Assembly: GCF_024346355.1 (NCBI RefSeq)
Contig: NZ_JAGQCU010000010.1
Span: 1-64,000 of the forward strand
Origin: Cyanobium sp. ATX 6A2
Lineage (GTDB): Bacteria > Cyanobacteriota > Cyanobacteriia > PCC-6307 > Cyanobiaceae
Length of the DNA stretch: 64,000 bases
Reading direction: 5' to 3'
Part shown: piece by piece, positions 1-64,000 of the stretch
Position numbering within the stretch: the stretch's first letter is position 1
Layout: every line of letters begins with the position of its first letter
Translations under genes and position numbers: made by a program
The notes under the pieces: model-generated
Told to the model about the DNA's origin: nothing
Database searches by the model: none
The model's input: only the letters and a program-made list of their open reading frames with translations

Positions 1-713
1 GCCACCGACGCCGGCGGCGAGATCGCGGCCCTCCGGCAGCTCCTGGATCGCGTCGAACTGGACGGTCTGTTGGTGCAGGCGGACGCGCTGCATGCGAACC
101 GCGGTTTTTTCTCTACCTCGAGCAGCGTGGAGCCGACTTCCTGATTGCCGTCAAACACAGTCGCCGCAGGGGATTTCAAGTGATCAGCGACCGGCTCACG
201 TACGGCCGCCGGGTGCCATTCCAGGCCAGCAAGCGTGAGCGCAAGCGCGGGCGCGACCTCACCTGGACGCTGCGGGGCATGCCGGCTCCGCCGTGGGTGG
301 TGGAGAACTGGCCAGGCAGCGCCACGATCCTGGCGGTGCGCTGCAAGGGCGTCCGTGAGGGAAAGCCCGTCGATGAGATCCGTTACTACGTCTTTGCTGA
401 GCGCACCTCTCGGTGCGACACGGGTTTGCGCACCACAGCCAAGGCCCTGCTGCAGCACGTCCGCGACCGCTGGTCGATCGAAAACTCCTGGCACTGGCCC
501 CGCGACACCCAGCTCAGGGAGGACGCCCACCGCTACCGCGAGAGCAACGGCGTACAGATCATGGCCACGCTCAGAAGCCTGGCCATGAACGCCCTGCGTC
601 TCGATGGCTTCTGGTCGATCACCGAGGGCTTGGCTGCCCTGTCCCATGACATCAGGGGACTTCTGGCATTGCTTGGTTGGCGAGAACCAGCCCAGTCACT
701 GAGTTCTGCTTGA
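1..713 (+). pseudogene. ISAs1-family DDE transposase, partial, frameshifted
   Basis: The C-terminal half shows the ISAs1 signature: a YYVF strand, then VRDRWSIEN, a HWPRD-like block, REDAHRYR and a closing ALRLDGFW segment. The upstream part in another frame contains the VQADALHA stretch with the first catalytic Asp. The two parts join only by a -1 shift at the six-T run at 105-110: frame 1 reads ...HANRGFF and the downstream frame continues ...LYLEQRGADFLIAVK. Without the shift, frame 1 stops at 142-144. This is either an inactivating one-base loss or a programmed -1 slip; ISAs1 transposases are normally single open frames, so decay is more likely. The 5' end lies outside the window. Confidence 0.75.
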
Positions 714-721
714 CTTCTAAT

Positions 722-729
722 GAGCCCTG
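722..729 (+). repeat. putative right terminal repeat of the ISAs1-type element
   Basis: The bases gagccctg lie 9 nt after the transposase stop and are the reverse complement of cagggctc, the usual kind of ISAs1 terminus. The partner repeat is outside the window, so this rests on position and resemblance only. Confidence 0.35.
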
Positions 730-1042
730 GTGGGTATGGCGTTTGCAGATGCCTTAGCGCTGCCATTGCAGCATCATTTCGGCTCAGACCGCTTCTTGAC
801 TGGTACGTTCTTGCCGCCCCTGAGGGCACCTGGTTGTGAGCTTGCCCTGATTTTTGACTTCTTCTACAAAAAGATAGCACAATAATTATTCCGCCCTGTG
901 TTACTAATATCAGCTTTTGAAGGCCATGGGTCTTTTCCCCAATGGCGCGCTTTCTTTGTACGGTGGTAGGGACAGGCAACTGCGTCTTTCTGATTGCCAG
1001 CCTTCATTCTTATTGATTCCGCCCCATTGCCTGTCCAGGTTC
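730..1042. other. AT-rich intergenic stretch between the IS and the glycan genes
   Basis: I see no supportable gene here. Short open frames on the minus strand have no recognisable family and overlap each other. The composition is clearly more AT-rich than the core genome to the right, matching the following two genes, and suggests imported DNA. Confidence 0.5.
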
Positions 1043-2404
1043 TCAGTGAAAATCCAATCTCCAATTATTTGATTGAATATAGTAGAAAAAAACGCGCTCC
1101 AGAGCGTGGCCAATGAAGCGCCCGCAGAACTCATTTCCTCCAGCTTGTCTTTCGGCATAATCTATGTTCCCGAGCTTCTCATAAAATGCTCTAATCGTCT
1201 TATTTGTGGCCGCAAACATTGATCCTGCTGCGAATGGCCAGGAGTAGTCGACTACCTCTTGGCCGGACAACGGTGCGTAATCTAGAGTCGTGTAGCCTCC
1301 AGAACTGGGATGATGATTTGGATCAAGTCTCTGAAGATTCTGCCGTATGAAGTCATCTACTATCACTGCTGGTTTTGCCTCAGAACTAGCTTGGCACTGA
1401 AACTGCTCTGACGAATTGGACCAGGCTATTGGATGCCCTGTTTTTCCACTCTTTACTGATATGCCATCTTCTACCCGCCAAAACAAGTTAGTTGTTTCGG
1501 GCATTGCAATTCCTAGTCTACGAATGTATTCGTTAATCAGTTCAGGATTGGCGCCAAATCCACACCTCGATACCCACCTACTCGCCATTCCGACGTGTTC
1601 ATGCTTGGCTGCTGACCTTAATGTGCGGCTGATCGCTTGATAAGAGCCGCAAATCGGCTGCAATGCTTCGTCAATCCATGCTAGGCCTCCATCAATGCCG
1701 AGGTTAGCTGACTTCTTGGTCTGTAGCTTGAAGGTTACTCCATCTTCATCGAATAGTCCCTGCTCGTATGCCCAATGGAACGAAGACCAGTCTTCGCCGT
1801 AGTTTGGGACATCGTAAGCGCTGTGTATGACCGCTCCGGTATACAGGGAACTCAGGAAATCACTCATCACAGAGCCTAAAATCTCTGAATTCGAATTTAG
1901 CACGTAAACTTTTCCGCCGAGTCGTGCAATGCTCCGAAGATAGGGGAAGAGCCTGCATAAAACGTCGTAATGATAGCAGTGGACTATGGCTTGGAATGGC
2001 TTTCTGAGATGGCCTGCATCTTCTCCTTCGTTGAGGATGGCAAACCTACGGTCAAGGAGCTTGGATGTCTGATTGAAGTGTCGCCACTCCGTAATGCCAT
2101 GTTGCACAAAATGGTAGGTTGTATCCAGAGGTGACAGGGTTCGGATGTCTCTGTTTCTCGATCGGTAAGCTCGCCAGTCAAATGCGCTCACGATTAAATC
2201 CAGGTATTCTCCATATATGCTTGGGAGATTCTTGGCTACGTACTCGTTCGCACAGGAGTAATTGCCGTTTGCTTTTCCTGAGGCCAGGTAGTCTTCTAAG
2301 GGGTCTTGGTACTCATGTCCGTCTGGCGATAGATAGCTCTCACGGTAGAACTCGGGATCAAACACGAAGCCAGCGTTGGACATTGAACTTGTTGTGAGTT
2401 TCAT
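1043..2404 (-). CDS. RgpF-like polysaccharide biosynthesis protein
   Basis: The 453-residue product starts with two copies of a short element common at the ends of surface-glycan enzymes: FDPEFYRESY...DPLEDYLASG and FDWRAYRSRNRDI...HFVQHGITEWRHFN. The rest resembles rhamnan-synthesis F (RgpF) proteins, with a KPFQAIVHCYHYDVL segment near residue 135 and a C-terminal FAAGSMFAATNKTIRAFYEK...HALERVFFYYI block like the RgpF end. Such proteins act as cytoplasmic glycan-assembly transferases. An alternative start is the Met 21 bases downstream (position 2383). The gene is AT-rich with non-core codon use, next to an insertion sequence, and follows the sulfotransferase on the same strand after 217 bp. 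The exact sugar is unknown. Confidence 0.6.
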   Translation of the reverse strand: MKLTTSSMSNAGFVFDPEFYRESYLSPDGHEYQDPLEDYLASGKANGNYSCANEYVAKNLPSIYGEYLDLIVSAFDWRAYRSRNRDIRTLSPLDTTYHFVQHGITEWRHFNQTSKLLDRRFAILNEGEDAGHLRKPFQAIVHCYHYDVLCRLFPYLRSIARLGGKVYVLNSNSEILGSVMSDFLSSLYTGAVIHSAYDVPNYGEDWSSFHWAYEQGLFDEDGVTFKLQTKKSANLGIDGGLAWIDEALQPICGSYQAISRTLRSAAKHEHVGMASRWVSRCGFGANPELINEYIRRLGIAMPETTNLFWRVEDGISVKSGKTGHPIAWSNSSEQFQCQASSEAKPAVIVDDFIRQNLQRLDPNHHPSSGGYTTLDYAPLSGQEVVDYSWPFAAGSMFAATNKTIRAFYEKLGNIDYAERQAGGNEFCGRFIGHALERVFFYYIQSNNWRLDFH

Positions 2405-2647
2405 TGTGTACGTGTGTGCATCTAATCGTGCCAGCCTGGCCCAGGTGTTTATCTGCGCATGAATATCGATCTGCCACCACTAGTCTGTACTTTTTAGCCT
2501 TTAACTTGGTGATTGCAATCTGCAATCTGTGCTCCAGCCGATTCTCGAGGACTCCAGTTTTCACAGAGGTTTGGCAACCATGGTGCATGCTTGAGTAGCG
2601 GATGTCTCTCCTAACGCAGTGAGACTCTTGAAGTCCTTGGTTCCAGC

Positions 2648-3430
2648 CTACAATGCTGGCAGGCCGATGGGTTCGCTATTCCTCTCCCAGATCTGTGGAG
2701 TTCGCTCCAGCAATCCCCAAGCAAGTGATTCTAGGGGTTGCTCGGGGTAAAATAGCTCAACATCCATCCGGTAGCGTTCAAATGCTTTCTGGATCAAATG
2801 GTCGGTGTTGAAGTGGTCGCGCAGATCCATATCCCCAGATCGGCGCACGTTCTTGCTGGGAAGTCTCCCCAGGGCAGGCATGCCCAGCTGGCGCAGGCGT
2901 CGTCGCAGAGCCTTCCAGTGATCGTCCATGACTTCTAGTTTTCCGATAAAAGCAGGTACGACCACGTCATTGCAGCACAAAATCGTACTCTGTGGTAGTA
3001 GGTGTACATCGAGATCTTTATCTTCTGTGCTGCACACTACATCCAGAAATCTCTCAAATGGCATGTGCCGCTCAAGTCCCATGGTCACCATCCCAGAGGG
3101 CAGTATGTCGATCTCCATGATCTTGTTGTTGTAGGCTGACACCAGCCGGTCAAACGGGTTGCGAACAAAGCTGAAGCACATGTGCGTGCTGCGGTAGCCG
3201 AGAGCTTTTTCAGCATCGACCATTGTGGTTTCATCGTGAGTCCCACGGCGCCAGAATACATCGGCTGTTGAGCGCAAGCCCTCTTCTGGTGGTTGATGAA
3301 GCAAGCGGGTGAGCGCTGCCTTCACCGATGAGTTGGCCACCTTGGGTACACGTCCGTAAATTAGTGGCACGTTCTTGAACAGGATGAAGTGTTCGCGCAA
3401 ATTGTGCTTTGAGGTCGTCAAACCCATCAT
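2648..3430 (-). CDS. carbohydrate sulfotransferase (Sulfotransfer_2 type)
   Basis: The 260-residue protein carries both PAPS-binding signatures of the heparan-sulfate-type sulfotransferases: the 5'-phosphosulfate loop GRVPKVANSSVK near residue 27 and the 3'-phosphate motif SFVRNPFDRLVSAY near residue 85. It would transfer sulfate from PAPS to a sugar. Its ATG overlaps the stop of the upstream NeuB fusion by 4 bp (ATGA at 3427-3430), so it is translationally coupled to the sialic-acid-like operon, suggesting that it sulfates the polysaccharide or a precursor. Base composition is intermediate between the AT-rich gene to its left and the GC-rich operon to its right. The acceptor is inferred only. 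Confidence 0.82.
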   Translation of the reverse strand: MMGLTTSKHNLREHFILFKNVPLIYGRVPKVANSSVKAALTRLLHQPPEEGLRSTADVFWRRGTHDETTMVDAEKALGYRSTHMCFSFVRNPFDRLVSAYNNKIMEIDILPSGMVTMGLERHMPFERFLDVVCSTEDKDLDVHLLPQSTILCCNDVVVPAFIGKLEVMDDHWKALRRRLRQLGMPALGRLPSKNVRRSGDMDLRDHFNTDHLIQKAFERYRMDVELFYPEQPLESLAWGLLERTPQIWERNSEPIGLPAL

Positions 3431-5727
3431 GCCGCAACCTTGATGTGCTGCTGCTGGGCTGGCTGGGCCAGCTGGTGGTTCTCCAGCCGCTCGAGCGCCA
3501 GCCAGGCACCTTCTCCGTTGTTCTTGTGGCCCTGCCAGATCTCGGGGATGAACGAGGCCCGCGGCGCCAGGCTGCCCAGCAGCCGGAACACGCTGGCCCA
3601 GTCCACCTCGCCCTCATCGATCTGCAGGCCCTCCCCATCCACGCCCGCGGCATCGGCCAGATGCAAGTGGGCGGTGAAGGGAAGGATGCGCTCCAGAAAC
3701 AGGGAGAAGGGGGCGTGCAGATGGTTGCAGGCGAGCTTGGAATGGGACACATCCAGGCACACCCGCATGGCCTGGCTGCGGCAGAAGGTTTCGATCGTGT
3801 CGGCATCCACGAACAGGTTGTGGAAGCGCTGGCCGCCGAAGTGCCAGGGGAAGGGCGGCATGGTCTGGGGAATGATCTCCACCCCGTCGCAGCGCAGCTC
3901 CGCCAGGCTCTGCACCAGGCGCTCCAGCAGTGCCTCCCGCTCCCGTGGATCGAGGTGGCGCTGACTGGAGAAGCCACCCACGTTGGTCACCAGCAGCACC
4001 GGCTCCGGACAGTCGAAACGGCCGCGCAGGCGGGCTGAAAGGTCGATCACCCGCTGCAGCTCTGCCACCGAGTGGCGGCGGTAGCTGTGATCGCGGCTGC
4101 AGAGATCGAGGGTGTGGTCACCGGCGAACAGCTCCGGGGCATGCACCACTAGGCCCATGGGCACATGGGGGGGGAGCACCGCGTCGATGTCCACCTCCAC
4201 ATCCTTGTAGCTGAGGTGGATCTCCACCAGGTCGAGGTTGCTGGCGCCTGAGAAGTGCTGCAGATCGTGGTAGCGCACCGGCACCCCGAAGCGCTGCGCG
4301 AAGCGGTAGGAACGGGGCTGGGCGGCTGGCTGATCCAGATCCGAGGCGAAGAAGCACTCCCCCTCCCGCTTGGCGTTGCTCAGCACCTTGCCCAGCAGGT
4401 CGTTGAGCCGGTAGGGCTGCAGTCCTTGGCCTGGGCTCTGGATGCGCACCATCTCGCGGGTCACGGGCACACCGGCGGGGATCGGGCAGGCGGCCATCAG
4501 GCTCTTGGCCAGCACCTCCCGGTTCATCAGCTCCCCCTGGCTGAGGCTGCGGGCCGCCTCCGAGCCCAGCGATTCCTCCACGGCCCGGATGCCGGCCACC
4601 ATGGCGCTGAACTCTTCGGGAAGCAGGCTCACCTTGTGGTCGTTGCCCTCCATCGCCCGGTCGAGGGTGATGTGCTTCTCCACCACGGCGGCGCCGAGGG
4701 CCACGGCGGCGATCGGCACCGCAAAGCCCCGTTCGTGGCCCGAGTAGCCCACCGGTGCCTCGGCCAGCTCCGCCAGCCGCTGCAGATAGCGCAGATTCAC
4801 GTCTTTGAACGGGGTGGGATAGGTGGAGTTGCAGTGCAGCAGCACGAAGGCGGCGCCCTGCCTGCGCAGATGGCGGATGCCGGAGCCGATCTCCTGTTCG
4901 GTGGCCATGCCGGTGGAGGCGATCAGCGGTTTGCCGGTGGCGGCAATGGCGCTGAGGAGGTCGTGGTTGGTGAAGTCGGCTGAGGCCACCTTGAACCCCG
5001 CCATGCCCCAGCGATCGAGCTTCTCCAGGCTGGTCTCGTCCCAGGGGGTGCACAGCGGGATCAGGCCCAGTCCAAGGACGTGATCGAAGCATTGGTAGAG
5101 CTCGTCGTCGCTGAGCTGGAAGCGCTCCAGCAGATCCAGCGTGTACTGGGTGCCCAGGTCCGACGCCATGTCGTTGCTGTCGCCGGCGTTGGCGTAGAGG
5201 CGCCCCATGTCGCGCATCTGAAACTTGGCGCAGTCGGCGCCGGCCTCGGCGGCGGCATCGATGAGCCTCAGGGCCAGCTCCAGGCTGCCGTTGTGGTTGT
5301 TGCCGATCTCGGCGATCACGAAGGCGGCAGCGCCATCGCCGATCGCCCGGCCAGCCAGCTGCAGCTGGCGTCGAGCAGCGCGGGCTACCGCCACCACCCG
5401 CCCGTGGTCGTCGAGCAGCGGGATCACCTGGATCTTCTGGGAGAAGAGCTCGGCCAGGTCGCTACCGGCTGTGCCTTCGGGGGCGGCGATGCAGTGGGGG
5501 TTCATGGCGGCGGTCACCGGCCGGCCCAGATCGATCACATCGCTGCCGCCGATCCAGCGCCGGAAGTCACCGTCGCTGAGCACCCCCTGCAGGATGCCCG
5601 CTTCCGACACCACGAAGATCAGCCGGGATTTGTTCGCCGTGATCTTGTTGAGGGCGGAGAGGATCGAGTCTTCGGCGAAGACAACGAACTGGGTGAAATT
5701 GCGCTCGATCTGCACCGCCTGCACCAA
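3427..5727 (-). CDS. CBS / NeuB-type synthase / SAF / TIM-barrel fusion
   Basis: This 766-residue protein joins four parts. Residues 1 to about 115 are a CBS pair (GVLSDGDFRRW is typical). Residues about 125 to 380 are an N-acetylneuraminate synthase domain: FVIAEIGNNHNG, CAKFQMRDM, LIASTGMAT, LLHCNSTYPTP, GYSGHE and EKHITLDR. A SAF-like part follows (AKSLMAACPIPAG...GQGLQPY...LLGK), about 385-455. The last 290 residues are a xylose-isomerase-like TIM barrel (LVEIHLSYKDVEV, VHAPELF, CLDVSHSKLA, HLHLADAAG, FIPEIWQG). It probably condenses PEP with an amino sugar to form a nonulosonic acid; the barrel could be an epimerase or aldolase. The start is TTG at 5727 or GTG at 5724, behind GGCGGAGA. 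Confidence 0.82.
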   Translation of the reverse strand: MVQAVQIERNFTQFVVFAEDSILSALNKITANKSRLIFVVSEAGILQGVLSDGDFRRWIGGSDVIDLGRPVTAAMNPHCIAAPEGTAGSDLAELFSQKIQVIPLLDDHGRVVAVARAARRQLQLAGRAIGDGAAAFVIAEIGNNHNGSLELALRLIDAAAEAGADCAKFQMRDMGRLYANAGDSNDMASDLGTQYTLDLLERFQLSDDELYQCFDHVLGLGLIPLCTPWDETSLEKLDRWGMAGFKVASADFTNHDLLSAIAATGKPLIASTGMATEQEIGSGIRHLRRQGAAFVLLHCNSTYPTPFKDVNLRYLQRLAELAEAPVGYSGHERGFAVPIAAVALGAAVVEKHITLDRAMEGNDHKVSLLPEEFSAMVAGIRAVEESLGSEAARSLSQGELMNREVLAKSLMAACPIPAGVPVTREMVRIQSPGQGLQPYRLNDLLGKVLSNAKREGECFFASDLDQPAAQPRSYRFAQRFGVPVRYHDLQHFSGASNLDLVEIHLSYKDVEVDIDAVLPPHVPMGLVVHAPELFAGDHTLDLCSRDHSYRRHSVAELQRVIDLSARLRGRFDCPEPVLLVTNVGGFSSQRHLDPREREALLERLVQSLAELRCDGVEIIPQTMPPFPWHFGGQRFHNLFVDADTIETFCRSQAMRVCLDVSHSKLACNHLHAPFSLFLERILPFTAHLHLADAAGVDGEGLQIDEGEVDWASVFRLLGSLAPRASFIPEIWQGHKNNGEGAWLALERLENHQLAQPAQQQHIKVAA

Positions 5728-5759
5728 GTCTCCGCCTGCCTCTTGTTGAGGACTCGAAT

Positions 5760-7070
5760 CTAGGCCCGAAAGCCGGGGGTCACCAGCAGGGCCAGCCGGC
5801 GCGCGATCGGGTTGGCGAGGCGCATGGCCGCCAGGCGCCGGGCGATGTTGCGGTGATCGGGCCGCTGCAGCTGGGCGATCTCCTGCAGCCGCACGGCCTC
5901 CTCCCAGTCGCGGCGGCGCAGGGCCGCCTCCGCCGCTCGCCGCAATTGGTTGGTGGCCAGCTCGGAGGCATTGATCACGTAGCCCGGATGCTGCAGCTTC
6001 GGCTCGGGCCGCTCGGCCTTACCCGCAACCTGCTCGAGGGCTTCGAGCAGGTTGTCGGGGGAGAAGCGCCGGTGGTATCCCACCCACTCCAGCCAATCGG
6101 GGTCGGGGCCCGGGCCTGCGGTCAGGCTGTCGAGGTCGGCGGCCTGCTCGAAGCGGCGCAGCAGGCCGGAGCCGGCGAAAAAGGGGGTGCCTAGATCCTG
6201 GCGCAGCCCGAAATCGGCCATCACCACGGGCCTGCAGCCCAGGTCGAGGGCGTCGAAGACGGCAGTGGACGACACCGTGGCCAGCAGGCGGCAATCGCGC
6301 AGCAGCTCCGCCAGCGGCAAGTAGCTCAGCTTCAGGTTGACGGGCGGGCTGCCGAGGGTCTCTGTCAGGGTCTGGCTGATGTGGGTGGCCACGGCGTGGA
6401 AGGTGTTTTCGTGCGGTGCCACCCGAGGCTTGATCAGCACCTCCCAGTCGGGAGAGCGGCGGGCCAGAGCCGCCAGGATGCGCACCATCCGGCGGCGCTC
6501 GGCCCCATCGGCCGGCATCACCACCTGCTCGGCGAATACCAGCCGGTTGAGGCGCTCCCCAGCCGGCTCCACCGCCCGCTGGCGGTTCAGGCCTGTAAGC
6601 ACACAGCGTTGGCCGGCGAAGGGCGTATGGCGCAGCATCAGCTCCATCCGGGCCTGATCGCGGGGGCCGTTGAGGCAGATCAGGTCGTAGCCCAGCCGCC
6701 AGGCGATCGCCTCCTCGAAGCGCTCCAGCACCACCCCGTTGAAGCCGCAGAACAGGGCGCGTGGTGGCAGGCCCAGCTGGCGGCGGCTGGCGAGGTACAC
6801 GTTGCGGAATTCCGCCAGCTTGCTGCCGGTGAGATACACCCCGATGGCATCGAACTGATCCAGGCGGCGATCACGCAGCAGTTGCTTCAGCGACTGGCGC
6901 CACAGTGGACCAATCCGCTCCAGCGCCTCCAGCACCGCGGCGGGGGTGCCCTCCCGAGGCACCGCGTTCACGGTGACGGCCACCCTGCCCGCCTCGGCGC
7001 CTTGGGCCAGGGCCTGAGCGGCCAGCAGCTGGCTATCGCTGTCGGCCACCAGCAGCAGCTTCAGGGTCAT
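5760..7070 (-). CDS. putative glycosyltransferase, DUF6716-like (copy 3)
   Basis: The 436-residue product starts MTLKLLLVADSDSQLL, a DxDS-type N-terminus found in DUF6716 putative glycosyltransferases. A YDLICLNGP element lies near the middle. A GT-B-like C-terminal half carries VSSTAVFDALDLG, VVMADFGLRQDLG and FFAGSGLLRRF. An alanine/arginine-rich tail follows. It is one of three adjacent paralogues (the others are at 7067-8125 and 8122-9411), and its ATG overlaps the previous stop by 4 bp. It likely adds a nonulosonic acid or another sugar to a growing capsule chain in the cytoplasm. Donor and linkage cannot be told from sequence. Confidence 0.68.
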   Translation of the reverse strand: MTLKLLLVADSDSQLLAAQALAQGAEAGRVAVTVNAVPREGTPAAVLEALERIGPLWRQSLKQLLRDRRLDQFDAIGVYLTGSKLAEFRNVYLASRRQLGLPPRALFCGFNGVVLERFEEAIAWRLGYDLICLNGPRDQARMELMLRHTPFAGQRCVLTGLNRQRAVEPAGERLNRLVFAEQVVMPADGAERRRMVRILAALARRSPDWEVLIKPRVAPHENTFHAVATHISQTLTETLGSPPVNLKLSYLPLAELLRDCRLLATVSSTAVFDALDLGCRPVVMADFGLRQDLGTPFFAGSGLLRRFEQAADLDSLTAGPGPDPDWLEWVGYHRRFSPDNLLEALEQVAGKAERPEPKLQHPGYVINASELATNQLRRAAEAALRRRDWEEAVRLQEIAQLQRPDHRNIARRLAAMRLANPIARRLALLVTPGFRA

Positions 7071-8125
7071 CGGGCCAGGGCCTCCAACTGGCGCTTCAGC
7101 CGCCAGGGCCCATCGGCGATCGCCCAGCCCAGATCCGCCAGCCAGCCGGGATTGGCCGGGGGGGCCGCGAGCAGGTGGTCGAGCGGCTGACAGTCCGCCA
7201 GCCGGCGCATCAGTCCGGAGCCGAAGAACAGGGGTCCGTCGAACTCGGTGCGGATGCCGTAGTCGCCCAGCACCGCCGTGGGCTTGCCCCAGACCATGGC
7301 GCTGAGCAGCCAGGGAGAGCTGATTCCCAGGCAGGCCCAGGCCTGCATCAGGCTCAAGGGCAGGTCCTCGTGATCACCCAGCTGCAAATTGGCGGGCCGG
7401 CTCTCATCCTGCCGATGATGCCAGGCGAGGGTCGTCTCCTCCCACAGCTCCGGATCGCTGGGCAGCGAATAGTCGGGCTGCAGGCGCACGGTCCAGCCTG
7501 GGGAGGCCAGGGCCAGATCCTGCAGGCGTCGATAGAGCAGAGCCTTCTCCCGAGCACTGGCTGGGAGGTCCCGCTGCTCCAGCACCAGCACCTGCGGCTG
7601 CTCACTCAGGGCCAGGCCGATCGGTTCGCTGGGCACTGTCCACAGGCCGATGGCGACGTTGGCCTGATCGGCGTGGGTCGTGCCACGGATCAGCCATCCC
7701 AGCTCCTCCACCTGGGCCGACCCGTGCAGGCAGATCAGGTCGTAGCCCAGTCGTGGCAGCAGGTCGGCGCTGAGGGCGTCGCCCACCAGGGGCAGCAGCG
7801 GTCCGCTGAACAGGGGCCGCGGCGCGCGGCCGCGCAGGCGGGCCGCCTGGCGGTGGGCAGCCAGGAACGGTTGCAGAGTGTCGGCTTCGAGGAACACGCC
7901 CGCCCCGTCCAGGTGATCCATCAGCTCGCTCACCGCGGCGGCGAGGGGCTCCAGCACCAGGGCACGAGCCGGGGGATCGGCAGGCCTGGGGAAGTGGGGA
8001 AACCGGGACGGCGGGCCCGGCGCTGTGATCAGGGTCACCTCGACCCCGGCCTGCCTCAGCTGCCTGGCCAGACGCAGGCAGGCCCGCAGGGCCGCCGCCG
8101 AGTCGCTGATCAGGGCCAGTTTCAT
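7067..8125 (-). CDS. putative glycosyltransferase, DUF6716-like (copy 2)
   Basis: The start is set at the ATG of MKLALISDSAAALRACL (8125) rather than an upstream Met at 8155, because this N-terminus matches the paralogues and the ATG overlaps the upstream stop by 4 bp. The 352-residue protein shows the family features: YDLICLHGS, a SPWLLSAMVWGKP helix in place of the SSTA motif, VLGDYGIRTEFDGPLFFGSGLMRRL. The replacement of the SSTAxxDA block by SPWLLSA may mean altered donor binding. It sits between two related genes and is coupled to both. Confidence 0.68.
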   Translation of the reverse strand: MKLALISDSAAALRACLRLARQLRQAGVEVTLITAPGPPSRFPHFPRPADPPARALVLEPLAAAVSELMDHLDGAGVFLEADTLQPFLAAHRQAARLRGRAPRPLFSGPLLPLVGDALSADLLPRLGYDLICLHGSAQVEELGWLIRGTTHADQANVAIGLWTVPSEPIGLALSEQPQVLVLEQRDLPASAREKALLYRRLQDLALASPGWTVRLQPDYSLPSDPELWEETTLAWHHRQDESRPANLQLGDHEDLPLSLMQAWACLGISSPWLLSAMVWGKPTAVLGDYGIRTEFDGPLFFGSGLMRRLADCQPLDHLLAAPPANPGWLADLGWAIADGPWRLKRQLEALAR

Positions 8126-9411
8126 CGGCCCTTGAGCAGCCGTTCCATGCCCCACAGGCCCACCAGCTGCTGGCGGATCCGGCGCAGCAGATCCCGGCCG
8201 CGATGGCTGGCGCCCTGGCGGGAGCTGGCCCCGGCCGAACTCAGCATCCGCCGGCCCCCCCGGGCCAGGGCATAGCCCTGCCAGGCCTCACTGCCCCAGC
8301 CCGGGGGGCCCGGCCGGGCCTGGCTTGTGGGCAATGGTGGCTGCTCGAGCCTGGCGGCCAGGGTTGTCACGAAGCGGGCGGCTCCCTCGCGGCAGAGGCC
8401 GTGGCTGTGCAGCCAGTCGGGGTCGTGGCGGAGGGTGAAGGGGTCGCGCACGATGGCGTCGAAGCTGGCCAGGGCCCCGGATCCGAGGAAGTAGTGGTTG
8501 CCAAGGGTCTCGTTCACCCCCAGGTCGGCCACGATGCGGGTGCTCACCCCCAGGGCCATGGCCTCCATGGCAGCCGTGGACGAGACGGTGATGGCACAGG
8601 CACAGCGCTGCAGCAGGGTCAGGCTGGGCTTGTGGCTGATGCGCAGGTTGCTGAGCTTGCGGCTCATCTTGGCCACCCGGCGGGTCATTTCCCCGTGGTG
8701 CCGGTGCAGGGTGGCCTCCACGCTGGAGGTCCGGGGCTTGAAGATCACCGGGTGGTCCGGCCAGGCCCGGGCCAGATCCGCCAGCCGGCGGCAGAGATAC
8801 CGGCGCTGGATCGGGTTGTCGGGCACCGAGGGCTGCTCGAAGAACACGATCGCTCCCTGCTCCGGCGCTTGCGGCCGGGGTTGCAGCGACCAGAGGATCG
8901 GCAGGCCCGTCAACAGGGCATTGCCGCCATCGATGCCGAGGTCGTGGCATCCGCGCCGATAGAGCTCAAGGTCCACCTCGGCGTTCAGGCAGAGCAGATC
9001 CACCCCCGAGCGGTCCATCATCCCCTCGAGCTGGTGGCGGAAGAGGATGCCGGGGTAGGCGCTCACCAGCACCGGCCGGCGCGGCTCCCCCGCCCACTCC
9101 GCCTGCAGCAGAAGCAGGGTCTCGCGGGTCCGGCGTCCGTCGAGGCCCAGCACCAGGCCATCGAGCCCGGCCAGCTCGCCCCGCAAACTGCGCAGCTCAC
9201 CCCAGAGGTGCTGGCGCACCTCGGTGCGGGGGCCGATGCGGCGGATTTCCAGCACCTGGCGGCGGGACAGCTTGCGGCCCGGCAGCTCCATCAGGTGCAG
9301 GGTGGTCTGGGCCCCTTCGCGCCGCGCCACGTGCAGAAGGTTCATGGCCGTCTTGCCGAACGAATCGAAGCAGGCCAGGGCTGCGATGTGTTGTCCCTGC
9401 AGGGCGCTCAA
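8122..9411 (-). CDS. putative glycosyltransferase, DUF6716-like (copy 1)
   Basis: The open frame extends to 9474, but the best start is TTG at 9411: it overlaps the stop of the neuA-like gene as TTGA, exactly like the ATGA couplings elsewhere in this operon, and gives an N-terminus (SALQGQHIAALACFDSFGKT) in register with the paralogues. The 429-residue product has VDLLCLNAE, IFKPRTSSVEAT, ITVSSTAAMEAMALG, IVADLGVNETLG and YFLGSGALASF. It likely acts in cytoplasmic capsule chain assembly. The start is an inference; the family match is good. Confidence 0.66.
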   Translation of the reverse strand: MSALQGQHIAALACFDSFGKTAMNLLHVARREGAQTTLHLMELPGRKLSRRQVLEIRRIGPRTEVRQHLWGELRSLRGELAGLDGLVLGLDGRRTRETLLLLQAEWAGEPRRPVLVSAYPGILFRHQLEGMMDRSGVDLLCLNAEVDLELYRRGCHDLGIDGGNALLTGLPILWSLQPRPQAPEQGAIVFFEQPSVPDNPIQRRYLCRRLADLARAWPDHPVIFKPRTSSVEATLHRHHGEMTRRVAKMSRKLSNLRISHKPSLTLLQRCACAITVSSTAAMEAMALGVSTRIVADLGVNETLGNHYFLGSGALASFDAIVRDPFTLRHDPDWLHSHGLCREGAARFVTTLAARLEQPPLPTSQARPGPPGWGSEAWQGYALARGGRRMLSSAGASSRQGASHRGRDLLRRIRQQLVGLWGMERLLKGR

Positions 9412-10160
9412 GGGCTGATCTCCAGGCTGGATGAGCCTTCTGCCTGGTCGAGCAGGGGAGCCAGCTGCCGGCACAGGGCCAAGTCTGCTGGCGTATCGAT
9501 CTCCACCGCCGGGGCGTCGATCGGCACCGGCAGGGTGGGCGCCACGAAGCGGGTGCCCTGCGCCAGGAAGGGCAGCGTGCGGATGGCGTAGATCGCCCCG
9601 GTTTCCAGATAGGTGGGAGCGAGATCCTGGCGGCGTGCCCTGGGTCGGCTCGGATCGTGGTTCACCCCCACGCCATGGCCCCCGCCGTCGAGGCCCCAGA
9701 GAAAGCCGTGCCAGGGCGTCACGCTGAAGGCCATGGCGGCCTCACTGGCCTGCAGGCGCATCACCACGGCATCGATGTGCTCCGGCCGGGTGAAGGGTGA
9801 GGTGCACTGCAGAAACGCAAACAGCTCCGGCAACGGCCCTCGCTCCGCCAGGGTCTGCAAGGCGTGCAGCAGGGCCTGTTCCGAAGAGGCCCCATCCCCG
9901 GCCAGATCGGTGGGCCGCCGCATCCAGCCGGCCCCTTCCCGTTCGGCCAGGGCTCCGATGGCCGCGTCGTCACTGCTCACCCACACGGGGCCGAGGCTGG
10001 CGGCCGCCCCGGCGGCCCGCACGCTCCGGGCCAGCAGGGGCACGTTGCCGACCTGGCGCAGATTCTTCCCCGGCACCCCCTTTGAGCCACCCCGGGCCGG
10101 GATCAAGGCCAGGGGTGGCAGGGTGGGATCAATGGTGAAACCGGATCCGGGGGCCCTCAT
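9408..10160 (-). CDS. CMP-nonulosonate cytidylyltransferase (NeuA-like)
   Basis: The enzyme would activate a nonulosonic acid with CTP, supplying the CMP-sugar to the transferases downstream. The nucleotide-binding loop LIPARGGSKGVPGKNLR near residue 18 is of NeuA/PseF type rather than the KdsB type. Other landmarks are VWVSSDDAAIGALAE, PELFAFLQCTSPF and YLETGAIYAIR, followed by AVEIDTPADL near the end. The start at 10160 gives 250 residues, usual for the family, and overlaps the stop of the small upstream gene (ATGA at 10157-10160). A longer open frame to 10577 is a composition artefact. The actual sugar (Neu5Ac, legionaminic acid or another) is not determinable. Confidence 0.82.
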   Translation of the reverse strand: MRAPGSGFTIDPTLPPLALIPARGGSKGVPGKNLRQVGNVPLLARSVRAAGAAASLGPVWVSSDDAAIGALAEREGAGWMRRPTDLAGDGASSEQALLHALQTLAERGPLPELFAFLQCTSPFTRPEHIDAVVMRLQASEAAMAFSVTPWHGFLWGLDGGGHGVGVNHDPSRPRARRQDLAPTYLETGAIYAIRTLPFLAQGTRFVAPTLPVPIDAPAVEIDTPADLALCRQLAPLLDQAEGSSSLEISP

Positions 10161-10387
10161 GGCTGCTCCGGCACGGCTGGCCGCAGCCGACCATTGGCCC
10201 CGAGCGGGTACCAGCCCAGGGAATTCTTGGGCTGGGCTGCCGGCTGCACCACCACAGGGTCGGTGTTGGCGCCGGTGGCGCGGAGACGCTGACGCTCCAC
10301 GGCCAGCACCACCCGCCGCACCCGACCCACCGGCATGCCGATCTCCTCGGAGACCGCCGCGCAGAGCTGGTCGATGGAGCTGTCCAT
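10157..10387 (-). CDS. small protein of unknown function, first gene of the NulO operon
   Basis: The 76-residue product begins MDSSIDQLCAAVSEEIG and continues MPVGRVRRVVLAVERQRL, an amphipathic helix-turn-helix-like run, then a loop with NSLGWYPLGANGRLRP. The start at 10387 is chosen over upstream in-frame codons because the residues before it look non-coding. Its stop overlaps the neuA start by 4 bp, which argues that it is a real translated gene. I do not recognise a family; a small DNA-binding or adaptor protein is possible but unproven. The divergent intergenic region to kpsC (10388-10560) probably holds both promoters. Confidence 0.5.
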   Translation of the reverse strand: MDSSIDQLCAAVSEEIGMPVGRVRRVVLAVERQRLRATGANTDPVVVQPAAQPKNSLGWYPLGANGRLRPAVPEQP

Positions 10388-10560
10388 GAAGCCGTCTGTC
10401 CGCCCTGGGGAGCATCCCCGGCAGCGCTGGGGCTGAACGTAGCAGCCACGCCGCGACCGGTAGCCTGAGCCGCGCTCCCGCCAGGCGCCCTCCTGCAGGC
10501 ATCTCACCGCCCTTGGCCTCTCCTCTCCCAGCGGCCCGCCTGGGGCTGCCGGCTGCCGGC

Positions 10561-12522
10561 ATGCTGCGCCACCGCACCCTGGCCGCGCTGCTGGCCGATC
10601 ACCGGCTGGTGACGGGGGCGGCCCGCTGCGCCGGCGCCGAGCTCGATGCCCTGCTGGCCTGGGGACGCAAGCCCAGCGCCCGCCTGGCCGAGCGGCTGGC
10701 GCGCCGGCGCCGGTTGGCCCTCTGGCGCTGTGAGGATGCCTTTCTGCGCTCCCTCGAGCTGGGTCCCGACAGTGCTCCGCTGGGCCTGGTGCTTGATGAC
10801 GCCGGCATCTACTACGACGCCGGGCGCCCCTGCCGCCTGGAGCGCCTGATCGCCGCTCCCCACACGCAGCCGCAGCTGCAGCGGGCTGAGGCCATCCGCC
10901 GGCTCTGGTGCGAGCAGCGGGTGAGCAAGTACAACGGCAGTCGCGAGGCGCCGGCGCCGGCGGAGCCGTTCGTGCTGGTGGTCGATCAGACCGCGGGAGA
11001 CCTCTCGATCGGCCTCGGCGGGGCCACGGCGGCCAGCTTCGAGACCATGCTCGCCACCGCGCTGAGCGACCATCCCGGCCGGCTGGTGGTCGTCAAGACC
11101 CACCCGGATGTGGTGCGCGGCCGCAAGCGCGGCCATTTCCAGGCCCGGCAGCTGCAGCACCCCCTGATCCGGCTCGAGGCCAGTGGCGGCCATCCCGCGG
11201 CCCTGCTGGAGCGGGCCGCGGCGGTGTACGTCGTCACCTCCCAGCTGGGCTTCGAGGCCCTGCTCTGGGAGCGGCCGGTGCACTGCTTTGGCATGCCCTT
11301 CTATGCCGGCTGGGGGCTCACCCGGGATCGCGCTCCCGTGCCCGAGCGCCGCCAGCCGCGTCAGCTGGGTGATCTGATCCACGCGGCCCTGGTGGACTAC
11401 GCCGTCTACGTCGACCCCCACCGCCACCAGCGCTGTGCGCTGGAGGAGCTGATCACGGCCATCGGTCTGCAGCGGAGGCTGCGGGGCCAGATGCCCGAGC
11501 GCATTGAGGCCTTCGGCTTCACCCCCTGGAAACAGCGGGTGCTGCGACGCTTCCTGGCCGGCAGCCGGCTGCGCTTCAAGTTCCAGTGGCAGGGTGCGGG
11601 CCACCGCGCCCAGGCGCTGGCGGTGTGGGGGCGGCGGGCCCGTCCGCAGCTGCTGGAGGCGGCCGGCCGCCGCGCGCTGCCGCTGCTGCATGCCGAGGAT
11701 GGATTTCTGCGCTCGGTGGGGCTGGGGGCCGACCTCATCGACCCGATTTCCTGGGTGATCGACCGGCGCGGCATCTACTACGACGCCAGTGCCCCCAGTG
11801 ACCTGGAGCACCGGCTGGCCACCGGCAACTGGGATGGACCCCAGCTGCTGCGGGCGCGGCGGTTGCGACGGCGGCTGGTGGAGGAGGCGATCACCAAATA
11901 CAACCTGCGGTCGGCCAGCTGGCGGCGACCTGCCGGGATCCGACGGCTGGTGCTGGTGGTGGGCCAGGTGGAAGCGGATGCCTCGATCCGGCTGGGCGCT
12001 CCCGGCGTGCGCACCAACCTCGGCCTGCTGCAGGCGGTGCGGGCCGCCGAGCCCTCGGCCTACCTGCTCTACAAGCCCCATCCCGATGTGGTGGCGGGCC
12101 TGTGCAGCCCGGGATCCAGGGAGGCAACGGCCCAGGATTGGTGTGACGAAGTGGTGCTGGATGCCTCGATCCAGCAACTGTTCACCCAGGTCGATGCCCT
12201 GCATGTGATCACGTCCATCGCCGGCTTCGAGGCCCTGCTGCGGGAGCTGGAGGTGCACACCTGGGGGCTTCCCTTCTACGCCGGCTGGGGCCTGAGCCAC
12301 GACCGCCTGAGCTGCGACCGCCGCGGCCGCCGCCTCAGCCTGGATGCCCTGGTGCATGCCGCCCTGATCGACTACCCGCGCTACGTGAGCCGCCACAGCG
12401 GTCTGTTCATCGAGCCGGAGCAGGCGATCGAGGAGCTGCTGGCCTGGCGCTCGGCGCCGCCCATGCCCCTGAGCTTGCGCCAGCGCATCTTCCGGCACTG
12501 GGGTCGGCTGCGGCGGCGTTGA
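10561..12522 (+). CDS. kpsC: capsule beta-Kdo transferase, KpsC-like
   Basis: KpsC builds the poly-Kdo linker that joins capsule chains to a lyso-phospholipid at the inner membrane. The 653-residue product has the expected internal duplication. Half one has LALWRCEDAFLRS, GIYYDA, RVSKYN, VVKTHPDVVRG and YAGWGLTRDR. Half two repeats LLHAEDGFLRS, GIYYDAS, ITKYNL, LYKPHPDVVAG and YAGWGLSHDR. E. coli KpsC is about 675 residues, so it is full length. The start is placed at ATG 10561; a TTG at 10513 would add 16 residues. The downstream KpsS fusion follows after 55 bp, presumably cotranscribed. Whether the organism really supplies Kdo is unknown, as no CMP-Kdo genes are present here. Confidence 0.85.
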   Translation: MLRHRTLAALLADHRLVTGAARCAGAELDALLAWGRKPSARLAERLARRRRLALWRCEDAFLRSLELGPDSAPLGLVLDDAGIYYDAGRPCRLERLIAAPHTQPQLQRAEAIRRLWCEQRVSKYNGSREAPAPAEPFVLVVDQTAGDLSIGLGGATAASFETMLATALSDHPGRLVVVKTHPDVVRGRKRGHFQARQLQHPLIRLEASGGHPAALLERAAAVYVVTSQLGFEALLWERPVHCFGMPFYAGWGLTRDRAPVPERRQPRQLGDLIHAALVDYAVYVDPHRHQRCALEELITAIGLQRRLRGQMPERIEAFGFTPWKQRVLRRFLAGSRLRFKFQWQGAGHRAQALAVWGRRARPQLLEAAGRRALPLLHAEDGFLRSVGLGADLIDPISWVIDRRGIYYDASAPSDLEHRLATGNWDGPQLLRARRLRRRLVEEAITKYNLRSASWRRPAGIRRLVLVVGQVEADASIRLGAPGVRTNLGLLQAVRAAEPSAYLLYKPHPDVVAGLCSPGSREATAQDWCDEVVLDASIQQLFTQVDALHVITSIAGFEALLRELEVHTWGLPFYAGWGLSHDRLSCDRRGRRLSLDALVHAALIDYPRYVSRHSGLFIEPEQAIEELLAWRSAPPMPLSLRQRIFRHWGRLRRR

Positions 12523-12577
12523 GCGTCTTGCCTGGGGTGGCAAAGTTGGCCCAGGCATTGCCCCGCAGGACACCGCG

Positions 12578-14620
12578 TTGACCACAGAACGGGCCCCCGC
12601 TCCGGCTCCGGTGCAGTTGGTTCAGGTGCAGATCGACGGGCCGGTTCTGCTGCTGATGGGGCCGATCGGGCTGTTCTTCGCCCGCTTCTGCCGCTACCTG
12701 CGCGGCTGTGGCATTCCTGTCACCAAGGTGAGCTTTCCCCTGCATGAGTTCGGCTTCCCTCGGGAGGTGCGCGTGCCCTTCGATGGCCCGATGGAGGACT
12801 GGCGACCGTTTCTGCGGCAGCAGATCAGCGAGCGCGGAATCCGCCACATCTTCATGTATGGCGACTTCATCATTCCCCACCGCATCGCCATCGAGGAGGC
12901 GCGCAGTGCCGGCATCGAGGCCTGGGTGTTCGAGCTGGGTTACATCCGTCCCAACTACGTGACCCTGGAGCGCGAGCGGGTGAATGCCCGCTCCAACCTC
13001 AACCAGCCCGTGGCGTTCTACCGCCAGCTGCCGCCGGTGGATGCCCTCCCCCAGGGCCGGCTGGATCCGGGCTGGCGCTGGCGCAAGCTGTGGAAGGCCC
13101 CCACCTTCTTCCAGCACGCCCTCACCCGCTATCCGATCATCGAGGGCGAGCACAAGCTGCAACCCTCACCGCGCTTTCTCTGGTGTCAGTTGCGCGGCAG
13201 CTGGCGCTACTGGCTCTATCGCTGGCAGGAACGGGGCCTCAAGCAGCGCCTGCTGGAGCACCTCTCTTTTTTCCTGGTGGTGTTGCAGGTGTCGAGCGAC
13301 TCCCAGGTGCAACTGGGGTCGCCCTACCGGGGAATGCACGACTTCATCGAAGCCGTGATCGTGTCCTTCGCCCGCCATGCCCATGCTTCCGATCACCTGG
13401 CCTTCAAGCATCACCCCCGTGACCGGGGCTACAACCATTACGGCCGGCTGATCCAGCTGCTGGCCCGTCGCCATGGGCTCGAGGGGCGGGTGCACTACTT
13501 CCACGACGGCGCCCTGAGTCGATTCCTGCGCACCTGCCGCGGTGTGGTGACCGTGAACAGCACCGTGGGTCTGCAGGCCCTGTACCACGCTGTGCCCACC
13601 AAGGTCATGGGCCAGACCTTCTACAACCTTCCCGGACTCACCGATCAGCAGCCCCTCGATCAGTTCTGGCGCGAGCCCCACACCAGCGATCGGCCGCTCT
13701 TCTACCGCTTCTACGACCACCTGGTGACCACCACCCAGGTGAACGGCAATTTCGACGGCGACTTCCCCTTCCGCAGCACCTTCCCGATCGGACCGGAGGC
13801 CCGCCGGCTGTTGCCGCGGCCGCGGCTGCCCGCCCCCGGCCAACCGGCCGGCTCCAATCCCCTGCTGCTGCCCCTGCGGGTGTTGTCCCGCCTGTTCTGG
13901 GGGGTTTCCTACTTCGTGGTCTACGGCCTGCAGCTGCTGGCTCTGGGCCTGGGCCGGCGCCGGCTGGCCGCCCGGTTGCTCGTGGCGACCGCTCAGGTGG
14001 GCCTGCGGGCCCTGGGCATCAGCGTGGTGGTGGATGACAGCCACCCCAGCGAACCGGAGGGGATCCCCCTGGTGCACATCTGGAACCACGAGAACCCCGC
14101 CGATGTGCTGGTGGTGCAGGGTGTGCTCCGGCTGCCCAGCATCACCACGGCCAGCCTGCACCTGAGCCGGATCATGCCCTGGTTCTCCGCCTCCGCGGCC
14201 AATGCCGGCCATGGCCTGATGGACCATCGCGACGGCCGCTCACGTACCTCGGCCCTCTACCGGGCCTCGCGTACCCTGGCGGAGCGCGGTGAGGTGATGC
14301 TGGCTCCCAACGGCTCCCTGCTGACCCCCATCCGTGAGCGGGTCTCCGCCAGCGCCCTGCTGCTGGCCCGCAAACATGGCGCCCTGATCGTGCCCTGGAC
14401 GTTCAGCTACCACGGCCTGAGCACCTCCGGGCGGGACCTCTACCGGCCCCTGGGCCTCCTGCTCGCCAGGCTCAGCGCCCCCCTGGCCACCATCCACTGC
14501 CGCCGCGGGCGGTCCCGGGATCTGGCGCTGGCGGAGAACCATGGCGATCGCGAGGCCTTCGTGCAGGCCGTTCAGGCCCACTACGCTGCCGCTGCGCTCA
14601 GGCCGCCAGCACCACGCTGA
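12578..14620 (+). CDS. KpsS-like Kdo transferase fused to a PlsC-type acyltransferase
   Basis: Residues about 20-410 match KpsS capsule export/linker proteins: VLLLMGPIGLFFARF, IFMYGDFIIPHR, VFELGYIRPNYVTLE, LQVSSDSQVQ, LAFKHHPRDRGYNHYG and VVTVNSTVGLQAL. After a proline-rich linker comes a hydrophobic segment (about 430-465) and an acyltransferase domain with the catalytic H-x4-D in WNHENPADV (His504, Asp509) and a PNGS block at 577-580, where most homologues have PEGT. KpsS normally adds the first Kdo to lyso-phosphatidylglycerol; the added domain could make, re-acylate or modify that lipid. KpsS is usually single-domain (about 390 residues), so the fusion is the notable point. The start is TTG at 12578, uncertain. 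Its 3' end overlaps the convergent fabF-like gene by 23 bp. Confidence 0.82.
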   Translation: MTTERAPAPAPVQLVQVQIDGPVLLLMGPIGLFFARFCRYLRGCGIPVTKVSFPLHEFGFPREVRVPFDGPMEDWRPFLRQQISERGIRHIFMYGDFIIPHRIAIEEARSAGIEAWVFELGYIRPNYVTLERERVNARSNLNQPVAFYRQLPPVDALPQGRLDPGWRWRKLWKAPTFFQHALTRYPIIEGEHKLQPSPRFLWCQLRGSWRYWLYRWQERGLKQRLLEHLSFFLVVLQVSSDSQVQLGSPYRGMHDFIEAVIVSFARHAHASDHLAFKHHPRDRGYNHYGRLIQLLARRHGLEGRVHYFHDGALSRFLRTCRGVVTVNSTVGLQALYHAVPTKVMGQTFYNLPGLTDQQPLDQFWREPHTSDRPLFYRFYDHLVTTTQVNGNFDGDFPFRSTFPIGPEARRLLPRPRLPAPGQPAGSNPLLLPLRVLSRLFWGVSYFVVYGLQLLALGLGRRRLAARLLVATAQVGLRALGISVVVDDSHPSEPEGIPLVHIWNHENPADVLVVQGVLRLPSITTASLHLSRIMPWFSASAANAGHGLMDHRDGRSRTSALYRASRTLAERGEVMLAPNGSLLTPIRERVSASALLLARKHGALIVPWTFSYHGLSTSGRDLYRPLGLLLARLSAPLATIHCRRGRSRDLALAENHGDREAFVQAVQAHYAAAALRPPAPR

Positions 14621-15857
14621 TGTTGTGGCCGCCGAAGCCGAAGGCGTTCTTGAGGGCGTAGCGCTCCCCGGAGTCGGCCCCGCCCGCCAGGCTGAGGGGA
14701 CCGTCCTGCACCACCGCCAGCTCGATGGCGGGATCGAGGGGGTCGGCATTCACAGAGCGGGGCACCAGGCCCTGACGCAGGGCCTGGAGGGCCAGGATCG
14801 TCTCCACGGCACCGGCGGCCCCGAGCAGGTGGCCAAGCTGGCCCTTGGGGGCGGTGACCGGCAGGTCCCGGGCGCGGGAGCCCAGGGTGCGCGCCAGGGC
14901 CCGGGCTTCCGCCAGATCGCCCACTGGTGTGCCGGTGGCATGGGCCTGCACGAAGCTGAGCGCATCCACGCCCAGGTCGGCCCGCCTGAGGGCGTCGGCC
15001 ATGGCGGCACTGGCCCGCAGCCCCTCCGGTTCCGGCGCCACGATGTGGTGGCCGTCGCTGCTGCTGCCGCAGGCCAGCAGCCAGCCCAGGGGCCTGGGCC
15101 CTCCGGCCTTCAGGTCGCCGTGCCGCTGCAGCACCAGCGCCCCCGCCCCCTCCGAGAGCACGAAGCCGTCGCGGTCGCGGCCGTAGGGCCGGGATGCCTG
15201 ATCCGGGTGTTGATTGCGACAGGAGAGGGCCCGCATGGCCGCAAAGCCCACCAGCCCCAGCCGATTCACGGGCGCTTCGCTGCCGCCGGCGATCACCACG
15301 TCGGCGCGGTCGTCGTTGAGCAGCATCTGGGCCAGCAGCAGCGCTTCGGCGCCGGAGGCGCAGGCCGACACCGGGGTATGGGCGCCGCCGTGGAGGCCCA
15401 GATCAATGGCGATCTGCCCGGCGGCGGCATTGGGGATCAGCATCGGCACGGTGAGGGGATTCACCCGGTTGGGCCCGGCCTCCAGCAGGTTGCAGTGCTG
15501 CCGCTCCAGGGTGGCCAGGCCGCCGATGCCGGTGCCGATCACCACCGCCACCCTGGCCGGCTCAACGCCCGCCAGGTGGGGCCGGGCCTGGCTCCAGGCC
15601 TGGCGGGCCGCCAGCAGGCCCAACTGGGAGCAACGGTCCAGGCGCCGGCGTTGCAGGGATTCGAGCTCGCCGGCGATATCCACGCTGACGCAGCCGGCGA
15701 TGCGGGCGGGCAGATCGCTGGCCCAGGGCTGGTGGAGGGCCGTGATACCGCTGCGGCCTTCGAGGGTGGCGGTCCAGGTGCCGTCGGCATCGCCCGCCAG
15801 GGGTGTGATCGCCCCCCAGCCGGTCACGGCGATCCGCTCAGTTGCTCGGGCCATCAT
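14598..15857 (-). CDS. beta-ketoacyl-ACP synthase (FabF-like)
   Basis: The 419-residue enzyme elongates acyl-ACP with malonyl-ACP. It has the thiolase-fold catalytic triad: Cys in TPVSACASG (near residue 165), His in QAHATGTPVGD, and His in KGQLGHLLGAAGAVE. The C-terminus ALKNAFGFGGHNISV is typical of KAS II. The start is set at the MMARATERIAVTGWG codons (15857 or 15854), which overlaps the acyl carrier protein gene by about 20 bp. This is probably a dedicated copy beside a carrier protein and acyltransferase genes rather than the housekeeping fabF, but that is inferred from context only. Confidence 0.85.
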   Translation of the reverse strand: MMARATERIAVTGWGAITPLAGDADGTWTATLEGRSGITALHQPWASDLPARIAGCVSVDIAGELESLQRRRLDRCSQLGLLAARQAWSQARPHLAGVEPARVAVVIGTGIGGLATLERQHCNLLEAGPNRVNPLTVPMLIPNAAAGQIAIDLGLHGGAHTPVSACASGAEALLLAQMLLNDDRADVVIAGGSEAPVNRLGLVGFAAMRALSCRNQHPDQASRPYGRDRDGFVLSEGAGALVLQRHGDLKAGGPRPLGWLLACGSSSDGHHIVAPEPEGLRASAAMADALRRADLGVDALSFVQAHATGTPVGDLAEARALARTLGSRARDLPVTAPKGQLGHLLGAAGAVETILALQALRQGLVPRSVNADPLDPAIELAVVQDGPLSLAGGADSGERYALKNAFGFGGHNISVVLAA

Positions 15858-16149
15858 CGCGCTCCAGCGATTCCAGGTGTCGCTGGACATCGCCGACGGT
15901 GCGGAAGCGCAGCAGGTCCTCTTCGCGGATCTTGATGCCGAGGCACTCGTCGGCCTCGATCAGGATTTCGTAGAAGCCCAGGGAATCGATGCCGATGTCC
16001 TCGATCAGGCGGGCATCAGGGGTGATCTGCTCGGGATCGGCACCGGAGATGCGCTGCAGGATCTCGATCAGGCGGCCTTGCACGTTCTTCCCGCCAGGGG
16101 TGGGGGAAGCGGCTCCGCTGCTGTCGTTGTCGGGGCCTGCCTGCATCAA
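15838..16149 (-). CDS. acyl carrier protein
   Basis: The 103-residue product has a flexible Gly/Ser-rich start and then an ACP fold with the phosphopantetheine serine in IEDIGIDSLGFYEIL (about residue 54). Normal housekeeping ACPs are about 80 residues with DSLDTVE after the Ser, so the LGFYEI variant suggests a specialised ACP. It lies directly upstream of, and overlaps, the ketosynthase, and is 54 bp from the GNAT gene upstream, consistent with a three-gene acyl-building unit. Confidence 0.85.
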   Translation of the reverse strand: MMQAGPDNDSSGAASPTPGGKNVQGRLIEILQRISGADPEQITPDARLIEDIGIDSLGFYEILIEADECLGIKIREEDLLRFRTVGDVQRHLESLERDDGPSN

Positions 16150-16203
16150 GTCCCTCGGCCCCGCCCTGATCGGATGGCAACGTACCAGTTCGCTGGCATC
16201 GGC

Positions 16204-17172
16204 TCATCCCCCCCGATACCAGCTGAAGGTCCGGTAGATCGGGAGATGGTCGAAGGCGATGAAGTGCTCCAGCCTGCGGGCTGGAATCCGCCGCAGATCG
16301 GCGGCCATCAGGATCTCGGTGATCTGGTTGAAGTCCCGGGCCAGAGAGAGGTTGCGAACCCGGGCCTCCATCAGATTGATGTACTGGCGCAGCAGAACCG
16401 GCAGCCGGAAGCTGGGATCGAGCCGGTTGCGGATGTCCTGTTCCAGTTCCTGGATGGTGGCCACTGGCGCGGGCCGGGAGTCCGGTTGGAGGTGGTCGAG
16501 CGGATGCCGGGGTTGGGGATGGGGCGAAGAGGGATCCAGGAAGGGAGGGCGCAGCAGCGTGCCCAGAAACTCCCGGTTCACCACATCGTCATAGGCGAAG
16601 TGGTTGTAGGACACCAGGCCGTGGATGGAGCTGTAGCCCGCGCCCACGGCCACCTGTAGGCCACCGCGGAACAGCAGCATGAGCGTGTGGGGCTGGCGCT
16701 GAAAGCGGGGAGCCAGCGCCACGCGGCCGATTTCCAGATGGTTGCCACGGCTCGCCAGATCGGCCTTGATGCCGGGATACACATGCTCCAGATAGGACTG
16801 CCCTCCCCCCGGTAGGGAGGCGGAGCCAGGATGGGAGTGGCGATCTTCTGCGCGGGCGGGCACGAACTGCAGGCGCGCTGAGCCTGCCAGCTCGCCGCTG
16901 CTGGCCTCCACCATCAGGAAGTGGTCGTAATGGGGGTCCCTGCTGTCCAGGTCTCTGCTGTTGCCGGAGCCTGAGAGCTGCTGGCGGTAGGTGAGCTCAC
17001 GCAGCTCTCCCACGGGTTCGCTGTAGGGCCCAAAGCGCTGTCCGGGCAGCAGGTAAAGATCCAGCCCCTGGGAGCACAGCAAGCGGAAGGGAGCCAGGTC
17101 CGCTTGGATCCGATCAGGGGGAAAAGCGATCGCGGCGGAGAGATTCAACGGATTTCCGTCGGTCGTCTTCAC
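16204..17172 (-). CDS. OlsB/hemolysin-like GNAT acyltransferase
   Basis: The protein resembles the PF13444 branch of the GNAT fold, which includes ornithine N-acyltransferase OlsB and acyl-homoserine-lactone-like enzymes that take acyl groups from ACP. Visible landmarks are LDLYLLPGQRFGPYS, HYDHFLMVEASSGELAGSAR, LEIGRVALAPRFQ and a YSSIHGLVSYNHF segment. The start is GTG at 17172 (VKTTDGNPLNL), since the longer frame to 17601 runs antisense to the divergent exporter gene. It gives 322 residues. With the adjacent ACP and ketosynthase it could form an N-acyl amino-acid or aminolipid; the substrate is unknown. Confidence 0.65.
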   Translation of the reverse strand: MKTTDGNPLNLSAAIAFPPDRIQADLAPFRLLCSQGLDLYLLPGQRFGPYSEPVGELRELTYRQQLSGSGNSRDLDSRDPHYDHFLMVEASSGELAGSARLQFVPARAEDRHSHPGSASLPGGGQSYLEHVYPGIKADLASRGNHLEIGRVALAPRFQRQPHTLMLLFRGGLQVAVGAGYSSIHGLVSYNHFAYDDVVNREFLGTLLRPPFLDPSSPHPQPRHPLDHLQPDSRPAPVATIQELEQDIRNRLDPSFRLPVLLRQYINLMEARVRNLSLARDFNQITEILMAADLRRIPARRLEHFIAFDHLPIYRTFSWYRGG

Positions 17173-17266
17173 GGTGTGGTGTGGATGCGGGAAGATTAGC
17201 CCGGCCTTCCGCCGCGCCTCCTGGCGCCATTGCGGCCGGTCCTGGTTCTTTGTGCTGACAGGCCCA

Positions 17267-18586
17267 GTGTCATCTGCCCGACTCAATACTGCAGGTCGCA
17301 GGGCCGGCCGCGCCCTTCGCCAGCGGGCCGTCTCTTTGCTGCTCACCCCGGTGCCGCTGCTGGCGATGCAGACTGGCCTGTCCGCCACAGCCCCGCCCCG
17401 CTCTCTGGCCCAGGCGGGCATGGAACGGGAGGCCTTCCCGCTTCCAGAGGTCGATGGCCGTGAAGGCCAGCCCGCCCTGCGGGATCGGGCACCTTCAAGT
17501 AACCGCATGCCGGGGAGCAGGGTTCCTGCGCCACTGCTGCACGGTCGGTCGGCGGAGGCCGTGCCGGCTCCCGCCATCGCCACCGATCCGGGCATCGGCA
17601 CTTTCCGCTACCGCCTCGGCCCGGGAGATCGTCTGCGCATGTCGGTGTTCATGGTGGAGGGCTACGCCGCCGATGTGGAGGTTCTCGCCGACGGTACGGT
17701 CAACCTGCCGCGCCTTGGCTCCGTTCCCGTCTGGGGGCTGACGCTCGACGAGGCGCGTCAGCGCATCACTGAGGGCTACGACCGCTTTCTGCGCAACCCC
17801 CTCGTGTACCTCGACCTGCTGGCCCCCCGCCCGGTGCGTGTGACTCTGCTGGGGGAGGTGCAGAAGCCCGGCTTCTACACCCTCACCCAGGGTGGGCAGG
17901 CGGCCACCCTGGCGGCGGCCGGACCGGCCGCCAGCGGCACCACGATCGCCACGGCCGGCTGGCCCACCCTGGTGGATGCGGTGCAACGGGCGGGCGGCAT
18001 CACGGCGGTGGCGGATCTGGCCGATGTGGTCCTCACCCGCCCCAGCCCCGTGCCCGGGGGGGGGCGTTCGGTGGAGTATCGCTTTGACTATCAGCAATTG
18101 CTGATGAACAACCGCCGCACCGTCAACCCCCTCCTCTACGACGGGGACATGGTGCGGGTGGCCAGGGCGGAGGTGCCCAAGCCCAGCGACGTGCTGATCC
18201 GCACCGCCGCCTCCAACTTCGCCCCCGACACCATCGGCGTGACCGTGGTGGGCGAGGTGCGCGTGCCCGGCCTGAAGCAGGTGCGCTCCAACAGCCCCCT
18301 GGCCGCGGCGGTGATCGCCGCCGGCGACGTGGATCCGAGCCGGGCCAATGCCCGCGAGATCCGCCTGATCCGGGTGCAGCCCACCGGCGAGGTGGAGGTG
18401 CGCACCATTGCCTTCGACCCCTCCGCTGCCCTCGATTCACCGGCCAACCCCTCGTTGCACAACGGCGACATGGTGGTGGTGCCCCGCAATGGCTGGACCC
18501 GCTTCAACGACTTTCTCCTCCAGGCCGTCACGCCCTTCGGGCCTGTGCTGAACGCCGCCTCGCTCTACCGCATCTTTGATAACTGA
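17267..18586 (+). CDS. Wza/KpsD-like polysaccharide export protein
   Basis: This would be the periplasmic/outer-membrane channel for capsule export. After a signal-like segment (RQRAVSLLLTPVPLLAMQ) and a proline/serine-rich stretch comes a Poly_export domain (YRLGPGDRLRMSVF near residue 115, NLPRLGSVPVWGLTLDEA), then two SLBB domains (VTLLGEVQKPGFYTL and VTVVGEVRVPGLKQV). The start is set at GTG 17267 so the signal segment is complete; GTG at 17252 is an alternative. It is divergent from the GNAT gene, whose start is 94 bp away. It is the only transport component of the capsule system in this window; no KpsMTE-type ABC transporter is seen. Confidence 0.82.
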   Translation: MSSARLNTAGRRAGRALRQRAVSLLLTPVPLLAMQTGLSATAPPRSLAQAGMEREAFPLPEVDGREGQPALRDRAPSSNRMPGSRVPAPLLHGRSAEAVPAPAIATDPGIGTFRYRLGPGDRLRMSVFMVEGYAADVEVLADGTVNLPRLGSVPVWGLTLDEARQRITEGYDRFLRNPLVYLDLLAPRPVRVTLLGEVQKPGFYTLTQGGQAATLAAAGPAASGTTIATAGWPTLVDAVQRAGGITAVADLADVVLTRPSPVPGGGRSVEYRFDYQQLLMNNRRTVNPLLYDGDMVRVARAEVPKPSDVLIRTAASNFAPDTIGVTVVGEVRVPGLKQVRSNSPLAAAVIAAGDVDPSRANAREIRLIRVQPTGEVEVRTIAFDPSAALDSPANPSLHNGDMVVVPRNGWTRFNDFLLQAVTPFGPVLNAASLYRIFDN

Positions 18587-18610
18587 GGGAGAGCCGGGGA
18601 TTCAGCCCGC

Positions 18611-19906
18611 TCAGATCTCCAGCCGCTCCCAGATCACCGCGAGGTTGGCCTGGTGCAGGTCGGTGCTGAAGCACGCCTCCAGCTGAGCGGGGCTGAGCTG
18701 GCCGCTCACCTCGGCATCGGCCTCGAGGTTGGCGCGGAAGTTGCCGCCCTCGGTGTTCCAGGCGCTGTGGGCGTGGCGCTGCACAATCCGGTAGGCGTCT
18801 TCGCGGCTGATGCCGCTCTCCACCAGGGCCAGCAGCACCCGCTGGCTGAACACCACGCCGCCATACACATTCAGGTTGCGGGCCATGTTCTCGGGATACA
18901 CCCCCAGGCCCTGGATCACAGCGGTCATCTCCCGCAGCATGAAGTGCAGCGTGGCGGAGCAGTCGGGCAGCATCATGCGCTCCACCGAGCTGTGGCTGAT
19001 GTCGCGCTCGTGCCAGAGGGCGCAGTTTTCCAGGGCGGCCACCACGTAGCTGCGCAGCACCCGGGCCAGGCCGCTGATGCGTTCGCTGCGGATCGGGTTG
19101 CGCTTGTGGGGCATGGCCGAGCTGCCCTTCTGGCCCTTGGCGAAGTTCTCCTCCACCTCCAGCACATCGGTGCGCTGCAAGTTGCGGATCTCGGTGGAGA
19201 AGCGCTCCAGGGCCGCCCCCACGAGCGCCAGGGTCTGCACGTATTCGGCGTGGCGGTCCCGGGCGATCACCTGGGTGCTGGCGGTGTCGGGCACCAGGCC
19301 CAGCTTGGCGCAGGCGATCGCCTCCACCTGGGGATCGGTGTTGGCGTAGGTGCCCATGGCACCGGAGATCTGGCCCACGCTCACCAGGGTTTCCAGGCGC
19401 TCCAGCCGCTCGCGGTTGCGCTCCACCTCCGCCAGCCAGCCGGCCACTTTGAAGCCGAAGGTGATCGGTTCGCCGTGGATGGCATGGCTGCGGCCGATCA
19501 TCACAGTGGTCTTGTGCTCCCGCGCCAGGGTGCGGATGGCCTCGGCCAGCCGGTCGAGCTCGCTGCGCAGCAGCCGCACCGACGCCTTCATCTGCAGGGC
19601 CAGGCCGGTGTCGAGCACATCCGAACTGGTCATGCCCACGTGGATGTGGCGCCCGGCATCCCCCACGTGCTCGTTGACGTTGGTGAGGAAGGCGATCACG
19701 TCGTGGCGCACCTCCGCCTCGATCTCGAGGATGCGCTCCACCGAGAAGCGGGCCTTCTCCTTGATGGTGGCCACGGCCTCGGCCGGCACTCTGCCCAGCT
19801 CACAGTTGGCCTCGGTGGCGGCGATCTCCACATCCAGCCAGCTCTGGAACTTGGCCTCTTCGCTCCAGAGGTTGCCCATTTCGGGCAGGGTGTAGCGCTC
19901 GATCAC
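18611..19906 (-). CDS. purB: adenylosuccinate lyase
   Basis: PurB catalyses two purine-pathway steps, releasing fumarate from SAICAR and from adenylosuccinate. The 431-residue product shows the family signature KGSSAMPHKRNPI and the HVGMTSSDVLDT and IGRSHAIHGEP active-site segments, with the usual N-terminus MIERYTLPEMGNLWSEEAKF. Length is normal. It is convergent with the capsule exporter gene (24 bp between stops), marking the edge of the accessory island. Confidence 0.97.
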   Translation of the reverse strand: MIERYTLPEMGNLWSEEAKFQSWLDVEIAATEANCELGRVPAEAVATIKEKARFSVERILEIEAEVRHDVIAFLTNVNEHVGDAGRHIHVGMTSSDVLDTGLALQMKASVRLLRSELDRLAEAIRTLAREHKTTVMIGRSHAIHGEPITFGFKVAGWLAEVERNRERLERLETLVSVGQISGAMGTYANTDPQVEAIACAKLGLVPDTASTQVIARDRHAEYVQTLALVGAALERFSTEIRNLQRTDVLEVEENFAKGQKGSSAMPHKRNPIRSERISGLARVLRSYVVAALENCALWHERDISHSSVERMMLPDCSATLHFMLREMTAVIQGLGVYPENMARNLNVYGGVVFSQRVLLALVESGISREDAYRIVQRHAHSAWNTEGGNFRANLEADAEVSGQLSPAQLEACFSTDLHQANLAVIWERLEI

Positions 19907-20007
19907 TGCCGCAGGGGGCGTCCACGCCCGCCATCACAGCCACCCAATGTATGGCTGCGGGCAGGAAGGGCAGGGCTGCAGGCAGGCAGGGGCGGCGAAC
20001 GCCGGGT

Positions 20008-20268
20008 TCAGGCGGCGGTGGTGAGCTGGCGGTGGGACACCTCCCACTGCACTGCACTCCCCCAGGCCTGCTGCCGTACCCAGCAGCGACCTCCGCGGCA
20101 GCGGATCAGCTCGAAGGGCGGCAGATCCCTGGGTTGGTTGCGCAGTTTCACGAAGCTGCCGGGCTGGAGCAGGTCCAGCACCGTGGCGCTGCTCCGGCAG
20201 GCGGGCAGGCCGCTGATAGGGGGAGAGGAGCTGACCGGGGGAGAGGAGCTGGCAGGGCGCGGGGCCAT
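20008..20268 (-). CDS. small conserved-looking protein of unknown function
   Basis: The 86-residue product has a low-complexity proline/serine N-terminus and then a compact C-terminal core: GSFVKLRNQPRDLPPFELIR, CRGGRCWVRQQAWG and VQWEVSHRQL. The alternating basic and hydrophobic pattern resembles small SH3-like beta-barrel proteins of cyanobacteria, but I cannot name a family. A start further inside (near the DLLQPGSF segment) is possible because the first 25 residues look disordered. It lies upstream of purB on the same strand. Confidence 0.55.
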   Translation of the reverse strand: MAPRPASSSPPVSSSPPISGLPACRSSATVLDLLQPGSFVKLRNQPRDLPPFELIRCRGGRCWVRQQAWGSAVQWEVSHRQLTTAA

Positions 20269-20393
20269 GACGGCAAGGCTGGGCTGCCGCCATCTTCCCG
20301 CGAACTACCGGACAACCCGGAGCCTGCGGGAAATCTGTTTCGTTTCGATTGTGGTTTGATCACACGATCTCCACCGGCCCGTCCCCCGGCGCC

Positions 20394-21257
20394 ATGGCCC
20401 CCAGCCCCCGCAAGCAACGCCTGGATCTGGAGCTGGTCGCCAGGGGGCTGGCCACCAGCCGACAGCAGGCCCAGCAGCTGATCCGGGCCGGCAGGGTGCG
20501 CAGTGGTGATCGGCTGCTCGACAAGCCCGGCACCGATGTGCCCTCCGATCTGCCCCTGCAGGTGCGCCAGCCACCGCGCTTCGTCTCCCGCGGCGGCGAG
20601 AAGCTGGAGGCTGCGCTGCAGGCGTTCGCTCTGCCGGTGTGGGGCCGGGTGTGCCTCGATGGCGGCATCTCCACGGGTGGCTTCAGCGACTGCCTGCTTC
20701 AGCACGGGGCGGCCAGAATTTATGGCGTCGATGTGGGCTACGGCCAGACGGCCTGGAGCCTGCGCACTGACGCGCGCGTCGTGCTGCGGGAGCGCACCAA
20801 CCTGCGCCACCTCACCCCGGCCGAGCTCTACGCCCCGAACGATCCGCGGCCGGATCTGGCCGTGGCCGATGTGTCCTTCATCTCCCTGGCCCTGGTGCTG
20901 CCCGCCCTGCTGGGGCTGCTCCAGCCCGCAACCACTGAAGCCGGGGTGGATCTGGTGGTGCTGGTGAAGCCCCAGTTCGAGGTGGGCAGGGCCCGCGTGG
21001 GAAAGGGAGGCGTGGTGCGTGACCCCGCGGCCCATGGCGATGCGATCGCCGGGGTGATCGGCGCTGCGGCCCAGCTCGGGTTGCGGCCTGCGGGGCTGAT
21101 CGCCTCGCCGATCACCGGCCCGGCTGGGAACCACGAGTACCTGCTGTGGCTGCGCTCCCTGGAGCAGGATCTGGCAGGCCCCATGGGGGGAGGCGCGCCT
21201 CCCCCAGACTCCGAGGCGATCGAGCGGCTGGTGGCATCCACCCTGGCAGGGCCCTGA
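20394..21257 (+). CDS. TlyA-family rRNA 2'-O-methyltransferase
   Basis: The protein has an N-terminal S4 RNA-binding domain (LDLELVARGLATSRQQAQQL, residues 8-65) followed by an FtsJ-like Rossmann methyltransferase with FVSRGGEKLEAAL, CLDGGISTGGFSDCLL as the SAM loop, and a VLVKPQFEVG segment with the catalytic Lys. TlyA enzymes methylate ribose of cytidines in 16S and 23S rRNA. The start is ATG 20394 (287 residues); an in-frame codon at 20349 would add residues that look non-coding. Confidence 0.9.
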   Translation: MAPSPRKQRLDLELVARGLATSRQQAQQLIRAGRVRSGDRLLDKPGTDVPSDLPLQVRQPPRFVSRGGEKLEAALQAFALPVWGRVCLDGGISTGGFSDCLLQHGAARIYGVDVGYGQTAWSLRTDARVVLRERTNLRHLTPAELYAPNDPRPDLAVADVSFISLALVLPALLGLLQPATTEAGVDLVVLVKPQFEVGRARVGKGGVVRDPAAHGDAIAGVIGAAAQLGLRPAGLIASPITGPAGNHEYLLWLRSLEQDLAGPMGGGAPPPDSEAIERLVASTLAGP

Positions 21258-21288
21258 GGGGCCTGGACTCCGCCAGGACAACAGGCAC

Positions 21289-21777
<489 letters not shown>

Positions 21778-21796
21778 TCAACGCCGGCCTGCCGCC

Positions 21797-22201
21797 ATGT
21801 CCTCCCCCGATCAGACCCGCACTCCCCGCTATGGGGAGCGGGCGATCGCCGAAGCCGAATTGATCTGCTTTGACAACCCCCGGCCAGGCCGCAGCTACGA
21901 GATCGCCATTACCCTGCCTGAGTTCACCTGCCTGTGTCCCTTTTCTGGCTATCCAGATTTCGCCAGCCTCAAGCTTCTCTATCAGCCCGGTCCCCGGGTC
22001 ATGGAGCTCAAGGCAATCAAGCTGTACGTGAACAGCTATCGCAACCGCGCCATCTCCCACGAGGAGGCCGCCAACCGCATCCTCGACGACTTTGTGGCCG
22101 CCTGTGAGCCGCAGTGGATGCAGCTGGAGGCCGACTTCAACCCCCGAGGCAATGTGCACACCGTGGTGCGGGTCAGTCACGGCCAGCGTCAACCCTGCTG
22201 A
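21797..22201 (+). CDS. queF: NADPH-dependent preQ0 reductase QueF
   Basis: QueF reduces 7-cyano-7-deazaguanine to preQ1 in queuosine tRNA modification. The 134-residue protein is of the short, unimodular type. The nucleophilic Cys lies in [11 protein letters not shown] (about residue 56) and the family signature [14 protein letters not shown] is intact. The gene is the only queuosine gene here. It overlaps the convergent ccs1 gene by 29 bp at the 3' end. Confidence 0.95.
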
Positions 22202-23507
22202 GCAGCAGCGGCAGCTCGGTGGCGAAGGCGGTGAGATTGCGGTTGCACAGCCCGGCCACGTGCAGCCGGCCGCTGGCGGGGGTGTCTTCGGCGATCGCCC
22301 AGAGCTGGCGGGTGGCCAGCAGGCTCAGGGCTCCCCCCACCATGGCGATGGCAAAGCCCGAATACACCAGCGGCACCCCGGGGTCGCGCTTGAGCAGGAT
22401 GCCGCTGGCCGGCAACACCCCTGAGACCCGCAGCGGCAGGGCATTCACCTCCAAGGGCTCGCCACCCACAGCCAGCGAGCCGATCAGGCGACCATCGGCG
22501 CCGTAGACGTCCACGGGTCCCTGCTCGCTGCTCAGGCTCAGCAGCACCGGATCACTGCCGTCGGGACGGGTGGGCAGCACCAGGCCCCACACCTGCTCAC
22601 CGAGCTGCGGAAAGGTCTGCAGCGGCAGCTGCAGCACCGGGCTGCGGCCCAGCTGCACGCTGATGGCCGCCAGGCTCCAGTCGGCCTGGTAAAAGGTGAC
22701 CCCGTGGAAGCGCAGGGGGTGGTTGACGCTGATCTCCGCCTGGCGCAGGAGAGACGGATCACCGGTTTCGGAGTTGTCCAGCAGCCGCAGCTGGGAGCGA
22801 AACTGCTCCGGCCGGCCGGCCGGGTCCCGCTCCACGTTGAAGGCGTCCAGGGCCAGCATGAACTGGCTGTGGCCGCGGCTGTCGATCAGGTCGAGGCTGC
22901 GGCCGGGGGCGAGAAACTGCTCTGCCCGCTGCCCTCCCAGCACCCCCCAGGCGGCACCCACCAGCAGCACCACCAGCCCGGCGTGCACCAGCAGCGGCCC
23001 CACGCGACCCAGCACTCCCCGGCGGGCCGCCAGGCGGTCGGAGTGGCGCTGCACCTGCCAGCCCCGCTGGCGCAGCAGCAGCTCCAGGCGGGACAGGCAG
23101 GCGCCGGCGTCCTCGGCCGGCAGCGACTGGGCCACGCTCAGCTTGCTGAGCTGACGCGGGGAGCGGTAATCGATCCAGCGCAGCGCCGCCTGCAGGGCGG
23201 GCCACTGTCGCCGCCAGCTGCACAGCACCAGCGCCAGCCCCAGCCAGGCCAGCAACCCCAGAAACCAGGTGCTCGAATACACGTGATCGAGCTGCAGGTC
23301 CAGCAGCCGATCGGCGTTCAGCAGCCCCAGCCAGGGTTGGTCGTCGTAGAGCTGGTGGTAGAGGCCTTCCGGTTCCTTCTGGGGGATGGCCGTGCCCACC
23401 CCGCTGGCGATGGCGATCACCACCAGCAGGCCGATGGCCACCCGCAGATCAGAGATCCAGGCCGCCAGTCGGATGAAAGACCTGGAAGCGGAGGGGGTCG
23501 AGCTCAT
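22173..23507 (-). CDS. ccs1: cytochrome c maturation protein Ccs1/ResB
   Basis: Ccs1 (ResB, also called CcsB in cyanobacteria) with CcsA forms the System II haem-delivery and ligation complex at the thylakoid membrane. The 444-residue product has the ResB pattern: a membrane helix at 21-40 ([16 protein letters not shown]) with the following [38 protein letters not shown], helices near 80 and 170, a large lumenal domain with INHPLRF-like [16 protein letters not shown], and a terminal helix. It follows ccdA by 25 bp, a classic thiol-redox and haem-ligation pairing. Confidence 0.93.
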
Positions 23508-23532
23508 GGCTGTTGGCGTTTGCGGAGCCGAT

Positions 23533-24312
23533 TCACGACCAGCTGGCCACCAGGGTTAGGACGCCCGTGCCCACCAGCACCGCCCCACTGATGGGCGGCA
23601 CCCACTGCCCTGCCTGACGCAGGCTCAGCAGGTTGGGCAGGCTGGCGGCGGCGGTGCCGGCCAGCAGCAGTGGCACCACCTGGCCAGCTCCGAAGCAGGT
23701 GAGCAGCAGCATGCCCGCCAGGGGCCTGCCGGTCTGGGCCATCCAGCCCAGCAGCACCGCCAGCACCGGCGTTGTGCAGGGCGTGGCCGCCAGGCCGAAG
23801 GCCAGGCCGGCCGCCAGGGGTGCCAGAGGCGCCGGCACCCGCTGGCGCCAGCGCTCGGGATCCGGTCCGGCCGGCAGGGGCAGCCGCAGCAATCCCAGCA
23901 GGTTCAGCCCCATCACCAGGGCCAGCACCGCCACCAGGGTGGGGATCAACCCGGGGATCTGGCCGTAGAGGCGGCCGAGCAGCCCGCTGGCCAGTCCCAG
24001 CAGCACCAGGGAGCCCACGATCCCGCCCGCGAAACAGAGGCTGCGTAGCCAGGGGGTGGTGGCCGGGCTGAGGACGCTGTTGTCGCCGCACTCGCCTTCT
24101 GCACCCCCGAAGCCGGCCAGGTAGGCCAGGGTCACCGGCAGCAGCGACAGCGAGCAGGGCCCGAGGCTGGTGAGCAGACCACCCCCGAACACCAGGGCCA
24201 GGGTTCCCGGACCCGGTGCGGTGAGCGATCGTTGCAGCAGGGATTCGCTGTGCTGGGCCAGATCGCTCAGTAACAGGGACCAGTCGGAGAGTGCCAGCCC
24301 GATTGTGCTCAT
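23533..24312 (-). CDS. ccdA: thiol-disulfide transporter CcdA
   Basis: CcdA passes reducing power across the thylakoid membrane to keep apocytochrome c cysteines reduced. The 259-residue product has multiple membrane helices and both conserved Cys-containing elements: [20 protein letters not shown] near residue 52 and [15 protein letters not shown] near residue 175. It precedes ccs1 with 25 bp between and follows ftsW by 9 bp, so the three are probably one transcript. Confidence 0.94.
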
Positions 24313-24321
24313 GTCCTCACC

Positions 24322-25557
24322 CTATCGGGCTGAAGCAGGCCGGCGCCGCCGGCTGGCGCGGCTGATGGGCGCCAGCCCGCCGGATTCCAGGGCGCAACGG
24401 ATCAGCAGGCCGCAGATGAGCAGGCTGGCCATCAGCGAGTTGCCGCCGTAGCTGATCATCGGCAACGGCAGCCCTGTGGTGGGCATGGCGCCACTGGCCA
24501 CGGCGATGTTGAGGATCGACTGGCCCACCAGCAGGGTGGTGCAGCCCATGGCCACCAGCCGCTGCTGATTGCTGCGGCAGCTCAGGGCCACCCTCAGTCC
24601 CATGAACCCGAACAGCAGCAGGAACAGCAACAGCACCAGCGATCCCACGTAGCCGAACTCCTCGGCAAACACCGCAAAGATGAAGTCGGTGCTCTGGATC
24701 GGCAGATACTGCAGTTTCTGGGTGGAGAGGCCGAAGCCTTCGCCGAACAGCCCCCCGGAGCCGATGGCCAGCAGGCTCTGCACCAGCTGGTAGCCATCAC
24801 CCTGGGCATCGCGCCAGGGATTCAGGAACGACACCACCCGCAGCCGCTGATAGGTGTTGAGCAAGATGCTCGCCGCTCCCAGCATTCCACCGGCCGTGGC
24901 GGCTCCCAGCAGCAGGGGCAGCCCCACCCCTGCGGCCAGGGCCATCAGCCAGAGGAGCAGCCCGGTGAGGGCGGCAGTGCTGAGGTTGGGCTGCTTGAGG
25001 ATCATCAGGATCAACACCCCGAACACTCCCAGCCAGAGCAGCTTCTGGTCGAGGCCGATGCGCCGCCAGTGGGCGAACAGAGCGGCACCCTGCAGCACCA
25101 CGAAGGGTTTCACGAGCTCAGAGGGCTGCAGCTGTAGCGGCCCGAGCACCAGCCAGCGGCTGGCCCCATTCACCGTGCTCCCCACCACCAGGGTGGCAGC
25201 CACCAGCATGCAACCCACCAGCAGTGCCAAGGGCGCCAGATGCAGCCAGCGGCGCAGAGGAATGCGCACGCCAAGCAGGAGCAGCCCCCAGCTCGCCACC
25301 ATCCAGATCAGCTGGCGCTTCAGGTAGAAGGCGCCGTCGCCCATCTCCCGTTCGGCCACCCACCAGCTGGCTGAGGCGAGCACCAGCAGCCCGAGCACGC
25401 ACCACACGCCCACCAGGCCGATCAGCAGTCGGGCTTCGCTGGGCCAGGCCTCCCAGGGCCAGGGCAGCACAGCCCGCATCGAAGCCGCAAACCGGCCCTC
25501 GTTCGAAGGCCTCGGCGGGGCTTTCCGATCCGTGGGGCGCAGAACAGTGATGCTCAA
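24322..25557 (-). CDS. ftsW: peptidoglycan polymerase FtsW (SEDS family)
   Basis: FtsW is the division-specific SEDS glycosyltransferase that polymerises lipid II with its partner class B PBP. The 411-residue product has about ten membrane helices. Visible family motifs are NGASRWLVLGPLQLQPSEL followed by KPFVVLQ, NPWRDAQGDGYQLVQSLLAIGSGGL, FAVFAEEFGYVGSL and the C-terminal GLPLPMISYGGNSL. The N-terminal 35 residues are a cytoplasmic tail. No divisome partner lies next to it in the window; the downstream neighbours are ccdA and ccs1. RodA is the other possible assignment. Confidence 0.9.
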   Translation of the reverse strand: MSITVLRPTDRKAPPRPSNEGRFAASMRAVLPWPWEAWPSEARLLIGLVGVWCVLGLLVLASASWWVAEREMGDGAFYLKRQLIWMVASWGLLLLGVRIPLRRWLHLAPLALLVGCMLVAATLVVGSTVNGASRWLVLGPLQLQPSELVKPFVVLQGAALFAHWRRIGLDQKLLWLGVFGVLILMILKQPNLSTAALTGLLLWLMALAAGVGLPLLLGAATAGGMLGAASILLNTYQRLRVVSFLNPWRDAQGDGYQLVQSLLAIGSGGLFGEGFGLSTQKLQYLPIQSTDFIFAVFAEEFGYVGSLVLLLFLLLFGFMGLRVALSCRSNQQRLVAMGCTTLLVGQSILNIAVASGAMPTTGLPLPMISYGGNSLMASLLICGLLIRCALESGGLAPISRASRRRRPASAR

Positions 25558-25654
25558 GGTGCCGTTCGCCGAGGGGCAGGAATGGGCCCCTATTCAGCCG
25601 CGCCAGGGGTGGGCTTGTCGAGTCCCGCCGCGGCATTGTCCGCGGGCTGATCAC

Positions 25655-25680
25655 GAAAAAGCCCGGCCATGGGCCGGGCT
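25655..25680 (-). terminator. rho-independent terminator after apcC
   Basis: On the minus strand an AGCCCGGCC stem pairs with GGCCGGGCT around a 3-nt loop, followed by five Ts. It ends the apcABC transcript. Confidence 0.85.
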
Positions 25681-25727
25681 GAGGGCAGTTGATGCGGGCA
25701 GGGTTGAACCGGTTAGGTCGTCCGGGC

Positions 25728-25928
25728 TCAGTTGCCCACGTTCACCTGGGGGCGCCCGGTGACCAGTTCCACCTTGAGGATCTTGCCGCCCTGTTTCATG
25801 ATCCGCTGCTGTTCAGCGAACCAGCTGTCGTAGGGAACCCACTTCGTGAAGAAGGTGTTCTGCAACTCCCGCTGAGTGCGGGTTTTCTCCGGAGAGGGAA
25901 TGCAGGCTGTGATCTTGAACAGGCGCAT
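25728..25928 (-). CDS. apcC: allophycocyanin core linker, 7.8 kDa
   Basis: This small linker caps the allophycocyanin trimers at the ends of the phycobilisome core cylinders. The 66-residue sequence is the CpcD-like fold with MRLFKITACIPSPEKTRTQR, LQNTFFTKWVPYDSWFAEQQ and a GGKILKVELVTG strand. It is the last gene of apcA-apcB-apcC, 32 bp after apcB, with a strong terminator behind it. Confidence 0.97.
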   Translation of the reverse strand: MRLFKITACIPSPEKTRTQRELQNTFFTKWVPYDSWFAEQQRIMKQGGKILKVELVTGRPQVNVGN

Positions 25929-25960
25929 GGGGAGGATCCGTGGGTGAGGCTGAGGCCGGA

Positions 25961-26449
25961 TCAGTTGCCCAGGCCGGAGCAGATGTAGTCGAAATACACC
26001 GCCATTTCACGGCCGGCATCGGGACCCACCAGGGATGCAGTGACCTCCTTCATGGCCTGGATCGACTGCACGGTGGCACCGATGGGCACACCCAGGGAGT
26101 TGTAGGTCTCCTTGAGGCCGTTGAGGACGCGCTCATCGAGGATCGAGGTGTCACCCGCGAGCATGGCGTAGGTGGCGTAGCGCAGGTAGTAGTCGAGGTC
26201 GCGGATGCAGGCGGCGTAGCGACGGGTGGTGTACATGTTGCCGCCCGGACGGGTGATGTCCGAATACAGCAGCGACTTGGCCACGGCTTCCTTGATGATG
26301 GCCGAGGCGTTGGCGCTGATGGTGGCAGCAGCCCGAACCCGCAGCTCACCGCTGGCGAAGTACTGCTCCAGCCGGCCCATGGCGGAGCCGTCCAGGTACA
26401 GCCCCTGAACGTCGGCCTGATTGATGACGTTGGTGATGGCGTCTTGCAT
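25961..26449 (-). CDS. apcB: allophycocyanin beta subunit
   Basis: ApcB pairs with ApcA in the core trimer and carries one phycocyanobilin. The 162-residue protein matches closely from [19 protein letters not shown]. The bilin Cys lies in [18 protein letters not shown] (about residue 82), and the region before it contains RPGGNMY with the Asn that is normally methylated. It is 44 bp after apcA. Confidence 0.98.
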
Positions 26450-26493
26450 GAATCCTGCAGTGGGGGCGGAGGGGATGGGGTGTGGGTGCGACC

Positions 26494-26979
26494 TCAGGAG
26501 AGGGCGCCGACGATGTAGTCGAAGTAGAAACCGGCTTCTTCAGCGTCGGCACCGGTGAGCAGCCCCATGGCGGCGTTCTTCATTTCCCGGACCGCCTCGG
26601 CCATGGCATCGAGGGGGGTACCCAGGGCGCGGTACATCTCCTTGGCGCCGATCACGCCGATCTCCTCGATGGGAGTGACGTCGCCGGCCACGACTCCGTA
26701 GGTGACCAGGCGCAGGTAGTAATCCATGTCGCGCAGGCAGGTGGCGGTCATCTCCTCGCCATAGGCATTGCCGCCGGGGGAGATGACGTCGGGACGACGC
26801 TGGAACAGCGCGGCGCCAGCGCTCTTGACGATGCGCTCACGGCTCTCGCTCAGCACCTGGGCGACGCGTACCCGGCGCTGGCCAGCGGCCACAAAGGATT
26901 TGATCTGGTCGAGTTCGCCAGGGCTGAGATAGCGGGCTTCAGCGTCCGCGTTGATGATCGAGTTGGAGACGATGCTCAT
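26494..26979 (-). CDS. apcA: allophycocyanin alpha subunit
   Basis: ApcA is the alpha subunit of the core allophycocyanin trimer. The start is the ATG at 26979, giving [20 protein letters not shown], the conserved N-terminus; the frame is open up to 27072 but those residues are not homologous. A GAGG ribosome-binding site lies upstream. The bilin Cys is in [17 protein letters not shown] (near residue 81). Length 161 is usual. Confidence 0.98.
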
Positions 26980-27250
26980 GCAGTTCTGCCTCGAAACAAG
27001 CGGTCGCCTTAACGGAGACCGGTATCCGGTGAGTGATTGGGTGTGACCGACTCGCGTCGATCGCCCAAGCATTCTGCGCCAGCGCCCCGACCCCCTCTCG
27101 CCGCCGGTAACAGTTCTTCACGGCTACAGTTTTCGCTAGATCCCTTGCGGCGCAGTCAGTTTCGGCTGCATCGCTGATCTCCTCCGCAACTCCCGCAAGT
27201 TAACCATTGGGTGCTTTTGATTGCGCCGGATCGCTATGCAATTTTGATGC
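26980..27250 (-). promoter_or_regulatory. apcABC leader and promoter region
   Basis: Between the apcE terminator and the apcA start are about 270 bp without a supportable gene. A long leader is usual for apcA. The stretch is more AT-rich than the flanking genes. I cannot place a -10/-35 pair with confidence. A 13-base run GTTGCGGAGGAGA on the minus strand looks like a ribosome-binding site but has no good open frame after it. Confidence 0.45.
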
Positions 27251-27280
27251 AAAAAAATGCGCCCGCCGATTAGCGGGCGC
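27251..27280 (-). terminator. rho-independent terminator after apcE
   Basis: On the minus strand, GCGCCCGC pairs with GCGGGCGC around a 6-nt loop, followed by a short A and a run of seven Ts. It lies 28 bp after the stop of the apcE 3' part, so the apcE unit seems to end here, before apcA. Confidence 0.85.
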
Positions 27281-27307
27281 CTGTGTCTCCGCGCTTGCGC
27301 GGACGAT

Positions 27308-27865
27308 TCAGATCGCGCCCTTGGGAGAGGGCGTGAGGCCGGCGTTGCCGCCATAGAGGGCGGCCGTGCGATTCACTGTGACCAGAGGCACGCCATCACT
27401 GGTGGCGAGGCCGCGCACGTAGGGCACCGTGTCCTGTCCGAAGGCGGCGGCGTAGTCGGCGCCGTTGAGCAGATCCTCAATCGCCGCCGCCAATCCGCGG
27501 CTGGTGCGCAGGGCCAGGAAGCGACTCGATTCAGCCGGTTGGGCAGCCCTGCCCAGCAGGGCGAGGTGGGCGGCGGCCGCCGTGCGCAGGGGGGCCAGGC
27601 GGTTCAGCCGTTGCTGGAATAGATCGCTTGCGGCCACCACGGCAACGAATTCAGCCACGGTGAGTTGGCCGTTGCGGAACTGGGACTCGCTGTCGCTGAG
27701 CCGCTCGGCAGCCAGCGGCACCCGGTTGAGCAATTGCCGGTAGACCGCCTCAATGGCTGTCTGGATGTCGGTTTCGCTGGTGGTGCGGCCGAGCTGGATC
27801 GGTTGGCCCAGGCTCTGGCGCCGTCCGAAGCCCTGGGGCTGCCCCGGCCGCAGCGCCTGCGCCAT
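27308..27865 (-). pseudogene. apcE: 3' part of apcE: third linker repeat, cut off by a stop
   Basis: The 185-residue open frame starts at an internal ATG and encodes a complete PBS-linker repeat: IQTAIEAVYRQLLNRVP, ESQFRNGQLTVAEFVAVVAASDLFQQRL, LLGRAAQPAESSRFLA and DYAAAFGQDTVPYVRG. It is in the same reading frame as the upstream apcE open frame, and the 40 codons between them are open apart from one TGA at 27988-27986. A GGGAG five bases before the ATG could allow separate translation. If the stop is real, the third core-linker domain is lost or made as its own polypeptide; if it is a sequencing error, apcE is a normal protein of about 1,005 residues. Confidence 0.8.
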
Positions 27866-27985
27866 GGCCGCTCCCGGTTGCCGGGCCGGAGTGGCTGCCA
27901 GGTTGGAGCCAATCGCTTTTGTCCAGCCCCCAACCGTGGAGGGACCTGCGGGGGTTGGCCTGAAACCGCTTCCCCCGGGGGTGCG

Positions 27986-30325
27986 TCAGAACCCTGTCCC
28001 ATCCTCGGCGCGCCAGCGGCGACTGGGCAGGGGGCTGGTGCGGATGCTGCCGGGACCGCTGCTCCTGGTGGGGGTTGTGGCAGCTGGAGTTTCGCCGCCG
28101 GCGACCTTGGCGCTCCACACACCCCGCACCACGGTGCGTTGATCGGGAAGGTTGCGCCGCGTGATGTCGCCGGTGGTGCGCAGGCGCTGGTCGGCCCGGA
28201 TTTCGGGGCGCTGACGCCCCACCGGATCGGAGTAGCGGCTGGCATCGAAGCCCTGGTTGAGGCCGGGTACCTGACGCGCATTGCGGTCGGCCGGCGTGAT
28301 GAAGCGCTCGAAGGGGACCGTGTCTTCGCCGAAGCAGTCGTTGTAGTCCTGGCTGTCCAGCATCCGGTCGACGACGCCGTAGAAGCCCTTGCGGGCGGCG
28401 GTGTCGAAGTAGGCGTCGATCTCCCAGCGCCCGAAGGTGGGTCGGCCGAGCAGGCGACGGTGCATCACCTCGATCGCCTTGGTGATGTACAGGGCACTCC
28501 AGTAGCGACGGCGGAAGGCCTTGCTGCGAGCCACCTGCCGCACGAATTCCCGCAGGCTGATGTCGCCGTTCTCGAGCTTGATCTCTTCCACCTTGTTGCG
28601 CTCGCCGGCGTAGCCGGAGGTGCCCAGCACCTGCACATACACCGCGTTGATCACGGCCTGGGTGCTGCTCTCGGTGTTGCGCACGCTGGGCTGGCCGCCT
28701 CGCCGGGGCACGGAACTGCCACCGGTGGCGATCTGCCGCAGCCGCACCACGCGGGGCCCGACCCTGCGGGGGGTGGCCTGGCGGAACTGGGGGCTGTCCA
28801 TCTGGCCGGGCTGGGCCAGGCCGTTGCCGATCAGGATCCGCCGAGAGTCGTAGCTGAACGGCGCCGGCCGCGTGGCCACCATGGCCGTGGAGGAGGGGAA
28901 GATGGCGCCGTAGGTGAGGGCGAGGGGATCGTTGCCGCCGCCGTAGGCGTGCTGGTCGGCCAATGGCTGGCGATAGGACGCGTACAGCGTCACGTACTGG
29001 GGCGCCCCCTCAAAGGGAGCGCTGAAGCGGAACAACTTGCGGTTGCTGCCCCAGCCGGCACTCTCCTGGGCCTCCTCGCCGAGGTCGCGCAGGAAGGGCA
29101 CGGTTTCCTCGCCGAACACCCGGGCGTATTCCATGGAGTTCAACAGGGAGTCCACCAGGCCCGGCAGTCCCTGGGCGCTGACGATGTCGAAGTAGCGCGT
29201 GAATTCCTCGCGGGAGCTGATTCCCCGCCCGAGAAAGTGGCGGAAGGCCAGCTCAACGGCGCGGCTGTTGGAGAAGCGGCCATAGAACTGCCTCTGATAC
29301 TCCTTGCTGCGGCCCAGGGCGCGGATGAACTCGCGCATGGAGATCTGGCCCTGGCGCACCTGGGTGGCTTCCACCGGGCACACCTCCAGGCTGTAACCCT
29401 TGACGATGTCGCGTTCGAACACCTGCCGGTAGGCGGCACGCATCACCTCAGCCTTCTGGGCCCCGCTCATGGCTGGCCGCATGTTGAACCGCTGGGCCTT
29501 GCCCTGGGCTCCGAGGGCATAGGTGGCCGGCAGCTGCAGGCCCTGATTCACCGGGCTGCCGAGCCGCTGGCGCGCTGAGGGCGTGGGCACTGCCAGCTCG
29601 GCGATCAGCACGTTGAAGTACTGGATCACCAGAGCGCGCGTCTCTGGCTCGTCCTTGAACAGGCCGGCGGCAGCTGCGCGCATTTCCTGCAGGGCCACAT
29701 TGGTGGCGGCCAGGGAGCAGGCTTTCTCCAGCACGTCCCGCAGGCCGCGGGTGTTCACCGCCAGGATGCTGGGGTCGCCGGCCACCAGCGCGTAGCTCAC
29801 ATAGCGCAGGAACCAGGCCAGGTCGCGGATCGACTTCTTCATCCGCGCCGTGCCGTACCGGCCCACGGCGATGGGGCTGAACCCCGGGGGCAGGATCACG
29901 CGCACGTCGGCGTCGCCACCGGCACCATCCAGCAGCCGGCGGATCAGGTTCCCCCGGCCCTCACTGGTGGTCGCCTCGCCCACGAATGTCTGCACGGAGC
30001 GGCGGAAGGCCACCTGGTCGGCAGCCAGAGGGGTGGCCTCGGCGGCGGTGGCCGGAGTCAGCGGCGCATCGAGATAGGAGAGCGGTGTGCCGCCGGCGAA
30101 GATGCGGTTGGCGGCCTTGGCCACGATGGCTTCGGCGTTGGCCGTGATCCGCCGGGCTGCTTCCACGCGCCGCTGACCGCTCTGGAAAAAGGTGATCAGG
30201 CTGTCCAGTTCCCCCCCGTCGGGGAAGCGATCCGCCTGCTCGGCCTGACGGACGCTGGACAGCGGCAGTGTGTCGTAGCGCTGGGGAGCAACCCTGGTGC
30301 TGCCGCTGCTGGCGGTCACGGTCAT
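27986..30325 (-). CDS. apcE: phycobilisome core-membrane linker ApcE, 5' part
   Basis: ApcE anchors the phycobilisome to the thylakoid and is its terminal energy emitter. The start at 30325 gives the known N-terminus MTVTASSGSTRVAPQRYDTL. Residues about 20-245 are the phycobilin-binding alpha-LCM domain; the bilin Cys lies in DVLEKACSLAATNVAL (near residue 203). Two linker repeats follow (AAYRQVFERDI...KEYQRQFY and NAVYVQVLGTSGYAGERNKV...RRRYWSALY), with further linking arms between them. The protein stops at 779 residues in a Pro/Ser/Thr-rich segment, before the third repeat normally present in marine Synechococcus ApcE. Confidence 0.93.
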   Translation of the reverse strand: MTVTASSGSTRVAPQRYDTLPLSSVRQAEQADRFPDGGELDSLITFFQSGQRRVEAARRITANAEAIVAKAANRIFAGGTPLSYLDAPLTPATAAEATPLAADQVAFRRSVQTFVGEATTSEGRGNLIRRLLDGAGGDADVRVILPPGFSPIAVGRYGTARMKKSIRDLAWFLRYVSYALVAGDPSILAVNTRGLRDVLEKACSLAATNVALQEMRAAAAGLFKDEPETRALVIQYFNVLIAELAVPTPSARQRLGSPVNQGLQLPATYALGAQGKAQRFNMRPAMSGAQKAEVMRAAYRQVFERDIVKGYSLEVCPVEATQVRQGQISMREFIRALGRSKEYQRQFYGRFSNSRAVELAFRHFLGRGISSREEFTRYFDIVSAQGLPGLVDSLLNSMEYARVFGEETVPFLRDLGEEAQESAGWGSNRKLFRFSAPFEGAPQYVTLYASYRQPLADQHAYGGGNDPLALTYGAIFPSSTAMVATRPAPFSYDSRRILIGNGLAQPGQMDSPQFRQATPRRVGPRVVRLRQIATGGSSVPRRGGQPSVRNTESSTQAVINAVYVQVLGTSGYAGERNKVEEIKLENGDISLREFVRQVARSKAFRRRYWSALYITKAIEVMHRRLLGRPTFGRWEIDAYFDTAARKGFYGVVDRMLDSQDYNDCFGEDTVPFERFITPADRNARQVPGLNQGFDASRYSDPVGRQRPEIRADQRLRTTGDITRRNLPDQRTVVRGVWSAKVAGGETPAATTPTRSSGPGSIRTSPLPSRRWRAEDGTGF

Positions 30326-30450
30326 GGACGAGAGCGAACAGGGCTGGGTCAACCTACGGCTGCCTCCTCGGGGCCCTGGGAGCCCATGAACAAATATTTG
30401 CAGCGTTGGCGCGGCCGGCGTGAAATGCTCCCTGCAGTGATCCCACAGCC

Positions 30451-31650
30451 GTGTCAGCCAGTGATGCCGCCACCCCGGTGGTGAGCGCCTTCTACGACCG
30501 CTTCCCCTATCCGGCCGACCCCCTGCAGGACGGGCCGCCTCCGGGGTACAACTGGCGCTGGTGCGTGGACAGCGTCAGGTCGTTCTGTGCCGGGGTGCTG
30601 CCGCCGCTCCCGGAGGACGGACCTCGCCCCTGGCGGATCCTCGATGCCGGCTGCGGCACGGGGGTGAGCACCGACTACCTCTGCCATCTCAACCCAGGCG
30701 CCACGGTGCTGGCGGTGGACATCAGCGGCGGGGCCCTCGAGGTGGCGCGCGAACGCAGCCGTCGCTCCGCGGCCGCTGACCAGGTGGCCCAGCTGCGGAT
30801 CGAGCAGCGCAGCCTGCTGGATCTGGCCGCGGAGGGTCCCTTCGACTACATCAATTCCGTGGGGGTCCTGCACCACCTGCACGAACCGCAGGCCGGGTTG
30901 CGGGCCCTCGCCGATCGGCTGGCGCCCGGGGGGCTCCTGCATCTGTTCCTGTATGCCGACGGGGGGCGCTGGGAGATCCATCGCATCCAGCGCAGCCTCA
31001 GCCGTCTGGGGGTGGGCTGCGATCAGGAGGGGCTGCGTCTCGGCCGGCAGCTGTTCAGCGAGCTGCCGGACAGCAACCGTCTGCGCCGTCACCACGAGCA
31101 GCGCTGGGCCCTGGACACCGCGGCGGACGCCAATTTCGCCGACATGTATCTGCATCCCCAGGAGAGCAGTTACAACCTCAGGCGGCTGATGGCCTTCGTG
31201 GCCACTGTCGATCTGGAGTTTGCCGGCTTCTCCAATCCCCAGGTGTGGGACCCGGCCCGCCTGTTGAGCGGCGAATTGCTCGAGCGGGCCCTGGAGCTGC
31301 CGGAGCTGGAGCGCTGGAGCCTGGTGGAGGACCTCGATCCCGACATCAGCCACTTCGAGTTCTTTCTCACCAAGGGGCCGCTGCGCCGTCAGTGCTGGGA
31401 TGACGATGCCGTGCTGCTGGCCGCCCGCGGCGAGCGCAACCGCTGCCTCTGGGGCTGGCCCTCCACGGCTCTGCTGGGCCCCGACCTCATGCCCCTGACC
31501 CTCGACGAGCGGGATCTGGAGCTGGTGCGGGCCGCTGAAGCGGCTCCGCGGTGCCCATTGGGGGAGCTGCCGTTGCTGCTGGAGCCAGGCGAGCGCTGCC
31601 GGCGGGCGCGAAAGCTGGTGGAGGTGGGGGTGCTGCAACTGGTGGCTTAA
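30451..31650 (+). CDS. class I SAM-dependent methyltransferase
   Basis: The N-terminal half is a Rossmann methyltransferase: FYDRFPYPADPLQ, then the SAM loop ILDAGCGTGVSTDYL (about residue 55), acidic VLAVDISGGAL and the FDYINSVGVLHHL motif. The C-terminal 200 residues are an extra domain (YLHPQESSYNLRRLMAF, DLDPDISHFEFFLTKG) found in cyanobacterial relatives. The substrate is unknown. It starts with GTG at 30451, about 125 bp from the divergent apcE start, and lies upstream of the ATP synthase operon. Confidence 0.8.
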   Translation: MSASDAATPVVSAFYDRFPYPADPLQDGPPPGYNWRWCVDSVRSFCAGVLPPLPEDGPRPWRILDAGCGTGVSTDYLCHLNPGATVLAVDISGGALEVARERSRRSAAADQVAQLRIEQRSLLDLAAEGPFDYINSVGVLHHLHEPQAGLRALADRLAPGGLLHLFLYADGGRWEIHRIQRSLSRLGVGCDQEGLRLGRQLFSELPDSNRLRRHHEQRWALDTAADANFADMYLHPQESSYNLRRLMAFVATVDLEFAGFSNPQVWDPARLLSGELLERALELPELERWSLVEDLDPDISHFEFFLTKGPLRRQCWDDDAVLLAARGERNRCLWGWPSTALLGPDLMPLTLDERDLELVRAAEAAPRCPLGELPLLLEPGERCRRARKLVEVGVLQLVA

Positions 31651-31815
31651 TGCTGCGTGATAAGTTGCGCGAGCTTCCGCGCCCGGCGCTTGCAGGCCTC
31701 CACCGCCGCCACTACTGACGCCGCCACCCCTGACGCCATTGGCATCCCTGCCAATGACACCGACTGCATCAATCCTGATGCCATCGGTGATCTGGTGGCG
31801 GGCAAAGGGTCCGCC

Positions 31816-32169
31816 ATGGCCGCGGGCGATGCATTGGACGACTACGCCAGGCTGCAACGACGGCTGCTGCTGGCCACGCTCCTGGTGACTCTGGTGGCTT
31901 CAGTGATCTGCTGGTTGCTGTTCGGCCCCCTGGCTGCCCGCAGCCTGTTTCTGGGCGGCTCTTGTGGTCTGCTCTATCTGCGCCTGCTGGCGCGGAGTGT
32001 GGGCAGGATCGGTCCTGAGTCACGCTCACTCGGTCGTTTTCAGATCCTGGTGCCCGCCCTTCTTGTGGTGGCCGCAGCAAAGCTTCCCGGCATCGCAATC
32101 CTGCCGGCTCTGGCTGGCTTCGTGCTCTACAAACCGGCCCTGCTGCTGCAGGCCTTCATCGCTCCCTGA
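31816..32169 (+). CDS. atpI: ATP synthase assembly subunit I
   Basis: AtpI helps assemble the c-ring at the thylakoid membrane. The start at ATG 31816 ([20 protein letters not shown]), behind an AGGG, gives 117 residues with four membrane helices, as in the cyanobacterial family; the frame is open to 31657, but the extra residues look non-coding. It heads the operon and is separated from the next gene by 14 bp. Confidence 0.8.
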
Positions 32170-32183
32170 ACCAACCGCTTCCC

Positions 32184-32912
32184 ATGGTTCCCATGCCCCT
32201 CACGCTTCCTTTCGCCGAACTGGAGGTGGGTCAGCAGCTGTACTGGCAGCTCGGCAATCTCCGTGTCCACGGCCAGGTGTTCCTGAGCTCCTGGGTGGTG
32301 ATCGGCGCCCTGTTGACCCTAGTGGTGCTGGGTAGCCGCAAGATGCAACGCGAACCCCGCGGTTTGCAGAACCTGCTGGAGTACCTGTGGACCTACATCC
32401 GTGATCTGGCCCGTGAGCAGATTGGCGAAAAGGCCTACCGCGACTGGCTTCCTTTCATCGGCACCCTCTTTCTGTTCATCTTTGTCTGCAACTGGGGTGG
32501 TGCACTGATCCCGTGGAAGATCATTGAACTTCCTAACGGCGAGCTCGGTGCGCCCACGGCTGATATCAACACCACAGTGGCGATGGCCCTGTTGGTGTCC
32601 CTCTCCTATTTCTATGCCGGCCTGAGCCGCAAGGGCCTGCGCTACTTCGAGTACTACGTGGAGCCCACGCCGATTATGCTCCCGTTCAAGATCATTGAAG
32701 ACTTCACGAAGCCTCTCTCCCTCTCTTTCCGTCTCTTCGGAAACATCCTCGCCGATGAACTGGTGGTAGCCGTGCTGGCCTTTCTGGTGCCGCTTTTTGT
32801 TCCTCTTCCGGCGATGTTCCTGGGTCTGTTCACCAGTGCGATCCAGGCCCTCATCTTCGCCACCCTTGCGGCCAACTACATCGGTGAGGCGGTGCACGAG
32901 GAGTCACACTGA
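32184..32912 (+). CDS. atpB: ATP synthase F0 subunit a
   Basis: The a subunit forms the proton half-channels against the c-ring. The 242-residue protein has five to six membrane helices and the essential Arg in the [17 protein letters not shown] helix near residue 180. A second ATG at 32193 is equally possible. Cyanobacterial and plastid papers call this gene atpI; the bacterial name is used here. Confidence 0.97.
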
Positions 32913-32938
32913 CCGCCCCCCTCGCCGGCCACCTCTGA

Positions 32939-33328
<390 letters not shown>

Positions 33329-33401
33329 TCACTCACCCCGGGGGCGGCCAAGTCCGCTCCCTCTGTGACTGCTCATCATTCATCCCGGCGCTCCCTTCCC
33401 C

Positions 33402-33893
33402 ATGACCAGCTGGCTTCTGCTCGCCACCGCTGATGCCGCTACCGGCGCAGCGGCTGGCGCCTCGGAGGGTGGTCTTTTCGACCTTGACGCCACCCTGCCG
33501 CTGATGGCGGTGCAAGTGGTTCTCCTCACCTTCATTCTCAATGCCCTGTTCTTCCGCCCTGTCGGTCGAGCTGTGGAGGAGCGTGAGGGCTACATCGCCA
33601 CCAGCAAGGCTGACGCCAAGCAGAAGCTGGCTCAGGCCGAACGGCTTGCCTCTGACCTCAGCGAGCAGCTGCGCGAAGCCCGTCAGGCAGCCCAGGGCCT
33701 GATCGTGCAGGCCGAACAGGAGTCCGACCAGCTCTACCGCGAAGCGCTGGCCGCCGCCCAGGCCGAGTCGATTGCCGTGCGTGAGCAGGCTCGCAGCCTG
33801 ATTGAAGCGGAAAAGAGCACAGCTCTTGCCGCGCTCCGTGAGGATGCCGATCGTCTTGGCAGCCTCATCGTCGACCGCCTGCTTGCAGCCTGA
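33402..33893 (+). CDS. atpG: ATP synthase F0 subunit b'
   Basis: The b' subunit is the second peripheral-stalk chain found in photosynthetic bacteria and plastids. The 163-residue protein has one membrane helix ([18 protein letters not shown], about 38-55) and then a long charged Ala/Glu-rich coiled coil. Its stop overlaps the start of the b subunit gene (TGATG), so the two chains should be produced in step. Confidence 0.93.
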
Positions 33894-34422
33894 TGAGCGT
33901 ATTCATCGTGTCCCCCATCCTGTTCGCCAACCAGGGTGGCTTCGGCCTCAATCTCAACCTCTTTGAGACCAACCTGATCAACCTGGTCATTGTGATCGGC
34001 GTTCTGGTCTGGTTCCTCAAAGGATTCCTGGGCGGCATCCTGGAGCGCCGCCGGCAGGCCATCCTGGCCGAGCTGGGCGACGCCGAGCAACGGCTGCAGG
34101 CCGCTACCACCGCCCTCGCCCAGGCCCAGCAGGACCTGGCGGCCGCCCAGCAGAAGGCGGATCAGATCCGTCTGGATGGCCAGGCCCGTGCCCAGGCGGT
34201 GCGCTCCGACAGTGAGCAGCGCACGATCGAGGAGATGGCCCGGATGAGGGAGGATGCCAGTGCCGACCTCCAGGCTGAGGCCTCCCGCGTCACCGCTCTG
34301 CTGCGCCGCGAAGCTGCCCGCCAGGCTATCGAGAAGGCCCTCAGCACCCTGCCCGGCAAGCTCGACGAGGCAGCTCAGGGTCGTCTGATCGACCAGTCCA
34401 TCCAGACGTTGGGTAACTCCTG

Positions 34423-34423
<1 letters not shown>
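33893..34423 (+). CDS. atpF: ATP synthase F0 subunit b
   Basis: The b subunit is the partner stalk chain. The 176-residue protein has an N-terminal membrane helix (LFETNLINLVIVIGVLVWFL), then GFLGGILERRRQAI and a coiled-coil domain rich in Ala, Gln and Arg. It overlaps the next gene, delta, by one base (TGATG). Confidence 0.95.
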
Positions 34424-36581
<2,158 letters not shown>

Positions 36582-36594
36582 GGGAGCCAAACCG

Positions 36595-37548
36595 ATGGCC
36601 AATCTCAAGGAAATCCGTGACCGCATCAGTTCGGTCAAGAACACCCGCAAAATCACCGAGGCCATGCGTCTCGTTGCCGCTGCCAAGGTGCGCCGCGCCC
36701 AGGAGCAGGTGTTGCGCAGCCGACCGTTTGCCGATCGTCTGGCGCGTGTGCTCGAGAACCTGCAGTCCCGCATTGGCTTTGCCGATGCGGATGTCCCCCT
36801 GCTCACCGATCGACCCGTGGAGTGCATCACTCTGCTGGCGGTCACCGGCGACCGCGGATTGTGCGGTGGTTACAACGCCAACATCATCAAGCGCACCGAA
36901 CAGCGCCATGCCGAACTCACCGGCCAGGGCTTCAAGGTTGACCTCGTGCTGATCGGTCGCAAGGCCATCACCTACTTCCAGAACCGTGCCGATACCTATT
37001 CGGTGCGTGCCACTTTCACCGGTCTCGAGCAGGTACCCAATGCTGAAGAAGCGGGTGCGATTGCCAACGAAGTTCTGGCTGAGTTTCTCTCGAGATCCTG
37101 TGATCGGGTGGAGCTGATTTTTACCAAGTTCATCAACCTGGTGAGTTCCCAGCCGGTCATCCAGACCCTGCTGCCCCTCGACCCTCAGGGCATCGCAACC
37201 CCGGAGGATGAGATTTTCCGTCTCACCACCCGCGAGGGTCGTCTGGTGGTTGAACCGGGTACGGAGCCCAATCCTGTGCCCAGCCTGCCCTCGGACATCG
37301 TCTTCGAGCAGAGCCCGGAACAGCTGCTGGATGCGTTGCTGCCGCTCTATGTGCAGAATCAGCTTCTGCGCTCGCTTCAGGAAGCCGCGGCGTCAGAGCT
37401 GGCCAGCCGCATGACGGCCATGAACAACGCCAGCGACAACGCCAAGTCGTTGGCCAAGAGCCTCACCCTCGACTACAACAAAGCTCGCCAGGCGGCCATC
37501 ACCCAGGAGATCCTGGAAGTGGTGGGCGGGTCCACCGCGACGGTCTGA
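36595..37548 (+). CDS. ATP synthase F1 subunit gamma
   Basis: Gamma is the rotating central shaft. The 317-residue product starts [24 protein letters not shown] and ends [20 protein letters not shown], the two helical ends of the shaft. It has the cyanobacterial/plastid-type insertion (about residues 197-235, [19 protein letters not shown]); the plastid redox Cys pair is not seen in it. Named atpG or atpC in different schemes, so no symbol is given. It is the last gene of the operon. Confidence 0.97.
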
Positions 37549-37765
37549 CCCTCTGCCCCTGCGCAGCACGGCACGGCCAGCTCAAGTCGAGTCCCAGGGT
37601 CTTCCATGGGACATGCGGTGTTTGTGCTGTCAGTGTCGGCCTCCAGGAGCTGCCTGCCCAGTCCGGGCAGGTTGCGACCCTGCTTCGTCTGGGCCATCAG
37701 CATCAGCCCCCTACCGGTTGCCGCGCTGGGATGCTTGAGCGCACTGCCCCACCGGGAGTCGGTCC

Positions 37766-38512
37766 GTGTTCCTGCCCCTGCCCTCCCCGGGAGCGCTGAC
37801 GATCGAGCCCCTGTTCCCCGTGGCGCTGGGGCAGGTGCAGCTCCATCCTGATCCCCTCGAACTCGCCGGCCAGCTGCAGGCCCTGCTTGCTCTGCGCGGT
37901 GAGGCTGAGTCCAATCCGGATCCCGGCTGCGCCTGGACCGGTGATCTGAACGGGGTATGGCAGCTGCACCACCATGCCACGTTCAGTCCGTTGATCGCCG
38001 AGCTCACGAATCATGTGCGCAGCTATCTCGACCAGCTCGGTTTCGATCCCCGGAAGCTGACCCTGCACCTGCAGCGTTGCTGGCCGGTGCTGAGCGAACC
38101 GACTCAGGTGGTGGGCCGCCACCATCATCCCAATGCCCACCTCAGTGCGATCTACTACCTCAGCGGCGATGGCAGCGGCCGCTCAGGCTGCCTGCGCCTG
38201 TGGCCGCTCCGCCAGGTCAATGAGTTGGTGGCTGGCCTCGGTGTCGGCCATGGCGGGCCGCTGACCCCCACGCCCTGGACCCGGCCCTGGCTGGATGTGG
38301 CTCCCCGCACGGGGCTGCTGGTGGTGTTCCCGTCCTGCATCGACCACGCCGTGCTTCCCAACGACGACCCCGATGCGCTGCGCTGCTCACTGAGCCTCGA
38401 CTTCGTGCTCACCGCTCCGCCCATGGGCGAGGGACAAGCCTCGCCGGAATATCTCGCTCCCCACCCCAGCCACTGGCTGGCGATCCCTGAGGATGGATAC
38501 CCGCCGGCCTGA
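37766..38512 (+). CDS. Fe(II)/2-oxoglutarate-type oxygenase, putative
   Basis: The 248-residue product resembles the TIGR02466-type dioxygenases: a CWPVLSEPTQVVGRHHHPNAHLSAIYYLSG stretch, split here as RHHHPNAHLS then AIYYLSG, provides the first metal ligands; LLVVFPSCIDHAVLPND provides the distal His; and CSLSLDFVL ends the fold. The start is GTG 37766. The substrate is unknown. About 217 bp after the ATP synthase operon, in a stretch where I see no strong terminator. Confidence 0.65.
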   Translation: MFLPLPSPGALTIEPLFPVALGQVQLHPDPLELAGQLQALLALRGEAESNPDPGCAWTGDLNGVWQLHHHATFSPLIAELTNHVRSYLDQLGFDPRKLTLHLQRCWPVLSEPTQVVGRHHHPNAHLSAIYYLSGDGSGRSGCLRLWPLRQVNELVAGLGVGHGGPLTPTPWTRPWLDVAPRTGLLVVFPSCIDHAVLPNDDPDALRCSLSLDFVLTAPPMGEGQASPEYLAPHPSHWLAIPEDGYPPA

Positions 38513-38551
38513 AGCCGCCCGGCACAGCCCTGAACCCACCGATAACGATCC

Positions 38552-38875
38552 ATGAGTGCCAGCTTCACCGTCGTGGCCACGCTCGGCGGCACCACCCACA
38601 CGTTTCCCTGCCGCGACGACCAGACGGTGCTGGCGGCTGCTGAGGAGGCCGGAGTGCCCTTGCCCAGCTCCTGTTGCTCGGGGGTGTGCACCACTTGCGC
38701 GGCCCTGCTCAGCGAGGGAACGGTGCACCAGCCCGATGCCATGGGTGTGAAGGCGGAGCTTCAGCAACAGGGCTATGCCCTGCTGTGTGTGGCCTATCCG
38801 CGCAGTGATCTGAAGCTCCAGGGGGGCATGGAGGATGCCCTCTACGAGATCCAGTTCGGTCAGTTCCAGAAATGA
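38552..38875 (+). CDS. plant-type [2Fe-2S] ferredoxin
   Basis: A soluble electron carrier. The 107-residue protein has the cluster motif C-x4-C-x2-C in PSSCCSGVCTTCAALL (starting near residue 40) and the fourth Cys in YALLCVAYPRSDL. Compared with the main photosynthetic ferredoxin (about 97-99 residues), the first loop is altered (CCSGV instead of CRAGA) and the C-terminus is longer, so it is a specialised isoform. 39 bp after the oxygenase gene, possibly its electron donor. Confidence 0.9.
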   Translation: MSASFTVVATLGGTTHTFPCRDDQTVLAAAEEAGVPLPSSCCSGVCTTCAALLSEGTVHQPDAMGVKAELQQQGYALLCVAYPRSDLKLQGGMEDALYEIQFGQFQK

Positions 38876-38885
38876 GCCAGCTCCA

Positions 38886-39095
38886 GTGAGCAGCTCCACG
38901 GCAGTGCTGCTTCGCCCCCTGGCGTTGCAGCTGAGGCGTGGGCCTGGGGCGCTGAGACCCCAGATCCATGCTCTGCTGGCAGCCCACGGGGAGCCCCTGC
39001 GCTGGGCGATCACCGCCGCCGAGGGTGATGTGCTCTTCCTCGAGGCGGTGGTGCTGGTTCCTGCCCCAGCGGCAGGGCGGTCGCCCGGGCGATGA
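38886..39095 (+). CDS. small conserved cyanobacterial protein of unknown function
   Basis: The 69-residue product starts at GTG 38886 (SSSTAVLLRPLALQLRRG) and has a central HGEPLRWAITAAEGDVLFLEAVVL segment. The frame continues upstream to 38835, but that part overlaps the ferredoxin gene. Its stop overlaps the ATG of the DUF3326 gene (ATGA), so translation is coupled and a shared role is likely. I recognise the LRWAIT core only as a recurring cyanobacterial small protein and cannot give a function. Confidence 0.62.
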   Translation: MSSSTAVLLRPLALQLRRGPGALRPQIHALLAAHGEPLRWAITAAEGDVLFLEAVVLVPAPAAGRSPGR

Positions 39096-40189
39096 CGGCC
39101 CTCCCCCCGCCTGCCGAGGGCTGCCCCCTCCCCACCCTGATGGTGGTGCCCTCCGGTGTGGGCTGTGCCACCGGCGGCTATGCCGGCGACGCCCTGCCCG
39201 CGGCGCGCCTGCTGGCCGCCGCCAGCGGTTGTCTGATCACCCATCCCAACGTCATCAACGGTGCGGCGCTCTACTGGAGCGATCCCCGTGTCCTCTACGT
39301 GGAGGGTTGGGCCCTGGGCCGTTTTGCGGCAGGGCACCTGGCCCTGCGGCCGGTGCGCAGCCGCCGCGTGGGCCTCCTCCTTGATGCCGGCATCGAGGAG
39401 GAGCTGCGGCTGCGCCACCTGCAGGTGGCTGATGGCTGCCGCGCCACCCTCGGTCTTGAGATCGGTCCGGTGCTGACCACGGATGTGCCTCTGGGCGTGG
39501 GTGTGGAACTGGGGCCCAGTGGTGCCAGCTGGGGCACCCTGGCGCGGCCCGATGCCCTGCTGCGGGCCGGTGAACAGCTGCGCGACGCCGGCGCCACGGC
39601 GATTGCAGTGGTGGCCCGCTTCCCCGAGGATCCGCACAGTGAAGCGCTGGCCGCCTACCGCAGCGGGGCGGGTGTGGACGCGCTGGCAGGGGCCGAGGCG
39701 GTGATCAGCCACCTGCTCAGCCGTCACCTGCTGCTGCCCTGCGCCCACGCCCCAGCCCTGCGGCCGCTGCCGCTGCAGCGCGGCCTCGATCCCCGCGCTG
39801 CGGGCGAGGAGCTGGGCACCACCTTCCTGCCCTGCGTGCTGGTGGGCCTCAGCCGGGCGCCCGATCTGCTGCCCCTGTCCGGCGCGGGCCCGGCAGTCGC
39901 GGCTGCCGGGCCCCTGCTCCACAGCCAGCAGCTCGGGGCGGTGGTGGCTCCGGCGGGTGCCCTCGGGGGAGAGGCGGTGCTGGCCTGCGTGGAGCGGGGG
40001 GTGCCCTTGATCGCCGTGGACAATCCCTGCCTGCTTCAGGTCAGCGCCCAGGCCCTGGCCCTGGAGGACGCCGGCGCCACGGTGCTGTCCGCGGTCGGCT
40101 ACGCCGAGGCCGCTGGGCTGGTGCTGGCGTTGAGGGAGGGAATCGCTCCGGCGGCCCTGCGCCGCCCGATCGAACCGCTGGATGGGTGA
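39092..40189 (+). CDS. DUF3326 family protein
   Basis: The 365-residue product matches a family seen mainly in cyanobacteria and plants: VVPSGVGCATGGYAGDALPAA near the start, LITHPNVINGAALYW, an internal AIAVVARFPED segment, and a C-terminal LSRAPDLLPL and GALGGEAVLACVERGVPLIAV. Function unknown. It overlaps the small upstream gene by 4 bp. Confidence 0.85.
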   Translation: MTALPPPAEGCPLPTLMVVPSGVGCATGGYAGDALPAARLLAAASGCLITHPNVINGAALYWSDPRVLYVEGWALGRFAAGHLALRPVRSRRVGLLLDAGIEEELRLRHLQVADGCRATLGLEIGPVLTTDVPLGVGVELGPSGASWGTLARPDALLRAGEQLRDAGATAIAVVARFPEDPHSEALAAYRSGAGVDALAGAEAVISHLLSRHLLLPCAHAPALRPLPLQRGLDPRAAGEELGTTFLPCVLVGLSRAPDLLPLSGAGPAVAAAGPLLHSQQLGAVVAPAGALGGEAVLACVERGVPLIAVDNPCLLQVSAQALALEDAGATVLSAVGYAEAAGLVLALREGIAPAALRRPIEPLDG

Positions 40190-40207
40190 GCCCCCGGGTG
40201 GCAGGCC

Positions 40208-40645
40208 TCAGGCCCGGTGGTAGGGGCTGCCCTGCAGGATCGCCTGGGCTCGGTAGAGCTGCTCCACCAGCAGCAGGCGCGCCAGTTCGTGGGGAAAGGT
40301 CATCGGCGAGAGGCTGAGTGTCCAGCTGGCGCGGGCCTTCAGCTCCGCTGCCAGGCCATCGGCGCCACCGATGGCGAAGGCCAGCCGTGTGGAGCCTCCC
40401 TGGCTCAGGCGATCGGCGAAGGCCAGCGAACCCAGTTCGCCGCCCTCCTCGGCCAGTGCCACCAGCTGCTCATCGGAGCGCAGCTCGGCTGCGATCGCGG
40501 CAGCTTCCCTGGCCGGGGTGGAGTCGCGGATCTCCACGATCGACAGGCCCGGCAGCCGCCGGCCGTAGAGCTCCAGCCCCTCGCGGATCCAGCCCTTGCG
40601 CACCCTGCCCACGGCCAGGATGCGGATGCGGGCGGGGTTCAGCAT
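40208..40645 (-). CDS. rlmH: 23S rRNA pseudouridine-1915 N3-methyltransferase RlmH
   Basis: RlmH is a SPOUT methyltransferase that modifies helix 69 of 23S rRNA. The 145-residue protein has the SAM-knot segments [11 protein letters not shown] and [24 protein letters not shown], ending GSPYHRA, all typical. It is convergent with DUF3326 and adjacent to ald. Confidence 0.96.
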
Positions 40646-40666
40646 CGTCTCTGGACCCAGCCGAGC

Positions 40667-41779
40667 TCAGCGCAGGCAGGCCATCGGATGGCGGGTGGCC
40701 ACTCCAAGAGCCCGGGCGACCCCGGGGTGGCACACCGCCCCGGCGGCGGTGTTGAGGCCGGAGAGCAATTCGGGCCGATCGGTGACCGCCTCCGCCAGCC
40801 CCCGGCCCGCCATCACGAGGATGTAAGGGAGGGTGACGCTCACCAATGCTTCGGTGGAGGTGAAGGGCACTGCGCCGGGCATGTTGCCCACCGCGTAGTG
40901 CAGCACCCCATGGAGCGTGTGCACCGGATCGGTGTGGGTGGTTTCGCGGCTGGTGGCGATGCAGCCCCCCTGGTCGATGGCCACATCCACAATTACCGAA
41001 CCGGGTTTCATGCGCTCCACCAGGGATTCCTCCACCAGGGTTGGGGCCCGGCCGCCTGGGGTGAGCACCGCGCCGATCACCAGATCGGCCGCCGGCACCA
41101 GCCGCTCCACCAGGCTGCGGCTACTCACCAGGCTCACCAACCGGCCGCGGCGCTCGGCCTCCCGCTCGCGCAGGCGCTGGGGGGAGCGGTCCAGCAGGAA
41201 CACCTCCGCGTCCATGGCGGCGGCGATCCGGGCGGCGTTCCAGCCCACGGTGCCAGCACCGAGCACCACCACCCGCGCCGGCCGCACGCCGGTGCAGCCT
41301 CCGATCAGCACCCCGCGGCCGCCGTGGGGGCGCTCGAGCAGATGGGCCCCCACCTGGGCCGCCAGGCGGCCGGCGATCTCGCTCATCGGTGCCAGCAGGG
41401 GCAGGCTGCCGTCCTCGAGTTGCACCGTCTCGTAGGCCACGGCAGTGGTGCCGGCCTCCAGCAGGGCCCGGCCCACATCGGGATAGGCCGCCAGGTGCAG
41501 GTAGGTGAACAGCACCAGATCGGAACGCAGGTAGGTGAACTCCTCGGGCTGGGGCTCCTTCACTTTCACCACGAGATGGGCGGCCCAGGCTTCCTCGCGG
41601 GTCACCAGCCGGGCTCCGGCCTCGGCGAAGTCCTGGTCGTCGATGCCGGCCCCCAGGCCGGCGCCGCCCTGCACCCGTACCTCCATGCCCTGGCCCACCA
41701 GCTCCCTCACCCCGTCAGGGGTGAGGGCCACGCGGCGCTCGTCACGCTTGATTTCCGTGGGCACGCCGATGCTGGCCAT
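40667..41779 (-). CDS. ald: alanine dehydrogenase
   Basis: Ald interconverts L-alanine and pyruvate with NAD. The start at 41779 gives the standard N-terminus MASIGVPTEIKRDERRVALT. Landmarks include LVVKVKEPQPEE with the pyruvate-binding Lys, YLHLAA, the Rossmann motif VVVLGAGTVGWNAARIAA and HYAVGNMPGAVPFTST. 370 residues, normal length. An upstream ATG at 41812 would add eleven residues. Confidence 0.93.
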   Translation of the reverse strand: MASIGVPTEIKRDERRVALTPDGVRELVGQGMEVRVQGGAGLGAGIDDQDFAEAGARLVTREEAWAAHLVVKVKEPQPEEFTYLRSDLVLFTYLHLAAYPDVGRALLEAGTTAVAYETVQLEDGSLPLLAPMSEIAGRLAAQVGAHLLERPHGGRGVLIGGCTGVRPARVVVLGAGTVGWNAARIAAAMDAEVFLLDRSPQRLREREAERRGRLVSLVSSRSLVERLVPAADLVIGAVLTPGGRAPTLVEESLVERMKPGSVIVDVAIDQGGCIATSRETTHTDPVHTLHGVLHYAVGNMPGAVPFTSTEALVSVTLPYILVMAGRGLAEAVTDRPELLSGLNTAAGAVCHPGVARALGVATRHPMACLR

Positions 41780-41839
41780 CGGGGCGGAAAGGGAGGGCGA
41801 TGCGGCCATCAAGCCAGAACAGGGGCTCCCAAGCCTGGC

Positions 41840-43564
41840 TCAGACGGCGGCGATCGGCATGCGCCAGCCGCTGCCGAAGGCCTGGCTGCTCACCTTGAGT
41901 ACCGGCGCCGCCTGCCGGCGCTTGAACTCGGCCCGCTGCAGCAGGGCCATCACCCGCTGGGCTAGCTGGGGGTCGGTGCCCTCAGCCGCCAGTTGCTCAG
42001 GGCTGTGGCGATGCTCCACCAGTGCCTTCAGCACCGGATCGAGCAGGGCATAGTCCGGCAGGGAGTCGCTGTCGCGCTGGTTGGGCTGCAGTTCGGCGCT
42101 GGGGGGTTTGAGCCGGATGGCGGCACCGATCAGCTCCCCCTCCCGGGGCAGGCCCAGCGCTTGTCGGCAGACCTGGGAGGCGGGGCTGTCCAGCCAGGCG
42201 CAGAGCCGGAACACGGTGGTTTTGTAGAGGTCGCCGATCACGGACAGGCCCCCGTTCATATCGCCGTAAAGGGTGCAGTAGCCCACCGCCAGCTCCGACT
42301 TGTTGCCGGTGGAGAGCAGCAACCGGCCCTGCTGGTTAGCCATCGCCATCAGCAGGGTGCCGCGGATGCGTGACTGCAGGTTCTCGGCCGTCAGGCCCTC
42401 GGGCGGCTGGCTCAGGGCGGGGGTGAGGGCAGTGTCGAACCCGACCATCAGGGCGCTGATCGGCACGGTGCGGGTGGCCAGGCCGAGGCGCCGGGCCAGG
42501 GCCTCGGCGTCGTGGATCGAGCCGGCTGAGCTCCAGGGGGAGGGCATCAGCAGGGCCAGCAGCTGATCGGCGCCCAGGGCGGCCGTGGCGATCACGGCCA
42601 CCAGGGCCGAGTCGATGCCGCCGCTGAGGCCCAGCAGGGCCCGCCGGAAGCCGCACTTGCGGGCGTAGTCACGCACCCCCAGCACCAGGGCCAGCAGCAG
42701 CTGCTCCAGCGGTTGGGGGGGTGATGGTGCCGCCTGGTGGGGGAGGCTCGGCCCCTGGGCCAACGCGCCAGCCTCACTGGGCAGCGGCCACACCAGCAGG
42801 GCTTCGGCGCAGCAGGGCAGCCTGGCCACCACGGCGCCGTTGCCATCCACCACGAAACTGGCACCGTCGAACACCAGCTCGTCGTTGCCACCCACCTGGT
42901 TCACATACACCACCGGGCAGTTCAGGCGCTGGGCCGCTCGAACGGCCAGCTCCTGCCGCAGCGCCAGCTTGCCCTGGCCGAAGGGCGACGCCGAGTGGTT
43001 CACGAGCACGTCGAGGCGCTGGCTCTGCAGGGCCGCCAGCGGATCGGGGCCCGCCAGTCGGTGGCCCAGCAGTTCCTCCTCGACCCAAAGGTCCTCACAG
43101 ATGGTGAGCCCCAGGCGCAGGCTGCGGCCGCCCCAGGTCAGCTCCAGCACCGCCGGGGTCGAGGCGGGGCGGAAGTAGCGCCGCTCGTCGAAGACGTCGT
43201 AGCTGGGCAACAGCTGCTTGCGGGCCACCACCCGCCACTGACCCCCCTGCACCAGGGCGATGGCGTTGTGCAGGTTGGGCAGCTGGGCATCGCCGCTGGG
43301 CTCGGCCATGCCCACCAGCACTCCCAGATCGGGGCAGTCCCGAGCCAGATCGGAGGCCAGTCTGTCCAGGGCCCTGTCCTGCTGCTGCAGGCGGGCCGGC
43401 AGCAGCAGCAGGTCGCGGGGGGGGTAACCCCACAGGGAGAGCTCAGGCGTGAGCACCAGGCTGGCCCCCTCGGTGTGGGCCTGCCGGCAGCTGTTGAAGA
43501 TGCGCTCGCCGTTACCGACCAGGTCCCCCACCACCGGGTTGAGCTGGGCCAGAGCAAGGCGCAT
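41840..43564 (-). CDS. nadE: glutamine-dependent NAD+ synthetase
   Basis: This enzyme amidates deamido-NAD. The N-terminal glutaminase of the nitrilase fold has the Glu in LTPELSLWGYP, Lys in ARKQLLPSYDVFDE and Cys in LTICEDLWV (residue about 145). The C-terminal synthetase has the PP-loop LLGLSGGIDSALVAVI. The start at 43564 gives MRLALAQLNPVVGDL, the usual N-terminus (574 residues). The adjacent nadD gene supplies its substrate, so the two form a NAD-biosynthesis pair. Confidence 0.96.
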   Translation of the reverse strand: MRLALAQLNPVVGDLVGNGERIFNSCRQAHTEGASLVLTPELSLWGYPPRDLLLLPARLQQQDRALDRLASDLARDCPDLGVLVGMAEPSGDAQLPNLHNAIALVQGGQWRVVARKQLLPSYDVFDERRYFRPASTPAVLELTWGGRSLRLGLTICEDLWVEEELLGHRLAGPDPLAALQSQRLDVLVNHSASPFGQGKLALRQELAVRAAQRLNCPVVYVNQVGGNDELVFDGASFVVDGNGAVVARLPCCAEALLVWPLPSEAGALAQGPSLPHQAAPSPPQPLEQLLLALVLGVRDYARKCGFRRALLGLSGGIDSALVAVIATAALGADQLLALLMPSPWSSAGSIHDAEALARRLGLATRTVPISALMVGFDTALTPALSQPPEGLTAENLQSRIRGTLLMAMANQQGRLLLSTGNKSELAVGYCTLYGDMNGGLSVIGDLYKTTVFRLCAWLDSPASQVCRQALGLPREGELIGAAIRLKPPSAELQPNQRDSDSLPDYALLDPVLKALVEHRHSPEQLAAEGTDPQLAQRVMALLQRAEFKRRQAAPVLKVSSQAFGSGWRMPIAAV

Positions 43565-43595
43565 CGGTGCGGAGCGGGGGAGCAGGGGCGGGTGG

Positions 43596-44177
43596 TCAGG
43601 GGCGGGCGGTGAGGCCATAAAGATTGTGCTGGAGCAGCAACGGCCAGGCGGCCGCCGCCACCTGATCCGGGGCTGGTTGACGGCGTGCCTGGCTGCTGGT
43701 GGTGGGCGGAATCCGCAATGGCAGCTCCTCCACCACGCCCCCCAGGTTGCGCAGCGCCTCCAGCTGTGGTTCGCCGAGGGGCCAGCCTGCCCGTGGCACC
43801 ACTGCCAGGCGGCAGAGCTGCAGCACCGCGGTGGCCTGTTTCCAGCGGGGGATCTGGCCGGCCAGATCGCTGCCCACCACGAACACCAGCTCCGTTGCCG
43901 GCCAGCGCCGCGCCGCCCGTTGCAGGGTGGTGATCGCCCAGGGACTGCTGAGCTCCTGGACCAGCTCCAGCCGCGGATCGGCGATCGCCGCCACCACCGC
44001 GGCCAGCAGCGCCGCGCGCCGCGCGAGGGGGGCGCCGTGATCTTTCACCGGGTTGTCGCTGGCCCAGGTGGCCACCCTGGGATAGAGGTCGAGCAGCCCC
44101 TCCAGCAGCGCCTGGTGCCCGCGGGTGGGGGGATCGGCGCTGGTGCCCAGCAGGGCGACGGTGGAGATGCTTCTCAC
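43596..44177 (-). CDS. nadD: nicotinate-nucleotide adenylyltransferase
   Basis: NadD adenylates nicotinate mononucleotide. The start is GTG at 44177, overlapping the upstream GTPase stop as GTGA, and gives 193 residues. The N-terminus VALLGTSADPPTRGHQAL carries the HxGH-type nucleotide motif, here with Thr-Arg in place of the usual first His; ASDNPVKDH and LVFVVGSDLAGQIPRW are further family elements. Immediately precedes nadE, separated by 31 bp. Confidence 0.9.
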   Translation of the reverse strand: MRSISTVALLGTSADPPTRGHQALLEGLLDLYPRVATWASDNPVKDHGAPLARRAALLAAVVAAIADPRLELVQELSSPWAITTLQRAARRWPATELVFVVGSDLAGQIPRWKQATAVLQLCRLAVVPRAGWPLGEPQLEALRNLGGVVEELPLRIPPTTSSQARRQPAPDQVAAAAWPLLLQHNLYGLTARP

Positions 44178-45595
44178 GGCAGCAGCGCCTGCAGTGGGGC
44201 CTGGGTGCGGCCGTTGCCGTCGCCCGCGGCACGGCCAGCCAGCCACTGCCGCACCAGCGGGTCGCTGGCCATGAGCCGGCGTCGTAGGGCCCCGGGCTGG
44301 CCACCACGTTCGCCCCGCCGCAGCAGTTCCCGTGCCGCCAGCCGTCCGGTGCGGCGGGTGGTGTGCACGGCCAGGGCGGCCTGGGCGAGGGCCACCGGCG
44401 CTGCCGGGGCCAGGCTGAGGCCACCGGTCAGGGGGGCCGCCAGCAGCAGCAGTTGACGCAGGGCGCCCAGCACCAGCTGGATGCCGATCTGGGCGCCGCC
44501 GATGAGAGCGTTCTGGTGGGAGAGCTGGCTGAGCAGCTCCCGGGCCGCCTTTCCGTCCATCGGCAGGCCGTAGAGCTGGCAGAGCTGGGCCACCAGCGCG
44601 GCATCGCAGGCCAGGCCGCCGGCCAGATCCAGCAGCAGCAGGGGATTGGCGGCCAAGCCCGTGGCCTTGAGGGCCGCGTACCGGCCGATCAGTCCCTGGG
44701 CCGCTTGGCGCCCGCGCCCCAGCCGGCCCTGATGCAGCTGCCGCTGGAGCGATTCGGCGGCGCCGAGGCTGTTGAGGGCCAGGAGCAGCTCCCCCTGGTC
44801 CTCGAGCAGTGCCATCAGCTGGCGGCGCAGGGGCTCCACCTGGGGGGGCTCCGGGTCGCTGCGCACCTTGCCGTCGGGCCGCAGCCGGGCCCGGCGGGGA
44901 GCGGCCGCCACCGCCAGCAGCGGCAAGGCTCCAGCCGCCGCTGGCAGCACGGCCCGCAACCGCCCCTGAATGCTGGCCTCCAGCGCCCGGCACTGCTCGC
45001 CGGACCAGCAGTCGCTGCGGTTGAGCACGAGCAGCAGTGGTTGACCGCTCAGGAGCAGGGTCACGATGGCCTGCTGATCAATGCCGGTGAGGTCGCCATC
45101 CAGCACCATCAGCACCAGATCCACCCCGCGGGCCACCCGGGCCGCCAGCCGCGCCCGGCCGGGCGCGGCGATCTCATCGATCCCCGGGGTATCCACCAGT
45201 TCCACCAGCTCCAGGCCGGCCACCGCCACTCCCCAGCTGGCCGCCTGCTGGCGGCGGGTGCAGCCATGGGCCACATCGGTGGCGAACACCGGCGCACCGA
45301 GCAGGGCATTGAGCAGACTCGACTTCCCCACCCCCACGCGGCCGAACACCGCCACCCGCAGGTGGCGCCGCTCGAGGCGCTCCAGCTGGCGATCGAGCAC
45401 CGCCAGGGCGCCCCCCAGCAGGCTCTGTTCGCGGCCGTTGAGGCGCAGTTCCCGGCGCCATTGCCGCAGCAGCAGCCGGCAGCGCTCGCTGGTCGGAGGA
45501 GCTGGCTGATGCGCTGGCTGATGCGGCGGCGGCGGCAGTAGCGGCGGCGGCGGCGGCTCCTGCGAGGCCCGGCCTGGGTTGGTGCGGCTGGCCAT
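44174..45595 (-). CDS. membrane-associated GTPase with a proline-rich N-terminus
   Basis: The 473-residue protein has an Era-like G domain: P-loop VAVFGRVGVGKSSLLNAL (about 85), G3 VDTPGIDE, G4 LVLNRSDC. The C-terminal half is alanine/leucine-rich with hydrophobic helices and a segment like the YcjF/DUF697 domain (LDLAGGLACDAALVAQLCQLY). The first 40 residues are a run of prolines and histidines. Start ATG 45595 overlaps the upstream stop by one base. Probably works at the membrane, possibly in stress response; substrate or partner unknown. Confidence 0.75.
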   Translation of the reverse strand: MASRTNPGRASQEPPPPPLLPPPPHQPAHQPAPPTSERCRLLLRQWRRELRLNGREQSLLGGALAVLDRQLERLERRHLRVAVFGRVGVGKSSLLNALLGAPVFATDVAHGCTRRQQAASWGVAVAGLELVELVDTPGIDEIAAPGRARLAARVARGVDLVLMVLDGDLTGIDQQAIVTLLLSGQPLLLVLNRSDCWSGEQCRALEASIQGRLRAVLPAAAGALPLLAVAAAPRRARLRPDGKVRSDPEPPQVEPLRRQLMALLEDQGELLLALNSLGAAESLQRQLHQGRLGRGRQAAQGLIGRYAALKATGLAANPLLLLDLAGGLACDAALVAQLCQLYGLPMDGKAARELLSQLSHQNALIGGAQIGIQLVLGALRQLLLLAAPLTGGLSLAPAAPVALAQAALAVHTTRRTGRLAARELLRRGERGGQPGALRRRLMASDPLVRQWLAGRAAGDGNGRTQAPLQALLP

Positions 45596-46608
45596 CAGTC
45601 GGCCTCCTGTTCGGCGGGCTGTGGGGGCCGCCACCAGCCGGCCAGCATGGCCAGCACCGCCTCAGCGCCGATCACGCCTACGAAGCCGCCGAACTCATCC
45701 ACCACCACCCGCACCCCGCCGCTGTTGCGCCGGAAGCCCGTGAGCAGGCGATCGGCGCGGATCATCTCCGGCACGTATTCCACCGGTTCGCTCAGGTCCG
45801 CCGGCGTCCGCTGACCCTGGCCCTCGAGCAGGGCGGTGAGCAGCCGTTCGCGGCTCACCACACCCACGATCTCATCCACCTCGTCGCCGAGCACCACCCA
45901 CCAGGGGTCGGGATTGGCGAGCAGCTGGGGTCTGGCCAGCTCCAGGCGCTCAGCCGCAGCCAGGGTCGGCGCGGCCACCCTCGGGGTCATCAGATCCCTG
46001 GCGGTGAGGTCGTTGAGCTGGAACACCTTGGCGATCATGGCCGCCTCATCCGCCTCGATCTGGCCCTTCTGCGACCCCAGCCTGGCCAGCAGGCGGATCT
46101 CGTTCTCGTCGGTGCTCAGTTCGCTCTCGGCGGTGATCGCCGGCAGTAGCCGTTCCAGCAGCACGACAAGGGGACGCATCAGCATGGCCAGCAGGTGAAG
46201 CGGCGGGGCGCTGGCCAGGGCCACCGGTAGCGACAGGCGGCTGCCCAGGGCCTTGGGCAGGATTTCCCCCAGCAGGATCACCAGCACGGTGAGCCCGATC
46301 GAGAACAGGGGCAGGGCCAGGCCTTCAATCCCGCGGCGCTGGAACACCTGGGCCGCGAAGGCGCCCAGCATCAGGCTGCCGAAGATGTTGAAGCCATTGT
46401 TGGCAATCACCAGTACCGCCAGGGTGCGGCCCAGGCGTTGACGCAGCTGCCCCAGCCGAAGCGCCCCCTTCACCGGCCGGGCACGCCCCGCCAGTTCGTG
46501 GACGCGCACCGGATTGACGGTGAGCAGAGCCGCCTCCACGCCAGAGCAGAGGGCCGAGCCGACCAGCACGATCAGCACCAGCAGGGCCAGGACCAACAGG
46601 TCGTTCAT
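45595..46608 (-). CDS. CNNM/CorC-type transporter with CBS domains
   Basis: The 337-residue protein has an N-terminal DUF21 membrane domain (LLVLALLVLIVLVGSALCSGVEAALLTV, here given as LLVLALLVLIVLVGSALCSG and VEAALLTV; further helices through about 150; GEILPKALGSR) and a C-terminal CBS pair (LTARDLMTPRV, EIVGVVSRERLLTAL, GGFVGVIGAEAVLA). These proteins are linked to magnesium or cobalt efflux. No CorC_HlyC domain is visible after the CBS pair. The start at 46608 is 88 bp from the divergent pepP gene. Confidence 0.82.
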   Translation of the reverse strand: MNDLLVLALLVLIVLVGSALCSGVEAALLTVNPVRVHELAGRARPVKGALRLGQLRQRLGRTLAVLVIANNGFNIFGSLMLGAFAAQVFQRRGIEGLALPLFSIGLTVLVILLGEILPKALGSRLSLPVALASAPPLHLLAMLMRPLVVLLERLLPAITAESELSTDENEIRLLARLGSQKGQIEADEAAMIAKVFQLNDLTARDLMTPRVAAPTLAAAERLELARPQLLANPDPWWVVLGDEVDEIVGVVSRERLLTALLEGQGQRTPADLSEPVEYVPEMIRADRLLTGFRRNSGGVRVVVDEFGGFVGVIGAEAVLAMLAGWWRPPQPAEQEAD

Positions 46609-46696
46609 GGGGTGGTGGGGCCCTGGGCCATCACACCATTTAATCGGTGGTGGCGAGGATTGTTCCAAACTGGCTGTCAGATCAGCTCTGAGAGGG

Positions 46697-48019
46697 GTGC
46701 CGTTGACGTCGATTCACGCCCAGCGTCGCCAGCGCTTCCTGGAGCGGCTGGGGGGGGTGGCGGCGGTGATTCCCGCGGCGCCCCAGGTGACCCACCACGC
46801 TGACTGCGAATACCCGTTCCGCCAGAACAGCGATTTCTGGTACCTCACCGGTTTCGATGAGCCCGATGCCGTGGCGCTGCTGCTGCCGCATCGCCCGCCG
46901 GGGGAGCGCTTTGTGCTGTTCGTGCATCCGCGCGAAGCCAGCGCCGAGGTGTGGACCGGTTTCCGCTGGGGCAGTGAAGGGGCCGTGGAGCAGTTCGGGG
47001 CCGACCTCGCCCATCCCCTCAGCGAGCTGGCCGAGCGGCTGGCCGACTACCTGAGCGGTGCGGAGGGCATCGCGTTCCGCATCGGCAAACACCCCCAGGT
47101 GGAGCCCCTGGTGCTCTCGGCCTGGGCCCGGCAGCTGGACCGGGCACCGCGCACCGGTGTGGCGGCCCTTGGGCTGGTGGCCCCCTGCCCGATGCTGCAC
47201 GCGCTGAGGCTGCGCAAGCAGCCCGAGGAGCTGGAGCGGATGCGGGAGGCCTGCCGGATCTCAGCTGAGGCCCATGAACGGGCCCGGGAGGTGGTGCGAC
47301 CAGGCCTCAATGAACGGCAGGTGCAGGCGGTGATCGAGCAACATTTTCTGGAGCAGGGTGCCCGCGGCCCGGCCTACGGCTCGATTGTCGCCGGGGGCGA
47401 CAACGCCTGTGTGCTGCACTACACGGCCAACAACGCCCTGCTGCGCGACGGCGATCTGCTGCTGATCGATGCCGGCTGTTCGCTGGGCGATTACTACAAC
47501 GGCGACATCACGCGCACCTTCCCGGTGAATGGCCGCTTCTCAGCGGAGCAGCGGCAGCTCTACGAGCTGGTGCTCGCGGCGCAGGAGGCGGCGGTGGCAA
47601 CCGTGGCCCCGGGGCAGACGGCCGAAGCCGTGCATGCCACCGCCGTGCGGGTGCTGGTGGAGGGTCTGGTGGAGCTCGGCCTGCTCAGCGGTGAGGTGGA
47701 CGGCATCATTGAGCGCGGCGCCTACCGGCACCTCTACATGCACCGCACCGGCCACTGGCTCGGGCTCGACGTGCACGACGTGGGGGCCTACCGGCTGGGC
47801 GAGCACCCCCAGGAGCTGGAGCCGGGCATCGTGCTCACGGTGGAACCGGGGCTGTACGTGAGTGATCGCCTGCCGGTGCCGGAGGATCAGCCCGCCATCG
47901 ACGAGCGCTGGAAGGGCATCGGCATCCGCATCGAGGACGACGTGGCCGTAACCGAGCATGGCCATGAACTGCTCACCGCCGCCGCTCTCAAGGCTCCAGC
48001 AGCGATGCAGCGCGACTAG
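46697..48019 (+). CDS. pepP: Xaa-Pro aminopeptidase (aminopeptidase P)
   Basis: PepP removes an N-terminal residue ahead of proline. The N-terminal AMP_N domain has CEYPFRQNSDFWYLTGF; the pita-bread catalytic domain has the metal ligands in LLIDAGCSLGDYYNGDITRT (two Asp), HRTGHWLGLDVHD (His), LTVEPGLYV (Glu) and IGIRIEDDV (Glu). The start is GTG 46697 or TTG 46703, after a GAGAGGGG. 440 residues, normal length. Confidence 0.93.
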   Translation: MPLTSIHAQRRQRFLERLGGVAAVIPAAPQVTHHADCEYPFRQNSDFWYLTGFDEPDAVALLLPHRPPGERFVLFVHPREASAEVWTGFRWGSEGAVEQFGADLAHPLSELAERLADYLSGAEGIAFRIGKHPQVEPLVLSAWARQLDRAPRTGVAALGLVAPCPMLHALRLRKQPEELERMREACRISAEAHERAREVVRPGLNERQVQAVIEQHFLEQGARGPAYGSIVAGGDNACVLHYTANNALLRDGDLLLIDAGCSLGDYYNGDITRTFPVNGRFSAEQRQLYELVLAAQEAAVATVAPGQTAEAVHATAVRVLVEGLVELGLLSGEVDGIIERGAYRHLYMHRTGHWLGLDVHDVGAYRLGEHPQELEPGIVLTVEPGLYVSDRLPVPEDQPAIDERWKGIGIRIEDDVAVTEHGHELLTAAALKAPAAMQRD

Positions 48020-48047
48020 GCCACCAGGCCAGCTCGATGCCGCTGGC

Positions 48048-48896
48048 TCAGGCCGTTGCCAGCAGCTGCTCGAGCTCTCCCAGGGCCGCATCACTGGTTG
48101 TGATCACGGCATCGGCGCCGGCGCTCTGGAGGCTGCGCTCGTAGCGGCGGCGGGCCTCGGGCTGGTGGTGCAGATGGGGGGGGGCGACGGCCAGGCTGAA
48201 GAAGCGCTGGCTCGGATAGAGGCGACGGGCGTTCTGAACCGTGAGCACATCGGCGACCGTGTCGCCCAGGTAGGCCACCGGGGGTGCCAGCGCACCCGGT
48301 TCGCCCCCCAGCATCCTGGCCAGCCGCATCAGGCCGGTGGGATCGGGCTTGTCCGGGGCGTCGCCCATGGCCACCAGCGGCGGGTCGCTCAGGCCCAGGC
48401 GCTGCTCGAGCACGTAGCGCGCGGATGCGGGTTCAGCCCCGCTCACAAACCCCCAGGCGATGCCTGCCGCGCTCAGGCTCTCAAAGCAGGAGCGGTCGAT
48501 CAGCAGGGCCTCGTCGCCGATGAATCCGCGCCACTGGGCCGGCTCACCGTCGGGGTCGCCACCGAAGTAGAAGCCGCTGAACACCGTCACCAGGGCGCTG
48601 AACGCCGGCAGGGGATCGAGGCCATGACGGCGCAGCAACTCCAGGCTCGCCTCCCAGTCGTTGTTCCAGCGGCCCTCCCCCTTGAGGGCGTCGATGCAGG
48701 TGGCATCCGGGCGCCAGCCGCCGTAGTGGTGCACCGTTTCGGCCAGGGCGCGGCGGTAGCTGGCCGCCACATCGCGCACCACCCCGTCGATGTCAAACAG
48801 CAGCACGGCCCTCGGTGCTGATTCGGGCAGCGGCAGGGCGAGAGCAGGGGGCTGGTGGGCTCGCGACTGGGGGGTGTGCGGCAGGGGCCTGGGCAA
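48048..48896 (-). CDS. HAD-superfamily hydrolase (TIGR01548-like)
   Basis: The protein has the HAD nucleophile motif AVLLFDIDGVVRDVA, the second motif GFVSGAEPAS, a Lys in MGDAPDKPDPTGLM and the last motif AYLGDTVADVL. It resembles the TIGR01548 class common in cyanobacteria, of unassigned substrate. No convincing ATG exists; TTG at 48896 is a candidate, as starts further upstream would run into the divergent PSRP-3 gene. Length about 282 residues. Confidence 0.72.
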   Translation of the reverse strand: MPRPLPHTPQSRAHQPPALALPLPESAPRAVLLFDIDGVVRDVAASYRRALAETVHHYGGWRPDATCIDALKGEGRWNNDWEASLELLRRHGLDPLPAFSALVTVFSGFYFGGDPDGEPAQWRGFIGDEALLIDRSCFESLSAAGIAWGFVSGAEPASARYVLEQRLGLSDPPLVAMGDAPDKPDPTGLMRLARMLGGEPGALAPPVAYLGDTVADVLTVQNARRLYPSQRFFSLAVAPPHLHHQPEARRRYERSLQSAGADAVITTSDAALGELEQLLATA

Positions 48897-48921
48897 AGCG
48901 GCTGGTAGGTTAGTTCTTTGA

Positions 48922-49449
<528 letters not shown>

Positions 49450-49489
49450 GCCGTCGTTGCACCACCGCCTGATGGTGTCAGTTGTTGCC

Positions 49490-49513
49490 GCGCCCCAGCT
49501 GGGGCGCTTTTTC
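49490..49513 (+). terminator. rho-independent terminator after the PSRP-3 gene
   Basis: The palindrome GCGCCCCAG-CTGGGGCGC is followed by five Ts, 40 bp after the stop. Confidence 0.85.
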
Positions 49514-49547
49514 ATGCCTCCAGCTGCTCAGGCCAGCGGCAGCTGTT

Positions 49548-49581
49548 CCGGCCAGTATTCATCCCCGGCCAGTATTCATCC
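49548..49581. repeat. 17-bp tandem direct repeat
   Basis: ccggccagtattcatcc occurs twice, head to tail, at 49548-49564 and 49565-49581, between the two convergent terminators. It looks like a local duplication with no obvious function. Confidence 0.9.
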
Positions 49582-49587
49582 ATCCAG

Positions 49588-49616
49588 CAAAAAACCCATC
49601 CCGGTGGGGATGGGTT
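49588..49616 (-). terminator. rho-independent terminator after atpC
   Basis: On the minus strand an AACCCATCCC arm pairs with GGGATGGGTT around a 4-nt loop, followed by a T-run. It ends the atpD-atpC transcript. Confidence 0.88.
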
Positions 49617-49637
49617 AAGTGGCTCAGGCTGGATGGC

Positions 49638-50045
49638 TCAGTTGGCCTTGCTGGCCTGCAGCCAAGCGCGGGTGCGGGCCAGATCCTGAGCGGCCTTGAT
49701 CTTTTCCGTGCTGGGAGACTGGCCTTCGTAGGCCTTGGCGGCCTGCTGGGCGGTCTCGAAGGCGGCTTGCGCCGCGGCGGCATCGATCATGCTGCCCAGT
49801 TCGGCGCCGTTCACCAGCACGGTTACGTCGTCGGCTTCAACTTCGGCGAAACCGCCCAACAGGGCAATGGAGACCCATTCACCGCCGGCCCTGAGGCGCA
49901 TCACCCCGGTTTTCAGGGCGGTGAGCAAGGTGATGTGGCCAGGCAAAATACCCATCTGGCCGGTGGTGCAAGGCAGGATCACCTCATCGGCGCTGCCGTC
50001 GAAAACGCTCTGGTCAGGGGCCAGTACGCGCAAGGTCAAGGTCAT
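49638..50045 (-). CDS. atpC: ATP synthase F1 subunit epsilon
   Basis: Epsilon binds the rotor and inhibits ATP hydrolysis. The 135-residue protein has the beta-sandwich N-terminal domain (MTLTLRVLAPDQSVFDGSAD, ILPGHITLLTALKTGVM) and a helical C-terminus (AKAYEGQSPSTEKIKAAQDL). 32 bp after atpD, as usual in cyanobacteria, in which the beta-epsilon pair is separate from the main operon. Confidence 0.97.
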   Translation of the reverse strand: MTLTLRVLAPDQSVFDGSADEVILPCTTGQMGILPGHITLLTALKTGVMRLRAGGEWVSIALLGGFAEVEADDVTVLVNGAELGSMIDAAAAQAAFETAQQAAKAYEGQSPSTEKIKAAQDLARTRAWLQASKAN

Positions 50046-50077
50046 GGCTTGTGCTCCTCAGGACAATGGCAAGGGAC

Positions 50078-51619
<1,542 letters not shown>

Positions 51620-51752
51620 TTACCTTACCACCGAGCCCTCCCACCTCTGGTCCCGTCGCAGTCGCCAGGGGAGCGCTCTGGGCTGATGCCGGGGCGAGGT
51701 TCGGTCACCCGCACAGCGCCCTGCTGGTGCCGGGAAGGGCTGGCCGCATAGG

Positions 51753-51779
51753 TTGGCACTCGTGGTGGTCGAGTGCCAG
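51753..51779. promoter_or_regulatory. CIRCE operator upstream of groES
   Basis: TTGGCACTC, a 9-nt spacer and GAGTGCCAG match the CIRCE element (TTAGCACTC-N9-GAGTGCTAA) with a one-base change in each arm. HrcA binds it to repress groESL. It lies 79 bp before the groES start in a 311-bp divergent gap shared with atpD. hrcA itself is not in the window. Confidence 0.9.
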
Positions 51780-51858
51780 ACCTGGGCATCCGTCCAGGCT
51801 TGGCCCTGATCGCTGCAATGGCGTCCGTGACGCCATGTCGTTGCTGTCGCACTTATCC

Positions 51859-52170
51859 ATGGCTGCTGTTTCTCTCAGCGTCTCCACTGTCAAACCCCTT
51901 GGAGATCGCGTTTTCATCAAGGTTTCCGAGTCTGAAGAAAAAACTGCCGGTGGCATCCTGCTGCCCGACACCGCCAAGGAAAAGCCCCAGGTGGGTGAAG
52001 TGGTCCAGGTGGGCCCCGGCAAGCGCAACGATGACGGCTCCCGCCAGGCCCCCGAAGTGGGTGTGGGTGACAAGGTTCTCTACAGCAAGTACGCCGGTAC
52101 CGACGTCAAGCTGGGCGCCGATGAGTATGTGCTGCTGTCCGAAAAGGACATCCTTGCTGTTGTCAGCTGA
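51859..52170 (+). CDS. groES: co-chaperonin GroES
   Basis: GroES caps the GroEL barrel. The start ATG 51859 gives 103 residues: [20 protein letters not shown], the mobile loop [16 protein letters not shown] and [17 protein letters not shown]. The frame extends upstream to 51568 through the operator region, which is non-coding. It forms an operon with groEL, 95 bp downstream. Confidence 0.98.
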
Positions 52171-52220
52171 GCTCAGGTGCCCTGTGGTCAGCTGAGCTGA
52201 CTACAAGCGTCTGATGCTGA

Positions 52221-53900
<1,680 letters not shown>

Positions 53901-53933
53901 TCGGCGACAACCCTGACCATTTCGTCAGATCAA

Positions 53934-53957
53934 GGGAGGGCTTCGGCCCTCCTTTTT
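53934..53957 (+). terminator. rho-independent terminator after groEL
   Basis: GGGAGGGC-TTCG-GCCCTCC followed by five Ts, with the stable TTCG tetraloop, 34 bp after the groEL stop. Confidence 0.92.
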
Positions 53958-53995
53958 CATGGTCATGCGCGTTTCATGCGCGCTTATGGCGGTTT

Positions 53996-54496
53996 CTAAT
54001 CGGGCTCAAAGATGAGCGCCACGCCGTTGTTGCAGTAGCGCTTGCCGCTGGGGGGCGGTCCATCGTTGAACACGTGTCCCTGATGTCCGCCGCAGCGGCT
54101 GCAGTGGTATTCGGTGCGCGGAACGATCAGCTTGAAATCCCGTTTGCTGCTGATCGCCTGCGGCAGGGCGGCGAAAAAACTAGGCCAGCCAGTGCCGCTG
54201 TCGTATTTCGCCTCGGAGCTGAACAGGGGCAGCTCGCAGCCGGCGCAGCGATAGGTGCCCGGTCGCTTTTCGGCGTTGAGGGCGCTGGAGAAGGGACGTT
54301 CCGTGCCCTCCCGGCGCAGCACGGCGTAGCTCTCTGGGCTGAGGCGCTCGCGCCATTGGCTGTCACTGAGTTGCCAGGCCGGATCGTTGGCAGGGCTGGC
54401 GGCATCAGCCGTGGTGGCACGACCCAGCAGGGCGGCCAGGACCGGCGCCAGGGAGCCCAGGCCCAGCACGGCGAGGAGGCTGCGGCGGTTGATCAT
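53996..54496 (-). CDS. msrB: secreted methionine-R-sulfoxide reductase MsrB
   Basis: MsrB repairs methionine-R-sulfoxide. The start at 54496 gives a signal segment MINRRSLLAVLGLGSLAPVL with a twin Arg, suggesting export, possibly by Tat, to the lumen or periplasm. The domain has zinc CxxC pairs (YRCAGCELPLF and YHCSRCGGHQGHVF), SGTGWPSFFA and the catalytic Cys in RYCNNGVALIF. The usual catalytic string RYCIN-S is NNG here, a modest variation. It is 7 bp from secG, and upstream residues in the open frame are antisense-like. Confidence 0.92.
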   Translation of the reverse strand: MINRRSLLAVLGLGSLAPVLAALLGRATTADAASPANDPAWQLSDSQWRERLSPESYAVLRREGTERPFSSALNAEKRPGTYRCAGCELPLFSSEAKYDSGTGWPSFFAALPQAISSKRDFKLIVPRTEYHCSRCGGHQGHVFNDGPPPSGKRYCNNGVALIFEPD

Positions 54497-54503
54497 GACC
54501 TGA

Positions 54504-54734
54504 TCAACCCAGCCAGCCGGCGCTGAGTACCACCGCCAGGGACAGGAACACCAGCAGCAGCGTCCAGGTGATGCGATTGAGGGTCTGTTCAGCACTGCGG
54601 GCGCTGGTGAACATCGAGCCGCCGCTGGCGGCCAGACCACCCATGCCATCGCCCTTGGGGCTGTGCAGCAGCACCGTGATGATCAGCAGCACGGCAGATC
54701 CCACCCAGATCCAGGTGAGGATGCTGGTCAGCAT
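54504..54734 (-). CDS. secG: preprotein translocase subunit SecG
   Basis: SecG supports the SecYEG channel. The 76-residue protein has two hydrophobic helices (IWVGSAVLLIITVLLH and LLLVFLSLAVVLSAG) and the conserved cytoplasmic loop SPKGDGMGGLAASGGSMFTS. Lies between gpmI and msrB on the same strand. Confidence 0.95.
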   Translation of the reverse strand: MLTSILTWIWVGSAVLLIITVLLHSPKGDGMGGLAASGGSMFTSARSAEQTLNRITWTLLLVFLSLAVVLSAGWLG

Positions 54735-54761
54735 GGCGAGTCCTGATCGTCAGGTCGCAGC

Positions 54762-56435
54762 CTAGACGCCCAGAACCTGGGGTAAGCGGTTGGGAACCGC
54801 ATTGACATCGGCCGGACTCACCAGCGATACCCCGCTCATGGTGGGAGGCTTGGGCAGAGTCAGGATCTCCAGGAGGGTCGGGGCGATGTCGGCCAGGCCG
54901 CCGTGCTCGCGCAGCTGGATGTCATTGCCATGGCCTGGCAGCTTGCGCGTCTCGCCCTCCACCAGGATCACAGGCACCGGATTGGTGGTGTGGGCAGTCC
55001 ACGGACGGCCGTCGGCTGCCTGCATCACCTCAGCGTTGCCGTGATCGGCGGTGATCAGCATGGTGCCACCCATGCGGCCGGTGGCATCCAACAGCCGGCC
55101 TACACAGCGATCCACGGTGCTGATGGCGGTGGTGGCGGCGTCCATCTTGCCGGTGTGCCCCACCATGTCCGGGTTGGCGTAGTTGATCACGACCAAGGCA
55201 TAGATGCCCTTCTCAATGGCGGCGATGCAGCTGTCGGTGAGCTGTTCAGCTGACATCTCCGGGGCCTGATCGTAGGTGGCCACCCGCGGTGACGGCACCA
55301 GGTGACGATCCTCACCGGGAAACGCCTGCTCGATCCCCCCGTTCATGAAGTAGGTGACATGGGGGTATTTCTCGGTTTCGGCGGTGCGGAACTGGCGCAG
55401 CCCCGCCTCGGACACCACCTGACCGAGCAGTCCCTCGAGGGATTCGGGCGGGAAGGCCACCGCCACCGGTAGGCCCTTCTCGTACTGGGTGAAGGTGACC
55501 ACCGCCAGATCACTGATCGGCGTCCGGGCGAAGCCGCTGAATTCCGGCAGCACCAGGGCACGGATCAACTGCCGAACCCGGTCGGGACGGAAGTTGAAGC
55601 ACACCAGTCCGTCCCCGGGCTTCACCTCCCCCTCGGCCAGTCGCACCGGCTCCAGAAATTCATCCCCCACCTCCCCCCTGTAGGAGGCCTCGATGACCTC
55701 CAGCGCACTCAGGGATGAGACCGGCTCGGCTTCCGTGAGCAGCCGGAAGGCCTTCTCGGTGCGATCCCAGCGGGTGTCGCGGTCCATGGCCCAGTAGCGG
55801 CCGCAGACGGTGGCGATGCGGCCAACGCCTGCCGCCTCGATCTGCTGCTCCACCTGGGCCAGGAAGCGTGGCGCGCTGTTCGGCGCCGTGTCGCGGCCGT
55901 CGGTGATCACATGCACGCAGACATCGCTGAGGCCACGGCCGGCCGCCCAGCGCAGCAACCCGCCCAGGTGGTCGATGTGGCTGTGCACTCCCCCGTCGGA
56001 GCAGAGCCCGAGCAGGTGCAGGCTGCCGCCGCTGCTGAGCAGCTGGTGGGCCAGGGCATCGAGGGCAGGGTTGGTGGCCAGGGAGCCATCGCGCACGGCC
56101 TTGCTGATCCGCACCAGCTCCTGGCGGATGACGCGGCCACTGCCGATGGTGAGGTGCCCCACCTCGGAATTGCCCATCTGGTCGTCGGGCAGACCCACCG
56201 CCGCCCCGCTGGCTTCGATCAGGGTGTGGGGGTAGGCATGCCAGAGGGCATCCATCACCGGTGTGTCGGCGGCGCGGATGGCGTTGTGGTCGTCACCCTG
56301 GCGGTATCCCCAACCATCGAGGATGGTGAGCACAACCGGGGCCACCGGTACTTGGGACCCGGAGCCGTTCCTGGTGGTTGCGGTGGATGTCGTGCTGGCG
56401 GTGCCGGCTGAATCCTGAGCGGGGGAAGCTGACAT
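54762..56435 (-). CDS. gpmI: cofactor-independent phosphoglycerate mutase
   Basis: GpmI interconverts 3- and 2-phosphoglycerate using two metal ions. The start is placed at ATG 56435 ([12 protein letters not shown]), giving 557 residues with a short low-complexity lead; the frame is open to 56531. Landmarks are [10 protein letters not shown], the phospho-Ser in [26 protein letters not shown], and the metal sites [12 protein letters not shown] and [12 protein letters not shown]. Confidence 0.95.
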
Positions 56436-56639
56436 CTGGGACGAACCTGAATTCACCGAACGACTTGCACCCGACGCTTTCATGCACAGGTTCACGCACA
56501 GGCAATCAAGATTGCTGATGCACGTGTACAAAACCCAACCTACAGCCCGAAAGTTGCGGGCCCCTTCCGGATCTCCCCTCCCGTCAGGTTTTGGTCACAT
56601 CGCCGCGGTCCCTAGGATCCCCTGAATCGCGGCGGCCCG

Positions 56640-57170
56640 ATGGAGCGCCTGGAAATCCTGTCCAGGACCGACCTCTCCCGCACGCTGGACCGGTTGGCCA
56701 CCCAGGTTCTCGAACAGGTCGTTGACAGCCGTCGCCTGGTGTTACTCGGCATTCCCACCCGCGGGGTGGCCCTGGCCAAGGTGCTCGGCGTGCGTCTGGC
56801 CGAGCTCTGTGGCCATGCGGTCGAGCAGGGCAGCCTCGACCCCACCTTCCACCGCGATGATCTCGATCGCATCGGCACCCGGCTGGTGCAGGCCACCGAC
56901 CTGCCGGTCGATCTCGACGGCCGCCATGTGCTGCTGGTGGATGATGTGATCTTCACGGGGCGCACGGTCAGGGCCGCCCTCGATGCGCTCCAGGCCTGGG
57001 GCCGGCCGCGGCGGGTGAGCCTGCTAGTGATGGTGGATCGGGGGCACCGGGAGCTGCCCATCCAGCCGGATTTCTGCGGTCGCGTCCTGCCCACCAGCCG
57101 CCAGGAAACCATCCAGCTCTGCCTCATGGGCGTGGACGGTGAGGAGGGGGTCTATCTGCTGCGGCCCTGA
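56640..57170 (+). CDS. pyrR: PyrR-like uracil phosphoribosyltransferase / regulator
   Basis: PyrR proteins bind pyr mRNA or act as uracil phosphoribosyltransferases. The 176-residue protein has GIPTRGVALA, the PRPP loop VLLVDDVIFTGRTVRAAL and DRGHRELPIQPDFCGR, all characteristic. No pyrimidine genes are adjacent, so a regulatory role cannot be confirmed here. Divergent from gpmI. Confidence 0.9.
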   Translation: MERLEILSRTDLSRTLDRLATQVLEQVVDSRRLVLLGIPTRGVALAKVLGVRLAELCGHAVEQGSLDPTFHRDDLDRIGTRLVQATDLPVDLDGRHVLLVDDVIFTGRTVRAALDALQAWGRPRRVSLLVMVDRGHRELPIQPDFCGRVLPTSRQETIQLCLMGVDGEEGVYLLRP

Positions 57171-57186
57171 GACCACGACCCTGCCT

Positions 57187-57405
57187 TCAGGCCTGCTCCA
57201 GTTCGTCGGCCCGGAAGTGAGCGCGGAATTTCCCGAACGCCACCACCACCGGAAGGCTGGGACTGATCTGGCGGCCCTTCCAGTTGTTGAGCACCGACAG
57301 CACTTCACCCTGCTGCCCCTGCAGGTCGAAGGCCTCACCCCGGTGCTGGGGGTGGTGATACACCACCACGCTGTTGCAGACCTTGACCTGATCTCCTGGC
57401 TGCAT
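57187..57405 (-). CDS. ftrV: ferredoxin-thioredoxin reductase variable chain
   Basis: FtrV is the small regulatory chain of the light-linked thioredoxin reductase. The start at ATG 57405 gives 72 residues: MQPGDQVKVCNSVVVYHHPQ, RGEAFDLQGQQGEVLSVL, and FRAHFRADELEQA, the SH3-like fold of the family. The catalytic chain gene is not adjacent. Confidence 0.93.
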   Translation of the reverse strand: MQPGDQVKVCNSVVVYHHPQHRGEAFDLQGQQGEVLSVLNNWKGRQISPSLPVVVAFGKFRAHFRADELEQA

Positions 57406-57446
57406 GGCCTCTCCCGGATTTGCGGCCAATCCTGTCACGCAGCCTG

Positions 57447-58355
57447 TCAGCGCTGGCAGGCCGATTCCGGACCCAGCTCCACCACCCGACCCCCCAGGGC
57501 CTCGCAGCCCTTGTTGAAGGCCGCCCAGTCATCCATCCCCTCGGCAATCAGCCGGCTCACCTCCGCCTCGAGGCGCTCGATGGGCACGCTGTGGCGCAGC
57601 TCCCCATGGCTGTCGCGTTGCCGTTCCTGCTCGCTCAGCCGGTTGAGGTTGCTCTTCACCTGGGCGCGCACCGCTTCCCCCTGCTGCTGCCACCAGGGAT
57701 GGTCCAGCCGGTTGAGGGCGTCGAGGGCTTCCCACCAGCGCTGTTCCTCCACCAGGCGCCGCGAGCGCTCCAGGCCCTGACGGTTCCGTTCCCAGATCTG
57801 GCGGAGCTGATCCCCGAGGGCGGAGCGATCCGGGCGGCGGTGCTCGCCCATCGGCTCAAGCCGGGCCAGGCTGCCGTCCAGATCACCGGCCTGGAAGAGC
57901 TCAAGGGCCTGGCGTTTGAGGGTCTGCTGCCAGTCGTCGAGCAGGCTGCGATCCTCGGGGGTGCCGATCTCGGAGTTCACCAGCTGCAGCTGCAGCTGCA
58001 GCGCCTCGGCCCAGCGCTGCTGCTCCCACAGCTGGGCGGCCCTGCGGCGCCGGCATTCCCCCTGGGCGCCCGGGGCCCGATCGCCCAGCCAGCGCAGGGC
58101 TTGCAACTGCTCGCCGTAGCGCAGACAGGCGTCGAGATCCCCCCGGGCAGCGGCCTGCTCAAGCCGCTGGGGCAGCTGCCGCTCCCACCAGTAGACGGAC
58201 CCGAGGCCGACAGCCACCAAACCCAGGGTGAGGCCCAGCCAGAGTCGAGGCAGCCTGTGGTGGCGCAGGGCCAAAGCGAAAGCGCGCGATCTCCCATTGT
58301 TATGGGAGGCAGGGCGGGATTGGCGGCCGGCGGGTGCGGCCCCGGTGTCGTCCAC
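57447..58355 (-). CDS. membrane-anchored helical protein of unknown function
   Basis: The 302-residue protein has a basic N-terminus, one membrane helix near residues 37-55 (LWLGLTLGLVAVGLGSVYW) and then tetratricopeptide-like helical pairs rich in Trp, Gln and Arg (QALRWLGDRAPGAQGECRRR, QLWEQQRWAEALQLQLQLV, EEQRWWEALDALNRLDHPWW, given here as separate pieces). It ends with CEALGGRVVELGPESACQR. It follows the Hsp70-like gene by 27 bp on the same strand; together they may form a chaperone pair. No named family recognised. Confidence 0.65.
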   Translation of the reverse strand: MDDTGAAPAGRQSRPASHNNGRSRAFALALRHHRLPRLWLGLTLGLVAVGLGSVYWWERQLPQRLEQAAARGDLDACLRYGEQLQALRWLGDRAPGAQGECRRRRAAQLWEQQRWAEALQLQLQLVNSEIGTPEDRSLLDDWQQTLKRQALELFQAGDLDGSLARLEPMGEHRRPDRSALGDQLRQIWERNRQGLERSRRLVEEQRWWEALDALNRLDHPWWQQQGEAVRAQVKSNLNRLSEQERQRDSHGELRHSVPIERLEAEVSRLIAEGMDDWAAFNKGCEALGGRVVELGPESACQR

Positions 58356-58382
58356 TGCCGCAGCCTGCTGCCAGCACGGCCC

Positions 58383-59930
58383 TCAGCGCACCACTCCCAG
58401 CCTGACCGGTCCGCGCTGTTCGCCGCTGAGCAGGTCGGTGGTGTCTACCAGCAACTGGCCGTCGGCGTCGATCCTGAAGCGCAGCCGCAGGCGATCCTGC
58501 CCCCGCTCCCCGGCAGGGCTGAGCGGCAGGGCTGTGGGCCTCTGGTCCCAGGGCTGTACCCCGGCGGCACCGGCGCCCCGGCTGCGCAGCACCGGCAGGC
58601 CGGCTTCAAACACCACTTCACGGCGCTGCTCGTCGAGGGGCTCACCCAGCACCAGCTCCAACTCCTGCTGCCCGTCGCGGCTGCAGGCCAGCACCAGATC
58701 CAGGGGTTGATCAGTCGGCCAGCTCTGCCCGGCCATGAACAGGGGATGCCAGTGGTGGCGACCGCTGCGCTGCTCCCAGCAGCGCAGCGACACCCCCCGC
58801 GAAAGCACATCCTTCACCTGGACGCCAGGGGTGAGCGCCAGTGCGCCGAGGGCCACGGCCTCCACCGGCCGCTGGTTAAGGATCGGCACGTCCGCGCAGC
58901 GCTGGCGGATCCAGTCGCGGATGGCCGGCAGCTGGCTCGTGCCGCCCACCGGCAGCACGGCCGTGACGCGCTCCAGGGCAAGGCCGGCGCGGCGGCCCGC
59001 TGCCAGCACCTCGGCGAGCAGGGCGTCGAGGTGCTCGATCAGGCCGCGCTCCCGGAGCAGGGCTTCCAGGCCGGCCTGGCCCAGCCGCAGTTCGCGCGGC
59101 TGGGCCAGGGGCGGACTCCACAGCACCAGGGCCTCGCTCTGCTCGCTGAGCTGGCACTTCAGCCGTTCGCTGGCGTCCAGCAACGAGCCGCTGATCGCTT
59201 GATCGGGGCAGAGCAGATCGGCGATCCAGCGGTCGATGTCGCGCCCGCCCAGGGCCACCCCGGCCTTGCCGATCACCCGGGCGCAGCGCAACTGCTGGCA
59301 GCTGTCGTTGAGGTTGCGGCCGGCGAAGCGCAGCAGTTGGGCGATCGGTGCCGCCCGGCCTTCGCCCCCATCCAGCTGCACCAGCGACAGGTCGATGGTG
59401 CCGCCCCCCAGATCCACCACCAGCACGGTGCTGCCGGCGGGCAGGCCGGCACCGATCGCCGCCGCGGTGGGTTCATCCACCAGGGCCAGGTCCTGCACCT
59501 CCAGGTTGCGGCACGCCTCAAGCAGCCACTGGCGATAGCCCCGGTAGGCCTCGATCGGGGCGGTGAGCACCAGCCGCCGGGGTTCCAGCCCGGGCGGCAG
59601 GGCCTGCCAGAGATGCTGCAGGAGCAGGCTGCCGGCCCGTTCCGCCGACACGCTGCCGGCTCCGGCGGATACCGGTGTGGCGGCGATGCGCCGCTTGAAG
59701 TCGCGCTGCAGCCGGGGGTCGTCGTGGTGGGCCAGGCCGGCCTCCAGCACCTGCCTGCCGATCAGCGGCCGGGCCTGCCCGGCATGGCTGAGCCACAGCA
59801 GCGAGGGCACCACCACGGGAGCGGCCAGGCTGTAAGGGGGCAAGGCAAGCAGTTCGGCAGCGCCACCGGGGGGCTGGTGTGCCACCACGGTGGTGGTGCT
59901 GCCCAGGTCGATGGCCACGGTGCCCTGCAT
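58383..59930 (-). CDS. Hsp70-family protein lacking the C-terminal lid
   Basis: The N-terminal nucleotide-binding domain is clear: AIDLGSTTTVVA, ALVDEPTAAAIGAGL, VLVVDLGGGTIDLSLV and VLPVGGTSQLPAI. The region after residue about 350 has the substrate-like beta-sandwich (VKDVLSRGVSLRCWE, DGQLLVDTTDLLSGEQ) but the helical lid and EEVD-like tail are absent. At 515 residues it is about 120 shorter than DnaK (about 635). Probably a specialised chaperone or scaffolding ATPase; clients unknown. Confidence 0.85.
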   Translation of the reverse strand: MQGTVAIDLGSTTTVVAHQPPGGAAELLALPPYSLAAPVVVPSLLWLSHAGQARPLIGRQVLEAGLAHHDDPRLQRDFKRRIAATPVSAGAGSVSAERAGSLLLQHLWQALPPGLEPRRLVLTAPIEAYRGYRQWLLEACRNLEVQDLALVDEPTAAAIGAGLPAGSTVLVVDLGGGTIDLSLVQLDGGEGRAAPIAQLLRFAGRNLNDSCQQLRCARVIGKAGVALGGRDIDRWIADLLCPDQAISGSLLDASERLKCQLSEQSEALVLWSPPLAQPRELRLGQAGLEALLRERGLIEHLDALLAEVLAAGRRAGLALERVTAVLPVGGTSQLPAIRDWIRQRCADVPILNQRPVEAVALGALALTPGVQVKDVLSRGVSLRCWEQRSGRHHWHPLFMAGQSWPTDQPLDLVLACSRDGQQELELVLGEPLDEQRREVVFEAGLPVLRSRGAGAAGVQPWDQRPTALPLSPAGERGQDRLRLRFRIDADGQLLVDTTDLLSGEQRGPVRLGVVR

Positions 59931-59981
59931 CAGGGACTTCTAGCGACCTTCCACTAGGTTGGGGGCTGTGGCTGCGGACGG

Positions 59982-60212
59982 ATGCAAACCGGACTCGAGG
60001 TGAATTCCAAGGACCTGGCCCAGAGGGCCGAGAGCCTGATCCGCCATTCCAGCAACCGCTACCTCACCACCGTGCGCATCGCCTTCCGGGCCAAGCAGCG
60101 CCGCTTCGACGATTTTGACGGCCTGCTGGACGACTCGATGATCAAGCCCGTGCAGCGGGCCATCATCGAACTCAGCGACGAGCAGGACCAGCCCGCCCTG
60201 CTGCCCGGCTGA
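59982..60212 (+). CDS. rpoZ: RNA polymerase omega subunit
   Basis: The omega subunit stabilises RNA polymerase. The 76-residue protein has the cyanobacterial omega pattern [40 protein letters not shown] and [19 protein letters not shown]. It is followed within 2 bp by a DUF1818 gene. Confidence 0.92.
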
Positions 60213-60214
60213 GC

Positions 60215-60607
60215 TTGCAGGTTCAGGAGGGTCCGGGCTGGAGGCTGTGCCTGGATCCCGGCCGCGGCTCCTTCCCGGTGCTGATCGGCGGCGACGGCTG
60301 GGCGCTTGAGCTTCAGGCCGAGGAGGCCCGGGCCCTTGGAGAGGGGTGTTGCGAGCTGGCAAACGAACTGGCGGCCCTGGCGGACCGCCTGATGCCAGAG
60401 GAGCGGCTGACCCTGGAGCTTGAGCGGGGCCCGCTGTGGCTGGAGCTGGAGGGACACCCTCAGGCATGGCGGCTGCGGTTTGTGCTCACGCCTGGACCAG
60501 CGGCCCGGGGAGTGGAGGCGGGCTGGAGCGCGGCCGCCTCCCAGGCCGTGGTGGCGGCTCTGTGCCAGGTCCTGGAGCTCAGCTCCACGCCGCCGTCTTG
60601 GCCGTAA
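60215..60607 (+). CDS. DUF1818 family protein
   Basis: The 130-residue protein matches a cyanobacterial family of unknown function: VQEGPGWRLCLDPGRGSFPV, LIGGDGWALELQAEEA, LTLELERGPLWLELEGHP and WRLRFVLT. The start is TTG 60215, right after rpoZ, suggesting cotranscription. It overlaps the convergent dehydrogenase gene by 29 bp. Confidence 0.82.
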   Translation: MQVQEGPGWRLCLDPGRGSFPVLIGGDGWALELQAEEARALGEGCCELANELAALADRLMPEERLTLELERGPLWLELEGHPQAWRLRFVLTPGPAARGVEAGWSAAASQAVVAALCQVLELSSTPPSWP

Positions 60608-61451
60608 GCCGGTGCAGGGCGCTGTAGTCGAGGCCATCGATCGCGCTGCCCTCGGCAGCGCTCAGCAGCTCAGCCAGCCCCCGCAGGCCGCGGGTGTCCA
60701 GGCCCCGTTGCCGCGCTGCCGCCAGAAACAGCAGCAGATCCTTGCGCAGGTGAGCCGTGGGGAAGTTGGGCTGGTCGTAGTTGTCTGCCAGCAGGCGTGG
60801 CAGCTTCTTGTCGAAGGTGGGGGCGTAGAGGGCGCTGCCCCGCAGCAGCTCCATGAAGTGCTCCACCTCCACGCCGCTGGACTGCACCAGATGCAGCGAC
60901 AGGCTGAAGGCGTGGGTGAGGCTGGCGATCAGCTGATTGAGGGCCAGCTTGGTCTCCAGCGCGGCACCCAGCGGTCCCAGCAGCCGCGGCTCGGGGTCGA
61001 GTCGCTTCAGCAATGGCAGGGCCTGCTCGAACAGGGCCGCGGGACCAGCGGCCATCACCTGCAGACTGCCGCTCAGGGCTTCCGGGCGGCTGCCCAGCAC
61101 CGGTACCTCCAGGTAGTCGCCGCCCGCCGCGCCGATCACTGTGCCGAGCTCGCGGCTCTCGGCTGGGGCGATGGTGCCCATCTGCAGCACCCGCTGGTCC
61201 TGCAGGTCGCAGCGCTGCAGCACCGAGCGCGTTGCGGCTCCATCACTGAGCACCGTGATCACCCAGTCGCAGCCCTCCAGGGCCTGCTGCGGCTCACGGC
61301 AGCCGATGGCACCGAGGGCCGCCAGCGCCCCCAACCGCTCAGGGCTGCGATTCCAGGCCTGCACGCCCAGTCCCTGCTCCAGCAGCCGCTGGCCGATGGC
61401 GGCCCCGAGCAGCCCGGTTCCCAGCAGTGCAACGGTCACGGTGCCGGCCAT
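60579..61451 (-). CDS. beta-hydroxyacid dehydrogenase (HIBADH/GLYR-like)
   Basis: An NAD(P)-dependent dehydrogenase of the 3-hydroxyisobutyrate/glyoxylate reductase family. The start at 61451 gives MAGTVTVALLGTGLLGAAIG, the Rossmann motif. Then VITVLSDGAATRSVL, LEVPVLGSRPEALSGSLQVM and a C-terminal helical domain with the catalytic Lys in LETKLALNQLIASLTHAFSL. GLYR-type (reducing glyoxylate or succinic semialdehyde) is likely; substrate not certain. Length 290, normal. Confidence 0.88.
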   Translation of the reverse strand: MAGTVTVALLGTGLLGAAIGQRLLEQGLGVQAWNRSPERLGALAALGAIGCREPQQALEGCDWVITVLSDGAATRSVLQRCDLQDQRVLQMGTIAPAESRELGTVIGAAGGDYLEVPVLGSRPEALSGSLQVMAAGPAALFEQALPLLKRLDPEPRLLGPLGAALETKLALNQLIASLTHAFSLSLHLVQSSGVEVEHFMELLRGSALYAPTFDKKLPRLLADNYDQPNFPTAHLRKDLLLFLAAARQRGLDTRGLRGLAELLSAAEGSAIDGLDYSALHRLTAKTAAWS

Positions 61452-61835
61452 GGAAGACGCCCTCGGGCGACCAGCATGCAGCACCCGCGCCGCTGAGAAT
61501 GGGCCCTCCGCTGGCCGCTGATCAGCAGTGCTGATCACTCCCGGCCCGGTCCCGATCCCCCCGCCGGGACCATGTCTTTCCCCAGGTTTTCCGCAGGCTG
61601 ATGGCACAGCCCTCGTGCAGCGCCATGGTGCTGGGGAATACGACCCGGCCGGCCGCCTCACCCTTGACAGCGTGCGCCGAGCCCCCGGCTCTTGGTCTGG
61701 ATGCCGCGGGTCTTCGGGAGATCTCTGCCATGCACTGGGATCTCAGCCTGGGAGCGGCTGCGGCTGCGGCACGGGCTCGGATTTGACGGCCGCGGGGGCG
61801 TTCGGGATTCTTGGGCCCATCTCGCGGGAACAGGC
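61452..61835. other. 384-bp divergent intergenic region
   Basis: It separates the dehydrogenase (leftward) and DUF2811 (rightward) genes. It holds a perfect palindrome at 61519-61537; otherwise no gene or terminator could be supported. Open frames crossing it are random extensions. Confidence 0.5.
61519..61537. promoter_or_regulatory. perfect 9-bp palindrome, operator candidate
   Basis: TGATCAGCA-G-TGCTGATCA, a perfect inverted repeat with a one-base centre, lies 68 bp before the dehydrogenase start. No T-run follows, so a protein-binding site fits better than a terminator. Confidence 0.4.
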
Positions 61836-62156
61836 ATGGAATCAGAGGCCACGACAGAGGCCACGATCAGCGGTTCCGGCTGCGGCTGCGGCGCTCAGCA
61901 CGGCCAGCCTTCGGCTGGCGAGCGCGAAACGGACTCCCCGGGCGAGCTGATGGTGAGCCTGCGGGCCGAGGTGCCTGAGGCCCTGCTGGTGTCGATGCGC
62001 CTGTTCATCGACCAGCATCCCAACTGGGACCAGTACCGCCTGTTCCAGGCCGCTGTCGCCGGTTTCCTCGTGCAGAACGGGGTGCAGAGTCGGGATGTGA
62101 CCCGCTGTTATCTGGCCAATCTGTTCCCCTCTCAGGGGCGCTTCCGCTGCGGTTGA
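61836..62156 (+). CDS. DUF2811 family protein
   Basis: The 106-residue protein starts at ATG 61836 with a Ser/Gly/Cys-rich tail (GSGCGCG) and then the family core: MVSLRAEVPEALLVSMRLFI, HPNWDQYRLFQAAVAGFLVQ, VTRCYLANLF. The family is found in picocyanobacteria and its function is unknown. It overlaps the convergent membrane-protein gene by 25 bp. Confidence 0.85.
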   Translation: MESEATTEATISGSGCGCGAQHGQPSAGERETDSPGELMVSLRAEVPEALLVSMRLFIDQHPNWDQYRLFQAAVAGFLVQNGVQSRDVTRCYLANLFPSQGRFRCG

Positions 62157-62929
62157 ACCGGTTGCGGCTGGGCCTGGAGCCGCCGCGGCGGCTGCGCCGG
62201 GAACAGCTGGCGATAGGCCGCCACCAGGATGCAGGCCGCCACCGGCAGAGACGCAGCCAGGCCCACCACCAGCAGCAGAAAGCCCGAGAGCAGCACCAGC
62301 CCCAGCAGCAGCGTCAGCCCCAGGGCCTGCAGCCAGTGGGGATCGATCGCCGCCCGGCCGCGGCGGAACGCCTCCATGGGCCCATGGCCCCCCAGCACGC
62401 TCAGGGGCAGGCTGAGCACTTGATCGGTGACCACGTAGACCACGGCGGCCGCCCCTGCCAGCAACGGCAGCGCCAGCAGCAGGGGCTGCAGCAGGGCCAG
62501 CAACCAGGCGCTGGCCTGGGCCAGGCGGAAGATCACGGCCAGCACCAGCAGCACCAGGGCCAGGGTGCCTCCAGCCCGCATCAGTGCCCGGCCGTCCAGC
62601 CGCAACAGATCCCGCAGCCGCGGCCGCTGCCGCTCCAGAGCGGTGTTCGCCCCGCGCAGCAGTCCCACCACCAGCCACAGGTTGCTCAGCAGGTAGGCGA
62701 GCCAGGCGAGCACCAGAAACCCCCGCGCCAGTGGATCGGTCTGGCCGTAGACATTCACAATCCGCTCGCCGCTCAACCGGATCGCCAGCTGGCAGAGCAC
62801 GTTCAAGCCGCCCACCACCAGGGTGAATGGGATCAAGGTGGAGCTCCCGCGGCGGAAGCCATCCCAGCCCTCTTCCAGGGCGCGGCGGATGGCGATCGGC
62901 GGGGGTGTAGGCGCGGTGCCCCGCATCAA
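62132..62929 (-). CDS. multi-pass membrane protein of unknown function
   Basis: The 265-residue protein begins with a cytosolic AIRRALEEGWDGFRRGS amphipathic segment, then five to six membrane helices (LIPFTLVVGGLNVLCQLAI, FLVLAWLAYLLSNLWLVVGL, LALVLLVLAVIFRLA, LLLALPLLAGAAAVVYVVTD, LLLGLVLLSGFLLLVVGL) and a short Gln/Pro tail. It resembles the glycerophosphoryl-diester-phosphodiesterase-type membrane domain proteins only loosely. Its start overlaps the EVE gene stop by 4 bp. Confidence 0.68.
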   Translation of the reverse strand: MMRGTAPTPPPIAIRRALEEGWDGFRRGSSTLIPFTLVVGGLNVLCQLAIRLSGERIVNVYGQTDPLARGFLVLAWLAYLLSNLWLVVGLLRGANTALERQRPRLRDLLRLDGRALMRAGGTLALVLLVLAVIFRLAQASAWLLALLQPLLLALPLLAGAAAVVYVVTDQVLSLPLSVLGGHGPMEAFRRGRAAIDPHWLQALGLTLLLGLVLLSGFLLLVVGLAASLPVAACILVAAYRQLFPAQPPRRLQAQPQPVQPQRKRP

Positions 62930-63381
62930 CTCTCCAGCAGGCTCAGGATCCGCTGGGCGCTGCTGTCCGCGACCGGGAGAATCGAGAGGCGGTTGCCGCG
63001 TCGCACCACCCCCAGCTGCTCAGGGCTGAAGGTCTGCCGGAGTGTCTCCAGCGACAGCAGTGTGGGGAACTGACGCAAAAAGCCCAGGCGCACGCAGTCC
63101 CAGCGGGGATTGTCCCGGGCGGAGGCCGGGTCGTGATAGCGGGAGTGGGGATCGAACTGGGTGGGATCGACAAGACCCGTTTCCAGCACCTCCATCAGAC
63201 CCACGATCCCAGGTGGTTTGGAGTTGGAGTGATAGAAGAAGGCTTGATCGCCCACCGCCATGCTGCGCATGAAGTTGCGCGCCTGGTAGTTGCGGATGCC
63301 GTCCCAGAGGGTGGTTCGCTCCGCTTTGAGGTGCTCGATGCCGTACACATCCGGCTCGCTTTTCATCAGCCAGTAGGCCAT
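62926..63381 (-). CDS. EVE domain protein
   Basis: EVE domains belong to the PUA-like fold and bind modified bases. The 151-residue protein has the motifs YWLMKSEPDVYGIEHLKAE, TLWDGIRNYQARNFMRSM, GDQAFFYHSN and IVGLMEVLE. Length is usual. Its start is 69 bp downstream of the murD stop on the same strand; its stop overlaps the next gene by 4 bp. Confidence 0.92.
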   Translation of the reverse strand: MAYWLMKSEPDVYGIEHLKAERTTLWDGIRNYQARNFMRSMAVGDQAFFYHSNSKPPGIVGLMEVLETGLVDPTQFDPHSRYHDPASARDNPRWDCVRLGFLRQFPTLLSLETLRQTFSPEQLGVVRRGNRLSILPVADSSAQRILSLLES

Positions 63382-63450
63382 TGTTCGAGCCCGTTCCGTT
63401 CAAAGGATGCTACGAACCGCTGCGGTTCTCGCCCGGCGGGGAGGGCTGGA

Positions 63451-64000
63451 TCAGAGCTTTTCCACCAGTTGGCGGAAGTGCTCCCCCCGCGCCTCGAAAT
63501 CGGGATACTGGTCAAAGCTGGCGCAGGCCGGCGAGAGCAGCACCGCCGAGCAGCCCAGCTCGCATGCCAGCTGGGCTGCCAGGGGCACCGCCTGCTCCAG
63601 CCCACCGCAGGTTTCTGTGCGGCCGTTGTAGCCGTGTTCCCGCAGCAGGCCCCGAAAGGTCTTCTGGGCGTCCCCGAAGAGCACCACAGCACGGGCTGAG
63701 TGACGCAGGGCCCGCACCCAGGGCTGGACCTCACCGATCTTGGCCTGGCCGCCGGCAAGAACCACCAGTGGCCCGTCCAGGGCCTTGAGGGCCACCTCGG
63801 CGGCGTCGTAGTTGGTGGCCTTGCTGTCGTTGAAAAAGCGCACCTGCTGCCAGGTGCGGATGTGCTCGAGGCGGTGGGGAACGCCGGGGAAGCGGCGCAG
63901 GGCAGCCTCCATGGAGGGTCCGTCAAGACCTGCCTCCAAACCCGCTGCCACCGCCAGCAACATGTTCTGACGGTTGTGGGAGCCCGGCATCGCCAGGGCA
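63451..64000 (-). CDS. murD: UDP-N-acetylmuramoylalanine-D-glutamate ligase, 3' part
   Basis: MurD adds D-Glu to UDP-MurNAc-Ala in the cytoplasm. Only about the last 180 residues lie in the window; the 5' end runs past 64000. Visible are LPGSHNRQNMLLAVAAGL-like PGSHNRQNMLLAVAAG (Mur ligase middle domain), FNDSKATNYDAAEVALKAL (ADP/Lys loop) and VVLAGGQAKIGEV. Mur C-terminal helices end in FEARGEHFRQLVEKL. Confidence 0.93.
   Translation of the reverse strand, partial: ALAMPGSHNRQNMLLAVAAGLEAGLDGPSMEAALRRFPGVPHRLEHIRTWQQVRFFNDSKATNYDAAEVALKALDGPLVVLAGGQAKIGEVQPWVRALRHSARAVVLFGDAQKTFRGLLREHGYNGRTETCGGLEQAVPLAAQLACELGCSAVLLSPACASFDQYPDFEARGEHFRQLVEKL

Follow-up and report, generated by a model that had tools for sequence, protein, structure and literature searches.

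The window, the whole stretch of 64,000 nucleotides of Cyanobium sp. ATX 6A2 that was analysed, carries a capsule locus with a gene for a two-domain protein, in which an N-terminal KpsS β-Kdo transferase is followed by a C-terminal acyltransferase of the LPLAT/PlsC group (Table 1). The reading frame opens with TTG, with alternative GTG or TTG starts at 12611-12626, and runs without internal stop codons to a stop that ends at 14620. Typical KpsS is a single-domain protein, unlike this product of 680 residues with its second domain. The plasmid-borne KpsS of E. coli has 415 residues, and its end falls approximately where the extra domain of the fusion starts. The original prediction had placed a KpsS-like and a PlsC-type domain in one protein, and both families (PF05159 and PF01553) were indeed matched within the single ORF. 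A frameshift at the junction, or an assembly artefact, was considered and rejected, because the frame is uninterrupted and the same fusion occurs intact in other genomes, with acyltransferase halves that are 35-95% identical. The main texts of the open-access literature yielded no account of the fusion or of its neighbouring lipid genes.

Table 1. Features of the capsule locus and their positions in the window
Feature	Position	Strand	Basis or remark
NeuB nonulosonate synthase with SAF and xylose-isomerase-like domains	3427..5727	-	Domain matches
Three tandem adjacent DUF6716 putative glycosyltransferases, diverged	5760..9474	-	Pfam
CMP-sugar synthetase, PseF/KdsB-like, C-terminal part of ORF	9408..10577	-	Profile matches
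KpsC, upstream of the fusion; two Capsule_synth modules (motifs QTAGD, QVEAD)	10513..12522	+	Pfam
KpsS::PlsC fusion	12578..14620	+	680 aa, one ORF
KpsS (Capsule_synth) domain, best-matched stretch	12848..13753	+	Pfam; 38% identity to E. coli plasmid KpsS
QVSSD (Q237-D241), QXXXD catalytic-nucleophile motif	13286..13300	+	Alignment
Predicted helix pair (430-457, 461-478) preceding the acyltransferase core	13865..14011	+	AlphaFold2 model; resembles the PlsC two-helix membrane motif
LPLAT/PlsC domain core (PF01553)	14054..14401	+	Pfam, profile, fold
H504-x4-D509 catalytic motif (HENPAD)	14087..14104	+	Sequence, alignment
PNGSL block, counterpart of PlsC PEGTR; Leu at the phosphate-binding Arg position	14306..14320	+	Alignment
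FabF-like ketosynthase, Cys-His-His triad complete	14598..15890	-	NF005589, 407 bits (cut-off 387)
Dedicated divergent ACP, DSL phosphopantetheine site	15838..16149	-	Profile match, comparison with the housekeeping ACP
OlsB/GlsB/OlsF-C-like N-acyltransferase (GNAT, PF13444)	16204..17172	-	Approximate start: GTG 17172 or TTG 17148
Wza/KpsD-type polysaccharide export protein	17174..18586	+	Profile matches; true start uncertain

In the KpsS half, Pfam matched Capsule_synth (PF05159) at residues 91-392 (E 8.6e-58), and the NCBIfam KpsS model NF050054 matched residues 22-392 with 275 bits, under its equivalog cut-off of 600 bits. The 38% identity to the plasmid-borne E. coli KpsS extends across 88% of the domain. 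The Asp of the QXXXD motif is the catalytic nucleophile of β-Kdo transferases (PMC10148158), and here Q237 and D241 are invariant among the aligned relatives and also line up with proteobacterial KpsS. The AlphaFold2 model of the fusion was good for the acyltransferase half and poor for the KpsS half, for which a fold search returned generic Rossmann and GT-B matches only. Structure prediction of both domains, proposed as a check on the original prediction, was therefore informative for the C-terminal part alone.

That part was best matched in fold by Thermotoga PlsC, 5KYM (Z 14.6, rmsd 4.6, 230 residues, aligned from residue 426), and PatA also resembles it (Z 10). 5KYM was likewise the sole match when a profile of the C-terminal domains was compared with the PDB (E 1.1e-5). 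The domain search suggested for this region gave PF01553 at residues 493-608 (E 6.6e-6; score 26.4 bits, cut-off 23), whereas the NCBIfam model TIGR00530 matched weakly, with about 21 of 103 bits, and its cut-off was not reached. All 15 aligned C-terminal domains match PF01553. HENPAD lies at residues 504-509 exactly as predicted, and the PEGT block does read PNGS. In the 15 aligned domains the block is P[NS]GSL, with P[NS]GS invariant, in place of the PEGTR with phosphate-binding Arg of PlsC. Arg159 in the FPEGTR block of PlsC is believed to bind the phosphate group of lysophosphatidic acid, the acceptor, and the aminolipid enzyme SalA has Val at this position in a family block FP[E/S]G[T/V] (PMC8319176). 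The altered block is family-wide and Leu occupies the position of Arg159, which supports the earlier proposal that the acceptor may differ from that of PlsC. This evidence is suggestive and not conclusive, because the PEGTR block is variable in further LPLAT paralogues of this genome too. Outside the window (G000:C7:9525-10702), a WaaA-type Kdo transferase stands beside a small acyltransferase-family protein with a TPDGPRG block.

The ketosynthase and fusion genes lie tail to tail with an overlap of 23 bp. A housekeeping ketosynthase and ACP pair is encoded elsewhere in the same genome; recent duplication of the housekeeping FabF and ACP was rejected as the origin of the copies at the locus, since identity is 40% for the ketosynthase and 27% over 56 residues for the ACP. 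The GNAT is the only PF13444 match of the genome (42.1 bits, cut-off 22.4). All 13 aligned GNATs matched the OlsF and GlsB models, and the protein in the window corresponds to the C-terminal, OlsB-like part of OlsF, although it scores far under the equivalog cut-offs of OlsF (42 of 620) and GlsB. Its AlphaFold model has a pLDDT of 88, and the nearest folds are LuxI-type AHL synthases and FeeM (Z 13-13.7), in a common fold for which many further structures reach Z 12. FeeM is an N-acyl amino acid synthase. By sequence, the GNAT alignment had no match in the PDB. In tblastn searches with the GNAT, relatives included bifunctional OlsF-type proteins; among the plasmid-borne ones were proteins annotated as lysophospholipid acyltransferases, of which one with 601 residues was matched in its C-terminal half, as expected for the layout of OlsF. 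In published aminolipid synthesis a PF13444 N-acyltransferase acts first and an O-acyltransferase follows, and PF01553 is found in the OlsA/PlsC group (PMC11631085). Both members of this two-step pair, PF13444 and PF01553, are present at the locus.

The lipid genes accompany the fusion closely. GNAT, ACP and ketosynthase stand beside it in 14 of the 15 wide loci from the numbered genomes, and the remaining locus (L039) has the GNAT without ACP or ketosynthase. The order KpsC, KpsS::PlsC and ketosynthase-ACP-GNAT is the same in the named contigs wherever these are long enough; the named contigs and numbered genomes include several of the same genomes, and the two sets are not independent. A GNAT alignment search of 151 genomes found the gene in 17 of 18 fusion genomes and in none of the 133 others. 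The eighteenth fusion genome is fragmented and gave a partial match. The Fisher p value of this co-occurrence (1.5e-21) is inflated by relatedness and linkage.

A survey of homologous fusions in cyanobacteria, also proposed earlier, recovered these 18 genomes among the 151 of the family with the fusion protein as query, most of them over both halves. The exceptions are G074 and G103, in which the match is cut by contig ends, and G032, whose second half is degenerate. When 386 genomes from across the phylum were sampled, 11 matched at E 1e-20, all within the same family. A scan of 84,980 species, one genome each, with a motif of the acyltransferase half found 16 loci, which belong to Cyanobium, Synechococcus, Vulcanococcus or an unnamed cyanobacterial bin; the pattern was taken from that half, and differently built KpsS-acyltransferase fusions in other phyla may therefore escape it. 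These results fit a fusion that is confined to picocyanobacteria, as judged by sequence and motif searches. The fusion and the GNAT are patchily distributed even inside genera (for example, only a single g45 genome among several, and likewise a single g10 genome, has both), and the block has therefore been gained or lost together.

The capsule locus also encodes a sulfotransferase. Together with NeuB, the PseF-like CMP-sugar synthetase and the DUF6716 trio, its presence suggests that the polymer may contain nonulosonate and is possibly sulfated. The NeuB gene product has 766 residues, in which CBS-like, NeuB, SAF and xylose-isomerase-like TIM-barrel domains are joined; in G112 (L106:18713-19885), SAF and TIM barrel occur in a 390-residue ORF without a NeuB match, and this ORF may extend past the stretch. 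The DUF6716 trio accompanies the capsule locus in many relatives. No CMP-synthetase or DUF6716 gene was detected in the analysed flanks of L038-L040, while KpsC, the fusion and the GNAT are retained. The lipid genes thus persist with KpsC and KpsS, and the cassette therefore follows the anchor and not a given polymer. L038 has KpsM/KpsT-like genes near KpsC, with other glycosyltransferases adjoining; KpsM and KpsT were not among the flank ORFs examined for G140 and G112. Outside the window, G000:C7:29172-48118 contains six carrier-protein domains in 19 kb, on ORFs of about 600 to 1300 residues, which is a probable NRPS/PKS-type cluster.

KdsA was found in all 18 fusion genomes and in 43 of the 133 others, and KdsA, KdsC and KdsB are clustered together on contig C45 of the Cyanobium genome itself. 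Therefore, CMP-Kdo should be available in the cell, and the KpsS domain has both a KpsC neighbour and a supply of its predicted donor. WaaA is encoded in the same genome, so that the capsule is probably not the only destination of Kdo. Kdo-free cells in which a nonulosonate serves as the donor of KpsS are not favoured, since the genome has KdsA, KdsB, KdsC and WaaA.

The acyltransferase half of the fusion looks exchangeable between strains. In Cyanobium Prado107 (L055) and CH-040 (L059), the KpsS domains are 97% identical and the acyltransferase domains 62%. DNA identity between the two loci is about 82-99% in KpsC and KpsS, 63-76% in the acyltransferase half, and back to about 85-95% across most of the ketosynthase, ACP and GNAT genes. 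The sharp drop is limited to the acyltransferase half (L055:9950-10840 against the same offsets in L059). This looks like replacement of a swappable module by recombination, with rapid divergence as a less likely alternative. H-x4-D has been lost from the fused domain of G032/L040, which is dead, and GNAT, ACP and ketosynthase are kept; no second acyltransferase copy was found within 20 kb in G032. In L066, the fused half is dead as well (neither H-x4-D nor PxGS), and an intact stand-alone copy follows. Both copies are intact in G089. A second PlsC-like gene adjoins the fusion at L066:8238-9693 and at L033:8280-9821. The dead halves in G032/L040 and L066 indicate that catalysis by the fused domain is not always needed.

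The domains, motifs, fold, synteny, co-occurrence and the complete Kdo pathway of the genome are direct observations, and on these we base a proposal for the function of the fusion. The neighbouring ketosynthase and ACP may furnish a particular acyl-ACP, from which the OlsB-type GNAT, judged by its family and fold, would N-acylate a small head group that carries a hydroxyl, for example an amino acid. The C-terminal LPLAT domain would then O-acylate this lyso-lipid through H-x4-D, as OlsA and SalA do. The KpsS domain would transfer the first β-Kdo from CMP-Kdo onto the head group, with a covalent adduct on D241; this is the mechanism of the family, whose QXXXD motif is present. KpsC would then lengthen the Kdo linker, on which a nonulosonate-type polymer would be built. 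Fusing O-acylation to Kdo transfer would keep a rare lipid apart from the bulk membrane lipids. To accept Kdo, the head group would have to offer a free hydroxyl, and serine is one speculative choice. An amino-acid-based lipid is proposed because of the family to which the GNAT belongs and because it is paired with a PF01553 enzyme, and the cassette lipid, the proposed starting point for the KpsS/KpsC capsule, is plausibly an N-acyl or acyloxyacyl aminolipid.

The chance that the fusion links the closing acylation step in the making of a dedicated anchor lipid for the capsule with the opening sugar transfer seems to us close to even. The locus is explained most economically by a gene set for the starting lipid of the capsule, in which a single polypeptide performs both the last O-acylation and the initial transfer of Kdo. 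The wider reading, in which capsules of picocyanobacteria are built on a lipid that contains an amino acid (N-acyl or acyloxyacyl) and comes from the dedicated ACP, ketosynthase and GNAT, with one bifunctional finishing and Kdo-priming enzyme whose acyltransferase half strains exchange as a module, is offered tentatively, at somewhat less than an even chance. Several findings run counter to such an anchor lipid: the low scores of the GNAT against the OlsF and GlsB equivalog models, the dead fused domains in G032/L040 and L066, and the action of known KpsS on (lyso)PG. In addition, the co-occurrence is in part that of one linked block inherited together in related genomes.

The main rival is that the fused domain re-acylates lyso-PG or Kdo-lyso-PG to a diacyl PG anchor, and that GNAT, ACP and ketosynthase serve another purpose. 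E. coli KpsS works on (lyso)PG (PMC7694667; PMC10148158), anchors with one or two acyl chains have been reported, and the nearest solved relative of the domain is a lysophosphatidate acyltransferase. However, Leu at the phosphate-binding Arg position and P[NS]GS for PEGT in the aligned domains do not fit this acceptor well, and the tight linkage of the three lipid genes would be left unexplained, so that we consider re-acylation unlikely, if a serious competitor. An anchor lipid that is built separately is better supported than simple lyso-PG re-acylation, because the fusion has its own ACP, ketosynthase and OlsB-type GNAT beside it in nearly every carrier. The original prediction of a role for the fused domain on the capsule lipid is supported in its general form, and the neighbouring genes point away from simple re-acylation of lyso-PG.

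Acylation of sugars is another explanation: the GNAT would acylate a nonulosonate or an amino sugar, and Kdo would be the substrate of the LPLAT domain, much as a glycolipid mannose is that of PatA. It would account for the resemblance of the C-terminal domain to PatA (Z 10) and for NeuB and the PseF-like CMP synthetase at the locus, but the cassette is kept in L038-L040 although no CMP-synthetase or DUF6716 gene was detected there, and the model matches of the GNAT are to lipid N-acyltransferases. We regard it as improbable. It is also conceivable, though in our judgement very improbable, that the cassette produces a free envelope aminolipid, that the fusion only positions KpsS at the membrane and that the anchor is ordinary PG. 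The union of KpsS with a catalytically dead domain in two lineages is in keeping with this, and OlsB/OlsA-type pairs normally yield free membrane lipids (PMC11631085), whereas the GNAT was found only together with KpsS::PlsC, and never without it, in the 151 genomes sampled.

If the anchor-lipid proposal is true, the capsule of some picocyanobacteria, which are abundant photosynthetic bacteria, hangs from a custom-made lipid and not from phosphatidylglycerol as in E. coli. With a priming glycosyltransferase naturally fused to an acyltransferase, beside genes of the aminolipid type, the existence of a second anchor that is Kdo-primed but not PG can be tested directly. Marine Synechococcus have kps-like clusters resembling the E. 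coli K1 and group 2-3 kps loci, and the published passages available on them make no mention of a fusion or a lipid cassette (PMC7522525, PMC10119275). An association of the kps-like clusters of these photosynthetic bacteria with niche has been published (PMC10119275).

In nearly all Gram-negative capsules of the ABC-transporter type, the KpsS/KpsC glycolipid on (lyso)PG is reported to be conserved (PMC10148158). Like KpsS, the retaining β-Kdo transferase that starts the poly-Kdo linker of these capsules, the fusion has PF05159, QXXXD, a KpsC neighbour and the Kdo pathway; it differs by about 260 extra C-terminal residues that form the acyltransferase, by a score far under the NCBIfam equivalog cut-off and possibly in its acceptor. 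With PlsC (Thermotoga PlsC, 5KYM) it shares PF01553, H-x4-D, the fold (Z 14.6) and a two-helix element, but P[NS]GSL replaces PEGTR, the partner is a glycosyltransferase and the domain turns over rapidly. A PF13444 N-acyltransferase beside a PF01553 O-acyltransferase is found in OlsB/OlsA, GlsB/GlsA, OlsF and SalA systems, and SalA has an altered phosphate-site residue, as does the acyltransferase half of the fusion. Unlike in OlsB/OlsA-type systems, the O-acyltransferase here is fused to KpsS and lies in a capsule locus with its own ACP and ketosynthase. A precedent for an ABC-type capsule on a dedicated non-PG lipid is the Vi antigen of Salmonella Typhi, with VexE and diacyl-HexNAc (PMC12220298). 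The Vi system is without KpsS and KpsC, whereas the locus in the window has both, and its lipid genes come from other families.

Follow-up and report, generated by a model that had tools for sequence, protein, structure and literature searches.

A single in-frame stop codon probably leaves Cyanobium sp. ATX 6A2 with a two-repeat ApcE, and similar truncations appear to recur among related picocyanobacteria

Introduction

How many linker repeats ApcE carries is accepted to determine the architecture of the phycobilisome core, and this number is usually taken to be a trait of the lineage. The apcE gene of Cyanobium sp. ATX 6A2 raises the question of whether a single codon may change this number. 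In the 64,000-nucleotide stretch analyzed here (positions 1 to 64,000 of contig NZ_JAGQCU010000010.1; hereafter the window), apcE ends at a TGA (27988-27986, minus strand) between its second and third repeats (REP2 and REP3), and the same frame is open on both sides of it (open reading frames 27986-30352 and 27308-27865), as an earlier note on this DNA had pointed out. The note had proposed either that the stop is real, so that a two-repeat ApcE and a separately translated linker are made, or that it reflects an assembly error or readthrough.

Excerpts from Six et al. 2007 (PMC2246261) describe four ApcE repeats in the marine Synechococcus strains CC9311 and RS9916 and three in all the others, and ask for wider screening of apcE. 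According to the excerpted text of two other papers, REP4 is needed for the extra C cylinders in Anabaena (PMC8448738), and a two-repeat ApcE, with its two REP domains, scaffolds a bicylindrical core (PMC10810746). A search of titles and abstract openings in open-licence PubMed Central returned no report of a truncated or two-repeat ApcE in Cyanobium or freshwater picocyanobacteria.

Results

The gene was identified as apcE by its PB domain followed by PF00427 repeats and by its position in an apcE-A-B-C cluster (Table 1). Profile searches gave a PF00502 match of 89 bits and two PF00427 stretches ahead of the stop, and downstream of it a full PF00427 match (103-105 bits), which bears out the earlier reading of an entire linker repeat behind the TGA. 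The open reading frame closed by the TGA spans 27986-30352 on the minus strand; alignments to solved ApcE chains begin at query residue 10, so translation probably starts at ATG 30325 and gives a product of about 779 aa. Behind the TGA, 225 codons remain open and encode the complete third repeat before the next stop (TGA, 27310-27308). A conserved Met codon, ATG 27865, lies 41 codons beyond the TGA in the same frame and is preceded by the GGGAG recorded in the earlier note; no in-frame ATG, GTG or TTG was found in the spacer before it (27866..27985).

Table 1. Features of the apcE locus in the window (all coordinates are window positions)
Feature	Position	Strand	Remarks
apcE up to the TGA	27986..30325	-	PB chromophore domain and two linker repeats, probably ~779 aa; PF00502, two PF00427 stretches
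REP1 (PF00427)	29087..29461	-	133 bits
REP2 (PF00427)	28304..28675	-	136 bits
Conserved tail motif GPGSIRTSPLPSRRW	28013..28057	-	PxRxW end kept in 23/23 truncated ApcE examined
In-frame TGA	27986..27988	-	both closest relatives have the Trp (TGG) of WRTPGG here
Remaining REP2-REP3 spacer	27866..27985	-	open, still recognizable
Orphaned REP3 open frame	27308..27865	-	185 aa counted from ATG 27865, the conserved internal Met; coordinates include the stop codon
REP3 (PF00427), intact	27413..27778	-	105 bits; branch omega 0.025
Intrinsic terminator-like hairpin and T run, 3' of REP3	27259..27280	-	one found; weak
apcA, apcB, apcC, intact, downstream of apcE	25728..27072	-	apcE-A-B-C order

The hairpin 3' of REP3 is weak as a scan result (one found against a shuffle mean of 1.0), and a search between the TGA and REP3 gave no promoter-like site; because of both observations, all three repeats probably lie on one transcript. 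An ApcE query of the genome, whose assembly is rated 100% complete with 0.39% contamination, gave one full-length place and no second apcE, and three of the 11 PF00427 matches in the genome belong to the apcE locus. The same genome also encodes, on contig C1 (L270:246-1073), a second linker of rod-core type; its C-terminal stretch is hydrophobic, and it may resemble CpcL. Across the 41 genomes searched, CpcG copy number showed no visible difference between truncated and intact genomes. Since it lay in the same range in both groups, no matching change in antenna or rods was seen, and co-loss of a rod-core linker was rejected.

The stop was then compared with the corresponding codons of close relatives, as the earlier note had advised. 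The nearest named records are Cyanobium (PLM2.Bin73, CSSed165cm_191R1, CH-040, and Prado107) rather than marine Synechococcus, which the note had taken as its reference; the organism is thus a picocyanobacterium of Cyanobium and freshwater type. The two closest relatives (G011 and G012; ~92% identical) read Trp at the TGA position in an uninterrupted three-repeat frame of 1011-1019 codons, the G012 match holding one TAG ahead of the region used in the codon comparison. The codons after the stop, WTKAIGSNLAATPARQPG, proved to be conserved linker-coding sequence as proposed, both relatives carrying WTKALSTNLAATPARQPG in one frame. Relative to them the change amounts to a single G-to-A (TGG to TGA). 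A frameshift was rejected in favor of a point change because the spacer frame agrees with the relatives on both sides of the TGA. The open frame behind the stop is not there by chance, since it runs into REP3 in 11 of the 12 other genomes of the genus; in the twelfth (G008), apcE reaches the end of its contig. The TGA was seen in none of the relatives examined; they show Trp, other sense codons, or other stops elsewhere. In ATX 6A2 exactly two repeats precede the stop, and the three do not share one translated frame, as the TGA separates REP2 from REP3. A pattern spanning the stop codon had no match in the viral contig set (viral_contigs).

In a scan of the window against three relatives, apcE was the only gene with a clear mid-gene in-frame stop that has highly identical sequence before and after it. 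The remaining stops in the scan fell in low-identity shadow frames or in the first tens of codons of open frames, and we judged them, as a group, not to be genuine. One such TGA (window 46714-46716) stands where G012 has Trp, near the N-terminal end of a frame that is 93% identical (45601-46794, minus strand), possibly upstream of the true start.

We surveyed 400 genomes of the family, 206 of which yielded ApcE. Among the 150 apcE entries in the matches listed, 26 had an open frame shorter than 925 aa. All were inspected: 23 stop in the REP2-REP3 spacer and three are cut by contig ends. Spacer truncation thus affects 23/150 of the entries listed, a count that could miss, among the entries above 925 aa, a truncated gene whose open frame extends far upstream. 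Of the 163 loci named, two were dropped as their matches began beyond residue 30. The 111 distinct ApcE sequences comprised 82 intact, 23 truncated, and six cut; this set is enriched, 24 loci having been taken for their short frames, so that 23/111 is no frequency and 23/150 of the listed entries comes closer. Truncated genes occur in several single-contig genomes (G230, G079, G116, and G088), and named examples are Vulcanococcus limneticus LL, Cyanobium usitatum Tous, Synechococcus RedBA-s, and SynAce01. In these organisms the stop lies in the same spacer just past PxRxW, as in ATX 6A2, but the stop codons and positions differ and REP3 ranges from intact to deleted. Two database observations arose from the survey. 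G226 has two apcE-like places (C27:154099-156153 and C16:5283-7334), a second copy or contamination, and the record L068 appears to be mistitled, since its apcE contig is cyanobacterial although the title reads Bifidobacterium breve MAG.

On a FastTree phylogeny of the first 690 ApcE residues (105 tips after the six contig-cut sequences were left off), parsimony required 15 changes, and the truncated tips formed 15 separate clades. Spacer truncation thus appears to have arisen independently about 15 times in Cyanobium-type and related picocyanobacteria. With support of 1.0, the tree pairs the ATX 6A2 genome with its two closest relatives, truncated Vulcanococcus limneticus with GreenBA-s, and L190 with Morenito 9A2. 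The independence of some events rests on weak nodes with local support from 0.35 to 0.67, namely those placing L065 (0.35), L187 (0.42), and L183 (0.67); the stops of these three differ from those of their neighbors in codon or position.

The positions of the stops followed a pattern. The segment after REP2 was kept in 23 of 23 truncated ApcE sequences up to a motif that is typically GPxS(I/L)RQxPxPxRxW, and all 23 truncations fall 1-36 codons past PxRxW, none of them inside REP3. One-step changes to a stop were counted in 63 intact sequences (those of the 82 in which both motif and repeat could be located, 19 being left out): 18% of these nonsense opportunities lay in the tail between motif and REP3 and 58% in REP3. 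The four fresh cases, with a single stop and a full in-frame REP3 (ATX 6A2, L065, L094, and L183), all have the stop in the tail, for which this model gives a chance of about 0.001; in older truncations, the first stop seen is not necessarily the first to have arisen. In ATX 6A2, L065, L190, and L183, the stop stands where the nearest intact relatives have a Trp.

Behind the stop, REP3 was full and in frame in five of the 23 truncated genes, partial, cut, or shifted in 12, absent in five, and beyond the contig in one, a series that looks like domain loss caught at differing ages. Branch models run with our own codon-model script, in which terminal branches include the time before the stop, gave a REP3 omega of 0.025 for the ATX 6A2 branch (one-sided upper bound near 0.08; background 0.073). 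Values for other split genomes were 0.044 (L065), 0.057 (L094), 0.091 (L190), 0.096 (L047), and 0.138 (L183), with backgrounds of 0.05-0.10 across the branch tests; in L189, REP3 is shifted out of frame and omega was unconstrained. REP3 omega was thus low in most split genomes tested, on branches that also cover the time before the stop. The lack of relaxation on the ATX 6A2 branch implies that the stop is very young, that REP3 is still made, or that the base is wrong. The spacers of L190, L047, and L189 hold multiple stops or a frameshift ahead of a REP3 without internal stops, which makes them candidates for a split linker.

Discussion

We consider it likely that the TGA is a genuine, very young nonsense mutation that yields a two-repeat ApcE and, by the repeat-to-cylinder rule, a two-cylinder core. 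Among the readings offered by the earlier note, a real stop giving a two-repeat protein has the strongest support, as relatives show the same truncation about 15 times over. For the same reason a base-call or assembly error, by which the living strain would carry TGG and an ordinary three-repeat ApcE, seems improbable. Such an error would have to affect only one base; otherwise the spacer and REP3 have every appearance of being functional, and the branch shows no relaxation. Against this, a lone stop before a full in-frame REP3 was also found in G139, G216, and G250 among the entries listed, and the later stages of decay in other lineages cannot be single base errors. We estimate the prior for a fresh real stop at ~2% (these three among the 149 other entries listed), and that for a stop by error at ~1e-4 if an error rate of 1e-5 per base is assumed. 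Regulated or leaky UGA readthrough, giving mostly two-repeat and some three-repeat ApcE, is less probable still and gained little support. The frame does continue past the TGA, and the next base is C, not U, a +4U being reported in an excerpt of PMC5289835 to lower readthrough. However, prfB is present, and the anticodons read at all 40 tRNA places were ordinary, none being TCA, so that a UGA-reading suppressor tRNA was rejected. Moreover, other lineages carry TAG, TAA, or several stops, the TGA of ATX 6A2 is shared by none of the relatives examined, and no conserved stop with conserved flanks, as expected of programmed readthrough, was found across them.

In another explanation, which we regard as unlikely, the TGA does terminate ApcE, but a second start at Met 27865 on the shared transcript yields REP3 as a protein of its own, which still joins the core in trans. 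Consistent with this, terminal-branch constraint on REP3 was seen in five of the seven split genomes tested (L009, L065, L094, L190, and L047; one-sided upper omega bounds of ~0.3 or less), most intact relatives keep the internal Met, and a search between the apcE parts detected no promoter-like site. L190 retains a clean REP3 behind four in-frame stops and indels in its spacer, and L047 one that is clean up to the contig end behind two spacer stops; these two offer the best hints of REP3 expression. The GGGAG that had been put forward as the ribosome-binding site of a separate linker does not stand out: predicted anti-Shine-Dalgarno pairing in ATX 6A2 (-6.6 kcal/mol) is equalled by intact L014 and L042 and is not stronger than in intact relatives, and split genomes with a full or near-full REP3 range from -1.9 to -6.6 against an intact median of -4.7. 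Since pairing in split genomes is no better than in intact ones, GGGAG is best explained by the codons for Pro-Gly-Ala-Ala. Furthermore, L183 has lost the conserved Met, the REP3 of L189 is out of frame and unconstrained, and most truncated lineages have a damaged REP3 or none; the TGA-to-ATG gap of 120 nt would also be long for coupled reinitiation. That some picocyanobacteria of the family have a two-piece core linker, a two-repeat ApcE plus a single-repeat linker building the third cylinder, is a doubtful though slightly less remote proposition.

If the stop is a young nonsense mutation, as we favor, a single G-to-A (TGG to TGA) would have created the nonsense codon in the variable REP2-REP3 spacer of the only apcE, and translation would stop past the PxRxW tail motif, leaving a clean two-repeat core-membrane linker. 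Without REP3, the hexamers of the top cylinder would lack their scaffold, so that the 779-aa ApcE should build a two-cylinder core; REP3 would then be useless and decay, as it seems to have done at later stages in other lineages.

ATX 6A2 shares the gene, domain order, and apcE-A-B-C cluster with the three-repeat ApcE (LCM) of tricylindrical cores (marine Synechococcus and PCC 7002). It differs in that the third repeat is encoded in frame downstream of a point at which translation should end. The predicted product instead resembles two-repeat ApcE, such as ApcE2 of PCC 7335 and the 705-aa PDB chain 9wg7_N2, in having a PB domain, two repeats, and a short tail; PCC 7942, described in excerpted text as having a bicylindrical core, was compared as another two-repeat system. 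Unlike in these systems, a three-repeat gene would have come to this state recently in ATX 6A2, through a nonsense mutation that leaves REP3 in place behind the stop, and the tail after REP2, with the PxRxW motif, had no match in solved structures.

The recurrence across the family is a more interesting result than the single stop. About 15 times, it seems, single mutations at one boundary have reduced the repeat number from three to two, and every stage from a fresh stop to a deleted repeat is still visible among relatives. Recurrent truncation also makes the split-linker idea directly testable. If that idea were true, cylinder number could be set by the amount of the second linker piece made, with L190 and L047 as established examples and ATX 6A2 as a newly formed one. 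The natural pairs of relatives that differ in REP3 provide a way to ask what the top cylinder does.
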